Below, piece by piece: positions 1-44,414 of a stretch of 44,414 nt of DNA. Numbering within the stretch: position 1 is the first letter of the stretch; each line of letters opens with the position of its first letter. A model generated the notes under the pieces. That model did no database searches. It was not told where the DNA came from and saw nothing but the letters and a program-made list of their open reading frames with translations. The position numbers were made by a program, and so were the translations under genes. Source of the DNA: a virus; the IMG/VR virus record IMGVR_UViG_3300032304_001914, positions 1 to 44,414 of that record. One strand, 5' to 3'.

Positions 1-105
1 AAATTCGTCATCAAATGTCAAATTAACTTGATAAGATTCTTTTTTAATTATGGGTTCAATTGTTTGCCAAACCTTAGTTTGAAACTTTGTTAATTTTTCT
101 TTCAT
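1..105 (-). CDS. Partial CDS, N-terminal 35 codons of an unknown protein
   Basis: The ATG is at 105-103 and the frame stays open to the window edge, so only the first 35 residues are visible. They begin MKEKLTKFQTKVWQ and are charged and probably helical. A host-type promoter (TTTG, 17 nt, TATTTTTG on the minus strand) lies at 132-160, which supports this start. The function cannot be assigned from so short a piece. Confidence 0.6.
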   Translation of the reverse strand, partial: MKEKLTKFQTKVWQTIEPIIKKESYQVNLTFDDEF

Positions 106-131
106 GCTTTCCTACTTTTTCTAAATGTAAA

Positions 132-160
132 CAAAAATAGAAGAAATAATAGAAACCAAA
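132..160 (-). promoter_or_regulatory. Bacteroidetes-type promoter
   Basis: On the minus strand TTTG (160-157) is followed after 17 nt by TATTTTTG (139-132), matching the Bacteroidetes -33/-7 consensus TTTG / TAnnTTTG. It reads toward the partial gene ending at base 1, whose ATG is about 27 nt downstream. Confidence 0.55.
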
Positions 161-201
161 TTCCTGTTATTATTTTATTGAATATATACATAGTTTTATT
201 T

Positions 202-693
202 TTATACCAATTCTAAGTGATTTTCTTCGCAAAACCAATAGGGAACATCACGATTTTTCCAAGAAACAAAAGATTTCTTTGCCCCAATGTAATAGTTCCT
301 ATATGATTGAATAACGTCTTTAACCTTATATTCATCAGGCATTGCTTTGGGTGGTTCTGTGAAACCTTTGTCACAAATATTGACAAAATTTGTTACACAC
401 CACTCAATAACATCCTGGGACTTATGACGTTTTCCATATCTATAAGTATACTCCTTACACAATTCCAATCCAAGTTCACATAGGTATAAATAGTTAGATA
501 ATGATTCTCTAACCCATATTGAACAAGGGTGATTTTTGTGTGATAATTTATAAGGGATATCCAGTTTGGAATTAGTTACGTGGTGGGCGCCACATAATAA
601 TTGTGCTGATTCCAATAATTGTTTGATACAATGTTTATCACAATGATACTTTGCACATTTAACAACATCGTAGTCCAAGAAAAAAATGTTCAT
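202..693 (-). CDS. Conserved phage protein of unknown function
   Basis: 163 residues. The N-terminus MNIFFLDYDVVKCAKYHCDKH and the pattern HxxKQLLESAQLL, followed later by HPCSIWVRES and LELCKEYTYRYGKRHKS, look like a family I associate with tailed phages of aquatic bacteria, always annotated as hypothetical. His, Cys and acidic residues are concentrated in the first third, so a metal or nucleic-acid enzyme is possible, but no catalytic motif is recognised. The gene is monocistronic on the minus strand between the partial first gene and an endonuclease. Confidence 0.8.
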   Translation of the reverse strand: MNIFFLDYDVVKCAKYHCDKHCIKQLLESAQLLCGAHHVTNSKLDIPYKLSHKNHPCSIWVRESLSNYLYLCELGLELCKEYTYRYGKRHKSQDVIEWCVTNFVNICDKGFTEPPKAMPDEYKVKDVIQSYRNYYIGAKKSFVSWKNRDVPYWFCEENHLELV

Positions 694-714
694 AAAATAA
701 CTTTAATTGGTTAA

Positions 715-1683
715 CTAATATTTATATTTTTTAAATTTATTTTCACTCGATTTACTTAAAATAATAACCTCTAGTTTAATTAATTCCTCTATTATTTTTT
801 TTGATACATATGGAGATTCTTTTTCAGTTATCAATTTAAAATTATTACTATATTTTTCATACCCTAACTTAATTTTTAGATTGTTATTTTTATAGTTTAA
901 CAAACTATAAGGTTTAATTTCATATATAAATTGACCATCAGTAAAATCTGGATAGTATATTTTTGATTTACCATCTATTATATAAACAATACCATATAAC
1001 TTATTCTCACAACTCTCAAAATTAACATTTTGATTATTAATTAAAAAAGAAAGTTCTAAAGAACTTCTAAAATGTAATTTTTTATACCAACCAGTCAAAT
1101 GTTTGGTGTTTGATGAATTAGTAATATACTTTACCCTATCAATATTTTTTTGGTAAAAAATGTTTAAAGAATTTGTAATCTTTTCTTTGGTTTCTTGTGA
1201 ATGTTTGATTGTGCCATTTTTTTTCTTAGCAGTTATTATATTTTTTTGCCATTCATTTGTTCTTTTAATCTTCCTTCCTTTTAAAGCTAAACTAATTTTA
1301 TTAGAAATCTCTGAGTTTTTTGAGGGGTTATCTACATTAAATTTTTTTAATGTTGTTTCTTTTCTTTTTTGTTCTTTTAAAACTTGGTTAGTATTTTTGA
1401 TTCTTTTTTTAATTGTATCCTCAGTTTGTTTCTTACCTTTCCAATAACCTTTATTAATTGATTCATTTTTATCTCTACATTCAATTGAACAATTATCTAA
1501 ATATCCTTTATTTAGATTTCTAAATGAAGTTGGGTTTCCACAAATTTTACATTTACCTTCTCCCTCTTTTAACAGAAAAACATCATAATATTCATTAGAA
1601 CTCAATTTATGTTTAGAATTAAAATGTGATGAAAGTGCCTTTAAGTTTTTAAATTCTTTGAAACAAATTTTACAATTTTCCAT
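715..1683 (-). CDS. Free-standing homing endonuclease, PD-(D/E)XK-like, with zinc fingers
   Basis: 322 residues. The N-terminus has a C2H2-like finger (CKICFKEF to HFNSKH) and a second Cys cluster (CKICG to CSIEC). The middle is lysine-rich with NUMOD3-like segments (KGRKIKRT and similar). The C-terminal third has RSSLELSFL, then YYPDF, then YEIKP, the spacing expected of a PD-(D/E)XK nuclease core. The arrangement resembles phage homing endonucleases. A TATTTATA box lies 11 nt before the ATG, as for the HNH genes here. It is not inside a visible intron. The nuclease call is inferred from motifs. Confidence 0.65.
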   Translation of the reverse strand: MENCKICFKEFKNLKALSSHFNSKHKLSSNEYYDVFLLKEGEGKCKICGNPTSFRNLNKGYLDNCSIECRDKNESINKGYWKGKKQTEDTIKKRIKNTNQVLKEQKRKETTLKKFNVDNPSKNSEISNKISLALKGRKIKRTNEWQKNIITAKKKNGTIKHSQETKEKITNSLNIFYQKNIDRVKYITNSSNTKHLTGWYKKLHFRSSLELSFLINNQNVNFESCENKLYGIVYIIDGKSKIYYPDFTDGQFIYEIKPYSLLNYKNNNLKIKLGYEKYSNNFKLITEKESPYVSKKIIEELIKLEVIILSKSSENKFKKYKY

Positions 1684-1694
1684 ATATCTTTATA

Positions 1695-1702
1695 TATAAA
1701 TA
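1695..1702 (-). promoter_or_regulatory. TATTTATA late-type promoter motif
   Basis: Exact TATTTATA on the minus strand, 11 nt before the ATG of the PD-(D/E)XK-like endonuclease. It belongs to the recurrent motif family described in the findings. Confidence 0.55.
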
Positions 1703-1786
1703 TAAGAAAAATAGTTTCTATTCTCAAATTAACTATATGTTTATTAGAAAATGTTCATTTTTATTTATGTTGAATGGTGAAAGGTT

Positions 1787-2404
1787 TTACTTTAGGCAAT
1801 AAGGAATTTCATCAAAATCTTTTTCCCCCTCAAGAGTTTTTAAAGCTTCCAAATAAACTTCTACGGCTTTCAAGTAAAGATTAAAATTTCCGTCCCTCAT
1901 ATTCTTAAGAAGCTCTTTTTTTTCTTGAAGATAAGTAACTGCAAAAGATTTATCATGCTCAACAATAGATGAAAGGTTCTCAATCAAGTCAGCATATTTA
2001 ACTGTTTGACAATAAGCAGGGATTCTACTAAGCCTTTCAATTTCCATAGCTTTTCTTATACCTCTATTGAGTTTAGGATAAGCTTCTTTGGTATAGGTGT
2101 CGGTTAAATGACCAATACCTGAAACAATCATCTCAGTACTTAAATAGGGATAACCAATCTCACTTAATTTTTTTCTTAAAGTTTCAATAGTGCAAGGAGT
2201 ATCTTCCAATAAATCATAACCTAACGATATTTCTATAGCAAATACTTCAGCATTACTAAAAGAATCTGATTTATATTTATTTACTAATTCCGCAACAGCC
2301 AATGGATGAGTCCAATAAGGTTCTCCTGTATATTTTCTCACTTGAGTGCCATGCTGTTCTTTGACAAACTCAAGAAATTTTTCTTGTTGTTCTGTTAATA
2401 TCAT
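1787..2404 (-). CDS. HD-domain protein of the RelA/SpoT hydrolase type, altered HD motif
   Basis: 205 residues with the layout of small (p)ppGpp hydrolases of the MESH1/SAH type. An early HGTQVRKYTGEPYWTHP gives the first His. The usual LLHDxxEDT appears as LGYDLLEDTP near residue 64, and VKYADLIENL near residue 138 gives the second Asp/Asn region. The metal-binding His of the HD pair is Tyr here, so catalysis may be lost or changed. The ATG overlaps the stop of the upstream small gene (ATGA). It could tune host alarmone or be a catalytically dead binder; both are inference. Confidence 0.7.
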   Translation of the reverse strand: MILTEQQEKFLEFVKEQHGTQVRKYTGEPYWTHPLAVAELVNKYKSDSFSNAEVFAIEISLGYDLLEDTPCTIETLRKKLSEIGYPYLSTEMIVSGIGHLTDTYTKEAYPKLNRGIRKAMEIERLSRIPAYCQTVKYADLIENLSSIVEHDKSFAVTYLQEKKELLKNMRDGNFNLYLKAVEVYLEALKTLEGEKDFDEIPYCLK

Positions 2405-2562
2405 AATTCTTTTTTGTTTTTATTTTTACGTGAATATTGTTTTGAACTTTTGTGTACCTTAGTTACTGATACAAACCCATGTGGGTTATTCTCCAAATAC
2501 ACCAATCTAGCACCATTACCAATGGCATTAATTGTAACTTTAAGTTTATTCTTGGTTTTCAT
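2401..2562 (-). CDS. Small basic hypothetical protein
   Basis: 53 residues, beginning MKTKNKLKVTINAIGNG and ending in a Lys/Asn-rich tail. ATG at 2562-2560, stop TGA at 2403-2401 overlapping the ATG of the HD-domain gene by 4 nt, so the two are translationally coupled. The opposite-strand ORF over the same bases looks like a shadow. No domain is recognised; a small beta-rich nucleic-acid binder would fit the composition, but this is a guess. Confidence 0.6.
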   Translation of the reverse strand: MKTKNKLKVTINAIGNGARLVYLENNPHGFVSVTKVHKSSKQYSRKNKNKKEL

Positions 2563-2643
2563 AGTAAAGTGTTTTAATAATCAAATAACACAATGAATTG
2601 ATGATTTGTTCCAAATAAAACCATTTTTAAATATAAAATATAA

Positions 2644-2651
2644 TATTTATT
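2644..2651 (+). promoter_or_regulatory. TATTTATT late-type motif (variant)
   Basis: One-base variant of TATTTATA, 14 nt before the ATG at 2666 of the M23 peptidase. Its position fixes 2666, not an upstream start, as the likely translation start. Confidence 0.45.
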
Positions 2652-2665
2652 ATAAAATTATAAAA

Positions 2666-3310
2666 ATGAAAATCATTATTTCAGAATCACAATATAATAA
2701 AATTATTCAAAGTATACAAGAACAAGAATCATCTCTTGGTAAATTATTAAATTTTTTATCATCAAGTGAAGATGAAGAAGATGAATCTGAAGAAGATACT
2801 ACTGACACTGAAAAAGGGTATGAAGTTGATTCGTTATCTTCATCAGAAAAATTAAGTTCACCTCTTAAAAAATTTAATGTTAATCCAAGTTCAAAATTTG
2901 GGGTTGTTAGACCTGGATTAGATACCCAAAGACCTCATTCTGGGGCTGATTTAAGTGGTGCTCAAGGTGAACCAATTTATGCTCCAGGTGATGGGAAAAT
3001 AAGGATATCAAAGAAAACAGGTGACAATGGAGGTTGCGGAGGGACATTATTTATAAGTCATCCAAGTGGATTAGAAAGTAGATTTTGTCATCTTAGTGAT
3101 ATATTCGTCAAAGAAGGTGATAAGGTCAAAAGAGGTGATAAAGTAGGATTAGTTGGGGGTGCTAAAGGAACTCAAGGTGCTGGATTTTCAACAGGACCAC
3201 ATTTGCATTATACCTTAGCTAAAGGAGCAAGTACTGAACTATTAGACCCAGAAAAATACGTTGAGAAAAAATTCTATGACAAAGATTCTGATAGTTTTTT
3301 AACAGCCTAA
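2666..3310 (+). CDS. Virion-type M23 metallopeptidase with N-terminal leader
   Basis: 214 residues from ATG 2666; the frame extends upstream but only this start gives the shared leader MKIIISESQ. Residues 17-19 are IQE, a possible prohead-protease site. Then comes ESSLGKLLNFL, an identical stretch to the lysozyme at 40209, then a very acidic Asp/Glu/Ser linker. The C-terminal LytM/M23 domain shows HSGADLS (first His and Asp) and GPHLHY (HxH zinc motif). It probably cuts peptide cross-links of host peptidoglycan and is packaged in the virion. Hydrolase family confident; packaging inferred. Confidence 0.85.
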   Translation: MKIIISESQYNKIIQSIQEQESSLGKLLNFLSSSEDEEDESEEDTTDTEKGYEVDSLSSSEKLSSPLKKFNVNPSSKFGVVRPGLDTQRPHSGADLSGAQGEPIYAPGDGKIRISKKTGDNGGCGGTLFISHPSGLESRFCHLSDIFVKEGDKVKRGDKVGLVGGAKGTQGAGFSTGPHLHYTLAKGASTELLDPEKYVEKKFYDKDSDSFLTA

Positions 3311-3314
3311 TAAA

Positions 3315-3563
3315 TCATTTTTTATTACAATCTTTTATCCCATCTTTATAACCTTGCAAATAAATTGAATCAACATTAATTACCTTGTTTGATTTAATCT
3401 CAATTGGTTTTGGGGGTGTTTTTGGGATAATCATAAAACCAGTAATAAACAACATAAACCCAAGAATAAATAAATAAATGCCTCGATTGTCTATAAAAGA
3501 GAAAGAACCAAAAAGGGCAAACAATCCAACAACCATAAAAAGTGAACCAAATAATAAAGCCAT
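3315..3563 (-). CDS. Small membrane protein
   Basis: 82 residues with two hydrophobic segments (about residues 4-22 and 28-46), then a short polar tail ending near YLQGYKDGIKDCNKK. Convergent with the M23 gene, with a 4-nt gap. No family recognised. It could sit in the host inner membrane with the tail in the cytoplasm. Confidence 0.65.
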   Translation of the reverse strand: MALLFGSLFMVVGLFALFGSFSFIDNRGIYLFILGFMLFITGFMIIPKTPPKPIEIKSNKVINVDSIYLQGYKDGIKDCNKK

Positions 3564-3588
3564 AATTTCTTTTTTTTAAAATGTTAGT

Positions 3589-3613
3589 ACCTTAAGGTGG
3601 GAGTCGAACCCAC
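3589..3613 (-). pseudogene. tRNA 3' remnant (T-arm and acceptor half)
   Basis: On the minus strand a perfect T-arm (GTGGG-TTCGACT-CCCAC) is followed by CTTAAGG and a discriminator base, but no D-arm, anticodon arm or matching 5' acceptor strand lies upstream. Instead the 3' end of the HNH gene at 3633 starts 20 nt away. This looks like the stump of a tRNA gene cut by the endonuclease insertion. Confidence 0.5.
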
Positions 3614-3632
3614 ACAAATATTTTAATAAATT

Positions 3633-4313
3633 TTATTCAAAAGTTGTTAACCATTTTCTTATTGTGTTATCACTCACACCATATTTTCTTCCAGTACCTA
3701 AATACCCCAACTCAGTAACTTCACTAAATAATTGATTAAATGGAGGGCGATTTACTTTTCTGTTTTTAATACTCCAACACTTTTCACACATTTTTGACTT
3801 CAAATTAATTTCCTTTCCACAATCACAAGTCTTTTCTACTTTTATTTTTTCAGTTTTAATTTTACTTTTTAATTTATTTGATTTCTTAACATTTGAATAA
3901 TTATGTTCTTGCATATGACAATTAGAACACAAAATCCTCAAGTTATCTAACTTATTATTAAATCTGTTTCCATCAATATGGTGAAGTTCTAATGGTATAG
4001 GTTTTTCCATCCATTCATCCAACTTACAACATTCACATTTTTTTTCCTTTATTCCATCATTAATCAATAAATTTCTCAATTTGGAGGTAACCACAACATC
4101 TTTCTTTATATAATCCAATACATTAGATTTTCTATTTGATGTTTTTTTACCTTTTAGTCCTTGATTACCATTATACGTTATCCCAAGTTTTTTCAAATAT
4201 GAATTTAAAGTTTCAGGTTTACACTCTAAAAATTTACAAATATTTGATTTAGATTCATTATTCTTAATCATAGAAAGGATTATTTCCTTTTTTTCTATTA
4301 TGTCATTTCTCAT
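3633..4313 (-). CDS. HNH homing endonuclease
   Basis: 226 residues. An N-terminal helix-turn-helix-like region (ESKSNICKFLECKPETLNSYLKKLG style) is followed by an HNH domain. The zinc pair CECC is followed by LELHHIDGNRFNN, with the catalytic HH and the final Asn, and then by ILCSNCH. A second Cys cluster (CDCG to CEKCW) and a C-terminal YGVSDNTIRKWL helix-turn-helix follow. The gene abuts a truncated tRNA 3' end and has a TATTTATA box 14 nt before its ATG. It is likely a mobile element within the tRNA region. Confidence 0.85.
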   Translation of the reverse strand: MRNDIIEKKEIILSMIKNNESKSNICKFLECKPETLNSYLKKLGITYNGNQGLKGKKTSNRKSNVLDYIKKDVVVTSKLRNLLINDGIKEKKCECCKLDEWMEKPIPLELHHIDGNRFNNKLDNLRILCSNCHMQEHNYSNVKKSNKLKSKIKTEKIKVEKTCDCGKEINLKSKMCEKCWSIKNRKVNRPPFNQLFSEVTELGYLGTGRKYGVSDNTIRKWLTTFE

Positions 4314-4327
4314 AGTAATATTTATTA

Positions 4328-4335
4328 TATAAATA
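4328..4335 (-). promoter_or_regulatory. TATTTATA late-type promoter motif
   Basis: Exact TATTTATA on the minus strand, 14 nt before the ATG of the HNH gene at 4313. Confidence 0.55.
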
Positions 4336-4380
4336 TCTTATACACTATGAAAAGTATAATAGTAAGTATACTATTTTTTG

Positions 4381-4464
4381 TACCTAAGAAGAGATTCGAA
4401 CTCTTACTCCTTTAAACGGAATTTGGGTCTAAGCCAAACGTGTCTACCATTCCACCACTCAGGC
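4381..4464 (-). tRNA. tRNA-Leu(UAG)
   Basis: Class II cloverleaf: acceptor GCCTGAG/CTTAGGT, Leu-type D-arm, anticodon stem TTTGG/CCAAA with loop CTTAGAC (anticodon UAG), long variable arm and T-arm with TTCGAAT. No encoded CCA; discriminator A. Confidence 0.93.
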
Positions 4465-4470
4465 ATTTTT

Positions 4471-4551
4471 TTAAAGGTTAAATCCAAATTTGATTAGATA
4501 AACCAATCCCAATACAATAAGTCCAAGCATTGTTGTTGAAAACATATACAT
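4471..4551 (-). CDS. Possible small membrane peptide
   Basis: 26 codons from ATG 4551, beginning MYMFSTTMLGLIVLG, one hydrophobic helix. The open frame extends further upstream to the end of the next gene but without an ATG, so a longer form with a rare start is possible. It sits between the tRNA-Leu and the 4599 gene. Weak evidence: only a hydrophobic ORF of the right strand. Confidence 0.35.
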   Translation of the reverse strand: MYMFSTTMLGLIVLGLVYLIKFGFNL

Positions 4552-4598
4552 TGCAAATTCTCTTTGGTCATTTGTTTTACCTTGATTTTCGTTTTCTA

Positions 4599-4862
4599 TT
4601 ATAAAAATTTTTGATAGTCTATAAATTTTTTTTCAATCCACATTTTTCCAGTTACTTCATTATCTTCTTTTTTACTTTTTTCATAAATTTCAGACATTAC
4701 ATATCTTTCATTTTGTAACTCATCCCAAAGATAAGAAATAACTATGTTTAATTTTCTTTTTTCCTCTGTATTTTCTTTAGCTTCTTTAGCAAGTTTTTCA
4801 ACTCTGTCTATAACGTTTTGGAGAGGTGTCTTGTCCATAATGTTAAATATTTTAAAGTTCAT
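4599..4862 (-). CDS. Hypothetical charged helical protein
   Basis: 87 residues, or 79 from the internal ATG at 4838 (MDKTPLQNVIDRVEK). Rich in Lys and Glu and predicted helical by eye. It follows the HNH gene at 4867 by 4 nt. No family recognised. Confidence 0.6.
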   Translation of the reverse strand: MNFKIFNIMDKTPLQNVIDRVEKLAKEAKENTEEKRKLNIVISYLWDELQNERYVMSEIYEKSKKEDNEVTGKMWIEKKFIDYQKFL

Positions 4863-4866
4863 AATT

Positions 4867-5472
4867 TTATAATTTGTTTTTATAGTTCAAAAAATACCTA
4901 TTTTTTCTAGCCGAATTTTTATTTTTTGATTTGTAAGTGTCCAATTGGGAATCACAATTATGACAAATCAGTCTTAAATTATTTCTTGTATTGTTAGCAG
5001 CATTTCCATCAATATGATCTAAAATGAACTTCAATGGTTTACCATTCCAAAAATTATCAATATTACAAATATTACATTTTTCATTTTGGTCTTCAAGAAT
5101 ATATTTCTTAAACCATTTCATATCTGAAATACAATTAGTAAATTCTTGTTGATTGAATAAATAATGATTGTATTTATTTTTTTGTCTATAATCAATACTA
5201 CAACTATGACAACAAAATTTCGGATTACCATATTTTTTTTGAAAAGTAGCTAGACAATTTTTACAAGTAAGTATTTCACAAGTACCTTTATTTATTGGGA
5301 CAAAATCTTTAGGAAACACTTTTCTAACCAATAACTCTATACCAAGTTTTCTTGCTATTTTTTTGATATAAGTGTCACTAACTCCGTACAATTTACCAAT
5401 TTCACGATAACTCTTATTTTGTGTGTGAATTAAGTTTTCTAAATCTTCTTTATTGAATTTGTTTTGTTCCAT
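4867..5472 (-). CDS. HNH homing endonuclease
   Basis: 201 residues. N-terminal helix-turn-helix (KSYREIGKLYGVSDTYIKK), a Cys4 knuckle (CKNC to CCHSC), then HNH: CNIC, ILDHIDGNAANN and LICHNC, giving the DH and Asn residues of the fold. A TATTTATA box lies 13 nt before the ATG. It lies in the tRNA cluster next to tRNA-Arg and so probably marks another invasion of the cluster. The downstream hypothetical gene is nearly contiguous and may be read with it. Confidence 0.85.
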   Translation of the reverse strand: MEQNKFNKEDLENLIHTQNKSYREIGKLYGVSDTYIKKIARKLGIELLVRKVFPKDFVPINKGTCEILTCKNCLATFQKKYGNPKFCCHSCSIDYRQKNKYNHYLFNQQEFTNCISDMKWFKKYILEDQNEKCNICNIDNFWNGKPLKFILDHIDGNAANNTRNNLRLICHNCDSQLDTYKSKNKNSARKNRYFLNYKNKL

Positions 5473-5485
5473 GATAGTATTTTAC

Positions 5486-5493
5486 TATAAATA
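5486..5493 (-). promoter_or_regulatory. TATTTATA late-type promoter motif
   Basis: Exact TATTTATA on the minus strand, 13 nt before the ATG of the HNH gene at 5472. Confidence 0.55.
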
Positions 5494-5538
5494 TAAACAA
5501 ATCAATAATTCAAACCAATAGCTACTATTAAAATTTAG

Positions 5539-5625
5539 TACACCCAGTAGGACTCGAACCTACAATGACCTTTCGGTACCCTTCCGCTTAGAAGGCGGTT
5601 GCTCTTCCAGTTGAGCTATGGGTGC
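5539..5625 (-). tRNA. tRNA-Arg(UCU)
   Basis: Acceptor GCACCCA/TGGGTGT, normal D-arm (AGCTCAACTGGAAGAGC), anticodon loop CTTCTAA giving UCU, T-arm GTAGG-TTCGAGT-CCTAC. The variable region is about 18 nt with a small ACC/GGT stem, unusually long for an Arg tRNA. Confidence 0.85.
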
Positions 5626-5637
5626 AAATATATATTG

Positions 5638-5751
5638 TAGTCAAGATAGGATTTGAACCTATACGACCCTTCACATTTCTGTTGCATCAGTCTTTCTTAT
5701 GGGACAAACGTACACCATCTTACTTAGCGTCTTCCATTCCGCCACTTGACC
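5638..5751 (-). tRNA. tRNA-like gene of 114 nt, anticodon unassigned
   Basis: Perfect 7-bp acceptor (GGTCAAG/CTTGACT), a Leu-like D-arm (TGGCGGAATGGAAGACGC) and a T-arm with TTCAAAT. About 60 nt separate the D-arm and T-arm, where a class II tRNA has about 40, and I cannot fit a 5-bp, 7-nt anticodon arm. It aligns in its D-arm region with the 145-nt element at 14956. It could be an intron-bearing or degenerate tRNA, or a tRNA-mimicking RNA. Confidence 0.55.
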
Positions 5752-5758
5752 ATATTAA

Positions 5759-5847
5759 TTAAAACATCTTGTTCAGGGTAGGTAGGAGCCCGTTACCTTT
5801 AATCTGAACCTCTTTGCCATCATTTTCTTTACGAGTTGATGTTTTAA
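5759..5847. ncRNA. Stem-closed structured element of unknown function
   Basis: Three nested helices: an outer 10-bp stem (5759-5768 with 5838-5847), GTTCAG/CTGAAC (5771-5776 with 5804-5809) and AGGTA/TACCT (5780-5784 with 5794-5798). Tucked between two tRNA-like genes and tRNA-sized, but without a T-loop sequence. The strand is undecided because the helices read on both. A processed spacer, a degenerate tRNA or a small RNA are all possible. Confidence 0.4.
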
Positions 5848-5853
5848 ATGTTG

Positions 5854-5925
5854 TAGTCCTAATAGGATTTGAACCCATATCCCCCTCCGTTAGGATTTGT
5901 GACTTACCAATTTGCCTACAAGACT
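5854..5925 (-). tRNA. tRNA-like gene, anticodon unassigned
   Basis: 72 nt, normal tRNA length. Acceptor AGTCTTG/TAGGACT with wobbles, D-arm with AATTGGTAA loop, T-arm ATGGG-TTCAAAT-CCTAT. The middle segment forms TCC-TAAC-GGA, a 4-nt loop, rather than a regular anticodon arm. Probably a decayed or unconventional tRNA. Confidence 0.5.
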
Positions 5926-5930
5926 TAATT

Positions 5931-6203
5931 TTAAATTAAAGTATCTAATTCCATACAATATCTTATGAATCTTTGTTCACCATCTTCAGTCTTATATTTG
6001 TATTCACCTTCATAAGGTGAATAATAACCTCTGTCATCAAATGGTTCAAAACCGATATACTCAACACTCTCATCAAATATAGGGCCTTCAACACCCATAT
6101 ATTGATTCAAAAGTAATTCAGCTTTTTCAATACTACTTGCAGTTAGAATAGGAATTCTATCGTTACTATCCAAGATTACATAAATAAGTGTCATAATATT
6201 CAA
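5931..6203 (-). CDS. Hypothetical protein
   Basis: 90 residues, acidic, many Tyr and Asp. Starts MNIMTLIYVILDSNDRIP; a second ATG at residue 4 is possible. An imperfect host-type promoter (TTTGG then AAACTTTG) lies upstream. No recognised domain. Stands alone between tRNA-like genes and a second small gene. Confidence 0.65.
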   Translation of the reverse strand: MNIMTLIYVILDSNDRIPILTASSIEKAELLLNQYMGVEGPIFDESVEYIGFEPFDDRGYYSPYEGEYKYKTEDGEQRFIRYCMELDTLI

Positions 6204-6300
6204 AGTTTTAAAAGTTTTCGGTTTTTCTATTCCAAACCTTAAAGTCAGGTAACATTCTAAGTGTCAACCACTACTTGTGAATTGTTAAGTGTCACAACTA

Positions 6301-6531
6301 TTAGAAATACTTTCTAGATGCCCACCCCTCACTACCAAATGCTGGTGGGGTATTGTTTTCTTCAAGTTTCAAATACATATAACCTTTATAAGCATTTGAT
6401 TCCTGTAAAACCTTTTCTATCATTGCAATTACCCCAAGTTTTTCTCCGAGAGTGTTATTTGGATTAGCCAATTGAAAATTAGCATAATCTTTTATTACCT
6501 GAACTTGGATTGTTTTTTTCTCTTTAGCCAT
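6301..6531 (-). CDS. Hypothetical protein
   Basis: 76 residues, MAKEKKTIQVQVIKDYANF start, ending in SEGWASRKYF. Mixed charge, no hydrophobic segment. A TATCTTTG -7 element lies 30 nt before the ATG (6562-6569), though no clear -33 is seen. No family recognised. Confidence 0.65.
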   Translation of the reverse strand: MAKEKKTIQVQVIKDYANFQLANPNNTLGEKLGVIAMIEKVLQESNAYKGYMYLKLEENNTPPAFGSEGWASRKYF

Positions 6532-6561
6532 TGTGATTATGTGTTTCAGTGATTAATAAGA

Positions 6562-6569
6562 CAAAGATA
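6562..6569 (-). promoter_or_regulatory. Host-type -7 element
   Basis: TATCTTTG on the minus strand matches TAnnTTTG. No good TTTG at -33, so a partial promoter call for the 6301 gene. Confidence 0.35.
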
Positions 6570-6622
6570 GTTGTTCTTCCTGAATTATTCACTTTTTACT
6601 ATGTTTTTTTTTAAAAAATTTT

Positions 6623-6870
6623 GGGGTATCTTCCAAGTTAGCTAGACTTTTTCAATACCCCCTCATCCTGTAGTAGAAGTGGACTAGTGTTTTTTGCCTT
6701 TTGTAGAAAATGCGAGTGACTATCTCGTGTAAACTGCCAATGTCTGGTCTTGGCAACCCTGGTTATAGTGACATATTAACCATAATACGTGGTTGTGTTA
6801 ACATATTAACCAAATACGGCAGTTGAGGGCTAGCTGACCACCCAATCTATCTACATCAATTGGGATTTTT
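6623..6870. ncRNA. Structured intergenic region, possible noncoding RNA with terminator
   Basis: About 250 nt with no ORF. Helices seen: GGGGTAT/ATACCCC (6623-6629 with 6655-6661), TGCCAA/TTGGCA (6735-6740 with 6750-6755), AACTGCC/GGCAGTT spanning the middle, and two copies of ACATATTAACCA each forming a GGTTA-type hairpin with its own upstream half. It ends in CCCAAT/ATTGGG followed by ATTTTT (6841-6870), which would be a terminator for plus-strand transcription. No Rfam-type family recognised. Confidence 0.4.
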
Positions 6871-6872
6871 GG

Positions 6873-6944
6873 AGCTGGTATGAGGAATCGAACCCCATTA
6901 TCTTGATTACAAGTCAAGTGCATCGCCACTTATGCTTTACCAGC
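6873..6944 (-). tRNA. tRNA-Thr(UGU)
   Basis: Acceptor GCTGGTA/TACCAGC, D-arm GCAT/ATGC with AAGTGGCG loop, anticodon stem CTTGA/TCAAG with loop CTTGTAA (UGU), T-loop TTCGATT. Canonical length. Confidence 0.94.
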
Positions 6945-6951
6945 CAATGTA

Positions 6952-7203
6952 TTATCTTCTTTTATAAACGTAGGTTATTGTATCCCCTATCTTATATACA
7001 TCACTTCTTCTTGTCATTATCAATTTATCACAATCGGTTTTATAATTATATCTTTTACCAAATTCAATTGTGGATGGAGATTCTGTAATATACATCGTAT
7101 CAATTACACACTTCTTAACAATATCACCAGGTTCTATTGTGGGGTGTTTGTAACAGGATACAAAGATAGTGATTAAAGTTGAAAACCAAAATATTTTTTT
7201 CAT
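6952..7203 (-). CDS. Small putative lipoprotein
   Basis: 83 residues with a signal peptide ending in a lipobox-like IFVSC (Cys near residue 17), then a polar domain with two further Cys. The ATG overlaps the stop of the SGNH gene by 4 nt, so the two are coupled. A phage-encoded lipoprotein on the host surface suggests a role in superinfection exclusion or envelope change, but that is inference. Confidence 0.7.
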   Translation of the reverse strand: MKKIFWFSTLITIFVSCYKHPTIEPGDIVKKCVIDTMYITESPSTIEFGKRYNYKTDCDKLIMTRRSDVYKIGDTITYVYKRR

Positions 7204-7805
7204 TTTTCCATATTATTTATAACCCAAGTAGAAAATTTCTTATGCCCAGAAGGCGCAAAGTGAATTCCATCCCAAGTATCACTATAAAACATTGTAGTGT
7301 CCATAGGAATTATTTTACAATTCTTTAATCCAGTTTTTTCTTTAACCATTAGTTTTTGAAACTCAATGTATCTTCCAACACATCTCTTGGTTGTTTCTGC
7401 ATCATAGACAGTCTTTGTTGTTACTTGAGCCGGATTAAAACCCACAATTACAATAGGTTCAATTCCTCTTCTATTACAACTATCCACCATCATCTGAATG
7501 TTATTCACCGCCCCTTGTAAATCTACCATAGAAAACGCATCATTACATCCACCATAAATGAATACCTGAGAGAAAGCTGAATCTTTTTTAAAACAAGCAT
7601 TCATTGTCGTTCTCATATAATCCGTTCTAACACCACCTTTTGCTAGATTGAGACTTTGATATCCAAAATGTTTTGAAACTTGATCCTGCCACCCACCAGC
7701 AGCGCAGGTTAAACTATCACCGATATATAATACCCTACGTGGGGGTGTATATGACCAAGATGTCAATAATACAAATAATACTAAAAATACTAAAAATTTT
7801 TTCAT
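7200..7805 (-). CDS. Secreted SGNH/GDSL-type hydrolase
   Basis: 201 residues. Signal peptide MKKFLVFLVLFVLLTSWSY, then the SGNH blocks: IGDSL near residues 28-32 (catalytic Ser), GGVRTDYM (block II Gly), YGGCND near residue 86 (block III Asn) and DGIHFAPSGH near the C-terminus (Asp-His). It should be an esterase or lipase acting in the periplasm or outside the cell, perhaps on acetylated polysaccharide or lipids. Followed in the same transcript by a lipoprotein. Confidence 0.85.
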   Translation of the reverse strand: MKKFLVFLVLFVLLTSWSYTPPRRVLYIGDSLTCAAGGWQDQVSKHFGYQSLNLAKGGVRTDYMRTTMNACFKKDSAFSQVFIYGGCNDAFSMVDLQGAVNNIQMMVDSCNRRGIEPIVIVGFNPAQVTTKTVYDAETTKRCVGRYIEFQKLMVKEKTGLKNCKIIPMDTTMFYSDTWDGIHFAPSGHKKFSTWVINNMEK

Positions 7806-7837
7806 AAATTAAATTTAAAACAATGTTTATTTTTTGG

Positions 7838-7911
7838 TGGAGGATGTCGGCTTTGCTCCGACCACCTCTTGTGTGCAAAACAAGTGCTCTTGCTGAATGA
7901 GCTAATCCCCC
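7838..7911 (-). tRNA. tRNA-Ala(UGC)
   Basis: Acceptor GGGGGAT/ATCCTCC, D-arm AGCTC/GAGC, anticodon stem CTTGT/ACAAG with loop TTTGCAC (UGC). The T-stem GTCGG/CCGAC is perfect but its loop is AGCAAAG instead of TTCRANN, and the D-loop lacks GG, so the elbow contact may be altered. No CCA encoded. Confidence 0.85.
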
Positions 7912-7918
7912 TTTTTGT

Positions 7919-7993
7919 ATTATGTAATTGTGCTTAAATTTTAGACGTAAGGAAGCTATACACCAACCGACTTACTTTCTCCTATTACATAAT
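7919..7993. ncRNA. Stem-closed structured element
   Basis: A perfect 10-bp terminal stem ATTATGTAAT/ATTACATAAT (7919-7928 with 7984-7993) encloses GTAAG/CTTAC (7937-7941 with 7971-7975). tRNA-sized, between tRNA-Ala and the 7985 gene, whose last codons it overlaps. May be a processed spacer, a terminator-like fold or a small RNA. Confidence 0.35.
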
Positions 7994-8197
7994 TTTTCTC
8001 CATAATCCACCAGCCAAACATTTGAAATCATCAAAACTTGTTACTCTGATTGGGGAATCTTCATATTGCCATCTTTTACAAGTTATATGAATTTCACCAG
8101 TTATAAAGTCTTTTTTTAAGAAGGTATATAAACCATCACGAGACTTAATATGGATTTTATCCCCAGTTCTAAGATTTCTAAATTCGGACTGATTCAT
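7985..8197 (-). CDS. Hypothetical protein
   Basis: 70 residues, MNQSEFRNLRTGDKIHIKSRDG start; pattern of a small SH3-like or KOW-like beta barrel (LRTGDKI, then ITCKRW, then IRVTSFDDF). Located among tRNA genes and ending inside the stem-closed element. No family recognised. Another small gene at 15904 has the similar opening VVGDVIPN. Confidence 0.65.
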   Translation of the reverse strand: MNQSEFRNLRTGDKIHIKSRDGLYTFLKKDFITGEIHITCKRWQYEDSPIRVTSFDDFKCLAGGLWRKIM

Positions 8198-8216
8198 AAT
8201 GAATTTTTAAATTTGG

Positions 8217-8288
8217 AGCAGTAAGCGAGACTCGAACTCGCAACATCTTGTTTGGAAGACAAGAACTCTACCATTGAGCTATTACTGC
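8217..8288 (-). tRNA. tRNA-Gly(UCC)
   Basis: Acceptor GCAGTAA/TTACTGC, D-arm AGCTCAATGGTAGAGT, anticodon stem CTTGT/ACAAG with loop CTTCCAA (UCC), T-loop TTCGAGT. Canonical. Confidence 0.95.
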
Positions 8289-8296
8289 GATAATAG

Positions 8297-8382
8297 TGGG
8301 TGCCGAGGGATTCGAACCCCCAAGTTTAGCATGTAGCAACTGTTTTACAGACAGCTTCCTTCACCAATTTGGATAGACACCC
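8297..8382 (-). tRNA. tRNA-Tyr(GUA)
   Basis: Acceptor GGGTGTC/GGCACCC, anticodon stem CTGT/ACAG with loop CTGTAAA (GUA), long variable arm (class II, normal for bacterial Tyr), T-loop TTCGAAT. Confidence 0.94.
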
Positions 8383-8388
8383 TTTTAG

Positions 8389-8463
8389 TTGCAAGAGTGG
8401 GAGTCGAACCCACATGGTACGGCTTATGAGACCGAGCTGGAACCACCTCCAGTCCATCTTGCA
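8389..8463 (-). tRNA. tRNA-Met(CAU)
   Basis: Acceptor TGCAAGA/TCTTGCA, extended D-stem CTGGA/TCCAG, anticodon loop CTCATAA (CAU), T-arm GTGGG-TTCGACT-CCCAC. One of two CAU tRNAs here. Without modification data elongator Met, initiator and Ile(k2C-AU) cannot be told apart. Confidence 0.88.
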
Positions 8464-8472
8464 ATTTGTTTG

Positions 8473-8544
8473 ACGCAAGGGTGGGAATCGAACCCACAGC
8501 TTCTAGGTTATGAGCCTAGCGGACGACCGTTGCCCTTCCTTGCA
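8473..8544 (-). tRNA. tRNA with CAU anticodon (Met or Ile2)
   Basis: Acceptor TGCAAGG/CCTTGCG with T1-G72, anticodon stem CTAGG/CCTAG with loop CTCATAA (CAU), T-arm GTGGG-TTCGATT-CCCAC. Closely related in acceptor sequence to the neighbour at 8389. Could be the AUA-reading Ile tRNA if a lysidine synthase acts on it. Confidence 0.88.
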
Positions 8545-8554
8545 TAATGTTTTG

Positions 8555-8627
8555 TACACCATACGGGATTCAAACCCGTGACTCTTCCGTGAAAGGGAAG
8601 TGACTTAGATCACTTGTCGAATGGTGC
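8555..8627 (-). tRNA. tRNA-Glu(UUC)
   Basis: Acceptor GCACCAT/ATGGTGT, anticodon stem CTTCC/GGAAG with loop CTTTCAC (UUC), T-loop TTTGAAT. The D-loop lacks the usual GG. First tRNA downstream of the promoter at 8643-8674. Confidence 0.92.
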
Positions 8628-8642
8628 GTTTTTATTGTCTCA

Positions 8643-8674
8643 CAAAATTACGATTTGATTTTCTTAATTCCAAA
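8643..8674 (-). promoter_or_regulatory. Bacteroidetes-type promoter for a tRNA run
   Basis: On the minus strand TTTG (8674-8671), 20 nt, TAATTTTG (8650-8643), an exact TTTG/TAnnTTTG match. Transcription would begin just before tRNA-Glu and run through Met, Met, Tyr and Gly. Confidence 0.75.
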
Positions 8675-8695
8675 TCTTTTTTAAACTTTTTTTTG

Positions 8696-8978
8696 TACCC
8701 AGGGCGGGACTCGAACCCGCACGACCTTATTGGTCACAAGATTTTCTTACCACTATGGTTTTCACCACCTTTTCAGTTTGTGGTCTGGACTATACCTTAA
8801 CCATATCTTTCGACTTAGGTTCTCCGTGTCTAGTCTCTACACCTTTTCAATTTCTTGAACTTGGCTCGGTATTACCATTTTAAAGACTTCACCGAATTTA
8901 CGGAGTTCTACTTAAAGGTTTTCACCAATAGCACTCAAATTTTTAAGTCTTGCGTGGCTACCATTACACCACCTAGGC
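8696..8978 (-). tRNA. tRNA-Leu(UAA) interrupted by a group I intron
   Basis: Exons 8978-8945 and 8745-8696 join to a class II Leu tRNA. Acceptor GCCTAGG/CCTGGGT, D-arm GTGTAATGGTAGCCAC, anticodon stem CAAGA/TCTTG and loop CTTAAAA (UAA). The variable arm is GACC/GGTC and the T-arm GCGGG-TTCGAGT-CCCGC. The break falls after U34, the position of the tRNA-Leu(UAA) intron of cyanobacteria and plastids. Spliced length is 84 nt, with no CCA encoded. Confidence 0.93.
8746..8944 (-). other. Group I intron (IC3-like, 199 nt) in tRNA-Leu(UAA)
   Basis: The 5' exon ends in T and the intron ends in G, as in group I splicing. Inside are GGTAATACCGAGCCAAG, matching the P3-P6 core seen as GGCAATCCTGAGCCAA in cyanobacterial and plastid tRNA-Leu introns, and GGTGTAGAGACT, matching GGTGCAGAGACT. 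A P7/P8-like GGTATAGTCCAGACC follows. There is no ORF. It is close to the minimal intron size. Self-splicing is inferred from the conserved core. Confidence 0.9.
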
Positions 8979-8994
8979 AAAATTTAATACTTTT

Positions 8995-9129
8995 TTAATG
9001 TGGGGGAGTTGTATCCGTTAAGTCATCCCATATTCTACCTAACCAAGAGTTTGGATATTTCTTAACTACCCAATTACCAAAAATTGTTATAAGAATAAAT
9101 AAAACTATAAACACAATCCAATTAATCAT
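8995..9129 (-). CDS. Small membrane peptide
   Basis: 44 residues from ATG 9129, starting MINWIVFIVLFILITIFG (one strong transmembrane helix) and ending in a polar WDDLTDTTPPH tail. Lies between two tRNA genes. Upstream at about 9150-9200 is a motif TTGGAACTAAATG then GGTTTAT, shared with the 15254 gene, so it is probably expressed separately. Function unknown. Confidence 0.6.
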   Translation of the reverse strand: MINWIVFIVLFILITIFGNWVVKKYPNSWLGRIWDDLTDTTPPH

Positions 9130-9205
9130 AATCTTTTTTTAATTTAAGTTACATTATTATAAACCAACCTTCATCTCATTTAGTTCCAACTTTTAAAACT
9201 TTTTT

Positions 9206-9291
9206 TAACCAGTGTAGGATTCGAACCTACATCTCCCATTCTAAAAATAGGTTGCTACCCAAGGTGGTATTCATTCCCACTTACACCAACT
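9206..9291 (-). tRNA. tRNA-like gene, possible UUA anticodon
   Basis: 86 nt. T-arm GTAGG-TTCGAAT-CCTAC is perfect; acceptor AGTTGGT/ACTGGTT has four wobble pairs. The best 5-bp, 7-nt hairpin is CCTAT-TTTTAGA-ATGGG, giving anticodon UUA, which would read UAA stop codons. The D region is then 33 nt, too long, so an alternative class II fold with another anticodon is possible. Treat the anticodon as unsettled. Confidence 0.5.
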
Positions 9292-9308
9292 GATTAATTA
9301 AAGTATTG

Positions 9309-9382
9309 CGAGCTATAGGGGATTTGAACCCCTGTTCTCCACCGTGACAGGGTGGCATGTTCGACCACTACACCAATAGCCC
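9309..9382 (-). tRNA. tRNA-Asp(GUC)
   Basis: Acceptor GGGCTAT/ATAGCTC, anticodon stem CCACC/GGTGG with loop CTGTCAC (GUC), T-arm AGGGG-TTCAAAT-CCCCT, discriminator G as expected for Asp. Confidence 0.95.
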
Positions 9383-9431
9383 TTTAATATTTTTCCCTCA
9401 ATTTCAATGAACATCACAAAAGTAGGTAATC

Positions 9432-9911
9432 TTATCCAATTTTCCAAGCTCCATAGATAGTTTTTTTTCTCTTTGTTGCATCATCTGGATTTCCAATCAC
9501 CACCCCATCTTTAATTGTAAAAGCGTGACCTTTGACTGTGACTATGTAAGTTCCTTTAGGATAATCCTCCAAAAACTTTGCTGTTGTCATATTTCTCAAA
9601 GTGTTTACACCTTTAACCTTAATCCAATAAGAAAGGTTCACATCTTTTTTTATTATTTGAACTTTTTTCCTATTAATTCTAATTCCTTTACTTTCCAAAG
9701 TCCTCATTATCAAACTAAAACAATAAGTTCCTTGTCCGTTTTTTCTTCCAAATATTTCAGCAACCTTTTTGTGAGCAAAATCATAAGTCACGTTGAAAGC
9801 TGAAGCAAAAGCTCTAACTACACAATCGTTTGTTTCAGACTTTGCAAGCCCTGAATCATTAATCCCTTTTATGGCGACCGAAGATGATATGTATGGTGTT
9901 TGTTTTCTCAT
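9432..9911 (-). CDS. Papain-fold-like cysteine peptidase or related protein
   Basis: 159 residues. SETNDCVVRAFASAF near residues 25-39 has the Asn-Asp-Cys start of a catalytic helix. KGTYIVTVKGHAFTIKDGVVIGN near residues 119-141 gives a His on a beta hairpin, then an Asn/Asp. This is the C39/papain-like layout seen in many small phage proteins. A host-type promoter at 9916-9946 puts the -7 box 4 nt before the ATG, so the mRNA may be leaderless. Catalytic activity is inferred. Confidence 0.65.
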   Translation of the reverse strand: MRKQTPYISSSVAIKGINDSGLAKSETNDCVVRAFASAFNVTYDFAHKKVAEIFGRKNGQGTYCFSLIMRTLESKGIRINRKKVQIIKKDVNLSYWIKVKGVNTLRNMTTAKFLEDYPKGTYIVTVKGHAFTIKDGVVIGNPDDATKRKKTIYGAWKIG

Positions 9912-9915
9912 ACCA

Positions 9916-9946
9916 CAAAGTTACAAAACCATTCCGAATTTCCAAA
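9916..9946 (-). promoter_or_regulatory. Bacteroidetes-type promoter
   Basis: Minus strand TTTG (9946-9943), 19 nt, TAACTTTG (9923-9916). The ATG at 9911 follows almost at once, predicting a leaderless or nearly leaderless transcript. Confidence 0.65.
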
Positions 9947-9960
9947 CTCTGTGACAAAAA

Positions 9961-9990
9961 AAATCCATCTTTTTTTAGGAAGATGGATTT
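9961..9990. terminator. Hairpin terminator, bidirectional
   Basis: AAATCCATCT and AGATGGATTT form a perfect 10-bp stem around a T-rich loop. It separates the minus-strand gene at 10151 from the 9911 promoter. The remaining 9991-10150 spacer holds short inverted repeats (CAATC/GATTG) but no gene I can support. Confidence 0.65.
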
Positions 9991-10150
9991 GATTTTATTA
10001 ACAATTAAAACCTTATATCATACCATCTCAATCCGAGGATTTCTACCCTCAGCTCCAGTCGTTAAGTCCATATAGAGATTGTGTTTCATTTGTGAAGTTT
10101 TTACTATTTTTTTATTAAATATAACGATATAATACAAAAGGTCAAGTTGG

Positions 10151-10468
10151 TTACAAAAATTGTGAAATAATTTGTGCTATTTTATATCCAGTGAATGCTC
10201 CCAATGCCGCTGAACCAGGTAAAACAATAAATTTACCAAAATTACTTTCATATTTTGCACGATTAACAATATAAGATATTAAGATATAATATAAGAAAAA
10301 ATTAATCAATACGGCAAGATCAATTTCTTTGGCCATAAACACAACTATTGAGTTACCAAAGAAACCCCAACTGAAGTTAATCAATGTTTCTCTTATTAAT
10401 TCACTAACAGATGTCTTAGCATCGGCTACCTTAATTTCTTTTGTAAATATATTTTTTTTCTTTTTCAT
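10151..10468 (-). CDS. Small membrane protein
   Basis: 105 residues: basic start MKKKKNIFTKEIKVADAKTS, then hydrophobic stretches near residues 32-47, 50-66 and 84-96. Followed on the same strand by no close gene; its start is 2 nt from the 10471 gene, so the two are in one operon. No family recognised. Confidence 0.65.
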   Translation of the reverse strand: MKKKKNIFTKEIKVADAKTSVSELIRETLINFSWGFFGNSIVVFMAKEIDLAVLINFFLYYILISYIVNRAKYESNFGKFIVLPGSAALGAFTGYKIAQIISQFL

Positions 10469-10470
10469 AA

Positions 10471-10710
10471 CTAATCTAAAATATCACCAAATCCGTTCTC
10501 ATCATTTATGTCTTTTATTTTTATTTTAGTACTCCATGACAATTTAAAATAATTAGTTTTTGATATTTCATCATATTGATTAAAACAAAATGCAGATAAT
10601 GGGTACATACTTTCTATATCTATTTCATCAACAATAAGTTCAATAATTATTTTATCTCCTTTTTTAATTGTTTCATCTTTCAATGCTTTTAATACGCCTA
10701 TTGTTTTCAT
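10471..10710 (-). CDS. Hypothetical protein with DENGFGDIL tail
   Basis: 79 residues starting MKTIGVLKALKDETIKKGD; looks like a small beta-rich domain (GDKIIIELIVDEI) followed by a flexible tail. The last ten residues DENGFGDILD are almost identical to the tail of the next gene (10726), although the bodies are unrelated. The tail is encoded by a 29-bp exact repeat. Part of a minus-strand operon 12270 to 10151. Confidence 0.7.
   Translation of the reverse strand: MKTIGVLKALKDETIKKGDKIIIELIVDEIDIESMYPLSAFCFNQYDEISKTNYFKLSWSTKIKIKDINDENGFGDILD
10475..10503. repeat. 29-bp direct repeat, copy 1
   Basis: Identical to 10730-10758. Both copies encode the C-terminal DENGFGDIL of adjacent genes, so the repeat is coding and in frame in each. 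Confidence 0.85.
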
Positions 10711-10725
10711 ATTATTATCTTTTTT

Positions 10726-11241
10726 TTATTCTAAAATATCACCAAATCCGTTCTCATCCAACCAATCTCTATCGTCATCAATTTCTTTTAATTCATATTC
10801 AAACGCGAATATATTACATACAACATCCTCAGCACTTGAAAAAGTTTCGTGAATGAAATCAAAATCATCTGGTTCTAATTGAAACTTTTCTTTATTTAAA
10901 CATTTGAATAATTCCTTTGATGTTTTGAAAACATTTGGAGTTGTATAAGTTTTTAATCTACCATCCATTTCCATATGTTCAAATTTCTTATAGAATTTAT
11001 CATTAAACACCAAGATGTTTTCAGTTCCCCATTCATTTAGAACTTGCATTATAAATGTTTTTAATCCTTGAAAACAAGCTGTACGATAGTCATCGAATTG
11101 TTGTTGAATGGAGACATCCCCAAATTCAACTTCACTTGTTTCTTTTTCGTGTTCGGCAATTTTATCCAATGCCATTAGTTGGAGTTGTTCCCAAGTTGTA
11201 TCATAGGGTTTATAGAAATTTACAATTACCATTGGTGTCAT
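10726..11241 (-). CDS. Hypothetical protein with DENGFGDIL tail
   Basis: 171 residues, MTPMVIVNFYKPYDTTWEQ start (internal ATG at residue 4 possible), acidic, mostly helical by eye, ending in WLDENGFGDILE. The tail is shared with the 10471 protein. Body not recognised. The shared tail suggests that both proteins dock on one partner, for example a clamp or polymerase, but this is inference. Confidence 0.7.
   Translation of the reverse strand: MTPMVIVNFYKPYDTTWEQLQLMALDKIAEHEKETSEVEFGDVSIQQQFDDYRTACFQGLKTFIMQVLNEWGTENILVFNDKFYKKFEHMEMDGRLKTYTTPNVFKTSKELFKCLNKEKFQLEPDDFDFIHETFSSAEDVVCNIFAFEYELKEIDDDRDWLDENGFGDILE
10730..10758. repeat. 29-bp direct repeat, copy 2
   Basis: Identical to 10475-10503; encodes the tail of the 10726 gene. 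Confidence 0.85.
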
Positions 11242-11250
11242 ATTTTTTTG

Positions 11251-11634
11251 TTAAATAAATTCATTTTTATAAGTATGAAACTCAGTATCAAATTGACTAT
11301 AATCTTCAAATAATTCTTCCCCAATTTGGATATCTTTATTTGAAATTATTATTTCCCCCACAACATCTAAATTTGGATTGTAACTATGATTAATAAAGTT
11401 AGTTAAGTCACAAGAGGAATAATAAAACCCATCATCTTCCTTCCACCCATATTTTTCAAAAAATTCTTTTTGAGCTTCGTTCAATTTATTGAATGTCGTT
11501 TCATCCATTTTAATATCCACACCTTCCACGAATTCCCAAACTATAGTTCCTTTTGGGATAAATTCTTTTGTGAATAAACCTAAGTCCATTTCAGGATTAG
11601 TTGCTATTTTAACTTCTACTTTATATAAAAACAT
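11251..11634 (-). CDS. SET-domain protein (putative lysine methyltransferase)
   Basis: 127 residues, a minimal SET domain. GLFTKEFIPKGTIVWEF at about 19-35 matches the N-terminal GxxA..I..G strand. FINHSYNPN at 80-88 is the NHSxNPN motif that binds S-adenosylmethionine, and IQIGEELFEDY at 102-112 is the GEEL..DY motif with the catalytic Tyr. Small viral and bacterial SET proteins have this size. The target is unknown; host ribosomal, chromatin or RNA polymerase proteins are possible. It sits in a minus-strand operon of hypothetical genes. Confidence 0.85.
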   Translation of the reverse strand: MFLYKVEVKIATNPEMDLGLFTKEFIPKGTIVWEFVEGVDIKMDETTFNKLNEAQKEFFEKYGWKEDDGFYYSSCDLTNFINHSYNPNLDVVGEIIISNKDIQIGEELFEDYSQFDTEFHTYKNEFI

Positions 11635-11637
11635 ATC

Positions 11638-12270
11638 TTAATTATTATCATAAAACATATAATCAGAATCCTCAGTTTGCCATTTATCGAACCCCTCACA
11701 ATTATAATAATCCTTATTCACCAAATAATCTGGCTTCTCAGGGAAAGATTTTGTGACAAAGGATGGTTCTGACCATTTTATTCTATTATTTGGTTGTAGG
11801 GCAATCTGGCCATTATTCAGTAGTATTATGTGGTGGGACTTATGTTCCATTGGATCCTCAGCCAAAGTAAAATCACTATTCAAATCATTGGACCCCCAAT
11901 TTATTGTGGCATAATAACTCCCATCATACCATTTCTTATCTTTCATAAAGACTGAAACTCTGGTATCATAGATATAACTTAAATGATGTACCGAGAAATT
12001 ATATGAAAAACAATTCCATATTTGAAGATAATGGAATGGTAAATCAACATCAGGTGATTTGGGTTCAGTTAATAATGCGTGAGATGGAAGTTTATCCCTC
12101 ATAACCCCATTATTAAATAACACTTGGAATAGTGCCGCTTGTCCTGGTAAACATCTAATTGAGATTATAACACCCTCAGTAAATTCACCAAATCCCTTCT
12201 TATTTTGATATAGATATTCATTTCGAACATATACCTTTAAGGGGAAAAAATTACTTTCAATATAAGCCAT
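11638..12270 (-). CDS. Conserved phage hypothetical protein
   Basis: 210 residues. FFPLKVYVRNEYLYQNKKGFGEF, later LQIWNCFSYNF, KDKKWYDGSYYATI and LQPNNRIKWSEPS. I recognise this sequence pattern from tailed phages of aquatic bacteria, where it has no function assigned. Rich in Trp, Tyr and Phe, so probably a beta-rich globular protein. Three nt from the SET gene and 2 nt from the 12273 gene, so co-transcribed. Confidence 0.75.
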   Translation of the reverse strand: MAYIESNFFPLKVYVRNEYLYQNKKGFGEFTEGVIISIRCLPGQAALFQVLFNNGVMRDKLPSHALLTEPKSPDVDLPFHYLQIWNCFSYNFSVHHLSYIYDTRVSVFMKDKKWYDGSYYATINWGSNDLNSDFTLAEDPMEHKSHHIILLNNGQIALQPNNRIKWSEPSFVTKSFPEKPDYLVNKDYYNCEGFDKWQTEDSDYMFYDNN

Positions 12271-12272
12271 AA

Positions 12273-12593
12273 TTAATTTGTTGGTATGTCATTTGTTCCA
12301 TACTCTCTTATCAAATAGTCGGTAAAATCTTCCACTTTGTCAACATTAACTTCAATTTCATCATACCAAATCTTTTTTTCAATATTTTCATACAACCACC
12401 AACCAACTAAATCCTGTATCCATCCGTATTGTTCGTCTTTTTCTTTTCTGAGGATGGTCGGAATGGACTTCTCAAGTTGCGAAATGGTGTTGTCAAAGTC
12501 AAGTAAATCAACTCCCATAGTATAGAGCTTGTGTACCTTCTCATCTTGTTCCTTGATTTTTGTTAATGTTTCGATTATGTAATCCCTTACCAT
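12273..12593 (-). CDS. Hypothetical protein
   Basis: 106 residues from ATG 12593 (MVRDYIIETLTKIKEQDEK). The open frame runs further upstream into the tRNA-Trp gene, which makes the longer start unlikely. Helical and acidic, with a WIQDLVGWWLYENIEKK segment. Probable first gene of the operon that includes the SET protein. Confidence 0.7.
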   Translation of the reverse strand: MVRDYIIETLTKIKEQDEKVHKLYTMGVDLLDFDNTISQLEKSIPTILRKEKDEQYGWIQDLVGWWLYENIEKKIWYDEIEVNVDKVEDFTDYLIREYGTNDIPTN

Positions 12594-12624
12594 AATAAAT
12601 AGTTTTAATTGTTGATAAAATTTG

Positions 12625-12699
12625 CGAGAACGATAGGACTCGAACCTATAACCTGTGGGTCTGGAATCCACTGCTCTAATCCAATTGAGCTACATTCCC
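12625..12699 (-). tRNA. tRNA-Trp(CCA)
   Basis: Acceptor GGGAATG/CGTTCTC, D-arm AGCTCAATTGGATTAGAGC, anticodon loop TTCCAGA (CCA) on stem GTGG/CCAC, T-arm ATAGG-TTCGAGT-CCTAT, discriminator G. Confidence 0.93.
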
Positions 12700-12708
12700 A
12701 TATGTTTG

Positions 12709-12793
12709 AGGTCGGGGAGGGATTCGAACCCACGATGAATTTTCATTCGATAGTTTTGCAGACTAGTGCCTTAACCAACTCGGCCACCCAACC
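12709..12793 (-). tRNA. tRNA-Cys(GCA)
   Basis: Acceptor GGTTGGG/CCCGACC, D-arm GGCCGAGTTGGTTAAGGC, anticodon loop CTGCAAA (GCA), T-loop TTCGAAT. It has an 18-nt variable arm (GAATGAAAATTCATC), longer than in most bacterial Cys tRNAs. Confidence 0.9.
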
Positions 12794-12810
12794 CTATTGT
12801 TTTTTAATCC

Positions 12811-13005
12811 CCCAACTTCACCCCACTCGTCAGTGGGGGATAGGTTGAGTTAAGCTTCCTAACTTATACCTTGGGCTATTCGTTTACAAGCAACAAGACC
12901 ACAGAAGTGAGCAGTTCTTCATGGGATGCCTCGTGGTACTATTATAACGTAAAGAACAATTACCTACTAGCACCTCACACCGAAATTGTAGGCAGGCTCG
13001 GTCCC
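12811..13005 (+). ncRNA. Structured noncoding region with a pseudoknot
   Basis: About 195 nt without a convincing gene. Helices read on the plus strand are AACTTCACC/GGTTGAGTT closing CCACT/AGTGG, AGTTA/TAACT, CTTG/CAAG, and ACCAC/GTGGT around GAAG/CTTC. At the end is an H-type pseudoknot: CCTAC (12963-12967) with GTAGG (12988-12992) crossed by ACCGA (12979-12983) with TCGGT (12998-13002). Strand is uncertain. It does not match a tmRNA by ends. No family recognised. Confidence 0.5.
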
Positions 13006-13021
13006 TTAATTGTTCAAATCT

Positions 13022-13273
13022 TTATTTCACAACTGTTTGTATTTCCAAATTTTTGCGGTGTTTTCCATTTATTTTTTTATGACTCACAGAACCATCACAA
13101 GTTGTGAAATACTTGTACCCCTCGTCCCAAAATCGATAGACCTTACATCCATCAACTTCAAATAGAAACTCAACGTTATAATTCGCATTATTTGTTTTTA
13201 GTTCTTCTATACCTTCTCTTCGACAACTAAGGAATAATACAGAAATTAATCCAAGGAATAATATTTTTTTCAT
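13022..13273 (-). CDS. Small lipoprotein, DUF4884-like
   Basis: 83 residues. Signal peptide MKKILFLGLISVLFLSC with a lipobox ending at Cys17, then VEFLFEVDGCKVYRFWDEG and FTTCDGS. The DGCKVYRFxDxGxxxYFTTC pattern is that of small Bacteroidetes and Bacteroidetes-phage lipoproteins (DUF4884). It would be anchored in the host envelope. Function unknown. Confidence 0.75.
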   Translation of the reverse strand: MKKILFLGLISVLFLSCRREGIEELKTNNANYNVEFLFEVDGCKVYRFWDEGYKYFTTCDGSVSHKKINGKHRKNLEIQTVVK

Positions 13274-13295
13274 TTTTATTATATTTTTATGTTAG

Positions 13296-13370
13296 TACTT
13301 CCTATTGGATTCGAACCAATGACCTTCACCTTGTAAGGATGTTGCTCTAAACCAACTGAGCTAAGGAAGT
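13296..13370 (-). tRNA. tRNA-Val(UAC)
   Basis: Acceptor ACTTCCT/AGGAAGT, D-arm AGCTCAGTTGGTTTAGAGC, anticodon loop CTTACAA (UAC), T-arm ATTGG-TTCGAAT-CCAAT. Its 5' 24 nt overlap the 3' end of the HNH gene at 13347 on the same strand. Confidence 0.94.
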
Positions 13371-13982
13371 GTTGCTGAAGTATTCTTTTTTCAATTTGTG
13401 ACATCGATTATAGTTACCACCCTTGGGCGATAATCCAACATCTAACAACGATTGTCTCATATTCCAATCATTAATTATTAATCTTTCAAATAACTTTTCA
13501 TCAGTTATTTTATGTCGCCTATCTGTTTTATTTCTACCTCTCCAAGTTGATGTTAATGAGTGACAATTCGGACAAATCATCTCTAAGTTATCTCGTTTGT
13601 TATTTTTATTATTTCCATCTTTATGTTCAAGTTCCAAAATTATCTTTTCACCCAACCAAGTATCAATTCCACATTTAGAACATTTATTTTCTTGTTCATA
13701 AAGGATTCTAAACCTTAGTGATTCAAATGATAATTTTTCGTATTCAGCCTTGAGTATTTTTTCTTTATGTATTTTTTTTCTTTCCTCAGTCATTTTAACC
13801 CAAAAATCTATCGGTCTTTTGATAGCATTTGATTTGACTTTATCGGAATTTTTAGCCGAGATTGATTTTTTCAATTTATCCTCCTCACTCCAAACCCTAC
13901 TATTTCTACATTCCAAAGAACAATAATTAATTAACCCTTTTGTAGGTTCAAAATCAATGTTACACTTTTTACATTTTTTCAT
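13347..13982 (-). CDS. HNH homing endonuclease overlapping tRNA-Val
   Basis: 211 residues. An N-terminal CKKCN to CSLEC zinc knuckle is followed by a Lys-rich region and the HNH domain: CSKCG, LELEHKDGNNKNNKRDN (His and Asn) and ICPNCHS. The last residues (SLAQLV) are encoded by the 5' acceptor and D-arm of tRNA-Val. TATTTATA lies 14 nt before the ATG. The overlap fits an element that inserted at, or rebuilt, a tRNA gene border. Confidence 0.85.
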   Translation of the reverse strand: MKKCKKCNIDFEPTKGLINYCSLECRNSRVWSEEDKLKKSISAKNSDKVKSNAIKRPIDFWVKMTEERKKIHKEKILKAEYEKLSFESLRFRILYEQENKCSKCGIDTWLGEKIILELEHKDGNNKNNKRDNLEMICPNCHSLTSTWRGRNKTDRRHKITDEKLFERLIINDWNMRQSLLDVGLSPKGGNYNRCHKLKKEYFSNTSLAQLV

Positions 13983-13996
13983 AATGATATTTATTA

Positions 13997-14004
13997 TATA
14001 AATA
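13997..14004 (-). promoter_or_regulatory. TATTTATA late-type promoter motif
   Basis: Exact TATTTATA on the minus strand, 14 nt before the ATG of the HNH gene at 13982. The flanks closely resemble those of the HNH gene at 4313. Confidence 0.55.
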
Positions 14005-14056
14005 TCATATCGAACATTATTTTAACAAATACTGAAAAAAAAAATGAAAAAAATTG

Positions 14057-14131
14057 TGACCCTGGAGAGATTCGAACTCTCGGTCCCTATGTTAAAAGCA
14101 TAGTGCTTTAAACCAGCTAAGCTACAGGGTC
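14057..14131 (-). tRNA. tRNA-Lys(UUU)
   Basis: Acceptor GACCCTG/CAGGGTC, anticodon stem CTATG/CATAG with loop CTTTTAA (UUU), T-arm GAGAG-TTCGAAT-CTCTC. Canonical. Confidence 0.95.
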
Positions 14132-14177
14132 ATTTTCTTGTTTCTTAATGTGGTTGTTGTACTTATTTCTAAGCATT

Positions 14178-14432
14178 TCATAAAACTTGGATGAACTTGG
14201 TTTTATAATTGTCCGTTTCATTTGTTATTTTTTTAAGTGAGTTACATCTACATAACACATTGAAGTAATGAATTGGTTCCATATGGTAGTTATTTTTTTC
14301 ATCCAAATAAATCACCACTTCCATATCCACAATTGCTCTAATTTCTATGTGTTTATTGTTTGGATTATCTTCACTATAATCAATAAACAACTTATCACCA
14401 ACCTTAAATTCACCAATTTTTACATTAACCAT
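14178..14432 (-). CDS. Hypothetical protein
   Basis: 84 residues starting MVNVKIGEFKVGDKLFIDYS; beta-rich by eye, with a KVGDKLFI opening like other small proteins in this cluster (7985, 15904). Two Cys near residue 60. Lies between tRNA-Asn and tRNA-Lys on the same strand. No family recognised. Confidence 0.65.
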   Translation of the reverse strand: MVNVKIGEFKVGDKLFIDYSEDNPNNKHIEIRAIVDMEVVIYLDEKNNYHMEPIHYFNVLCRCNSLKKITNETDNYKTKFIQVL

Positions 14433-14448
14433 AATTTATTAAAATTTG

Positions 14449-14522
14449 CGTCCCAGGTAGGATTCGAACCTACGATCACTCGATTAACAGTCGAGAGCTC
14501 TAAACCACTGAGCTACTGAGAC
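14449..14522 (-). tRNA. tRNA-Asn(GUU)
   Basis: Acceptor GTCTCAG/CTGGGAC, anticodon stem CTCGA/TCGAG with loop CTGTTAA (GUU), T-arm GTAGG-TTCGAAT-CCTAC, discriminator G. Confidence 0.95.
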
Positions 14523-14533
14523 ATTTGTTGTTG

Positions 14534-14610
14534 TCGGCAAGATAGGAATCGAACCTATATGTAACCAATTAACCTTTCTATCGTGTATCAGACGAAGGGT
14601 ATACTTGCCG
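14534..14610 (-). tRNA. Unconventional tRNA, candidate Ile(GAU)
   Basis: 77 nt. Acceptor CGGCAAG/CTTGCCG and T-arm ATAGG-TTCGATT-CCTAT are perfect. There is no ordinary D-arm. A hairpin TCGT-CTGATAC-ACGA close to the 5' acceptor has the U33/purine37 pattern of an anticodon loop and would read GAU. A 3-bp helix ACC/GGT surrounds it. Its partner at 14624 shows compensatory changes that support this fold. Confidence 0.6.
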
Positions 14611-14623
14611 TATTATAATTTTG

Positions 14624-14700
14624 TAGGAAAGATGGGGTTCGAACCCATATGTTACCAGTTACCCTTTCTACGGCGTATAAGGCTGAGGGGATACTTTCCT
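14624..14700 (-). tRNA. Unconventional tRNA, candidate Ile(UAU)
   Basis: 77 nt, paralogue of 14534. Acceptor AGGAAAG/CTTTCCT, T-arm ATGGG-TTCGAAC-CCCAT. The anticodon-like hairpin has loop CTTATAC (UAU) and an A-C mismatch in its stem. The surrounding helix is CCC/GGG where the paralogue has ACC/GGT. The D-arm is again missing. Confidence 0.6.
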
Positions 14701-14708
14701 AAATCTTG

Positions 14709-14793
14709 TAGAGTAGACAGGACTTGAACCTGCAGCGTCACTATGACCCTTGTTCCCAAAACAAGACGGCTTCCATTTACCGGGTACTACTCT
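14709..14793 (-). tRNA. tRNA-Pro(UGG)
   Basis: Acceptor AGAGTAG/CTACTCT, anticodon stem CTTGT/ACAAG with loop TTTGGGA (UGG), T-arm GCAGG-TTCAAGT-CCTGT. The variable region carries an extra GTCA/TGAC hairpin, unusual for Pro. The 5' end overlaps the stop of the 14792 peptide gene by 2 nt. Confidence 0.9.
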
Positions 14794-14941
14794 ATATTAT
14801 TAAACCATATATAAATCCAAACAAAAGAACAATTAGAAATATAATTCCAACTATAAACAAGTCTGAGTTCTTTGTTTTGTAAGACAAAATTAAGAATAAG
14901 ATTCCAATAATCAAAAATAAAAGACCAATAATTACTAACAT
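14792..14941 (-). CDS. Small two-helix membrane peptide
   Basis: 49 residues from ATG 14941, starting MLVIIGLLFLIIGILFLIL, a polar SYKTKNSD turn and a second hydrophobic helix. The stop TAG touches tRNA-Pro. A longer ORF in another frame is the shadow. Function unknown; position between tRNA genes is shared with the 8995 peptide. Confidence 0.6.
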   Translation of the reverse strand: MLVIIGLLFLIIGILFLILSYKTKNSDLFIVGIIFLIVLLFGFIYGLII

Positions 14942-14955
14942 TTTTTAATTTTTTG

Positions 14956-15100
14956 TAGTCCTGACAGGATTCGAACCTGTAAAAATTAAGCATGTACTCG
15001 TCACTCGGTTAATCTGTACAACACTATGACTTTGCATATTTACTCCGAGAAAATATACTACCTTAGTTATCTTAATAACGTCTACTTCCGCCACAGGACT
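14956..15100 (-). tRNA. tRNA-like gene of 145 nt, anticodon unassigned
   Basis: Perfect acceptor AGTCCTG/CAGGACT, Leu-like D-arm (TGGCGGAAGTAGACG) and T-arm ACAGG-TTCGAAT-CCTGT. Between D-arm and T-arm are about 96 nt: GTTAT/ATAAC hairpin, ATTAAG/CTTAAT closing pair, and CTCGG/CCGAG inside. A strong promoter at 15110-15141 fires 10 nt before its 5' end, so it is surely transcribed. Could be an insertion-bearing Leu-type tRNA or a tRNA-mimicking RNA. Confidence 0.55.
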
Positions 15101-15109
15101 ATTGTATCA

Positions 15110-15141
15110 CAAAATTACGATTTCATTTTCTAATTTCCAAA
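15110..15141 (-). promoter_or_regulatory. Bacteroidetes-type promoter for tRNA-like gene
   Basis: Minus strand TTTG (15141-15138), 20 nt, TAATTTTG (15117-15110). The downstream RNA would start at the 145-nt tRNA-like gene and run toward tRNA-Pro, the two Ile-like genes and tRNA-Asn. Confidence 0.75.
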
Positions 15142-15161
15142 CACTTTGGAATATTTTTTTG

Positions 15162-15248
15162 CGGAGGACAGAGGATACGAACCCCACACCATACTTGGTG
15201 CCACTCGCTTAGCAGGCGGTGGTAACGACCCTGATTACTTTATCCTCC
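15162..15248 (-). tRNA. tRNA-Ser(GCU)
   Basis: Class II. Acceptor GGAGGAT/GTCCTCC, D-arm GTAA/TTAC, anticodon loop CTGCTAA (GCU), variable arm CACC/GGTG, T-loop TTCGTAT, discriminator G typical of Ser. Confidence 0.9.
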
Positions 15249-15253
15249 AATTT

Positions 15254-15472
15254 TTAAGATATGTGAACTCTTCCATCTACTGCATAGACATCGCTTATAC
15301 TATCGTAATTGTATCCATTCCCTCCATCAATCATCATTTCATAATCTCCGTAACCAGCCTCAGATAATTCTTGCAATTTGGATATCATCCAATCTACTGT
15401 CTTAACTACAGGCTGAACTTGAGTTTGCTCAGCTACATACCATACACCTTTGATTTGAATTCTGTTTTCCAT
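15254..15472 (-). CDS. Hypothetical protein
   Basis: 72 residues, MENRIQIKGVWYVAEQTQ start, ending in DVYAVDGRVHIS. Acidic with a GYGDYEMMIDGGNGYNYD segment. Upstream (about 15490-15540) is TTGGAACTAAATG then GGTTTAT, the same motif as upstream of the 8995 peptide, perhaps another promoter type. No family recognised. Confidence 0.65.
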   Translation of the reverse strand: MENRIQIKGVWYVAEQTQVQPVVKTVDWMISKLQELSEAGYGDYEMMIDGGNGYNYDSISDVYAVDGRVHIS

Positions 15473-15556
15473 TTTGTTAATATTTTAATTGTTTTTAAAT
15501 TCATTTACATAAACCACATCCCTTACCATTTAGTTCCAAGATTTAATTTTTTTTTG

Positions 15557-15629
15557 TAGTCCCAACCCGATTTGAACGGGTATTTGAACATTCGTATTGT
15601 TCGGTTCTAATCCATTGAACTATGGGACT
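15557..15629 (-). tRNA. tRNA-Arg(ACG)
   Basis: Acceptor AGTCCCA/TGGGACT, D-arm AGTTCAATGGATTAGAAC, anticodon stem GAACA/TGTTC with loop ATACGAA (ACG, needs A-to-I editing), T-arm ACCCG-TTCAAAT-CGGGT. Confidence 0.93.
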
Positions 15630-15639
15630 AAATTTGTTG

Positions 15640-15726
15640 CGGAAAGTTGAGGTGTCGATCCCCATACAATACAATTGTACCTAGCGTTTTCAAGACGTAG
15701 ACTCGGGCCGCCGAGTTTAACTTTCC
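15640..15726 (-). tRNA. tRNA-Ser(UGA)
   Basis: Class II. Acceptor GGAAAGT/ACTTTCC, D-stem ACTC/GAGT with GG in the loop, anticodon loop CTTGAAA (UGA) on a short stem, variable arm TACAAT/ATTGTA, T-loop ATCGACA, one base off TTCRANN. Discriminator G. Confidence 0.85.
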
Positions 15727-15738
15727 AATTTATTTAAG

Positions 15739-15810
15739 TAGGTATGATGAGAATCGAACTCACTAAACCAACATCCACAATGTTGTCCCTCTCCATTTGG
15801 GTTCATACCT
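15739..15810 (-). tRNA. tRNA-His(GUG)
   Basis: Acceptor AGGTATG/CATACCT, D-stem CCC/GGG, anticodon stem CAACA/TGTTG with loop TTGTGGA (GUG), T-arm GTGAG-TTCGATT-CTCAT. The base before position 1 is G, as needed for G-1. Confidence 0.94.
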
Positions 15811-15825
15811 CATATAATTGTTTGG

Positions 15826-15898
15826 TGGTGGGAGTAGGAATCGAACCTACATTAAATAATCTTCAGCTATTCGCCTTGACCAACTTGGCAATCCCACC
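15826..15898 (-). tRNA. tRNA-Phe(GAA)
   Basis: Acceptor GGTGGGA/TCCCACC, D-arm GCCAAGTTGGTCAAGGC, anticodon stem AATAG/TTATT with loop CTGAAGA (GAA), T-arm GTAGG-TTCGATT-CCTAC. The bases after the discriminator happen to be CCA. Confidence 0.94.
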
Positions 15899-15903
15899 AT
15901 AAT

Positions 15904-16098
15904 TTATATTTGATTACCTTCTTTTAAAGTTGAAGACATTTCACTACTATCCCCAAATTCTTGGTAAAAATAAACAAACATTTTTCCATTAATGTCAGTT
16001 CCTTTATGTAAAATTCTTGTGACTTTTTTTAGTTTACCAAACATATTTGGAATAACATCCCCAACTACAAGATTTAAAATTTGATTTTTAGTAATCAT
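15904..16098 (-). CDS. Hypothetical protein
   Basis: 64 residues, MITKNQILNLVVGDVIPNM start, then KLKKVTRILHKGTD and a FVYFYQEFG strand. A small beta-barrel-like pattern with a VVGDVI opening as in other short proteins of this cluster. Sits 5 nt from tRNA-Phe. No family recognised. Confidence 0.65.
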   Translation of the reverse strand: MITKNQILNLVVGDVIPNMFGKLKKVTRILHKGTDINGKMFVYFYQEFGDSSEMSSTLKEGNQI

Positions 16099-16128
16099 AA
16101 AATTAATATTTTAAGTATGAAAAAATTT

Positions 16129-16194
16129 AGAGTAAGTATCCACCACGTTTAAGGCTGGTTGTGGACAGTGCTACCTACGACCTTTCCTTACTCT
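16129..16194 (-). ncRNA. Small structured RNA with its own promoter
   Basis: 66 nt closed by a perfect 8-bp stem AGAGTAAG/CTTACTCT (16194-16187 with 16136-16129). Inside are a TCCAC/GTGGA hairpin and a D-loop-like GTAGGTAGC. A host-type promoter lies at 16199-16230, its -7 box 5 nt before the stem, so this is very likely a transcribed RNA. No T-loop or anticodon arm. A tRNA relic or a regulatory RNA. Confidence 0.55.
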
Positions 16195-16198
16195 TCCA

Positions 16199-16230
16199 CA
16201 AAATTACAACCCTTTATTCTTATTTCCAAA
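16199..16230 (-). promoter_or_regulatory. Bacteroidetes-type promoter
   Basis: Minus strand TTTG (16230-16227), 20 nt, TAATTTTG (16206-16199). Directly precedes the 66-nt structured element; may also drive tRNA-Phe and those beyond. Confidence 0.75.
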
Positions 16231-16280
16231 TGTTTTATCAAGTTTTTTTTAAAGTGGTCAAATTTCACCACTTTATATTG

Positions 16281-16353
16281 TTCCCCCTGATGGAATTGAA
16301 CCACCATCCTCAGATTCAAAATCTGATGTAATCAACCTTTATACCAAGAGGGA
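16281..16353 (-). tRNA. tRNA-Gln(UUG)
   Basis: Acceptor TCCCTCT/AGGGGGA, anticodon stem TCAGA/TCTGA with loop TTTTGAA (UUG), T-arm GGTGG-TTCAATT-CCATC. Last tRNA of the cluster. Confidence 0.94.
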
Positions 16354-16387
16354 TTATATTTTACCAACAATGTCAAAGAACACAAAA

Positions 16388-16416
16388 AAACCCTGAACGT
16401 ATTTAGTCCAGGGTTT
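16388..16416 (-). terminator. Rho-independent terminator
   Basis: AAACCCTG/CAGGGTTT 8-bp stem, followed on the minus strand by a run of T. Ends the transcript carrying the 31-codon ORF at 16445. Confidence 0.65.
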
Positions 16417-16444
16417 GTATAAAAAATTAATATTTTTTTTACCA

Positions 16445-16540
16445 TCACGAGATTCCACCTGAACCATAAGAATCCGCTGACCAACAATTTTTAAATTGCG
16501 GTTGTACTGAATTACTAATATGGTTTATCGATGTTTTCAT
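16445..16540 (-). CDS. Possible 31-residue peptide
   Basis: ATG 16540, stop TGA at 16447. The product starts MKTSINHISNSVQPQF and ends CWSADSYGSGGIS. It is followed after about 29 nt by a good terminator, so it could be a one-gene transcript. The Cys-Trp and the Ser/Gly-rich end recall precursor peptides, but no modifying enzyme is nearby. Low-level evidence: start, stop and terminator only. Confidence 0.35.
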   Translation of the reverse strand: MKTSINHISNSVQPQFKNCWSADSYGSGGIS

Positions 16541-16638
16541 TTTTGTTATTTGTTTATAAATATTACTAAATTATTAAAAAGTTTGGTTCGGAATGATTTT
16601 TTAAGATATACGGTCTTTTTTAAGTTGCTGAACTCATT

Positions 16639-16730
16639 CGTTATAACCTTAATTGTCAGGATAGTTTTTGTTCAATTTGACTAAATTTGATATTTTAATT
16701 TGCTGAATCTATCCTTTGTTCTATATAACG
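16639..16730 (-). ncRNA. Stem-closed structured element near the Ro-like gene
   Basis: 92 nt with an outer CGTTATA/TATAACG stem (16639-16645 with 16724-16730) and an inner AGGATAG/CTATCCT stem (16658-16664 with 16709-16715) separated by internal loops, then a large AT-rich loop. This long-stem, big-loop shape is like a Y RNA. Strand assumed minus from the neighbour. The rest of 16540-16800 is AT-rich and otherwise empty. Confidence 0.4.
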
Positions 16731-16798
16731 TAAATTTAATTTAAAAGTTTCATTAAGTCAAGAAAAAATAGGAAAAATTGGTTTCAGAATGGGTTTTT

Positions 16799-16880
16799 GG
16801 TTAGTAATTTATTCTCGTGCGATTGAGAAACTGAGACTAACCCCCCTCTTTATCAGAGGGTGACAGGGTTTGAACCTATC
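16799..16880 (-). ncRNA. Candidate Y-RNA-like element with a T-arm mimic
   Basis: Starts about 80 nt after the stop of the Ro-like gene, same strand. A perfect tRNA T-arm (ATAGG-TTCAAAC-CCTGT inside 16862-16880) comes first, then hairpin CCCTCT/AGAGGG. Last is GGTTAGT/ACTAACC (16799-16805 with 16836-16842) enclosing TTCTC/GAGAA. A lone T-arm joined to stems is not a tRNA but resembles the tRNA-like module of bacterial YrlA RNAs. The function is inferred from location. Confidence 0.45.
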
Positions 16881-16960
16881 CTCGGCTACCATTTTGATTA
16901 ATTGATTTGTTGTGTTAACTTTGCAGTAATCATTCCTTTTAAACCAATTTTTCCTTTTTT

Positions 16961-18421
16961 TTAAACTTCTATCATCTTGTATCTTTCGGACTCGATGGTT
17001 TCGGTCATAATTAATACTGGTGATAGTTCTTTTCCACCAAGAATTGACTTCAAGATTGATGGACTAAAACCGGATATTAATGCTGTACCACTTTCATCAA
17101 AACGAACAGGAAAGTTATCTCCTCTCGATTGTATGTTCCAAAAGATAATACCAGGTAGTTGATATCCACTATTCTCATATTCTTCACGAATCATTTGAAT
17201 TGCGGAATTATTACGACCAGTTGCTTGATTAAATTCCATATCTGATAAGATAAGGATTTTAGTCGGCATCTCACTTTGAGGTACATTGTGTTTAATTGAT
17301 TGGTTTAGAATCAATTTGAACACAGACTCCAAGTTTGTACTCATACCCCATTCAGCTGCACGTAGTTGTGTGTATCTATCATATAGATTACCTCTCAACT
17401 TTTGTAATTGCGGTCTCTCAGAGAATGTAATGAAAGAGTCTTTAAAAGAACCTTCATTTCTTTCTGAAATATACAATCCCAATGATACTGCGACATCCAA
17501 ACAAGTTAGATTACTATTGTTACCGGCTAAATTAATCATTGAAACTGATACATCAACTACTGGTAAAATTCTTTCGTTACTTCCTTCCATAAAGTTGGGA
17601 AGAGCTTTCCATTGTTCTATAGCCAAATCTTTGACACCTTGTTCCAAAGTTTTAACAACATCATATGGATATACAGCCCCAGCATTTACTTTGACCTCAC
17701 CTTTTTTCAATGATTCCAAGTATTCTCCAAAACCAATTAAATTGTGTTTAGAGAATGCTTTGGTGTATCGAGCCATAGCCAAAGATGGTACTTTTGAGTA
17801 TTCAATATTTGACCACTCGTTAGCACACATCTTTTGCTCGACCGTTTTGGAAAGAACAACCAACATCTTTCGTAATGATTTTGGTGTAAGACCCATAACC
17901 TTCCTGATTGAGTTAAAAATAACTCCTTTTCTTGGCATCCACTTTGCACATAGTCCATTTTTGGCTTCTAAACCTTGTACTATTGTGTCAATCGCATCGT
18001 TATTCACTTTTGTGTTGAATAGGACTGTAAGATCGTCCCAACGACCGAATTCAGGGATGAATTTGATATTCTTTACCAATACTTTTGGTGCCACCTCTGC
18101 TAAGAGTTGGATTATATCACGGAATATTTGTCTTTCACCAGCACCACCACGAACATCTCTCGCCCAAAATAATATACGCAATGCAGTTTTAGGATTCTCA
18201 ATGAAAGCTTTTGAGAATAGACTTAACAATCTTTCTTTGTCTTGTCCTCTCATTGCCCCAATAGTAAAGAATAGATTCACACACTCGTTAAGAGTTGATG
18301 AATTTGTAACCATACCATTTTCAGTTAAGGTATCTTCTGTCTGTAATGCGTCTAAGAAGTTCATAATATTCTGTTTTTGAATTTGTTTTGAAAGTATATG
18401 ATTAATAATTTGGTTTGTCAA
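16961..18421 (-). CDS. TROVE/Ro60-like RNA-binding protein (DUF2828 type) with vWA domain
   Basis: 486 residues. The N-terminal helical-repeat part contains GAMRGQDKERLL near 55 and LFWARDVRGGAGERQIFR near 84-101, the signature of the TROVE/DUF2828 module. The C-terminal von Willebrand A domain has the MIDAS DVSVS at 290-294 and a later KILILSDMEF. Ro60 and bacterial Rsr form a ring that binds Y RNAs and misfolded RNA ends. Here the gene flanks a large tRNA cluster and structured elements, suggesting RNA quality control or RNA scaffolding. RNA binding is inferred from the family. Confidence 0.85.
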   Translation of the reverse strand: MTNQIINHILSKQIQKQNIMNFLDALQTEDTLTENGMVTNSSTLNECVNLFFTIGAMRGQDKERLLSLFSKAFIENPKTALRILFWARDVRGGAGERQIFRDIIQLLAEVAPKVLVKNIKFIPEFGRWDDLTVLFNTKVNNDAIDTIVQGLEAKNGLCAKWMPRKGVIFNSIRKVMGLTPKSLRKMLVVLSKTVEQKMCANEWSNIEYSKVPSLAMARYTKAFSKHNLIGFGEYLESLKKGEVKVNAGAVYPYDVVKTLEQGVKDLAIEQWKALPNFMEGSNERILPVVDVSVSMINLAGNNSNLTCLDVAVSLGLYISERNEGSFKDSFITFSERPQLQKLRGNLYDRYTQLRAAEWGMSTNLESVFKLILNQSIKHNVPQSEMPTKILILSDMEFNQATGRNNSAIQMIREEYENSGYQLPGIIFWNIQSRGDNFPVRFDESGTALISGFSPSILKSILGGKELSPVLIMTETIESERYKMIEV

Positions 18422-18429
18422 GTGAAATT

Positions 18430-18621
18430 TTAAAAATTTGTTTTAAATTTTTCATTCAAAATATCAAAAAGTTTATTGATATTGTCAATTTCTTTTTGAT
18501 AAAAATTTTTAACCTCCTCGTGTTGTGATTTGTTCATCTCATCAATAAAATGATTTCTTAACATCATAGAATGAGAGGTTAATAAGACAAATTCATCTTG
18601 GTTTAACTTTAAATTTTTCAT
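18430..18621 (-). CDS. Hypothetical helical protein
   Basis: 63 residues, MKNLKLNQDEFVLLTSHSM start, Lys/Glu-rich and probably two helices. Its ATG overlaps the stop of the 18618 gene and it ends 8 nt before the Ro-like gene starts, so it is in one operon with it. No family recognised. Confidence 0.65.
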   Translation of the reverse strand: MKNLKLNQDEFVLLTSHSMMLRNHFIDEMNKSQHEEVKNFYQKEIDNINKLFDILNEKFKTNF

Positions 18622-18992
18622 TTTAAATCTTGTATTTGAATTAAATAATTTGTTACTTCTTCTGGTTTTAGATATCCAAGAACATCTTCAGTAATTGGGG
18701 TATCATAAGTTAATTTACCATAATTGTCAAGTACGGCCAATTCATATAAACCTATATGACCACCATATGATTGTTCATTACGAATTACCGAAGCGCCATA
18801 TCCATTTTCAAACATAATTTTACCAGCAATACCAGTCCAATTAGGTTGGAAATCAATATTCTCAAATGTTTTGTAATGTAAATCACAAAGTTCAATTAAT
18901 TTATTGACACTAAGTCCAAATTGTTCTGATGTGTTGATTAAACCATCAGTTGCAATGTTTGATTTTATTGCTTCGAGTGTTTTCTGTTTCAT
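18618..18992 (-). CDS. Hypothetical protein
   Basis: 124 residues, MKQKTLEAIKSNIATDG start. First third helical (possible helix-turn-helix: TSEQFGLSVNKLIELCD), then beta-rich GYGASVIRNEQSYGGHIGLYELAVLD. First gene of an operon with 18430 and the Ro-like protein. Just upstream is a TATTTTTG -7 box with TTTG about 22 nt before it. Confidence 0.65.
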   Translation of the reverse strand: MKQKTLEAIKSNIATDGLINTSEQFGLSVNKLIELCDLHYKTFENIDFQPNWTGIAGKIMFENGYGASVIRNEQSYGGHIGLYELAVLDNYGKLTYDTPITEDVLGYLKPEEVTNYLIQIQDLK

Positions 18993-19020
18993 TGGGATTA
19001 ATTTTACACAAAAATATAAG

Positions 19021-19614
19021 TTATTTTTTATTTTTTTTCAAATGTCTCTTACATTTATTACAAAATTTACCAGTTTCATATTCATCATTGTTAATTGCCA
19101 TAATACAAGACAAATTATCACAATGACCCAAACCTAAAGTGTGTCCAATTTCGTGAATCAAAGTTTCTTTCAACCATTCTTTTTCACCTCTAACAATAAT
19201 TGTTGTACCATCAGTTAATCCTTTAACTTCATTATTATGCCATAATCTTTTATCTACGATGAATATAGTATTTCTATAACTATTTAATTCGTTCATAGCT
19301 TCTTCACCATTAATATAATCATTAGTATTCTTAATTTTCATTGTTGGAGTAATCCCAACACCTGAAGCAATTTTACATTTATATCCATAGAAATCTTCAA
19401 CATATTTAACAGCTTCAGTCAAATCACTATTTTCTACATTACCTAAAGGTCTAATGTAATAATCAACATTATTAGTTTTTTTACGTTCAGTTTTATTCTC
19501 ACTCTTACGTATAGACTTAACATCAAAATTTAATTTTGGTTCAGATTTTAAGAAAAAATCAAAAACGTAGTACCCAACGATAACGATAATAATAAATTCA
19601 ATTAATCCTTTCAT
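19021..19614 (-). CDS. Archaemetzincin-like zinc protease, membrane-anchored
   Basis: 197 residues from ATG 19614 (MKGLIEFIIIVIVGYY, a signal anchor); the upstream 12 codons are less likely. The zinc site HEIGHTLGLGHCDNLSCIM at about 154-172 is followed by FCNKCKRHL. This is the M54 signature HExxHxxGxxHC, with C, M and a CxxC. Archaemetzincins are found in archaea and a few bacteria, so a phage copy is unusual. The active domain would lie outside the membrane. A TATCTTTG element is at 19648-19655. Confidence 0.85.
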   Translation of the reverse strand: MKGLIEFIIIVIVGYYVFDFFLKSEPKLNFDVKSIRKSENKTERKKTNNVDYYIRPLGNVENSDLTEAVKYVEDFYGYKCKIASGVGITPTMKIKNTNDYINGEEAMNELNSYRNTIFIVDKRLWHNNEVKGLTDGTTIIVRGEKEWLKETLIHEIGHTLGLGHCDNLSCIMAINNDEYETGKFCNKCKRHLKKNKK

Positions 19615-19814
19615 CTTAGTATTCTTTATATCGGTTAAACAATAGGACAAAGATATTGTCTTCTTTTCTTATTTCATAATTTTATCGTTTAAATTTTTTT
19701 CCATTTGAAAATAAATTTAATCCCCTCCTAAAATAGAGACAGTTTAAAAAAAATAATCACTCAAAACTTTTTTAACTCAAATCAAATTATTATACTTATT
19801 AATAAAATATTATA

Positions 19815-20306
19815 ATGGAAAAGGTATTAGTGTTAAACGCGGACTTCACCCCAATAAACATCACAAGTGTTTATAAGGGATTTACTTTGGTCAACAAGGG
19901 AAAGGCTGAAGTAATAAAAGCAAGTGAGAATCCAATTGTCTCAGGTATGAAGGAATTTGTACGTCCATTGATAATCCGTTTATTAAATTTTGTTAAGTTC
20001 AGAATCAATAAATTAAGAATTAATAGACAAAGAATTTATAAAAGAGACAACAATGAATGTACATATTGTGGTAGTAAGAAAAATCTTACTATTGACCACA
20101 TTATTCCCAAATCAAGAGGAGGACAAAACACTTGGATGAATCTAGTAACTTGTTGTTCAAGTTGTAATAGATTGAAAGGCGATAGAACTCCAGAAGAAGC
20201 CAATATGAAATTAAATACTAAACCTTATGAACCAACAATATTCTCAGAAATATTAAATTCATCTGTTGGTCAAGTTTGGAATGAATTCAAAAACGATATC
20301 TACTAA
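19815..20306 (+). CDS. HNH endonuclease (HNH_5 type)
   Basis: 163 residues. MEKVLVLNADFTPINITSVYKG is the usual N-terminus of a widespread HNH family. The nuclease part has CTYCG, LTIDHIIPKSRGGQNTWMN and CCSSCNRLKGDR (His, Asn and two zinc CxxC pairs). Unlike the other HNH genes it lacks DNA-binding add-ons and a TATTTATA box, so it is probably a resident phage nuclease (repair, packaging or host DNA breakdown) rather than a homing element. Confidence 0.85.
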   Translation: MEKVLVLNADFTPINITSVYKGFTLVNKGKAEVIKASENPIVSGMKEFVRPLIIRLLNFVKFRINKLRINRQRIYKRDNNECTYCGSKKNLTIDHIIPKSRGGQNTWMNLVTCCSSCNRLKGDRTPEEANMKLNTKPYEPTIFSEILNSSVGQVWNEFKNDIY

Positions 20307-20311
20307 AACAC

Positions 20312-20335
20312 AAAAGGACGTTTTCACGTCCTTTT
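20312..20335 (+). terminator. Rho-independent terminator
   Basis: AAAAGGACG/CGTCCTTTT, a 9-bp stem with a 6-nt loop directly after the HNH gene. Confidence 0.8.
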
Positions 20336-20346
20336 GGTAGATGTTG

Positions 20347-20404
20347 GATACCTCCCTTTCTTTTAGTCGAGTTTATCCCATGCAAGTCCTACCTTGCAGG
20401 TATC
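20347..20404. ncRNA. Minimal tRNA-like fold
   Basis: 58 nt closed by GATACCT/AGGTATC with a GCAAG/CTTGC hairpin stacked directly on one end, the geometry of an acceptor plus one arm. Falls between two convergent genes. May serve as a terminator or spacer; kept because similar stem-closed elements recur in the window. Confidence 0.3.
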
Positions 20405-20405
20405 T

Positions 20406-21500
20406 TTAATAAGAATTTTTACGTTTTTTAACGATTCTTAAACTTTCTCTTATAATTGAAGTCAAATTATCTTTTGATTCACCAATATTACCTAAAAAGA
20501 ATGGTGAAGACGCTCTAAGTGATTTTAAAAATTTCATCTTTTTATTTCTTAATGGCATTTTACCAAAATTATCACGAATACAAACTTTAACACTAGGTTT
20601 AATAGTATTAAGAAAATCAGCACTTGGTTTTATTGTACCACCAACATTATTATATTTTTCAATTTCAGCCATATAAGAGTCTATAATTCCTCTACAATCT
20701 TGTTCAGTTGTTGACATATCCTCAAATTTTTTACAAACACGAGTTCCTGGTTTAAAACTTTGAGGGTAATCTATACTTAAATCAATTGCTGCAATTTCTT
20801 GTTCATTATATTCACCTTTAGCACACGGAGTAAACCCTTTATTTTTATAATATTCGTATACACTAGCTTGTTTTTTTGGAATGTCCAACACTGGAGCTGA
20901 AGCTAATGCTGGTTTCCATAACCAAATATTTAATTTTTGATTTTGGATTGTTTCAAAAAATTGTGGAATTCCAGCTACCTTTTCATAAAATCTACCACCT
21001 TTTTTTAAATCTGGGTCGGTATTTAGATTAACTAATTCATAGTTTAGTATATCAGTTCCTTTTACATCACCATATCCTTTGTAACCTAATCCACCATTGG
21101 CTATTGGTGTTAGTAGTACATCATGTAATTCTTGACTTATACCACTTAAATATTTAGGATTAGTTCTTTTTTCCAATTGTTTACATTTATAAGCCACAGT
21201 TCCAACATACTCATAATTAGGTGAAGCTCCACTATACTGATAAGAAAGTGTACGTCCTGGATTTTTTTTTGATTCTTTATTAGTATGGAATACTGATATA
21301 AGAATTCCTGTCGCATCATCTTTCTTCTTTTGTTCTACAGCATCAATACCAAGGTCTGGATCTTTTACATTTGGTGTGAAACCATCTTTGAAACATCCAG
21401 CGGCCGCAGCAGTTTTTAAAAATGAGTCTTCTATTTCTTCCCATTGATTTCTTTGTGACACACTATATAAATCGTCTATTTCTTTTATTAATTTTTTCAT
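20406..21500 (-). CDS. Probable virion protein, unknown
   Basis: 364 residues starting MKKLIKEIDDLYSVSQ. Several Cys, no transmembrane helix. The C-terminus KDNLTSIIRESLRIVKKRK echoes the LIKKVLRES segment found at the N-terminus of the 27994 protein. Last of a minus-strand block (25157 to 20406) whose genes are 2-25 nt apart. Structural role inferred from operon and leader-type neighbours. Confidence 0.6.
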   Translation of the reverse strand: MKKLIKEIDDLYSVSQRNQWEEIEDSFLKTAAAAGCFKDGFTPNVKDPDLGIDAVEQKKKDDATGILISVFHTNKESKKNPGRTLSYQYSGASPNYEYVGTVAYKCKQLEKRTNPKYLSGISQELHDVLLTPIANGGLGYKGYGDVKGTDILNYELVNLNTDPDLKKGGRFYEKVAGIPQFFETIQNQKLNIWLWKPALASAPVLDIPKKQASVYEYYKNKGFTPCAKGEYNEQEIAAIDLSIDYPQSFKPGTRVCKKFEDMSTTEQDCRGIIDSYMAEIEKYNNVGGTIKPSADFLNTIKPSVKVCIRDNFGKMPLRNKKMKFLKSLRASSPFFLGNIGESKDNLTSIIRESLRIVKKRKNSY

Positions 21501-21511
21501 TTTTATTTATT

Positions 21512-22843
21512 TTATAAATTTGATGCAAAGCCTGATTTTGCTGAAGACATTCCACATTTACCTTTTATTAATTTATAAGTATCAAACGTTAGTTCAATAC
21601 CATACCCCTCACTATCCAAGGCATCTAATACTTTTGGTGAAAATTTACCATCATTAGGTAATCCTAAACAAATTTGAACCGTACCAATAATACCTTCATT
21701 TTTACAACCTAAACTCATTGGAAATTCATCACATTCATTATAACTACCATTCCAATTAGAAATTAATTTTTGTTTTTCTGTTTGTGTTACATTAATTGGG
21801 TCATCTGATAAATTAGTATCTTCATCTTCATCATCCCAACCTGGTACATTTTCACAAACTATAGTATGTACATTGCCATTATCAAGTTTTACAACAACCT
21901 CAGAAGATTTTTCATCATAACTCCAAGTTCCCTTATGTTGTTTATTTTCAGTTTCAAATTTTTTATCTAAATAGAAATTACCACCACCATTTTCGTCAAT
22001 AAATTCATTACCTGTTTTTTCTAATAATATATGTGTTCTTGTTCGCATTTTGTCAGCATCATTTGGGGTAACAGCTTTATTTAAACAATCTGGATATCCT
22101 GTATTACCCCCTTTAGTTAAAATTTTCCAAATTTCATAAGCAATCCATCCAGTTGCAGCTAAAGCTAATAATTTCCAAATATTGTTGTAAACAAATCCTA
22201 CAACTACCTTAGCACCATTTACAATACTCCAAGCAGTTGATGCTGCTGTAATTCTTTGATTTCCATTATAATATGAATCCCAATCATAAGAATTTTTTCT
22301 TGATTTACCTTTTGTTGAACCTTTTGTTGCCGCTTTTATATCATCTAAGAATTTACCACCTTGTTTTTTATATCTTTGTACTAATAATATCGCATCATCC
22401 CCACTATAACCTTTAGCAATCATTTTATCAATTACCTTTTTTTCTTTATTACTAGTAAAAAAATCTTTAAAATTTTTACTACTAACCATATCGTCAGCGA
22501 TTTCTTTTCTTACAACATCATCTGATGAATTTTTGAAAATTGTTTTTCTTAATGCTCCAAGGTCTTTAGGAGTATATGAGTTTGATTTAAGTTTAGTAAG
22601 AATTTCTGCAGCATCATTCCCAAATACTTTCATTTCACTTGGAATTGATTTAAATAAAACTTCAAGTTCTTTAACCGCTGTTTTTGATAAAGTTCCAGCT
22701 TCTTTACCAAATAATCTAGTTATCCAACCTCCTCCTTCACTAATTATTTCACTTGATTGATAATTTTCATCAAGTGTTTTATTTGTATCATATTTTGATA
22801 ATAATTGAAATCTTTCTATTTCTTCTTTTAATAACTTATTCAT
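21512..22843 (-). CDS. Probable ejection or tail protein with PG-binding-like domain
   Basis: 443 residues. N-terminus ERFQLLSKYDTNKTLDENY closely parallels the next gene's TQFLMSYNNKMTLNENF, ending in [L]-x-E-N. A hydrophobic helix lies near residues 205-240. The C-terminus NEGIIGTVQICLGLP with NDGKFSPKVLDAL resembles a peptidoglycan-binding repeat. Membrane segment plus wall-binding domain suggests a protein ejected into or across the envelope. Inference from architecture. Confidence 0.6.
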   Translation of the reverse strand: MNKLLKEEIERFQLLSKYDTNKTLDENYQSSEIISEGGGWITRLFGKEAGTLSKTAVKELEVLFKSIPSEMKVFGNDAAEILTKLKSNSYTPKDLGALRKTIFKNSSDDVVRKEIADDMVSSKNFKDFFTSNKEKKVIDKMIAKGYSGDDAILLVQRYKKQGGKFLDDIKAATKGSTKGKSRKNSYDWDSYYNGNQRITAASTAWSIVNGAKVVVGFVYNNIWKLLALAATGWIAYEIWKILTKGGNTGYPDCLNKAVTPNDADKMRTRTHILLEKTGNEFIDENGGGNFYLDKKFETENKQHKGTWSYDEKSSEVVVKLDNGNVHTIVCENVPGWDDEDEDTNLSDDPINVTQTEKQKLISNWNGSYNECDEFPMSLGCKNEGIIGTVQICLGLPNDGKFSPKVLDALDSEGYGIELTFDTYKLIKGKCGMSSAKSGFASNL

Positions 22844-22852
22844 ATTATTTTT

Positions 22853-24091
22853 TTATACTTGATAATCAGCTTCACCTGACATTAAATTTTTATTAAATTC
22901 TTCTTCATCACTATTTTGTGCAATAGTTTGGTTATCATTCCCACCAAATAATGATGAAGCGTATTCCGCCCCTTTTTCTATACCTTGTTCAACACCATAA
23001 ATAGCCCCTAAACCTGCCGTAGTTAAAATTATTGGTTTAGGTTTAAGAAGTCCACCAATAGCTTTTAAAAACTTCTGTAGTACAAAATCAAGAGAACCCA
23101 AAATTCCTTTTATGAATGATTCCCCCATTGGGAAAACTCTAGATAATGAGTCTGCTGCGGATTTCAGTAAAGATGGTGTTTTTGCGGCACTTTGAGCCAT
23201 TTGATTTAATGTATTTCTAGCTGCAGGATTCTTACTCACCAACCCAGTTAATTCACCAATTGTTCTAACACCCGCAAATGTTTCTCTAGCAACACCAGCA
23301 ATACCCCCAGATAATACAAGACCCAAAATATCTATACCTAACATTAAAAATTGTAAATAAATATTCGTTTCTTTTTCTGTGTCACCAGTACTAATTTCAT
23401 ATATATCTAAAGCAACAATTATCGCCCAAATTACTGCTTGTGGTAATTTACCAATACCTGTCGCAACTAATATAATGTCCAAAATCATACCTATGGGATG
23501 ATACATAGCATCTCTAAGTCTACGAGCAACATATAATGGGCCTTGTTTTAATAAATTTAAAACTTCAGTCCATTCACCCCTACTAATATTTCCAATTAAT
23601 TTTTTGGCATTTTCATAAGTTGTTGACGCGAAATCAGAAACTCCTTTTATAGCCTCTTTTCCTTTTTCATAAGTCCAATTACCAAAATCTTTACCCGTTT
23701 CCCAAGCCCATTCACCCCAAGTTCTTTCTGTTAAAAATTGTCTAAACAAAGGTTTTAATGTTGAATAATTTTGTTTAGATTCTAATAATAAATTATTATT
23801 CAATGAATTTAAAACAGATTCTTTAATATTTTGTGGTACATTGTTAGCCACCTCAAAAGAATGTTTTAAGAACATTTTGAATCTATCAAAATTCTCCCAA
23901 ATATTACCAATTTTAGTTTTATTTTTTAAATCATATAATTCATCAAGGAATATAAAATATTTTTCATCTGGTGACAACCAATCAGTAATTACTGGGGTAG
24001 ATGAATCTTCAAGGACTTTAAAATTTTCATTTAAAGTCATTTTATTATTATATGACATCAAAAATTGAGTTCTTTTTATATTAGGATTCAT
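22853..24091 (-). CDS. Probable membrane-active virion protein
   Basis: 412 residues. N-terminal segment ending TLNENF as in the 21512 protein. From about residue 205 on there are several hydrophobic stretches (MILDIILVATGIG, AVIWAIIVALDIY, LQFLMLGIDILGLVLSGG, later IILTTAGLGAIYG). Tail is acidic. TATTTATA lies 10 nt before the ATG. Long amphipathic and hydrophobic regions fit an internal ejection protein that forms a channel; no homologue is recognised. Confidence 0.6.
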   Translation of the reverse strand: MNPNIKRTQFLMSYNNKMTLNENFKVLEDSSTPVITDWLSPDEKYFIFLDELYDLKNKTKIGNIWENFDRFKMFLKHSFEVANNVPQNIKESVLNSLNNNLLLESKQNYSTLKPLFRQFLTERTWGEWAWETGKDFGNWTYEKGKEAIKGVSDFASTTYENAKKLIGNISRGEWTEVLNLLKQGPLYVARRLRDAMYHPIGMILDIILVATGIGKLPQAVIWAIIVALDIYEISTGDTEKETNIYLQFLMLGIDILGLVLSGGIAGVARETFAGVRTIGELTGLVSKNPAARNTLNQMAQSAAKTPSLLKSAADSLSRVFPMGESFIKGILGSLDFVLQKFLKAIGGLLKPKPIILTTAGLGAIYGVEQGIEKGAEYASSLFGGNDNQTIAQNSDEEEFNKNLMSGEADYQV

Positions 24092-24101
24092 TCTTTTTAT
24101 G

Positions 24102-24109
24102 TATAAATA
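24102..24109 (-). promoter_or_regulatory. TATTTATA late-type promoter motif
   Basis: Exact TATTTATA on the minus strand, 10 nt before the ATG at 24091. Overlaps the spacer after the 24116 gene. Confidence 0.55.
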
Positions 24110-24115
24110 TTCTTA

Positions 24116-24367
24116 TTATAATAAAGTGTTACCTTTTCCTCTAGTTAGTTTTACGGTATCTCTCCATTTTGTTAAACCAATTTGATTTGCAGGTCCTCTT
24201 GTTACACCACTTTCCCATTTTGTTACAGTCGGATACTCTGCAGCTTCACCACCTCCACCACCTGCCGCCGGTGCGGCATCTTGTTCCTCAAGTTCACCAT
24301 CAAAATCTTTTTTTGGTGTATATCGTTTCATTAAGTTGATTATTTCATCGATTTCGTAATTTTGCAT
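24116..24367 (-). CDS. Small virion protein candidate with leader and Gly/Ala linker
   Basis: 83 residues. MQNYEIDEIINLMKRY, then DGELEEQ at about 24-29 (L-x-E), then a linker DAAPAAGGGGGEAA and a short basic domain with WESGVTRGP and LTKWRDTVKLTRGKG. The leader, possible cleavage and flexible linker match the processed-protein pattern of this phage. Shares one base with the 24367 gene. Confidence 0.6.
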   Translation of the reverse strand: MQNYEIDEIINLMKRYTPKKDFDGELEEQDAAPAAGGGGGEAAEYPTVTKWESGVTRGPANQIGLTKWRDTVKLTRGKGNTLL

Positions 24368-24660
24368 TATAAGAATTCTGGGTTTGGTAATTTATCCGTA
24401 AATAAAACATAATATTCATTAAGAAATGATAATATTTCATTTTCATCAATAAATAAGTCATCGTCAATATCATCGTAATCATCATTTGAATTAAATTCAT
24501 TCATATCGGCATGAAAATTATATCCAAAATCATCAATTTCAATAAATAGGATTTTTGCTTCCCTATATTCTTCTTCAGTGTCAGAATTAGTTCTAAATGT
24601 AACTTCTAAAACTTCTTCTAGTTTATTAATATGAAATATTATTATTTCTATGATTTCCAT
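24367..24660 (-). CDS. Acidic hypothetical protein
   Basis: 97 residues, very rich in Asp and Glu (NSNDDYDDIDDDLFIDENEI). MEIIEIIIFHINKLEEVLEV start. 2 nt after the 24663 gene, so in the same operon. No family recognised. Such acidic proteins are common as internal or scaffold-like components. Confidence 0.65.
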   Translation of the reverse strand: MEIIEIIIFHINKLEEVLEVTFRTNSDTEEEYREAKILFIEIDDFGYNFHADMNEFNSNDDYDDIDDDLFIDENEILSFLNEYYVLFTDKLPNPEFL

Positions 24661-24662
24661 TT

Positions 24663-25157
24663 TTAATAATTTTTAAATCGTTTAAACATATCCAAAGTTT
24701 TATTAACTTGTTCTTGAATTGGTTCTATCATATCATCATCTACATCACTTAAATCAATGTCATCCTCAAATTCTTCATCTATTTCTATATCAAAATCTAA
24801 TGAGTTATCCATAGTCCCATAATCCAAATCGTCATCACCATCACCAATCATATCCTCACCAGTAAATTCTTCTTCAGTTGGAGTTAGGTAAGTATAATCA
24901 TCTTCTTCCTCGGAAAATAATCCAGTATCCATACCATCATATCTCATTTCATTTATTCTCATATTGGTGTATGATTTAACCTCACCTTTATTATTAACAG
25001 TTATTCCACCTTTATCATTTGCATAATCTTGGACATAAAGTGGTTGTTGATTTATCTGTTGTCCATATGTTGTTACAAATCCATCATAGACTTGTCTGTG
25101 TTGGTCAAGAATGTCATTCCTTTCCGCTTTGTTCATTTTAAAAAAATATGCGTTCAT
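24663..25157 (-). CDS. Acidic hypothetical, probable virion component
   Basis: 164 residues from ATG 25157 (MNAYFFKMNKAERNDIL). The longer upstream frame runs across the divergent promoter region and is rejected. The second half is strongly acidic with EEEFTGEDMIG and many Asp. TATTTATA lies 12 nt before the ATG. First gene of the minus-strand structural block. Confidence 0.6.
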   Translation of the reverse strand: MNAYFFKMNKAERNDILDQHRQVYDGFVTTYGQQINQQPLYVQDYANDKGGITVNNKGEVKSYTNMRINEMRYDGMDTGLFSEEEDDYTYLTPTEEEFTGEDMIGDGDDDLDYGTMDNSLDFDIEIDEEFEDDIDLSDVDDDMIEPIQEQVNKTLDMFKRFKNY

Positions 25158-25169
25158 GTTCTTTTTATT

Positions 25170-25177
25170 TATAAATA
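25170..25177 (-). promoter_or_regulatory. TATTTATA late-type promoter motif
   Basis: Exact on the minus strand, 12 nt before the ATG at 25157, back to back with the plus-strand motif at 25195. Confidence 0.55.
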
Positions 25178-25194
25178 TTATGTATTTATTTAAA

Positions 25195-25202
25195 TATTTA
25201 TT
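25195..25202 (+). promoter_or_regulatory. TATTTATT late-type motif (variant)
   Basis: One-base variant only 3 nt before the ATG at 25206; a leaderless message would result if it is a -10 element. Confidence 0.35.
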
Positions 25203-25205
25203 GTT

Positions 25206-25832
25206 ATGAGAATTATAATTACAGAAAGTCAAAAAAGAATGATAATACTTGAAAACATAGGTGAAGACCTTGGAAGTATTATCAAACAAAATGTTGAGAG
25301 AGTAAAAACATTAGTTTTAGAAGTTCAAAATCAAATTGGAATGAATCTTCAATTTCTTTTAACTTGGGGGGCTGGAATTGGTGGATTTATGGGACCTGTT
25401 GAAGATTTTGTGAGAGGTAAATTCCCAGAATTAACCGATTTACAAGTATTTCTTATTATTCTTGGGGTTTTATCAACACATTTGATTGAAAATAAAGAAC
25501 TTAACAAAAAAATATTAGATAAAATAAAAGAAGGTGGAATTTTAAAACAATTTAAAGTAACCTCAAAAAAAACAAGTGAATTAAAATCAGTTTTTTATGA
25601 CTTTGTTGAAAGTTTGGGTGTCACATTCCATAGAATAACAAATATGTTGAGCTATACCTTTATAATACCAATCATCCCAATGATATATCAAATGGTGACT
25701 GATGGATTAGTGACAAATGGTGATTTAAAAAGTTTGGTAACAAGAGTTATTGCTTTTACTGGTTTAACAATATCAGGTATTCTTTTTAAAGATTTAATTA
25801 CAAAAATGGTTAGAAGATTTAAGGGTGAATAA
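25206..25832 (+). CDS. Membrane protein with phage leader
   Basis: 208 residues. Leader MRIIITESQKRMIILEN with I-L-E at 14-16. Then an amphipathic region and hydrophobic segments near 50-66, 80-95, 145-165 and 180-195. The shared leader suggests delivery to the virion despite the membrane segments, perhaps an ejected protein. Divergent from the 24663 block. No family recognised. Confidence 0.65.
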   Translation: MRIIITESQKRMIILENIGEDLGSIIKQNVERVKTLVLEVQNQIGMNLQFLLTWGAGIGGFMGPVEDFVRGKFPELTDLQVFLIILGVLSTHLIENKELNKKILDKIKEGGILKQFKVTSKKTSELKSVFYDFVESLGVTFHRITNMLSYTFIIPIIPMIYQMVTDGLVTNGDLKSLVTRVIAFTGLTISGILFKDLITKMVRRFKGE

Positions 25833-25886
25833 TTGAATTTATTAAATTATTGATTTATGTTTTAACTAAACAAATATAAATTACAT

Positions 25887-26912
25887 ATGCCAAAATTTGA
25901 TTTTAAAGACATCACTTTAGTCCCAGAAACAATCACAAGTATTAATTCAAGAAGTGAAATTAATATTTTAACAAAAAACTTTACCCTACCCATAATAGTC
26001 AGTCCGATGGATACTGTGGTAGATAATTCAAATTATAAAAAGTTTTTAGATAATAATTTAGTAGTTTGTTTACCGAGAGGGGAATATTCAAGTGATAATA
26101 ATGTTTTCACCTCAATGTCCTTATACGATTTTGAACTAATGGTGTTAATGTATCAGAAATTTGAGAAAGTACCAACATATCAAAAAATTCTTGTTGATAT
26201 CGCAAATGGTCATATGTCAAAATTATATGACTTATGTAAATACTTTATTGAACATATCAAAACAGACCAAGAATTAATGATTGGTAATATTGCTAACCCA
26301 ACAACATATGAGAAATTTGCTGAACTTGGTGTTGATTATATCCGTGTTGGTATTGGTGGTGGTTCAGGATGTCTAACATCAGCAAATACTGGTGTTCATT
26401 ATCCTATGGCATCACTCATTTCAGAATGTTACCAAATTAAAAAGAAAAGAGGTTATAAAACCAATATTGTTGCGGATGGTGGATTTAGAAATTATGATGA
26501 TATAATTAAAGCATTAGCTCTTGGTGCTGATTATATTATGTTAGGTGGTGTGTTAAACAAATGTCTTGAATCTTGTTCCCCAGTTTATTTCAATAAATGG
26601 ATTAAATTAAATGATTCAACATCAACTTATATTTGGAATAACTTACCATATCTTAGAAAATATATGTATAAAAAGTTTAGAGGTATGAGTACAAAAGAAG
26701 TACAAAAAAAATGGGGTAGAGATAAACTAATAACATCCGAAGGTATATCAAAATATAATAAAGTTGAATATACATTGGATAAATGGCTTGAGAATCTACA
26801 AGATTATCTTAAATCAGCAATGTCATATACTAACTCAAAGAATTTAGAAGAATTTAAAGATACTGAATATATATTTATTACGGAGAATGCCTTAAAAAGG
26901 TATTATAAATAA
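25887..26912 (+). CDS. IMP dehydrogenase/GMP reductase family enzyme
   Basis: 341 residues, TIM barrel without CBS domains. IIVSPMDTV near 36-44 (substrate-site SPMDTV), VGIGGGSGCLTSANTGVH near 154-171 with catalytic Cys162, IVADGGFRNYDDIIKALALGAD (phosphate site), then a flap KKFRGMS and a SEGIS segment. The NTGVH stretch is closer to GMP reductase than IMPDH (TR missing). Either would adjust the guanine pool for DNA synthesis. Followed 1 nt later by the zinc-motif gene. Confidence 0.85.
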   Translation: MPKFDFKDITLVPETITSINSRSEINILTKNFTLPIIVSPMDTVVDNSNYKKFLDNNLVVCLPRGEYSSDNNVFTSMSLYDFELMVLMYQKFEKVPTYQKILVDIANGHMSKLYDLCKYFIEHIKTDQELMIGNIANPTTYEKFAELGVDYIRVGIGGGSGCLTSANTGVHYPMASLISECYQIKKKRGYKTNIVADGGFRNYDDIIKALALGADYIMLGGVLNKCLESCSPVYFNKWIKLNDSTSTYIWNNLPYLRKYMYKKFRGMSTKEVQKKWGRDKLITSEGISKYNKVEYTLDKWLENLQDYLKSAMSYTNSKNLEEFKDTEYIFITENALKRYYK

Positions 26913-26913
26913 T

Positions 26914-27735
26914 ATGAATAAGAAAACCTTAATTAAAATTGTTGAAGATGTAGACTATTTTGACAATTACGATTCCCCTCAAGAAATTTATATAAATTTA
27001 AGTGAATATGTTGATCAGAATCTTTTAGATGTTATGACTGGTAAAGACCTAATGTTATTTTGTTTTTTAGTTTATGAACAAAGATTTTCAGTCGATTTAT
27101 CTAAATTATATGACTTTATTAGTAATAACTACTCTGAATTTACTATCGGAGAAATTTTAAATCTTAACCCAAATAAAGAATGTTATGAATGTGATGGTGG
27201 TGGTTCTATTTCTTGCAATAAATGCTATGGTGATGGAGAAGTAGATTGTTCTGATTGTGAAGGTGATGGTAAAGTAGAATGTGATGTCTGTGATGGGGAC
27301 GGTGTAGATAGTGATGGGGATACTTGCTATGAATGTCAAGGTGATGGGAAAATGAATTGTAGTAATTGTTATGGACGAGGTAATGAAACTTGTTCTGATT
27401 GTGATGGTAAAGGTCATTCAGACTGTGATGTATGTGATGGTAGTGGCGAAATTAAAACAGTTAATGAAACTTTAGTTAAACTGACTAGATATCTATCTTA
27501 CGATATTAATTTCACTAAAAAATTTGAAAATATGGAGGAAGATGAAGTTATTTCTCCAGAATTTTATAACCGATTGATGAGTAGAAAAAAGTTTATAGTA
27601 ATTCACGATTTTGATTATCTTTATGAGGACTATGAATACCCAAATTATCAAGAAATGCAAGAAGGTGATGTATTTTTATTCGACAAAAATAGTCAACCTG
27701 AATTAAAACATAGTTTTGGTAAAATTAGTGTATAG
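26914..27735 (+). CDS. DnaJ-type zinc-finger protein with eight CxxCxGxG motifs
   Basis: 273 residues. The central region (about 90-180) has eight CxxCxGxG-like motifs, from CYECDGGG through CDVCDGSG. DnaJ has four, so two zinc modules' worth are tandem here. There is no J domain (no HPD). The N- and C-terminal parts are acidic and unrecognised. Translationally close to the GMP-reductase-like gene. It might assist the phage DnaK or bind protein partners; that is inference. Confidence 0.8.
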   Translation: MNKKTLIKIVEDVDYFDNYDSPQEIYINLSEYVDQNLLDVMTGKDLMLFCFLVYEQRFSVDLSKLYDFISNNYSEFTIGEILNLNPNKECYECDGGGSISCNKCYGDGEVDCSDCEGDGKVECDVCDGDGVDSDGDTCYECQGDGKMNCSNCYGRGNETCSDCDGKGHSDCDVCDGSGEIKTVNETLVKLTRYLSYDINFTKKFENMEEDEVISPEFYNRLMSRKKFIVIHDFDYLYEDYEYPNYQEMQEGDVFLFDKNSQPELKHSFGKISV

Positions 27736-27994
27736 TAATTTTGACTTTCAAATTACTATTTCCTTTAATAACACGATGATAAACACCCTCTGGGATAAAA
27801 TATTTCTCCCCAACAATTAATTTGATGGGGAGTTCATTATCCATTTGTAAATACCAATTATCACTTTCTAAGATTTCAACAAGTCTATTTTCTCTATCTC
27901 TATGCCATTTTAATTCTTCATCATCAACATTTTCATCAAATGTTCTAATTCTAATGTCATCAATTATTTCTTGTTGAAAGGGCAGATTTTCCAT
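27725..27994 (-). CDS. Cupin-like phage protein
   Basis: 89 residues from ATG 27994; the frame opens two codons earlier with TTG. RTFDENVDDEELKWHRDRENR, then LESDNWYLQMDNELPIKL and FIPEGVYHRVIKG: a small cupin fold with HR and YHR metal-site His residues. Its start overlaps the upstream stop (TAATG). Its 3' end overlaps the convergent zinc-motif gene. I associate this sequence with phages; the substrate is unknown. Confidence 0.7.
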   Translation of the reverse strand: MENLPFQQEIIDDIRIRTFDENVDDEELKWHRDRENRLVEILESDNWYLQMDNELPIKLIVGEKYFIPEGVYHRVIKGNSNLKVKITIH

Positions 27995-28620
27995 TACCAA
28001 TTAGCACTAGATTTTAATCCCAATTTTTTGGCATACCTCCCAACATTGCAACTCCAGTACCCGGCCATTGTTCTGTCTTTCTTTTGGGCACAATTATGTC
28101 TTGCTCTAAATGATTTTGCAGCCTTTGGATTTCTATTTCTCACTTTAAGATTAGGGTCTCCAAATGTTACTTTCTTAATTGTACCCTTTGGTGTTTTTAC
28201 ATAAACTGCAAATTTTTTAGGACCTCCTGGTGTTCTAAATGGGGAATTTAATTTAACATTCTTTCCACGATGTTTTGCTTCAAATAATAACTCCTCAACT
28301 TCCTCTTCAAACATTGGAGCGTCCAACCAAACTTCATCACCATTCTCTAATAATACCTTTTTACCCAAGTCAGATTCAACCAACCAAATATCATCTTCGT
28401 TTAATCTAATATTACCTTGATTGTATAAATTTCTTACTTCATTGATTAATTTAAAATACTTGTCAGAATATATTCTAAAGATATTTTCATTCAGTGATAT
28501 TCTGTTCTCCAAATGATATTTTAAATCTTCAGATATCATACAAGGTTCTGTTAATCTCATTGGGGGGTTAAGAGATTCTCTCAAAACTTTTTTTATTAAA
28601 TTGTCTAAACTATTTCTCAT
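27994..28620 (-). CDS. Virion-associated protein with conserved KSFRARHNC domain
   Basis: 208 residues. N-terminus SLDNLIKKVLRES with L-R-E at 13-15, a leader variant. The C-terminal half GGPKKFAVYVKTPKGTIKK, VTFGDP and KSFRARHNCAQKKD is a domain I recall from many tailed phages, usually at the end of head- or tail-associated proteins. It has basic and Cys residues suited to zinc or nucleic acid. A motif close to TATTTATA (one change) is 14 nt before the ATG. Coupled to the cupin gene. Confidence 0.7.
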   Translation of the reverse strand: MRNSLDNLIKKVLRESLNPPMRLTEPCMISEDLKYHLENRISLNENIFRIYSDKYFKLINEVRNLYNQGNIRLNEDDIWLVESDLGKKVLLENGDEVWLDAPMFEEEVEELLFEAKHRGKNVKLNSPFRTPGGPKKFAVYVKTPKGTIKKVTFGDPNLKVRNRNPKAAKSFRARHNCAQKKDRTMAGYWSCNVGRYAKKLGLKSSANW

Positions 28621-28692
28621 AATTTGTTTTTTTAGATAAATATTCTTACTTTTATAATCATATATTAACTATCAAACAATTAAATAACTATT

Positions 28693-28896
28693 ATGAAATT
28701 TTATCGGTTTTTTCACGCGATTATGCAAATCTATATTTTTGCAAAAGTTTCTTATTTACTTTTTATGACTTCTTATAACCCTGAAGCTTATCCATTATCA
28801 ATGTTAAATTGGTGGATATATTTCCTAATTTTTGATATTTGGATGAACACCATATTAACCAATGAAAAACCTTTAAAAAAAGATGATAACAATTAA
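28693..28896 (+). CDS. Small membrane protein
   Basis: 67 residues, MKFYRFFHAIMQIYIFAKV start, hydrophobic to about residue 55, then a charged KPLKKDDNN tail. One to two transmembrane helices. Stands alone before the 28942 gene. Function unknown. Confidence 0.55.
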   Translation: MKFYRFFHAIMQIYIFAKVSYLLFMTSYNPEAYPLSMLNWWIYFLIFDIWMNTILTNEKPLKKDDNN

Positions 28897-28917
28897 ACAA
28901 CATAATATTTTTCGATA

Positions 28918-28925
28918 TATTTATA
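28918..28925 (+). promoter_or_regulatory. TATTTATA late-type promoter motif
   Basis: Exact TATTTATA, 16 nt before the ATG of the leader protein at 28942. Confidence 0.6.
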
Positions 28926-28941
28926 AAGAAAAACTTTTATT

Positions 28942-29457
28942 ATGAGATATAAAATTAATGAATCTAATATTAGATACACAATTAAAAAAGTATTACTAGA
29001 ACAAGAAGCGAAAGAAGATAAACCTAAACAAAGGTGTGTTCCTGAAAATGTAATCCCATTAGATGAAATTGTTGGTACTGCTGATGAATATATTGATTAT
29101 GCCCCAGGTGTAAACAAAAGAAAACTTGGTGTAAATTCAATGGTTGATACTTTAGGTATTCTTAATAATATAAGATTATTCAAAGATGTTAAAGATGGTG
29201 GAGCTCATTTAGCTTATAATATGATGCACCATTTAAATAAGTTCAGAAATAAAAACTATTACGATGAAACATCAAATCAATGCAATAAAGCTATGGACAA
29301 GATAATTGAATTGTATAAAGAAAATGAACATGGAACTGAACTTGTTAAAGATATTGAAAGAGTATTAAATCTCCAAACAAAAGATGACGAATACACACCT
29401 TCACCAAGAGCAAAAGAATATCTTAAAAGATGTTTAGTCTTGGTTAAGGGAGAATAA
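28942..29457 (+). CDS. Leader protein, unknown function
   Basis: 171 residues. Leader MRYKINESNIRYTIKKVLLEQE with L-L-E at 18-20, then a globular helical domain (VIPLDEIVGTADEYIDYAPG; LAYNMMHHLNKFRN). No transmembrane segment or enzyme motif. By analogy with T4 internal proteins it may be head-packaged and injected. Confidence 0.7.
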   Translation: MRYKINESNIRYTIKKVLLEQEAKEDKPKQRCVPENVIPLDEIVGTADEYIDYAPGVNKRKLGVNSMVDTLGILNNIRLFKDVKDGGAHLAYNMMHHLNKFRNKNYYDETSNQCNKAMDKIIELYKENEHGTELVKDIERVLNLQTKDDEYTPSPRAKEYLKRCLVLVKGE

Positions 29458-29510
29458 TCTAACCTCTTAGGAGGACTTTTAGGACCGTTACTAGTTATGG
29501 TAACAAAGAA

Positions 29511-29537
29511 AGGGGAAATTCGCTACTTCCCCTTTTT
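29511..29537 (+). terminator. Rho-independent terminator
   Basis: AGGGGAA/TTCCCCT stem followed by a T run, 54 nt after the 28942 stop. Confidence 0.8.
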
Positions 29538-29547
29538 CTATTTATGG

Positions 29548-29555
29548 TATTTATA
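29548..29555 (+). promoter_or_regulatory. TATTTATA late-type promoter motif
   Basis: Exact, 12 nt before ATG 29568; fixes this rather than the upstream ATG as the start. Confidence 0.6.
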
Positions 29556-29567
29556 AATAAAACTACT

Positions 29568-29864
29568 ATGAAACGAAAACTATTTTTTGGTTGGGGAAAT
29601 ATTAAATGGTTTATTAGAGAAATTGGTAAAATTTATTCTTCTAAGAACTCAATATTTTCCAAAAAAAGAATTGAATCTGGTGTTGCTTTTATCGTTGCAC
29701 AATGGGGTATGATTTTCTTTATACTTGAAAAACACTCAACATTAACTATGACTGACTTACTTATGTGGTCAGGTGTTGAATTCGCAATATCTGGTTACAT
29801 AATTCACCAAATTCAAAAAGAAAAGAAAACTGAAGAACAAAATGAAGAAACCCCCAACGTTTAA
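29568..29864 (+). CDS. Small membrane protein, holin-like
   Basis: 98 residues from ATG 29568. Basic N-terminus, hydrophobic segments near 42-58 and 65-82 (FIVAQWGMIFFIL; LLMWSGVEFAISGYI), then a charged EKKTEEQNEE tail. Size and two-helix layout resemble phage holins or virion membrane proteins. The classic holin here is the 33641 gene, so its role is uncertain. Confidence 0.6.
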   Translation: MKRKLFFGWGNIKWFIREIGKIYSSKNSIFSKKRIESGVAFIVAQWGMIFFILEKHSTLTMTDLLMWSGVEFAISGYIIHQIQKEKKTEEQNEETPNV

Positions 29865-29877
29865 TTGGGGGCTTTTT
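29851..29877 (+). terminator. Rho-independent terminator
   Basis: CCCCCAA/TTGGGGG then a CTTTTT run; the stem overlaps the last codons of the 29568 gene and may also work for dnaK on the other strand. Confidence 0.8.
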
Positions 29878-29884
29878 ATTTACT

Positions 29885-32322
<2,438 letters not shown>

Positions 32323-32497
32323 TTATATGTTTTATTTTTTATGGAGTCAATCCAAATTTATATTTAAACATATAAAAACTAGACCATAGTAAAAATAACT
32401 GACAATTTGTCAGTTTTTATGACAAATTAAATTTTTTTTATCAAATTATTGTTTTTTTTTTAAAACTTTATAGTATTTATTCCTAAAATAAAAATCA

Positions 32498-32542
32498 ATG
32501 GGTACTAATCTAATCAACATAAATCGAGTCTTATCTTATTAA
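32498..32542 (+). CDS. Possible leader peptide upstream of the AsnRS-like gene
   Basis: 14 codons, MGTNLININRVLSY, with three Asn codons (AAT, AAC, AAT). Its stop overlaps the base of a terminator hairpin at 32541, and the synthetase-like gene follows. This is the arrangement of a transcription attenuator. Asn is common in this AT-rich genome, so three in fourteen is only suggestive. The rest of 32302-32497 holds no gene, only AT-rich spacer with a CTGACAATTTGTCAG palindrome. Confidence 0.35.
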   Translation: MGTNLININRVLSY

Positions 32543-32571
32543 TCCTCCTATTATTAGGGGGATTTTTTTTA
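32541..32571 (+). terminator. Terminator or attenuator before the AsnRS-like gene
   Basis: AATCCTCC/GGGGGATT (8 bp, one wobble) with an 8-nt loop and a T run, 37 nt before the ATG at 32608 and directly after the small leader ORF. No gene of normal size lies between it and the dnaK start, so it is probably regulatory. Confidence 0.65.
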
Positions 32572-32607
32572 TTATATAAATTAACACATAAAAACAAATT
32601 TTAAAAA

Positions 32608-33441
32608 ATGAAAAACACAAAAATTTACAATGAATTGGTTCAAAAGATGAGAACCTTCTTCCAAGCTAAAGGTTTTTTGGAAGTTCCAGTACAATCAAGA
32701 TTATCTATCTTAGCCGCTTGTGAAAATCCACATAGCATCACAACATTTGAATATTCTGGAGAAATTTGGCCTCTACCTCAGACAGGTCAAATGTGGTTGG
32801 AATATGAATTGCTACATAATCCTGAATATCCTGGGGTATATTGTATCTCAACATCATATAGACAAGAAGTTAATCCTATTCCGGGAAGACACTCATTGAT
32901 TTTTCCTATGTTTGAAGTTGAAACTAAAGGTACAAAAGAAGATATGGTTAAACTTCAAGCTGAAATGTTAGAATATCTTGGTTTTGATACACCAAAAGTT
33001 GTTGATTATGACCAACTATGTGAACATTATGGTACAGAAATCCTTGAAGCGGAACACGAAACAAAAATGTGGAATGAAATCGGTGATTCAATCTCTCTTC
33101 AAAACTTCCCATTAAGAACAAACCCATTTTGGAATATGCAAAAGGGTGAAGGTGATAAGTTTCAAAAGGTTGACGTTATTCTTTTTGGTCAAGAAACTAT
33201 TGGTTCGGCTGAAAGAAGCTGTGATAAAGAAAGTATGAAAGAAATGTTCTACACAATTGAAGGTGGAAACTACGCTGGAAAACTTTTTGAATTATTTGGT
33301 AAGGAAAGAGTAGAAAAAGATTTGGAAGATTTCTTATCTTTGGACTTCTTCCCAAGATTTGGTTGGGGTTGTGGTATGACCAGATTGGCAAGAGCGTATG
33401 AACTTAATCTTCAAAAAAAACTTAGTGCTGAAATCGCTTAA
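32608..33441 (+). CDS. Class II aminoacyl-tRNA synthetase-like, Asn/Asp type
   Basis: 277 residues: only the class II catalytic core, no N-terminal anticodon-binding domain. Motif 2 is at about 84-105 (SYRQEVNPIPGRHS then FPMFEVE) and motif 3 at about 250-262 (GWGCGMTRLARA), as in AsnRS/AspRS/AsnA relatives. Without an anticodon domain it may be an asparagine synthetase A-like enzyme, or may charge a tRNA or protein. The tRNA cluster makes a link to translation attractive. A possible attenuator precedes it. Confidence 0.75.
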   Translation: MKNTKIYNELVQKMRTFFQAKGFLEVPVQSRLSILAACENPHSITTFEYSGEIWPLPQTGQMWLEYELLHNPEYPGVYCISTSYRQEVNPIPGRHSLIFPMFEVETKGTKEDMVKLQAEMLEYLGFDTPKVVDYDQLCEHYGTEILEAEHETKMWNEIGDSISLQNFPLRTNPFWNMQKGEGDKFQKVDVILFGQETIGSAERSCDKESMKEMFYTIEGGNYAGKLFELFGKERVEKDLEDFLSLDFFPRFGWGCGMTRLARAYELNLQKKLSAEIA

Positions 33442-33443
33442 TT

Positions 33444-33629
33444 ATGACAAAAAAACAAAATCCTGAACCCATTAATACTGGAACTACTAAATATGAGGTT
33501 GTTGTTGATGGGGATGATATTATTCAAATATGGAAATATGACAAAAGAATCAGTAAAACACCATATGAGATAGAAAATATCTATAAAGGAGAACCAAAAT
33601 TTACTAAATTAAAAAAGGGGTCGAAATAG
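33444..33629 (+). CDS. Small hypothetical protein
   Basis: 61 residues, MTKKQNPEPINTGTTKYEVV start, then VVDGDDIIQIWKYDK and a basic tail. Begins 2 nt after the synthetase-like stop, so it is co-transcribed. The terminator at 33614 overlaps its end. No family recognised. Confidence 0.65.
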   Translation: MTKKQNPEPINTGTTKYEVVVDGDDIIQIWKYDKRISKTPYEIENIYKGEPKFTKLKKGSK

Positions 33630-33640
33630 ACCCCTTTTTT
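33614..33640. terminator. Bidirectional terminator
   Basis: AAAGGGGTC/GACCCCTTT 9-bp stem with A and T runs on either side; ends the synthetase operon and the convergent holin gene. Confidence 0.85.
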
Positions 33641-34138
33641 TTATTCTTGTTCACCTTCTTTATATTTTTCTTCATTAAATTCTTTTAAATTATTCTTTAT
33701 ACTCTTACCAAAATTAACTAAATCTAAAACGTGACGTATAAGTCCTTTTCCAAACATTACTTTCCAATTCTCATCAATTGATTTCATTTCAGCATAAATT
33801 AAACCCAAACTAATTATCTTGGTTGATAGATGTTGTATAGGTATTAAATATTTAACAAATTCATTTAGTAAAAAAACATCCAACATAAAAAACAACAATA
33901 TCAATGAAGTATACCCAATTAATTTTGGAACAAACCCTCTTACAAAAGCTCTTGAAGTCCATCTAATTTTAACCCCCTCTCTACGTTGTTTAATTATCCT
34001 ACAATAAGCAGTAATGATATCAAGTAATACAAATCCTAGGACAACCAATAATATTCCAGCAGAAGGGGCAAAAAACGTCAAAATCGATAACCAAAATCCA
34101 AATAACCCCTCTTTGACAGTTTCAAATAAATGCTTCAT
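33641..34138 (-). CDS. Holin of the phage_holin_4 type
   Basis: 165 residues with three to four hydrophobic helices (FFAPSAGILLVVLGFVLLDII at about 22-42, a second near 77-92, a third about 98-115) and a charged tail. The VLLDIITAYCRII segment with its Asp is characteristic of this holin family. Divergently paired with the endolysin at 34237. It would form the inner-membrane hole that releases endolysin or disrupts the membrane potential. Confidence 0.8.
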   Translation of the reverse strand: MKHLFETVKEGLFGFWLSILTFFAPSAGILLVVLGFVLLDIITAYCRIIKQRREGVKIRWTSRAFVRGFVPKLIGYTSLILLFFMLDVFLLNEFVKYLIPIQHLSTKIISLGLIYAEMKSIDENWKVMFGKGLIRHVLDLVNFGKSIKNNLKEFNEEKYKEGEQE

Positions 34139-34212
34139 ATATATTTTTTTTTAAGTAAATAGTTTTTATTAAATTTAACAATTATAAATATCTAAATTTG
34201 AATAAAAGTCGG

Positions 34213-34220
34213 TATTTATA
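34213..34220 (+). promoter_or_regulatory. TATTTATA late-type promoter motif
   Basis: Exact, 16 nt before the endolysin ATG at 34237, which supports that start over the TTG at 34198. Confidence 0.6.
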
Positions 34221-34236
34221 TAAAAACTATCACACT

Positions 34237-35040
34237 ATGTTAAAAATCGGATCAAAAGGAAACTTGGTAAAACTCCTCCAAGAAAAACTAGGAGTTACAG
34301 CTGATGGTGATTTCGGACCTAAAACCGAATCAGTACTAAAAGAGTGGCAATCTAAGAATGGTTTGGTTGTCGATGGTATTGCAGGTCAAGTGACTTTGTC
34401 AAAGATGGGAATTGAAATTCCTGTAGTCAAAAAAGAATCATTAAAATTGGATAAACTTAAAGGTCACGTACCACAAAATGTGATTGACGAGATTGGTTTA
34501 ATTGCTGAAAAATTTAACCTCATCACAAATCTTCGTTTAGCACATTTCTTAGCTCAATGTTCTCACGAATCGGGTAATTTTAAAATCCTTACAGAGAATT
34601 TAAATTATTCAAAAGATGGTTTAATGAAAATATTTGGAGGATATTTCCCTAGTAACTTGGCTGAATCTTATGCCCACCAACCTGAGAAAATTGCTTCTCG
34701 TGTTTATGGAAGTAGAATGGGTAATGGTGATGAAACGACTAAAGAGGGGTGGAAATTCCGTGGTCGCGGATTTTTACAAGTAACAGGTAAACAAAATTAC
34801 CAAATATTAGGTGATTTTTTAAATGTTGATTTGGTATCTAATCCAGACTTAGTTGCTACAACATACCCATTGTCTTCAGCCGCTCATTTCTTTTATAAAA
34901 ATAATCTTTGGCCGATATGTGATGAAGGTTTATCAGAAGAAGTTGTTACGAGAGTAAGTAGAAGAGTGAATGGAGGGGATAACGGACTCCAACACAGAAA
35001 ATCAGAATTTAAAAGATTTGAAAAACTATTACTAGTTTAA
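34237..35040 (+). CDS. Endolysin: peptidoglycan-binding plus GH19-like domain
   Basis: 267 residues from ATG 34237. Residues 1-60 form a PG_binding_1 domain (LQEKLGVTADGDFGPKTESVL, then VDGIAGQVT). The rest is a GH19 chitinase/lysozyme-like catalytic domain with AQCSHESGNF (catalytic Glu), KFRGRGFLQVTGKQNY and VSRRVNGGDNG. It lacks a signal peptide, so it depends on the holin next door. Terminator follows. Confidence 0.9.
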   Translation: MLKIGSKGNLVKLLQEKLGVTADGDFGPKTESVLKEWQSKNGLVVDGIAGQVTLSKMGIEIPVVKKESLKLDKLKGHVPQNVIDEIGLIAEKFNLITNLRLAHFLAQCSHESGNFKILTENLNYSKDGLMKIFGGYFPSNLAESYAHQPEKIASRVYGSRMGNGDETTKEGWKFRGRGFLQVTGKQNYQILGDFLNVDLVSNPDLVATTYPLSSAAHFFYKNNLWPICDEGLSEEVVTRVSRRVNGGDNGLQHRKSEFKRFEKLLLV

Positions 35041-35045
35041 GATAA

Positions 35046-35078
35046 AAATCCCCCACTAAAAATAGGGGATTTTTTTAT
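35046..35078 (+). terminator. Rho-independent terminator
   Basis: AATCCCC/GGGGATT stem and T run 6 nt after the endolysin stop. Confidence 0.85.
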
Positions 35079-35119
35079 ATTTAAACTATAAAATATTGTA
35101 TTTTTTTATAGTTTAAATA

Positions 35120-35127
35120 TATTTATA
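35120..35127 (+). promoter_or_regulatory. TATTTATA late-type motif
   Basis: Exact, but only 3 nt before the ATG at 35131, so either the message is leaderless or the match is accidental in a TA-rich stretch. Confidence 0.35.
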
Positions 35128-35130
35128 TAT

Positions 35131-35274
35131 ATGAAACATAAAACTCTTTTAATCTCAGAAAACACCCACACAAAATTAAAGAATTTTTGTAAAGAAAATT
35201 CAATTAAACTTAACGATTGGGTTGAAAAATTAATAATTGAAGAACTAAGAAAAAAAACATCTAATGGAGAATAA
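35131..35274 (+). CDS. Small ribbon-helix-helix-like protein
   Basis: 47 residues: strand KTLLISEN, then helices THTKLKNFCKENS and LNDWVEKLIIEELRKK, the layout of an Arc/CopG regulator. Its stop overlaps the start of the GIY-YIG gene by 11 nt (ATGGAGAATAA), so the two are coupled and this may control the endonuclease. Confidence 0.6.
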   Translation: MKHKTLLISENTHTKLKNFCKENSIKLNDWVEKLIIEELRKKTSNGE

Positions 35275-35920
35275 TTGGTATGTATATCAACATATTAGGT
35301 TGGATAAAAATGAACCCTTCTATATTGGAATTGGGAATAAAAAAAATTTTGCTAGGGCGTTTGAATTTAGCAAAGATAAACGAAACAAAATTTGGTGGAA
35401 AATTTATTCTAAAACTAATATTTCTGTTGAAATTTTATATGAAAGTCTAACAAAAACTGAGGCTTCATTGAAAGAACAAGAACTAATAAAAAAATATGGT
35501 AGAAAAGATTTGAATGAAGGTTCTTTGTGTAATATGACTGATGGAGGTGATGGTATTTGGAATTGCATTAGAACTGAAAAAACTAGAAAATTATTAAGTG
35601 AACTAAAAATTGGTTCTAAAAATCCTCAATTTGGAAAAAAACAATCCAAAGAATTCATTGAAAAAAGATTTAAAAATATAAGAGGTATAAAAAAAAGTGA
35701 TGAAGATAAAAAGAAACAATCACTGAATACAATTAAATCTGGTCAAGCAAAAGAAGTTGATGTATTCAAATATAATACTAATGAATACATTGGTAGGTTT
35801 TATGCTATCTCAGAAGCTTGTAGAATATTAGGATTTCATCATCTAAACGGAAAAGCTGTTCAAGTAGCTAAAGGAAAAAGAAATCATACGCAAGGTTATG
35901 TATTCAAATATGTAAATTAA
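35264..35920 (+). CDS. GIY-YIG homing endonuclease (Seg-like)
   Basis: 218 residues. WYVYQHI and PFYIGIG give the GIY-YIG core, followed by KTEASLKEQELIKKYGR (Glu of the active site) and NMTDGGDG. The linker has NUMOD3-type motifs (GSKNPQFGKKQSKE; RGIKKSDEDK) and the C-terminus a NUMOD1-like DNA-binding repeat (VDVFKYNTNEYIGRF, then ISEACRILG). Free-standing, like T4 seg genes. Probably mobile. Confidence 0.88.
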   Translation: MENNWYVYQHIRLDKNEPFYIGIGNKKNFARAFEFSKDKRNKIWWKIYSKTNISVEILYESLTKTEASLKEQELIKKYGRKDLNEGSLCNMTDGGDGIWNCIRTEKTRKLLSELKIGSKNPQFGKKQSKEFIEKRFKNIRGIKKSDEDKKKQSLNTIKSGQAKEVDVFKYNTNEYIGRFYAISEACRILGFHHLNGKAVQVAKGKRNHTQGYVFKYVN

Positions 35921-35950
35921 AAAACCCCCCAATAAAATGGGGGTTTTTTT
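35921..35950. terminator. Bidirectional terminator
   Basis: AAAACCCCC/GGGGGTTTT stem between the convergent GIY-YIG and metallophosphoesterase genes. Confidence 0.85.
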
Positions 35951-36671
35951 ATATGAATTCCAATTCATTTGTTTTAGGATTCCATACTACAGTCAATGGT
36001 TTGTTTTTATACTCATATCTTTCATTCAATACACTTGCATTTATATAATGAGTATCACCATCAAATACATAGCCATATCCTGAGTGAATATGACCACAAA
36101 CGTGAATCTTTGGTTTAATTTCTTTGATTCTATCAGCCAATAGTTCACAACCTAGATGTTCAGTTCTACCAATAACTTGGTCAACATAACCATAAGCTGG
36201 TCCGTGAGTGATTAAGATGTCAGTATCAGTTGGAATATTATTCCATCTACGTTTTAGTTCCTCACCTTTTCTTGGTAGATTAAATGCCCAATCAAAGAAT
36301 TCTGGTTGCCAAGGACTACCATATATCTTCACAGGTTTTTCATCCCCAATTTGGACTTCTACTGAACTATCTCTTAGGTATTCAAAGTTCTTATAGCTGT
36401 TTAAAATTTCTTCGGTACGTCTAGGTATTAGAACACTTCCGTGAACAAAGAATGGTTCTCTATCTATGAAACCCCAATCGTGATTACCTGCAATGAACAT
36501 TTTAAAGTCATAATTCTCCAAACTATTATACCACTCACAAAAATCTTCAATTTCGTGCTTATAACCCATTGAAGATATATCCCCAGAGTGGATTAATAAA
36601 TTTCCACCAATTAAGTCATCAGTGATTAATTTGTGTTTAGAGTGAGTATCGGATAAAAATGTGATTTTCAT
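35949..36671 (-). CDS. Calcineurin-like metallophosphoesterase
   Basis: 240 residues. FLSDTHSKH at about 4-12 (D and H), IHSGDISS near 27-34, AGNHDW near 62-67, ITHGPAYG near 157, and CGHIHSGYG near 195, the five metal-binding blocks of the MPPED/UPF0046 type. Substrate unknown; phosphodiesters of nucleic acid or nucleotides are typical. Monocistronic and minus strand. Confidence 0.88.
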   Translation of the reverse strand: MKITFLSDTHSKHKLITDDLIGGNLLIHSGDISSMGYKHEIEDFCEWYNSLENYDFKMFIAGNHDWGFIDREPFFVHGSVLIPRRTEEILNSYKNFEYLRDSSVEVQIGDEKPVKIYGSPWQPEFFDWAFNLPRKGEELKRRWNNIPTDTDILITHGPAYGYVDQVIGRTEHLGCELLADRIKEIKPKIHVCGHIHSGYGYVFDGDTHYINASVLNERYEYKNKPLTVVWNPKTNELEFI

Positions 36672-36738
36672 TTTTTTGTATTTTTTTTAAAAAAGGGCAA
36701 AAATTTATTAAAACTAAACTTTTTTTATATTTAACTAA

Positions 36739-36746
36739 TATTTATA
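36739..36746 (+). promoter_or_regulatory. TATTTATA late-type promoter motif
   Basis: Exact, 15 nt before the ATG of the 36762 leader protein. Confidence 0.6.
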
Positions 36747-36761
36747 GTAAAATAAAAAATT

Positions 36762-37190
36762 ATGAAAAAAATTGTAAGATTAACAGAATCTGATTTAGTT
36801 AGATTAGTAAAAAGAGTTATTAATGAACAAAATATTGTGGTTTCTGATCCAGATATCAAATATGTTGCTAATAGACCAAATACTTCTGCTATCAAACATA
36901 GCCCTAACCCTCAAATAGTTAATGGTATTGTTGACTTATTTTACCCAACAGATTTGACAAAGAAAGTTGCTGATGGTCGTGATTTTGGAACTTGGGGTGA
37001 TTATATAGCTGCCAATTATTCCCTAACCCCAAGAGGAAATGATTATTTAACAAACATCAATCCTAATGTTCCTACTGGTAGGATGTTTAAATTTACTAAT
37101 GATATGCATGGTTATCCAAGAGGAACAATAGTTAGAGTTACACCTAGTAGTGGTACTAGAAAACAATCAAATCCATCTTTTGATTTTTAA
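36762..37190 (+). CDS. Leader protein, unknown function
   Basis: 142 residues. Leader MKKIVRLTESDLVRLVKRV followed by I-N-E at 20-22. The rest has TDLTKKVADGRDFGTWGDY and a basic, Pro/Asn-rich tail. No known domain. The leader is nearly the same as those of the two tandem genes at 42418 and 42959, which have different bodies. Confidence 0.75.
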   Translation: MKKIVRLTESDLVRLVKRVINEQNIVVSDPDIKYVANRPNTSAIKHSPNPQIVNGIVDLFYPTDLTKKVADGRDFGTWGDYIAANYSLTPRGNDYLTNINPNVPTGRMFKFTNDMHGYPRGTIVRVTPSSGTRKQSNPSFDF

Positions 37191-37212
37191 ACTATTAATT
37201 TTATTTTATAAA

Positions 37213-37246
37213 AAAATCAGTAACATTTGTTACTGATTTTTTTTGT
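37213..37246. terminator. Bidirectional terminator
   Basis: AATCAGTAAC/GTTACTGATT 10-bp perfect stem with T runs; overlaps the end of the 37217 gene. Confidence 0.85.
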
Positions 37247-37867
37247 TATGACATATGTTATAATAAATACAAAATTATCATTTTCTTCTTTATATTTACC
37301 ACATGAAATCCCAATATATTTTTTTTCATTTGATATATCATTAATTAAAATATTAGGGACATTAAAGTCATTTTTAAAAAAATCATCAAGTATTGTTTCA
37401 ATTAGTGAATGGTATGTAATTTTATTGTTTTTATTGAAATTATAAAAAAAACTAACTTCAGATACATAAATTTGTTCAGGAATAATTTTAGAATTACAAT
37501 AAGATTCACGTTCTTTTATAAATGTCTCAGCAAAACGAACTCTGTCACTAGGATACTTACACACACTTTTCACATTATACCCTTTACAATATAAATCATA
37601 ACTTATTGGTTTATCTTCATTGTGTATTTGAGATTCATCACCATATGTTTCAAAATATAAGACATTATAATCGGCAGCATATATTGGAATAGTATCTTTT
37701 TCAATTGACACAATTCCTCTATTTTGTCTTTCTTCAATTATTATGTTAATTAATTCATTTTTAATTAAATTCTTGTTCAAAGAATCAAAATCTACATAAT
37801 CATTAATGGTTTGACCAAAAATAAGTATTGGTAATGTAAGTACTAAAACCAAAATTAAATTTTTCAT
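37217..37867 (-). CDS. Secreted hypothetical protein
   Basis: 216 residues with a signal peptide (MKNLILVLVLTLPILIFGQ) and a polar mature part containing several Tyr and Asn. No lipobox and no domain recognised. Driven by a host-type promoter (37909-37939). A phage-encoded secreted protein suggests action on the host envelope; the function is not known. Confidence 0.7.
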   Translation of the reverse strand: MKNLILVLVLTLPILIFGQTINDYVDFDSLNKNLIKNELINIIIEERQNRGIVSIEKDTIPIYAADYNVLYFETYGDESQIHNEDKPISYDLYCKGYNVKSVCKYPSDRVRFAETFIKERESYCNSKIIPEQIYVSEVSFFYNFNKNNKITYHSLIETILDDFFKNDFNVPNILINDISNEKKYIGISCGKYKEENDNFVFIITYVITKKISNKCY

Positions 37868-37908
37868 AGTTATTACGTTTTTTATTTGTTAATAAATAAT
37901 TGACATCA

Positions 37909-37939
37909 CAAAAATACAATTCTATTTTCTATTTCCAAA
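37909..37939 (-). promoter_or_regulatory. Bacteroidetes-type promoter
   Basis: Minus strand TTTG (37939-37936), 19 nt, TATTTTTG (37916-37909), 42 nt before the ATG of the secreted protein. Confidence 0.65.
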
Positions 37940-37966
37940 ATATTTGGAGTTTTTTTCAAAAAAAAT

Positions 37967-38524
37967 TTAATCCCACCATCCACGTATTCCTGTTCCATCA
38001 AAAATATCATCCCAATTTCCTTCGTTTTTATAAACATTTGGATGTTGACCTTTCAGTATTTCCCAAAGTTCATTCCATTCAATTTCTTCAAGTTCTCTAA
38101 TTCTTGCAAAATATTTACGTTTGAACTCTTGTTCTTCTTCAGAATCTTTATCTACCATTTCCAAGAAACTTGGTTTATCTTCAATAGGTATAAAATCATA
38201 ATTAAACCCACTTAAACCTCTTCCCATTTCTTTTTCAACGATATCAAAATATCTATCTTCACGTATGTTTTTAATTATCTCAGTAGCACGTCTCATTTTA
38301 GCGACTTTCTTCATTCTACTATGTTGAATCTCGTTACCTTTTTTTTCAACACCATTAGCGATATCATCAACACCAATTTCAATGAAGTCTAATGTACCAC
38401 TATAGTCCCACCAATGGTGATTCCACAGAGCTTTTCTGAATTTGTATATATTCCTAAAGAAATTAGGTAAATCTCGCATTAAAAATCGTTTGGTTCTTCC
38501 AAACCAAGTATATGAGTAAGGCAT
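37967..38524 (-). CDS. Conserved phage hypothetical protein
   Basis: 185 residues. Basic, aromatic N-terminus (SYTWFGRTKRFLMRDLPNF; FRKALWNHHWWDYSGTLDFIEI) and acidic helical rest with DSEEEQEFKRKYFARIREL and a WDDIFDGTGIRGWWD tail. The HHWWDYSGTL segment is a pattern I recall from phage proteins without assigned function. Confidence 0.7.
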   Translation of the reverse strand: MPYSYTWFGRTKRFLMRDLPNFFRNIYKFRKALWNHHWWDYSGTLDFIEIGVDDIANGVEKKGNEIQHSRMKKVAKMRRATEIIKNIREDRYFDIVEKEMGRGLSGFNYDFIPIEDKPSFLEMVDKDSEEEQEFKRKYFARIRELEEIEWNELWEILKGQHPNVYKNEGNWDDIFDGTGIRGWWD

Positions 38525-38540
38525 TTTGAATATTTTTTAT

Positions 38541-38792
38541 TTAGAACAAAAAAATTTGAGAGAATTTTGAAAAAAACGATTTGTTTTTTCTCAATTTATA
38601 TGATTTTGATTTAGTTTCTTTATCAAAGTTACTAGTTAAAGTAGTTTTACTAACTTCACTTATATCTTTACCCCATTTTTTGAGAAAAAGTTCAAAAAGT
38701 TTTCTTGTAGCTTCAACTTGACTTGGGTTTTCACAAGAATCCAAAACTGTCATAATCCAAGAGTATTGGTTGTAAAGTCCTTTTCTGTTCAT
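38541..38792 (-). CDS. Small phage hypothetical protein
   Basis: 83 residues from ATG 38792 (MNRKGLYNQYSWIMTVLDS); the longer frame starts with an extra hydrophobic stretch and is less likely. Basic C-terminus. Resembles short phage proteins with NQYxWIM..IDSC; no function known. A host-type -7 box (TACTTTTG) lies just upstream. Confidence 0.65.
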   Translation of the reverse strand: MNRKGLYNQYSWIMTVLDSCENPSQVEATRKLFELFLKKWGKDISEVSKTTLTSNFDKETKSKSYKLRKNKSFFSKFSQIFLF

Positions 38793-38862
38793 AATGACTA
38801 TAAGTTTAATGAGTGAGTTAATAATCATCACAAAAGTATGAAAAGAAATTCAAAGTAAAAAA

Positions 38863-39327
38863 TTATTTGATATAAAAATCCAAAAATTTTTTCACAACTA
38901 GATTAAGAGGATGTTCAACTTCATTCATATGAATTTCCATTTGATTTGACATTTCATTTTCATAAAATTCTCGGTCAGAATCAGTTTCAGCTGTTTGTAT
39001 GAGATTAGTTAATTTTTTAAATCCACCAATTTGAAGTATCTTATATATTTTTGGGTTATATTTTAGAAAATTAACAATATTTTCCTTTAATTCTTTTTTA
39101 TTATTAAGATATCTAAAATATTCTTCAACCTCAACACCAAACATATCAGTATATTTGGCAACAAAATCAATTTTACCACCTCTACCATCAGTTAAATTGT
39201 GATATATAAGGTCATTACTGACATTAAAAATTGTTTTAAGGTATTCAAATAGTTCTTGGTTAACATCATCATAATGTTTGTTAAGTATTCTTCTTTTTTC
39301 GTTTTCAGAAATTATTATTTTTTTCAT
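38863..39327 (-). CDS. Leader-type protein, unknown function
   Basis: 154 residues starting MKKIIISENEKRRILNKHY, the leader motif without a clear L-x-E at its usual place. The body is helical with a YFRYLNNKKELKEN region and LVVKKFLDFYIK tail. TATTTATA is 24 nt before the ATG. Function unknown. Confidence 0.65.
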   Translation of the reverse strand: MKKIIISENEKRRILNKHYDDVNQELFEYLKTIFNVSNDLIYHNLTDGRGGKIDFVAKYTDMFGVEVEEYFRYLNNKKELKENIVNFLKYNPKIYKILQIGGFKKLTNLIQTAETDSDREFYENEMSNQMEIHMNEVEHPLNLVVKKFLDFYIK

Positions 39328-39351
39328 AATAAAATTGATTATCTATTTAAA

Positions 39352-39359
39352 TATAAATA
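39352..39359 (-). promoter_or_regulatory. TATTTATA late-type promoter motif
   Basis: Exact on the minus strand, 24 nt before the ATG at 39327. The divergent 39370 gene begins 11 nt away on the other side. Confidence 0.5.
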
Positions 39360-39369
39360 TTATTGGTTA

Positions 39370-39648
39370 ATGAGAAGACGTTTAACACTATTAATGAATA
39401 AAGTTTTGATTGAATATCTTGAAGACCTATATGGTAAAGGAAGTAGTGTTGACATTAGTTCAATAATTGTAGGTTCAAGACACAATGAAACGATAATAAA
39501 TTATAAGTTATTATACACCAATCAAGAATATTTGTTAGATGCAATGAATGTTGGATCCGATTTTTTGCTGGAGAGGAGTTGGGAGTTATTGGATTTACCA
39601 AAAACAAAATTAATTTTGGCATGTTCAATGCAAATGGTTGATTTATAA
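39370..39648 (+). CDS. Hypothetical protein
   Basis: 92 residues from ATG 39370 (MRRRLTLLMNKVLIEYLED); the upstream extension overlaps the divergent gene's control region and is rejected. Acidic to neutral with a DMSS-like IIVGSRHNE segment. No family recognised. Confidence 0.55.
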   Translation: MRRRLTLLMNKVLIEYLEDLYGKGSSVDISSIIVGSRHNETIINYKLLYTNQEYLLDAMNVGSDFLLERSWELLDLPKTKLILACSMQMVDL

Positions 39649-39683
39649 AAAAAATAAAAGTATCATTAAATAAAAATTACAAA

Positions 39684-40118
39684 ATGAAAAAAGTTCAAAT
39701 TGGTGACACCGTTATAGTCAATTACACAGGAAAATTAGAAGATGGGACAATTTTTGATTCTTCCTTAAATGAAGGTCGTGAACCTCTTAAATCAACATTA
39801 GGTCAAAATCAATTAATACCAGGTTTTGAGCAAGGTTTATTTGATATGAGTATTGGTGATAAAAAAACAATTGAAATTGAACCAAACAATGCTTATGGTG
39901 AATATAGTCCTGATAGAGTAACTACAATAAGTAAAACTCAAGTTCCTCCAGATGTTAAAGTTGGTGAAACACTCCAAGGAATGAGTTCACAAGGTCCAAT
40001 AATTATTAAGATTCTAGAAATTGATGGTGATAATGTTGTTATTGATGCAAACCATCCATTAGCAGGTAAGAAACTTATCTTTGAGTTGGATTTGATTGAC
40101 ATATCATCAGAGGGGTAG
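39684..40118 (+). CDS. FKBP-type peptidyl-prolyl isomerase (SlyD-like)
   Basis: 144 residues. VNYTGKLEDGTIFDSS at about 12-27, LIPGFEQGL near 44-52 and MSIGDKKTIEI near 54-64 form the FKBP domain. NAYGEYSP starts the insert-in-flap domain typical of SlyD, and the chain returns with VVIDANHPLAGKKLIFEL. There is no His-rich tail. As a foldase it complements the phage DnaK, but no direct link is visible. Confidence 0.9.
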   Translation: MKKVQIGDTVIVNYTGKLEDGTIFDSSLNEGREPLKSTLGQNQLIPGFEQGLFDMSIGDKKTIEIEPNNAYGEYSPDRVTTISKTQVPPDVKVGETLQGMSSQGPIIIKILEIDGDNVVIDANHPLAGKKLIFELDLIDISSEG

Positions 40119-40152
40119 TACTATATTTCTAAGTCTCTTTTTAAAAAATAAA

Positions 40153-40185
40153 TTAACATCAGTATGATGTTAATTTATTTTTTTT
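40153..40185 (+). terminator. Rho-independent terminator
   Basis: TTAACATC/GATGTTAA 8-bp stem, 5-nt loop and following T run, after the FKBP gene. Confidence 0.75.
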
Positions 40186-40187
40186 AA

Positions 40188-40195
40188 TATTTATA
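40188..40195 (+). promoter_or_regulatory. TATTTATA late-type promoter motif
   Basis: Exact, 13 nt before the ATG at 40209, immediately after the FKBP terminator. Confidence 0.6.
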
Positions 40196-40208
40196 TAAAA
40201 ATAAAATA

Positions 40209-41015
40209 ATGAAAAAATTTGTTATAACAGAACAAGATAAACAATATATTCGAAATTTATATAAATTATCTGAATCTGAATCAAGTTTAGGTAAACTATT
40301 AAATTTTTTATCACCTAGTGACACTAAAGACGAAGATGAAATTGAGGATTTAGATAGTGAAACTACATCAGATACTGAAAATGACACAATAAATGACATT
40401 ACTAGTCTTAATGATAATGAAAATATAGTACTAAAACAATTAAAAAAGGATGGGTTTACCGATGAAGCTACGGCTGCTGTTATGGGTGTCGTAGGAGGTG
40501 AAAGTGGATTTAAAACATTCAAAGAAGCTAGTTATAAAACTACAGCAAATAGTAGAATAAGAGCTATTTTTGGTTCAAAACTTGGTAATATGTCAGATAG
40601 TGAATTAGATAAATTAAAACAATCCGATGAAGCTTTTTTTAATAAAGTATATGGTGGTATGTATGGAAATGCGCCTAATGAAGGATATAAATATGTTGGT
40701 AGGGGTTTCAATGGTATAACATTTCAGGGTAATTATAAAGCAGCACAAGAGTGCACAGGAATAGGATTTTTAGATAACCCTGAACTAATGGAAAAACCTG
40801 AAAATGCCGCAAAAGCATTATCTTGTTATTTTAAAAAGGTAAAAGATATTAATGATTTTGAAAAAGCCTTCCAAGAAACTTATAGACAAAATGCCGGACC
40901 TGGTAATACTTGGGAATTTTATGCAAATAATTCGAATCCTGTCAATGTAGTAGGAATACCGCTTAAAAAAGGAAAAGCTAAAGAATATTATAAAAAAATA
41001 AAAAGTATTGTATAA
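40209..41015 (+). CDS. Virion-type lysozyme with leader and acidic linker
   Basis: 268 residues. Leader MKKFVITEQDKQYIRNLYK with L-S-E at 20-22, then ESSLGKLLNFL identical to the M23 protein, then an acidic linker with DSETTSDTEND. The C-terminal domain has VMGVVGGESGF (catalytic Glu) and YVGRGFNGITFQGNYKAA, a GH19/phage-lysozyme layout. Two wall enzymes thus share one N-terminal module, fitting a packaged or tail-associated enzyme. Confidence 0.8.
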   Translation: MKKFVITEQDKQYIRNLYKLSESESSLGKLLNFLSPSDTKDEDEIEDLDSETTSDTENDTINDITSLNDNENIVLKQLKKDGFTDEATAAVMGVVGGESGFKTFKEASYKTTANSRIRAIFGSKLGNMSDSELDKLKQSDEAFFNKVYGGMYGNAPNEGYKYVGRGFNGITFQGNYKAAQECTGIGFLDNPELMEKPENAAKALSCYFKKVKDINDFEKAFQETYRQNAGPGNTWEFYANNSNPVNVVGIPLKKGKAKEYYKKIKSIV

Positions 41016-41017
41016 AA

Positions 41018-41047
41018 AAATCCCCTCGTAATAAGGGGATTTTTTTT
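41018..41047. terminator. Bidirectional terminator
   Basis: AATCCCC/GGGGATT stem with A and T runs between the convergent lysozyme and 41046 genes. Confidence 0.85.
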
Positions 41048-41231
41048 AATTGAATAATCTTCGTATTTGTTGCATAATTTGAGATTGTTTCATCTCCAAT
41101 TCTTTAACTTTTTTATTTTGTTGCGGATTCAATTCAAGGTTCTCACTTTTTATTAGATTTATTTCATTAAAAAGTTTTGTGTGCTCATTTAATAGATTAC
41201 CATATAAATTAGCTTTTTGTTGTTCAGTCAT
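41046..41231 (-). CDS. Small coiled-coil protein
   Basis: 61 residues, MTEQQKANLYGNLLNEHTK start, almost wholly helical with heptad-like Leu/Ile spacing (LKSENLELNPQQNKKVKELEMK). No family recognised. Confidence 0.6.
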   Translation of the reverse strand: MTEQQKANLYGNLLNEHTKLFNEINLIKSENLELNPQQNKKVKELEMKQSQIMQQIRRLFN

Positions 41232-41246
41232 AATATTTTTTTTATA

Positions 41247-41254
41247 TATTTATT
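41247..41254 (+). promoter_or_regulatory. TATTTATT late-type motif (variant)
   Basis: Variant motif 3 nt before the ATG of the 41258 membrane protein. Confidence 0.3.
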
Positions 41255-41257
41255 TTT

Positions 41258-41749
41258 ATGGGAATAATCAAAAAATATGATTTACATATCAAACTCTTAG
41301 TTATTATTATTTCAATAATACAACCATTTATTTTAATGTCAATATGTGGAGAATTATGGTCAATTTCTAGTTACTGGAAAACACCATTACAACCACTATT
41401 TATTTTTGTAAATGCAGCCACGAGTTATTATTTTTTTAGCACCGACAAATGGTTGATACCATCAATTTTTTTATTACTCTTGACTGCATTTTCTATAGAA
41501 CTTTATCCCACCATTCATAATGTTTTTGCGGGATTATTCTTTCTCTCTTGTACTTATCCCTTATTTACGTTAAAAAGATTTCGTTTTTTTGGGGTAATTT
41601 ATCCAATGTCTATTTTAATTTTTTTGTTTTCAGGTATGTTGTGGTTTGAGATTTATTGTGTTTTAATACTAGGGTCATACCATTTAACAATTTTATTATA
41701 TAAACATCATTTGAATAAAATTAGAGAACAATTACATCATAGGGTATAA
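41258..41749 (+). CDS. Polytopic membrane protein
   Basis: 163 residues with about five hydrophobic helices (LLVIIISIIQPFILMSI, FIFVNAATSYYFF, FLLLLTAFSIEL, GLFFLSCTYPLF, MSILIFLFSGMLW). Charged C-terminus HHLNKIREQ. Its 3' end overlaps the convergent glucosaminidase gene by 13 nt. Family not recognised. Confidence 0.65.
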   Translation: MGIIKKYDLHIKLLVIIISIIQPFILMSICGELWSISSYWKTPLQPLFIFVNAATSYYFFSTDKWLIPSIFLLLLTAFSIELYPTIHNVFAGLFFLSCTYPLFTLKRFRFFGVIYPMSILIFLFSGMLWFEIYCVLILGSYHLTILLYKHHLNKIREQLHHRV

Positions 41750-42339
41750 TTCTTTTTTTGTTTATGATTATTTACTACTTCATCATATTTCCATAGTTTA
41801 AATTTTTCTATGACCATACCAATATGATGCCAATAACCTTCTCCACCATACCCTTTACAATTATTCACCCAAAATTTCCAATCTTTACCAACTGCGTGTG
41901 GATAAAATTTATATAAAAATTCTGCATAATCTTTAAATGAATCCTCAATACTATTGTATTTTCTCCATTTAGTTCCAATTGGTGATGTATAATAATCTCC
42001 GGAATACAATTCTTTATAATATTTCATTCCGAATAAATTATTAGATACCTTTGCAATATCTGAACAACCACCACCACTTTCAACAATAGCCTGTGCCAAT
42101 TGTATACTAGTTGGAATACCACATTCTATATGATAATATATTGCAACCTCTTGGTAATCATTACAGAATTTGGTATATGGGTATGTTTCTTTTAATTTAA
42201 TGTTGTTTGATATATTATATGCGACAACATTATTGCTAATAGTTTTTTCATCTTCCGAAGAAACTGAATTGTTTTGAACTAAGTTATAATTTGTTGAAAT
42301 TAAAAATAATCCAAAACTGAATACAATTACTTTTTTCAT
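41737..42339 (-). CDS. Secreted glucosaminidase (GH73-like)
   Basis: 200 residues. Signal peptide MKKVIVFSFGLFLISTNYN, then a GH73/FlgJ-like domain: IPTSIQLAQAIVESGGG (catalytic Glu), NNLFGMKYYK and YNSIEDSFKDYAEFL. It would cleave the glycan chain of peptidoglycan in the periplasm. Having a signal peptide it does not need the holin. Low GC like its neighbours. Confidence 0.85.
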   Translation of the reverse strand: MKKVIVFSFGLFLISTNYNLVQNNSVSSEDEKTISNNVVAYNISNNIKLKETYPYTKFCNDYQEVAIYYHIECGIPTSIQLAQAIVESGGGCSDIAKVSNNLFGMKYYKELYSGDYYTSPIGTKWRKYNSIEDSFKDYAEFLYKFYPHAVGKDWKFWVNNCKGYGGEGYWHHIGMVIEKFKLWKYDEVVNNHKQKKNYTL

Positions 42340-42417
42340 TTTTTGTTTTTTTAAAAAACCACAAAAAAATTTAACCCCAATTTTTCTATTTCAAGATACG
42401 TTTTCTTTTTCTAAAAA

Positions 42418-42957
42418 TCAATATTTTTTTAAAGGAAATTTATTAATACATTCTAAAATAATTTCTTTAAATTTATCTAATTCACTTAAGTCAACAAAAT
42501 ATTCAAAAATTTCATCATCATCATTTGACCAACGAGAAACTTTACTTTGGTCATTTGCGAAATCAATATTTAATTTTTTAAAATAATTAATAATATTTGT
42601 GTCAAATTGGTCTAATAACCCTAGAGCGAACTTATTTATTGGGTCTTTACCAGCACAATGTCCAATTATCATTATTTTATATTTACTATTTTCTGGAGAT
42701 TTTAAAAATTTTATTGTTAAACCATAAACTTCAAATTCATTTTTTCCTATTTTATTATAACAATCGTAACTTGGTTTTACATCCAAAATATATTTTCCTT
42801 GTAATTCTACAGAATTAAGTGTGTCAATTAAATTATAAGTTGATTTTGACAATTCAACAAAATCAGAATATTTTAATATAGGTATTTCAGATTCCAATAT
42901 AATATTTTTAATAACCTTAACTAAATCAGACTCAGTTAATCTTATAATTCTTTTCAT
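42418..42957 (-). CDS. Leader protein, unknown function (tandem copy)
   Basis: 179 residues from ATG 42957, chosen because it gives the standard leader MKRIIRLTESDLVKVIKN and I-L-E at 20-22; an ATG three codons earlier is possible. Body includes KPSYDCYNKIGKNEFEVYG and a beta-rich LTIKFLKSPEN. Adjacent gene 42959 has almost the same leader on a different body. Confidence 0.7.
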   Translation of the reverse strand: MKRIIRLTESDLVKVIKNIILESEIPILKYSDFVELSKSTYNLIDTLNSVELQGKYILDVKPSYDCYNKIGKNEFEVYGLTIKFLKSPENSKYKIMIIGHCAGKDPINKFALGLLDQFDTNIINYFKKLNIDFANDQSKVSRWSNDDDEIFEYFVDLSELDKFKEIILECINKFPLKKY

Positions 42958-42958
42958 T

Positions 42959-43381
42959 TTAAACATTTTTTATATTCATAGATGTTTTAATATCCGATAG
43001 TAACCTAGGATATTCATTTTCACTATATTCTTTATTCATATAAATGTATTTATCAAAAGTATCTCGTTCTAATCCAGGTGATGGATTCCAATTAGGATTT
43101 AATGTGTTTGATATAACCAAATAAGGTTTAATTTTATTATTTGTGTCTATCTTAACTTCTATCTTATTACCCATTTTATCGTTATATTGGAACATATGAG
43201 TCAAATCCTTATTTAAATTGTATTTAAATCTAAGTCTTTCCAATTCATTTTTAATATTAGTAACTACTTTTGGTGAAGGAGTTGTGCTCCCTCCACCTGG
43301 ATCGTCAAGTATTCTTTGTTCCTTAATAACCCTTTTTACCAATTTAACTAAATCTGATTCTGTTAATCGTATTATTTTCAT
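42959..43381 (-). CDS. Leader protein, unknown function (tandem copy)
   Basis: 140 residues. Leader MKIIRLTESDLVKLVKRV with I-K-E at 19-21, then a Gly/Ser/Pro-rich spacer (LDDPGGGSTTPSP) and a beta-like domain. A one-base variant of the TATTTATA box lies upstream. Its stop overlaps the next gene's region by a few bases, so the pair is one unit. Confidence 0.7.
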   Translation of the reverse strand: MKIIRLTESDLVKLVKRVIKEQRILDDPGGGSTTPSPKVVTNIKNELERLRFKYNLNKDLTHMFQYNDKMGNKIEVKIDTNNKIKPYLVISNTLNPNWNPSPGLERDTFDKYIYMNKEYSENEYPRLLSDIKTSMNIKNV

Positions 43382-43410
43382 ATAAATCTTTTATTAATAA
43401 ATATTCTAAA

Positions 43411-43494
43411 AAAAAAATAAATCAATTATTTTGGAAATTAATTCAAATGTAACTATCTTTGTTGAGAACATTTAAAACAATATAAATTATGAGA
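43411..43494. repeat. 84-bp direct repeat, copy 1
   Basis: Identical over 84 bp to 44331-44414. It contains a host-type promoter and the first bases of the L,D-transpeptidase-like gene. Confidence 0.9.
43430..43461 (+). promoter_or_regulatory. Bacteroidetes-type promoter
   Basis: TTTG (43430-43433), 20 nt, TATCTTTG (43454-43461), 27 nt before the ATG at 43489. A consensus match, present in both copies of the 84-bp repeat. Confidence 0.75.
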
Positions 43495-44331
43495 ACATTA
43501 ATTTTAATTCTAATCATTTTTGGCTGCACATTATTCACATTTAAAGGTTATAAAGTAATTGAGAAAATTACTTATGTTAAACCTATAATTAATAAGGATT
43601 CTTTACTCAAGAAAGGAATGCCCAAAAGAATAACTGAACAATACGTTCTAATTATGGAAAATCAAAAAAATAAACAAAAATCTTTTTTCATAGTTGATAC
43701 TAGAGAAAATCTAATTTTTTTCTTTGACAAAAACGGAAATTTTATTGCAAAATCACCAACAATTGATGGATTTGATAAACAAAGTAAAAATCCAAAAGTA
43801 ATTAAAGAAACATTGAAATCTTGGAGTGTACGTTGTAAAGAAATAGGGTTCAAATGGGATTGTAAAAAAAGAACTTATATTGATACAACAAATAAAAACA
43901 GAATTTATACCGATGGGATAGTTTTTAATTATCTAGCAATTAAAAATTATAGATATTTTCCAAAAGGAATTTACAATATACCAAATAAATATTTTAGTCC
44001 TAATTATATAGGTGATAAGGACAATGTTTATTCTACAGAAACTATAGATGGTATTGAATTAAGTAAGGCAATTCATGGAGTGTACCAAAGTACTTATAGA
44101 CTTAAAAATATAAAAATATTGGAGAAAAACATTGGTAGTAATTTTAATAATATGTATGTTAGTGAAAATTATAGAAAATTAGTTTTAACTAATCATAATA
44201 ATTCAATGTTTAACAACTCGTATGGATGTATTAACGTTCCATCAGAATTTCTAAAATTAACAAATGATAAAGCTGTAGGTTCTCTTCTATTTGTTATTGG
44301 TGAGGATGAATATGATTATTTAATTAAATAA
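43489..44331 (+). CDS. L,D-transpeptidase-like protein (YkuD type)
   Basis: 280 residues. N-terminal signal anchor (MRTLILILIIFGCTLFTFKG), a middle domain, then the YkuD-like core: AIHGVYQST near residue 190 (His) and NSYGCINVPSEF near 245 (catalytic Cys in SxGCxN). These enzymes make 3-3 cross-links in peptidoglycan or attach proteins to it. In a phage it could remodel the wall or guard against superinfection. Flanked by an 84-bp repeat. Confidence 0.8.
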   Translation: MRTLILILIIFGCTLFTFKGYKVIEKITYVKPIINKDSLLKKGMPKRITEQYVLIMENQKNKQKSFFIVDTRENLIFFFDKNGNFIAKSPTIDGFDKQSKNPKVIKETLKSWSVRCKEIGFKWDCKKRTYIDTTNKNRIYTDGIVFNYLAIKNYRYFPKGIYNIPNKYFSPNYIGDKDNVYSTETIDGIELSKAIHGVYQSTYRLKNIKILEKNIGSNFNNMYVSENYRKLVLTNHNNSMFNNSYGCINVPSEFLKLTNDKAVGSLLFVIGEDEYDYLIK

Positions 44332-44414
44332 AAAAAATAAATCAATTATTTTGGAAATTAATTCAAATGTAACTATCTTTGTTGAGAACATTTAAAACAA
44401 TATAAATTATGAGA
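44331..44414. repeat. 84-bp direct repeat, copy 2, at the window end
   Basis: Second copy of 43411-43494, again ending in an ATG AGA start. Nothing beyond is visible, so a second gene copy or an assembly artefact cannot be told apart. Confidence 0.9.

Follow-up and report, generated by a model that had tools for sequence, protein, structure and literature searches.

An M23 peptidase and a GH19-type lysozyme encoded by a 44,414-nucleotide contig of an uncultivated T4-like phage (IMG/VR record IMGVR_UViG_3300032304_001914; the whole stretch is referred to here as the window) share an N-terminal segment that resolves into two parts, a generic leader of ~20 residues and a second module behind a predicted cleavage site. 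Based on the comparisons described below, we lean towards the view that the first part is a T4-like capsid-targeting leader whose removal in the prohead leaves wall hydrolases packed in the head with a phage-specific helix exposed.

The ORFs of the M23 peptidase (2666-3310) and the lysozyme (40209-41015), whose coordinates and starts agree with the first-pass annotation, begin with MKIIISESQYNKIIQSIQEQESSLGKLLNFLSSSEDEEDESEEDTTD... and MKKFVITEQDKQYIRNLYKLSESESSLGKLLNFLSPSDTKDEDEIEDLDSETT..., respectively. Twelve residues, ESSLGKLLNFLS, are identical between the two proteins and are followed in both by a linker of 41-45% D/E and 34-35% S/T, and then by unrelated folds, Peptidase_M23 and GH19-type (Table 1), an arrangement noticed at first pass for the 11 residues ESSLGKLLNFL. 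A search within the record of this phage aligned the two proteins with each other (E=2e-8) over residues 6-62 only. The codons of ESSLGKLLNFLS show several synonymous differences between the two genes (e.g. TCT/AGT, CTT/TTA, TTA/CTA), and the exact 11-mer ESSLGKLLNFL was absent from every other contig in IMG/VR. The earlier claim that both enzymes have the same leader holds for ESSLGKLLNFL, but the residues before it gave a local score of 22 compared to 65 for the next 20 residues. These leaders are of one family and differ in sequence. L/I-x-E sites are found in the M23 protein at residues 7 and 19 only, and the predicted prohead-protease sites (cut marked by an arrow) are IQE↓Q in the M23 protein and LSE↓S in the lysozyme.

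Table 1. Leader-bearing proteins of the window, parts of the two wall hydrolases, and the lysis pair.
Feature	Position	Strand	Evidence
Leader of M23 protein, MKIIISESQYNKIIQSIQE, class B/C; predicted site after residue 19	2666-2722	+	Leader HMM E 2e-7
Second module of M23 protein, QESSLGKLLNFLS; predicted new N-terminus after cleavage	2723-2761	+	12 residues identical in lysozyme; ESYLGKLLNFLS in M15 protein of sister phage
Acidic Ser/Asp/Glu linker of M23 protein	2762-2863	+	Composition; DNA breakpoint of M23/M15 swap at linker start
M23 peptidase domain, HSGAD and HLH zinc motifs	2864-3307	+	PF01551 3.9e-23, residues 90-187; PDB M23 chains down to 8e-17
Leader-bearing protein MRIIITESQKRMIILENIGED..., function unassigned	25206-25832	+	Leader HMM 8e-9
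Marginal leader MRNSLDNLIKKVLRES..., phrog_7595 family	27994-28620	-	Leader HMM 0.02; phrog_7595 2.5e-13
Leader-bearing protein MRYKINESNIRYTIKKVLLEQ..., marginal	28942-29457	+	Leader HMM 0.04
Holin-like protein adjoining un-leadered endolysin	33641-34138	-	PF05105 1.8e-7
Endolysin without leader, PG_binding_1 and GH19; same catalytic class as lysozyme	34198-35040	+	PF01471 7.8e-12, PF00182 2.7e-8
Class A leader MKKIVRLTESDLVRLVKRVINEQ..., unrecognised body	36762-37190	+	Leader HMM 2e-18
Class B leader MKKIIISENEKRRILNK..., unrecognised body	38863-39327	-	Leader HMM 4e-8
Leader of lysozyme, MKKFVITEQDKQYIRNLYKLSE, class B; predicted site after residue 22	40209-40274	+	Leader HMM E 2e-6; modelled helix 8-17
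Second module of lysozyme, SESSLGKLLNFLS	40275-40313	+	Shared with M23 protein; short modelled helix 27-33, outside enzyme domain
Acidic Ser/Thr/Asp/Glu linker of lysozyme, predicted disordered	40314-40406	+	pLDDT <50 at residues 29-64
GH19-type lysozyme/endolysin domain	40407-41012	+	phrog_181 3.4e-20; profile to PDB endolysins 2.4e-24; Foldseek GH19 endolysins
Class A leader MKRIIRLTESDLVKVIKNIILESE..., unrecognised body	42418-42957	-	Leader HMM 3e-14
Class A leader MKIIRLTESDLVKLVKRVIKEQ..., unrecognised body	42959-43381	-	Leader HMM 4e-17

The leader occupies the first ~20 residues, has the consensus (I/R)(I/L)(T/S)E...[IL]xE and is carried by hundreds of proteins in related T4-like phages. 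Nine leader-bearing ORFs (two marginal) were identified in the window, 32 in the 322-kb relative G017 and 29 in G002. At E<0.1, two leader HMMs matched 195 and 241 of the 2,030 distinct N-termini, but gave 4-5 matches when applied to residues 61-120 and none against shuffled sequences. The leader is strictly N-terminal and generic. Class A leaders end in [IL]xE followed by a small or polar residue in 85% of cases (6% downstream, 17% in shuffled sequences), and class B leaders, with their variable spacing, do so in 65% (8% and 19%). Variation at synonymous sites of the leader is close to the background level, which rules out an RNA or DNA element and places selection at the protein level. The strict 10-residue pattern (KIIRLTESDL) was found in at least 119 viral stretches of IMG/VR, among them contigs of 290-413 kb. 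A tblastn search of annotated phages with the leader peptides, which are too short as queries, returned chance matches only, and we found no description of the motif in the literature. Among bacteria and archaea (84,980 species genomes; 11.3 million contigs), the strict pattern was found in 2 contigs, both times inside ordinary genes and apparently by chance. Together with the absence of a Sec-type hydrophobic core, this near absence from cellular genomes makes it hardly credible that the leader is an export signal routing proteins to the host periplasm via a host pathway, despite the enrichment of peptidoglycan-active domains in its cargo.

That enrichment emerged from a Pfam survey of 93 leader-bearing representatives, 6 of which had been added by hand for their hydrolase-like look. 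The recognised cargo was mostly peptidoglycan-active (M23, PG_binding_1, GH24, LysM, Tae4, GH19 and VanY), Pfam recognised no replication or packaging enzyme among the 93, and most of these proteins were without a known domain. Small proteins with the leader (MKIIINESQLRLIVEN...), LRR-like in some cases, are encoded in tandem at 5124-16080 of L156 (G002) and possibly form a large battery of injected proteins. A leader-bearing family with a hydrophobic middle (PTPITDTINAVSYFVQGDTLFG...) has seven members (L042 3753-4826, L034, L020, L023) and no Pfam match. The prevalence of wall hydrolases is also what would be expected of a lysis-control propeptide keeping lysis enzymes inactive or mislocated until late, which would make these enzymes endolysins with a regulatory N-terminus. 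We give this explanation little credence, as the majority of leader proteins are not recognisable hydrolases and the same phage has a separate un-leadered endolysin beside its holin. This canonical lysis pair provides an internal contrast within the window. A glucosaminidase (PF01832; 41737-42339, minus strand) adjoining the lysozyme gene has an apparent Sec-type N-terminus and no leader.

The second module sits directly behind the predicted L/I-x-E cut and is carried only by wall hydrolases. In at least three phage lineages, second modules are common to unrelated enzymes (M23, M15 and GH19). Three adjacent genes of L007 (M15, M23 and lysozyme) have common segments of the type NITE↓IDSAKALxALxxLV(D/N)K, and the M23 peptidase and lysozyme of L210 both have E(N/S)EK(T/I)FxKFI(N/D)xMMK(D/E)LPK behind clearly different leaders. 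With module borders set by the analyst, 15 leadered hydrolases forming 7 within-phage pairs in three lineages gave a mean score over the 20 residues after the site of 60.6 for different enzymes of the same phage compared to 18.1 for the same enzyme in different phages; the second module tracked the phage (permutation p=5e-5), whereas the leader did not (p=0.49). A further pair, from L225, has another class A leader and the following sequence in common and was left out of this statistic. Since the second module is phage-specific and the leader is not, the two are combined independently of each other, and the boundary between them coincides with the predicted cleavage site. The N-terminus is thus not the one 35-residue module that had been proposed, and consists instead of a generic leader and a hydrolase-specific second module that recombine independently.

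A sister phage (L003/G001) shows the same address in front of another enzyme. Its DNA is 90-96% identical to the window upstream and through the leader and ESxLGKLLNFLS, behind which the M23 peptidase is replaced by an M15-like peptidase that carries a second domain at its C-terminus, and the two sequences match again right after the M15 stop codon. The blastn identity ends at 2785-2814, in the acidic linker. The tentative M15 assignment is based on SKHILGLSID in the sister protein (pattern SxHxxGxxxD); the VanY match is weak, at 0.009 for this protein and 5e-4 for its homologue in L007. An arrangement in which the M15 gene precedes a further M23 gene was ruled out by the downstream flank, which matches the window immediately after the M15 stop. 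The difference between the sisters is therefore a direct cassette swap, which shows directly that enzymes change places behind a constant address. The M15-like protein is also the third carrier for which a search had been suggested, and with the three adjacent L007 hydrolases and the swap itself it bears out the idea of a module exchanged between enzymes. It could be argued that the segment is a by-product of recombination without a docking role, in which a duplicated 5' end recombines readily at the repetitive linker and enzymes are shuffled behind it. The swap breakpoint does fall in the linker, and the 5' ends of the L007 M23 and lysozyme genes are 87.5% identical in DNA. We nevertheless regard this as quite unlikely: the 12-residue identity in the window is kept despite synonymous changes, the L210 enzymes share their second module behind different leaders, and the background-level synonymous variation of the leader indicates selection on the protein.

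The shared segment lies outside the enzyme folds. The M23 protein has the HxxxD and HxH zinc motifs of its family (Table 1), and the lysozyme has a GH19 endolysin fold (Foldseek 7r6s, 1.3e-5) in which the acidic residues E98 and E106 are invariant across 26 sequences. A lysozyme structure predicted from the single sequence was poor (pLDDT 43), and an alignment of 26 sequences was therefore used. In the resulting model, the catalytic domain, from residue 66 on, is mostly at pLDDT >90, and the leader helix, the SLGKLLN helix and the linker are all outside it. Homologues of the lysozyme elsewhere are un-leadered endolysins, domains in large multi-domain proteins (some tail-type), or have other N-termini. 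The model and these homologues together place the segment outside the lysozyme fold, and we did not find it to be part of each enzyme's own fold, the observation that the first-pass annotation had named as contrary to its proposal. Although the catalytic fold is that of GH19 endolysins, the window lysozyme differs from them by the preceding leader, second module and acidic linker and by the lack of a peptidoglycan-binding domain, and its phage also encodes a separate canonical endolysin.

The end of the leader points to a T4-type head. The cleavage motif of T4 gp21 is L/I-X-E, and the CTS through which T4 internal proteins enter the head is an N-terminal propeptide of 10-19 residues (PMC9026906); the N-terminus of T4 ipII and ipIII is MKTYQEFIAE↓A. 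Both gp21 (PF03420) and gp23 were found in 19 of the 27 leader-bearing records, including the sister phage, whose gp21 lies at 28411-29127 of G001, and they stand beside the genes for terminase, portal and scaffold. No head genes are on the window contig, and we infer its gp21 and gp23 from the sister. The gp23 propeptide ends in LINE↓A or LIYE↓A in 12/12 cases examined, which resembles leader ends such as VINE↓Q. No HK97-type protease (PF04586) was found in the leader-bearing records without gp21; G016 and G027, which have no gp21 or gp23 matches, look like incomplete T4-like contigs. The GH19 homologues of another phage group start instead with the T4-CTS-like MKHLKQFTRFINE↓Q, and one phage with such an enzyme has T4 portal and gp23. 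Immediately after the predicted cut, Q/N/D/S predominate, compared to Ala in gp23 and T4 substrates, and this mismatch is the main objection at the sequence level. A by-eye comparison with ipII and ipIII showed no likeness between the leader and the T4 CTS beyond the end motif, and we therefore propose that the leader works like a CTS and is not a homologous member of that family. A derivation of the leader from a scaffold helix (LVKESLNE↓Q) was suggestive by eye but not significant. Flavobacterium phage immuto, as the nearest isolate, encodes gp21 but lacks the leader, with a single marginal match in 160 kb. The hosts are probably Bacteroidota, since gp23 is close to that of immuto (40% identity) and similar freshwater phages with clustered large terminase, portal, prohead protease and major capsid genes have predicted Bacteroidetes hosts (PMC9723584). 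One phage, G035, has two T4-type portal genes in succession (547 and 548 aa; 136085-139381).

The first-pass annotation had proposed that the module loads both enzymes into the virion at one site. In a fuller form of this model, the whole N-terminus would be a docking tag that stays uncleaved and brings several enzymes to a single place, such as the baseplate or tail tube. Such a tag would be like the N-terminal signal of contractile injection systems, an uncleaved signal needed for loading into the tube. The sharing of the second module by several unrelated wall hydrolases of one phage would suit such a tag, as would the GH19 homologues that are domains within tail length or hub-like proteins of other phages, and the virion lysozyme of T4, gp5, is a baseplate protein. 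An uncleaved tag is nonetheless unlikely in our assessment, because many proteins that are not wall enzymes have the same leader, the recurrent L/I-x-E ending fits a head protease rather than a tail process, and the leader and second module on either side of that site combine independently of each other.

Collectively, the evidence favours packaging into the prohead by means of a T4-type leader that would be cleaved off, and the second module may serve the enzymes as a shared docking handle. The ~20-residue leader would act like the CTS of T4 internal proteins and bring the protein into the prohead core, where a gp21-type prohead protease would remove it after the L/I-x-E site. The second module, which is ESSLGKLLNFLS in this phage and a different short amphipathic helix in its relatives, would then become the new N-terminus. 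Because this helix is restricted to a given phage's wall hydrolases, all of them probably bind through it to a single phage-specific partner, located in the head on the core, portal or DNA-exit side. The enzymes would be held there by the flexible acidic linker until they exit with the DNA, after which they would open the wall. We put forward more tentatively a two-tier address, in which a generic head-entry leader removed by the protease serves dozens of cargo proteins per phage and a phage-specific helix serves the wall hydrolases alone. The unrelated M23, M15 and GH19 enzymes would then make up a single wall-opening kit that is carried in the head, has interchangeable members and co-evolves with a single docking partner.

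The proposed system resembles the T4 internal proteins IPI, IPII, IPIII and Alt in having a short N-terminal leader on unrelated proteins, an L/I-x-E end and gp21/gp23 phages, and in that relatives exchange cargo while the leader stays constant (PMC9026906, PMC12373910); in T-even phages the leader alone is common to the internal proteins (PMC12373910). It differs in its leader, which is unrelated to MKTYQEFIAE, is ~20 residues long and has mostly Q/N/D/S after the cut, in its cargo, which reaches ~32 proteins per genome and is rich in wall hydrolases, and in the phage-specific second module that the hydrolases carry in addition. T7 gp16 is a head protein with a peptidoglycan-hydrolase domain that is ejected into the periplasm (PMC8954989). 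The likeness that we propose to gp16 and other head-packed ejection proteins is a head-carried wall-cutting domain delivered with the DNA, but gp16 is one large core protein without a cleavable leader, whereas here separate small enzymes have interchangeable tags. In the giant phages SPN3US and phiKZ, head propeptides are removed by gp21-related proteases, and the diverged gp53 and gp54 have identical N-termini (PMC5694885). These two features are shared in kind with the system proposed here; the giant-phage propeptides, however, exceed 100 residues in most cases and do not occur on small cargo proteins by the dozen.

Other features of the window were also recorded. The dnaK gene (29885-32301, minus strand) is split into 31693-32301 (HSP70 model positions 1-195) and 29885-31132 (206-598), with 560 bp between them that may be an intron or insertion and that gave no Rfam match. 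A Group I intron (RF00028, 58.6 bits; 8764-8955, minus strand) lies within a cluster of 22 minus-strand tRNA genes. A DUF2828/DUF7788 protein is encoded at 16961-18421 (minus strand), and a similar protein (TTLTENGA...) is found in the jumbo relatives G016 and G027.

Capsid targeting in T4 is known from a handful of proteins. If the proposed reading is true, capsid targeting with a different leader also operates in a large, uncultivated clade of T4-like and jumbo phages, where a single genome may label up to ~30 proteins, and wall hydrolases join the head cargo of myoviruses. One shared label could load many different proteins. The leader rule predicts semi-tryptic N-termini at the predicted cut in virion proteomes, and the leader would serve as a sequence rule for predicting injected proteins in metagenomes, where most genes are without an assigned function.
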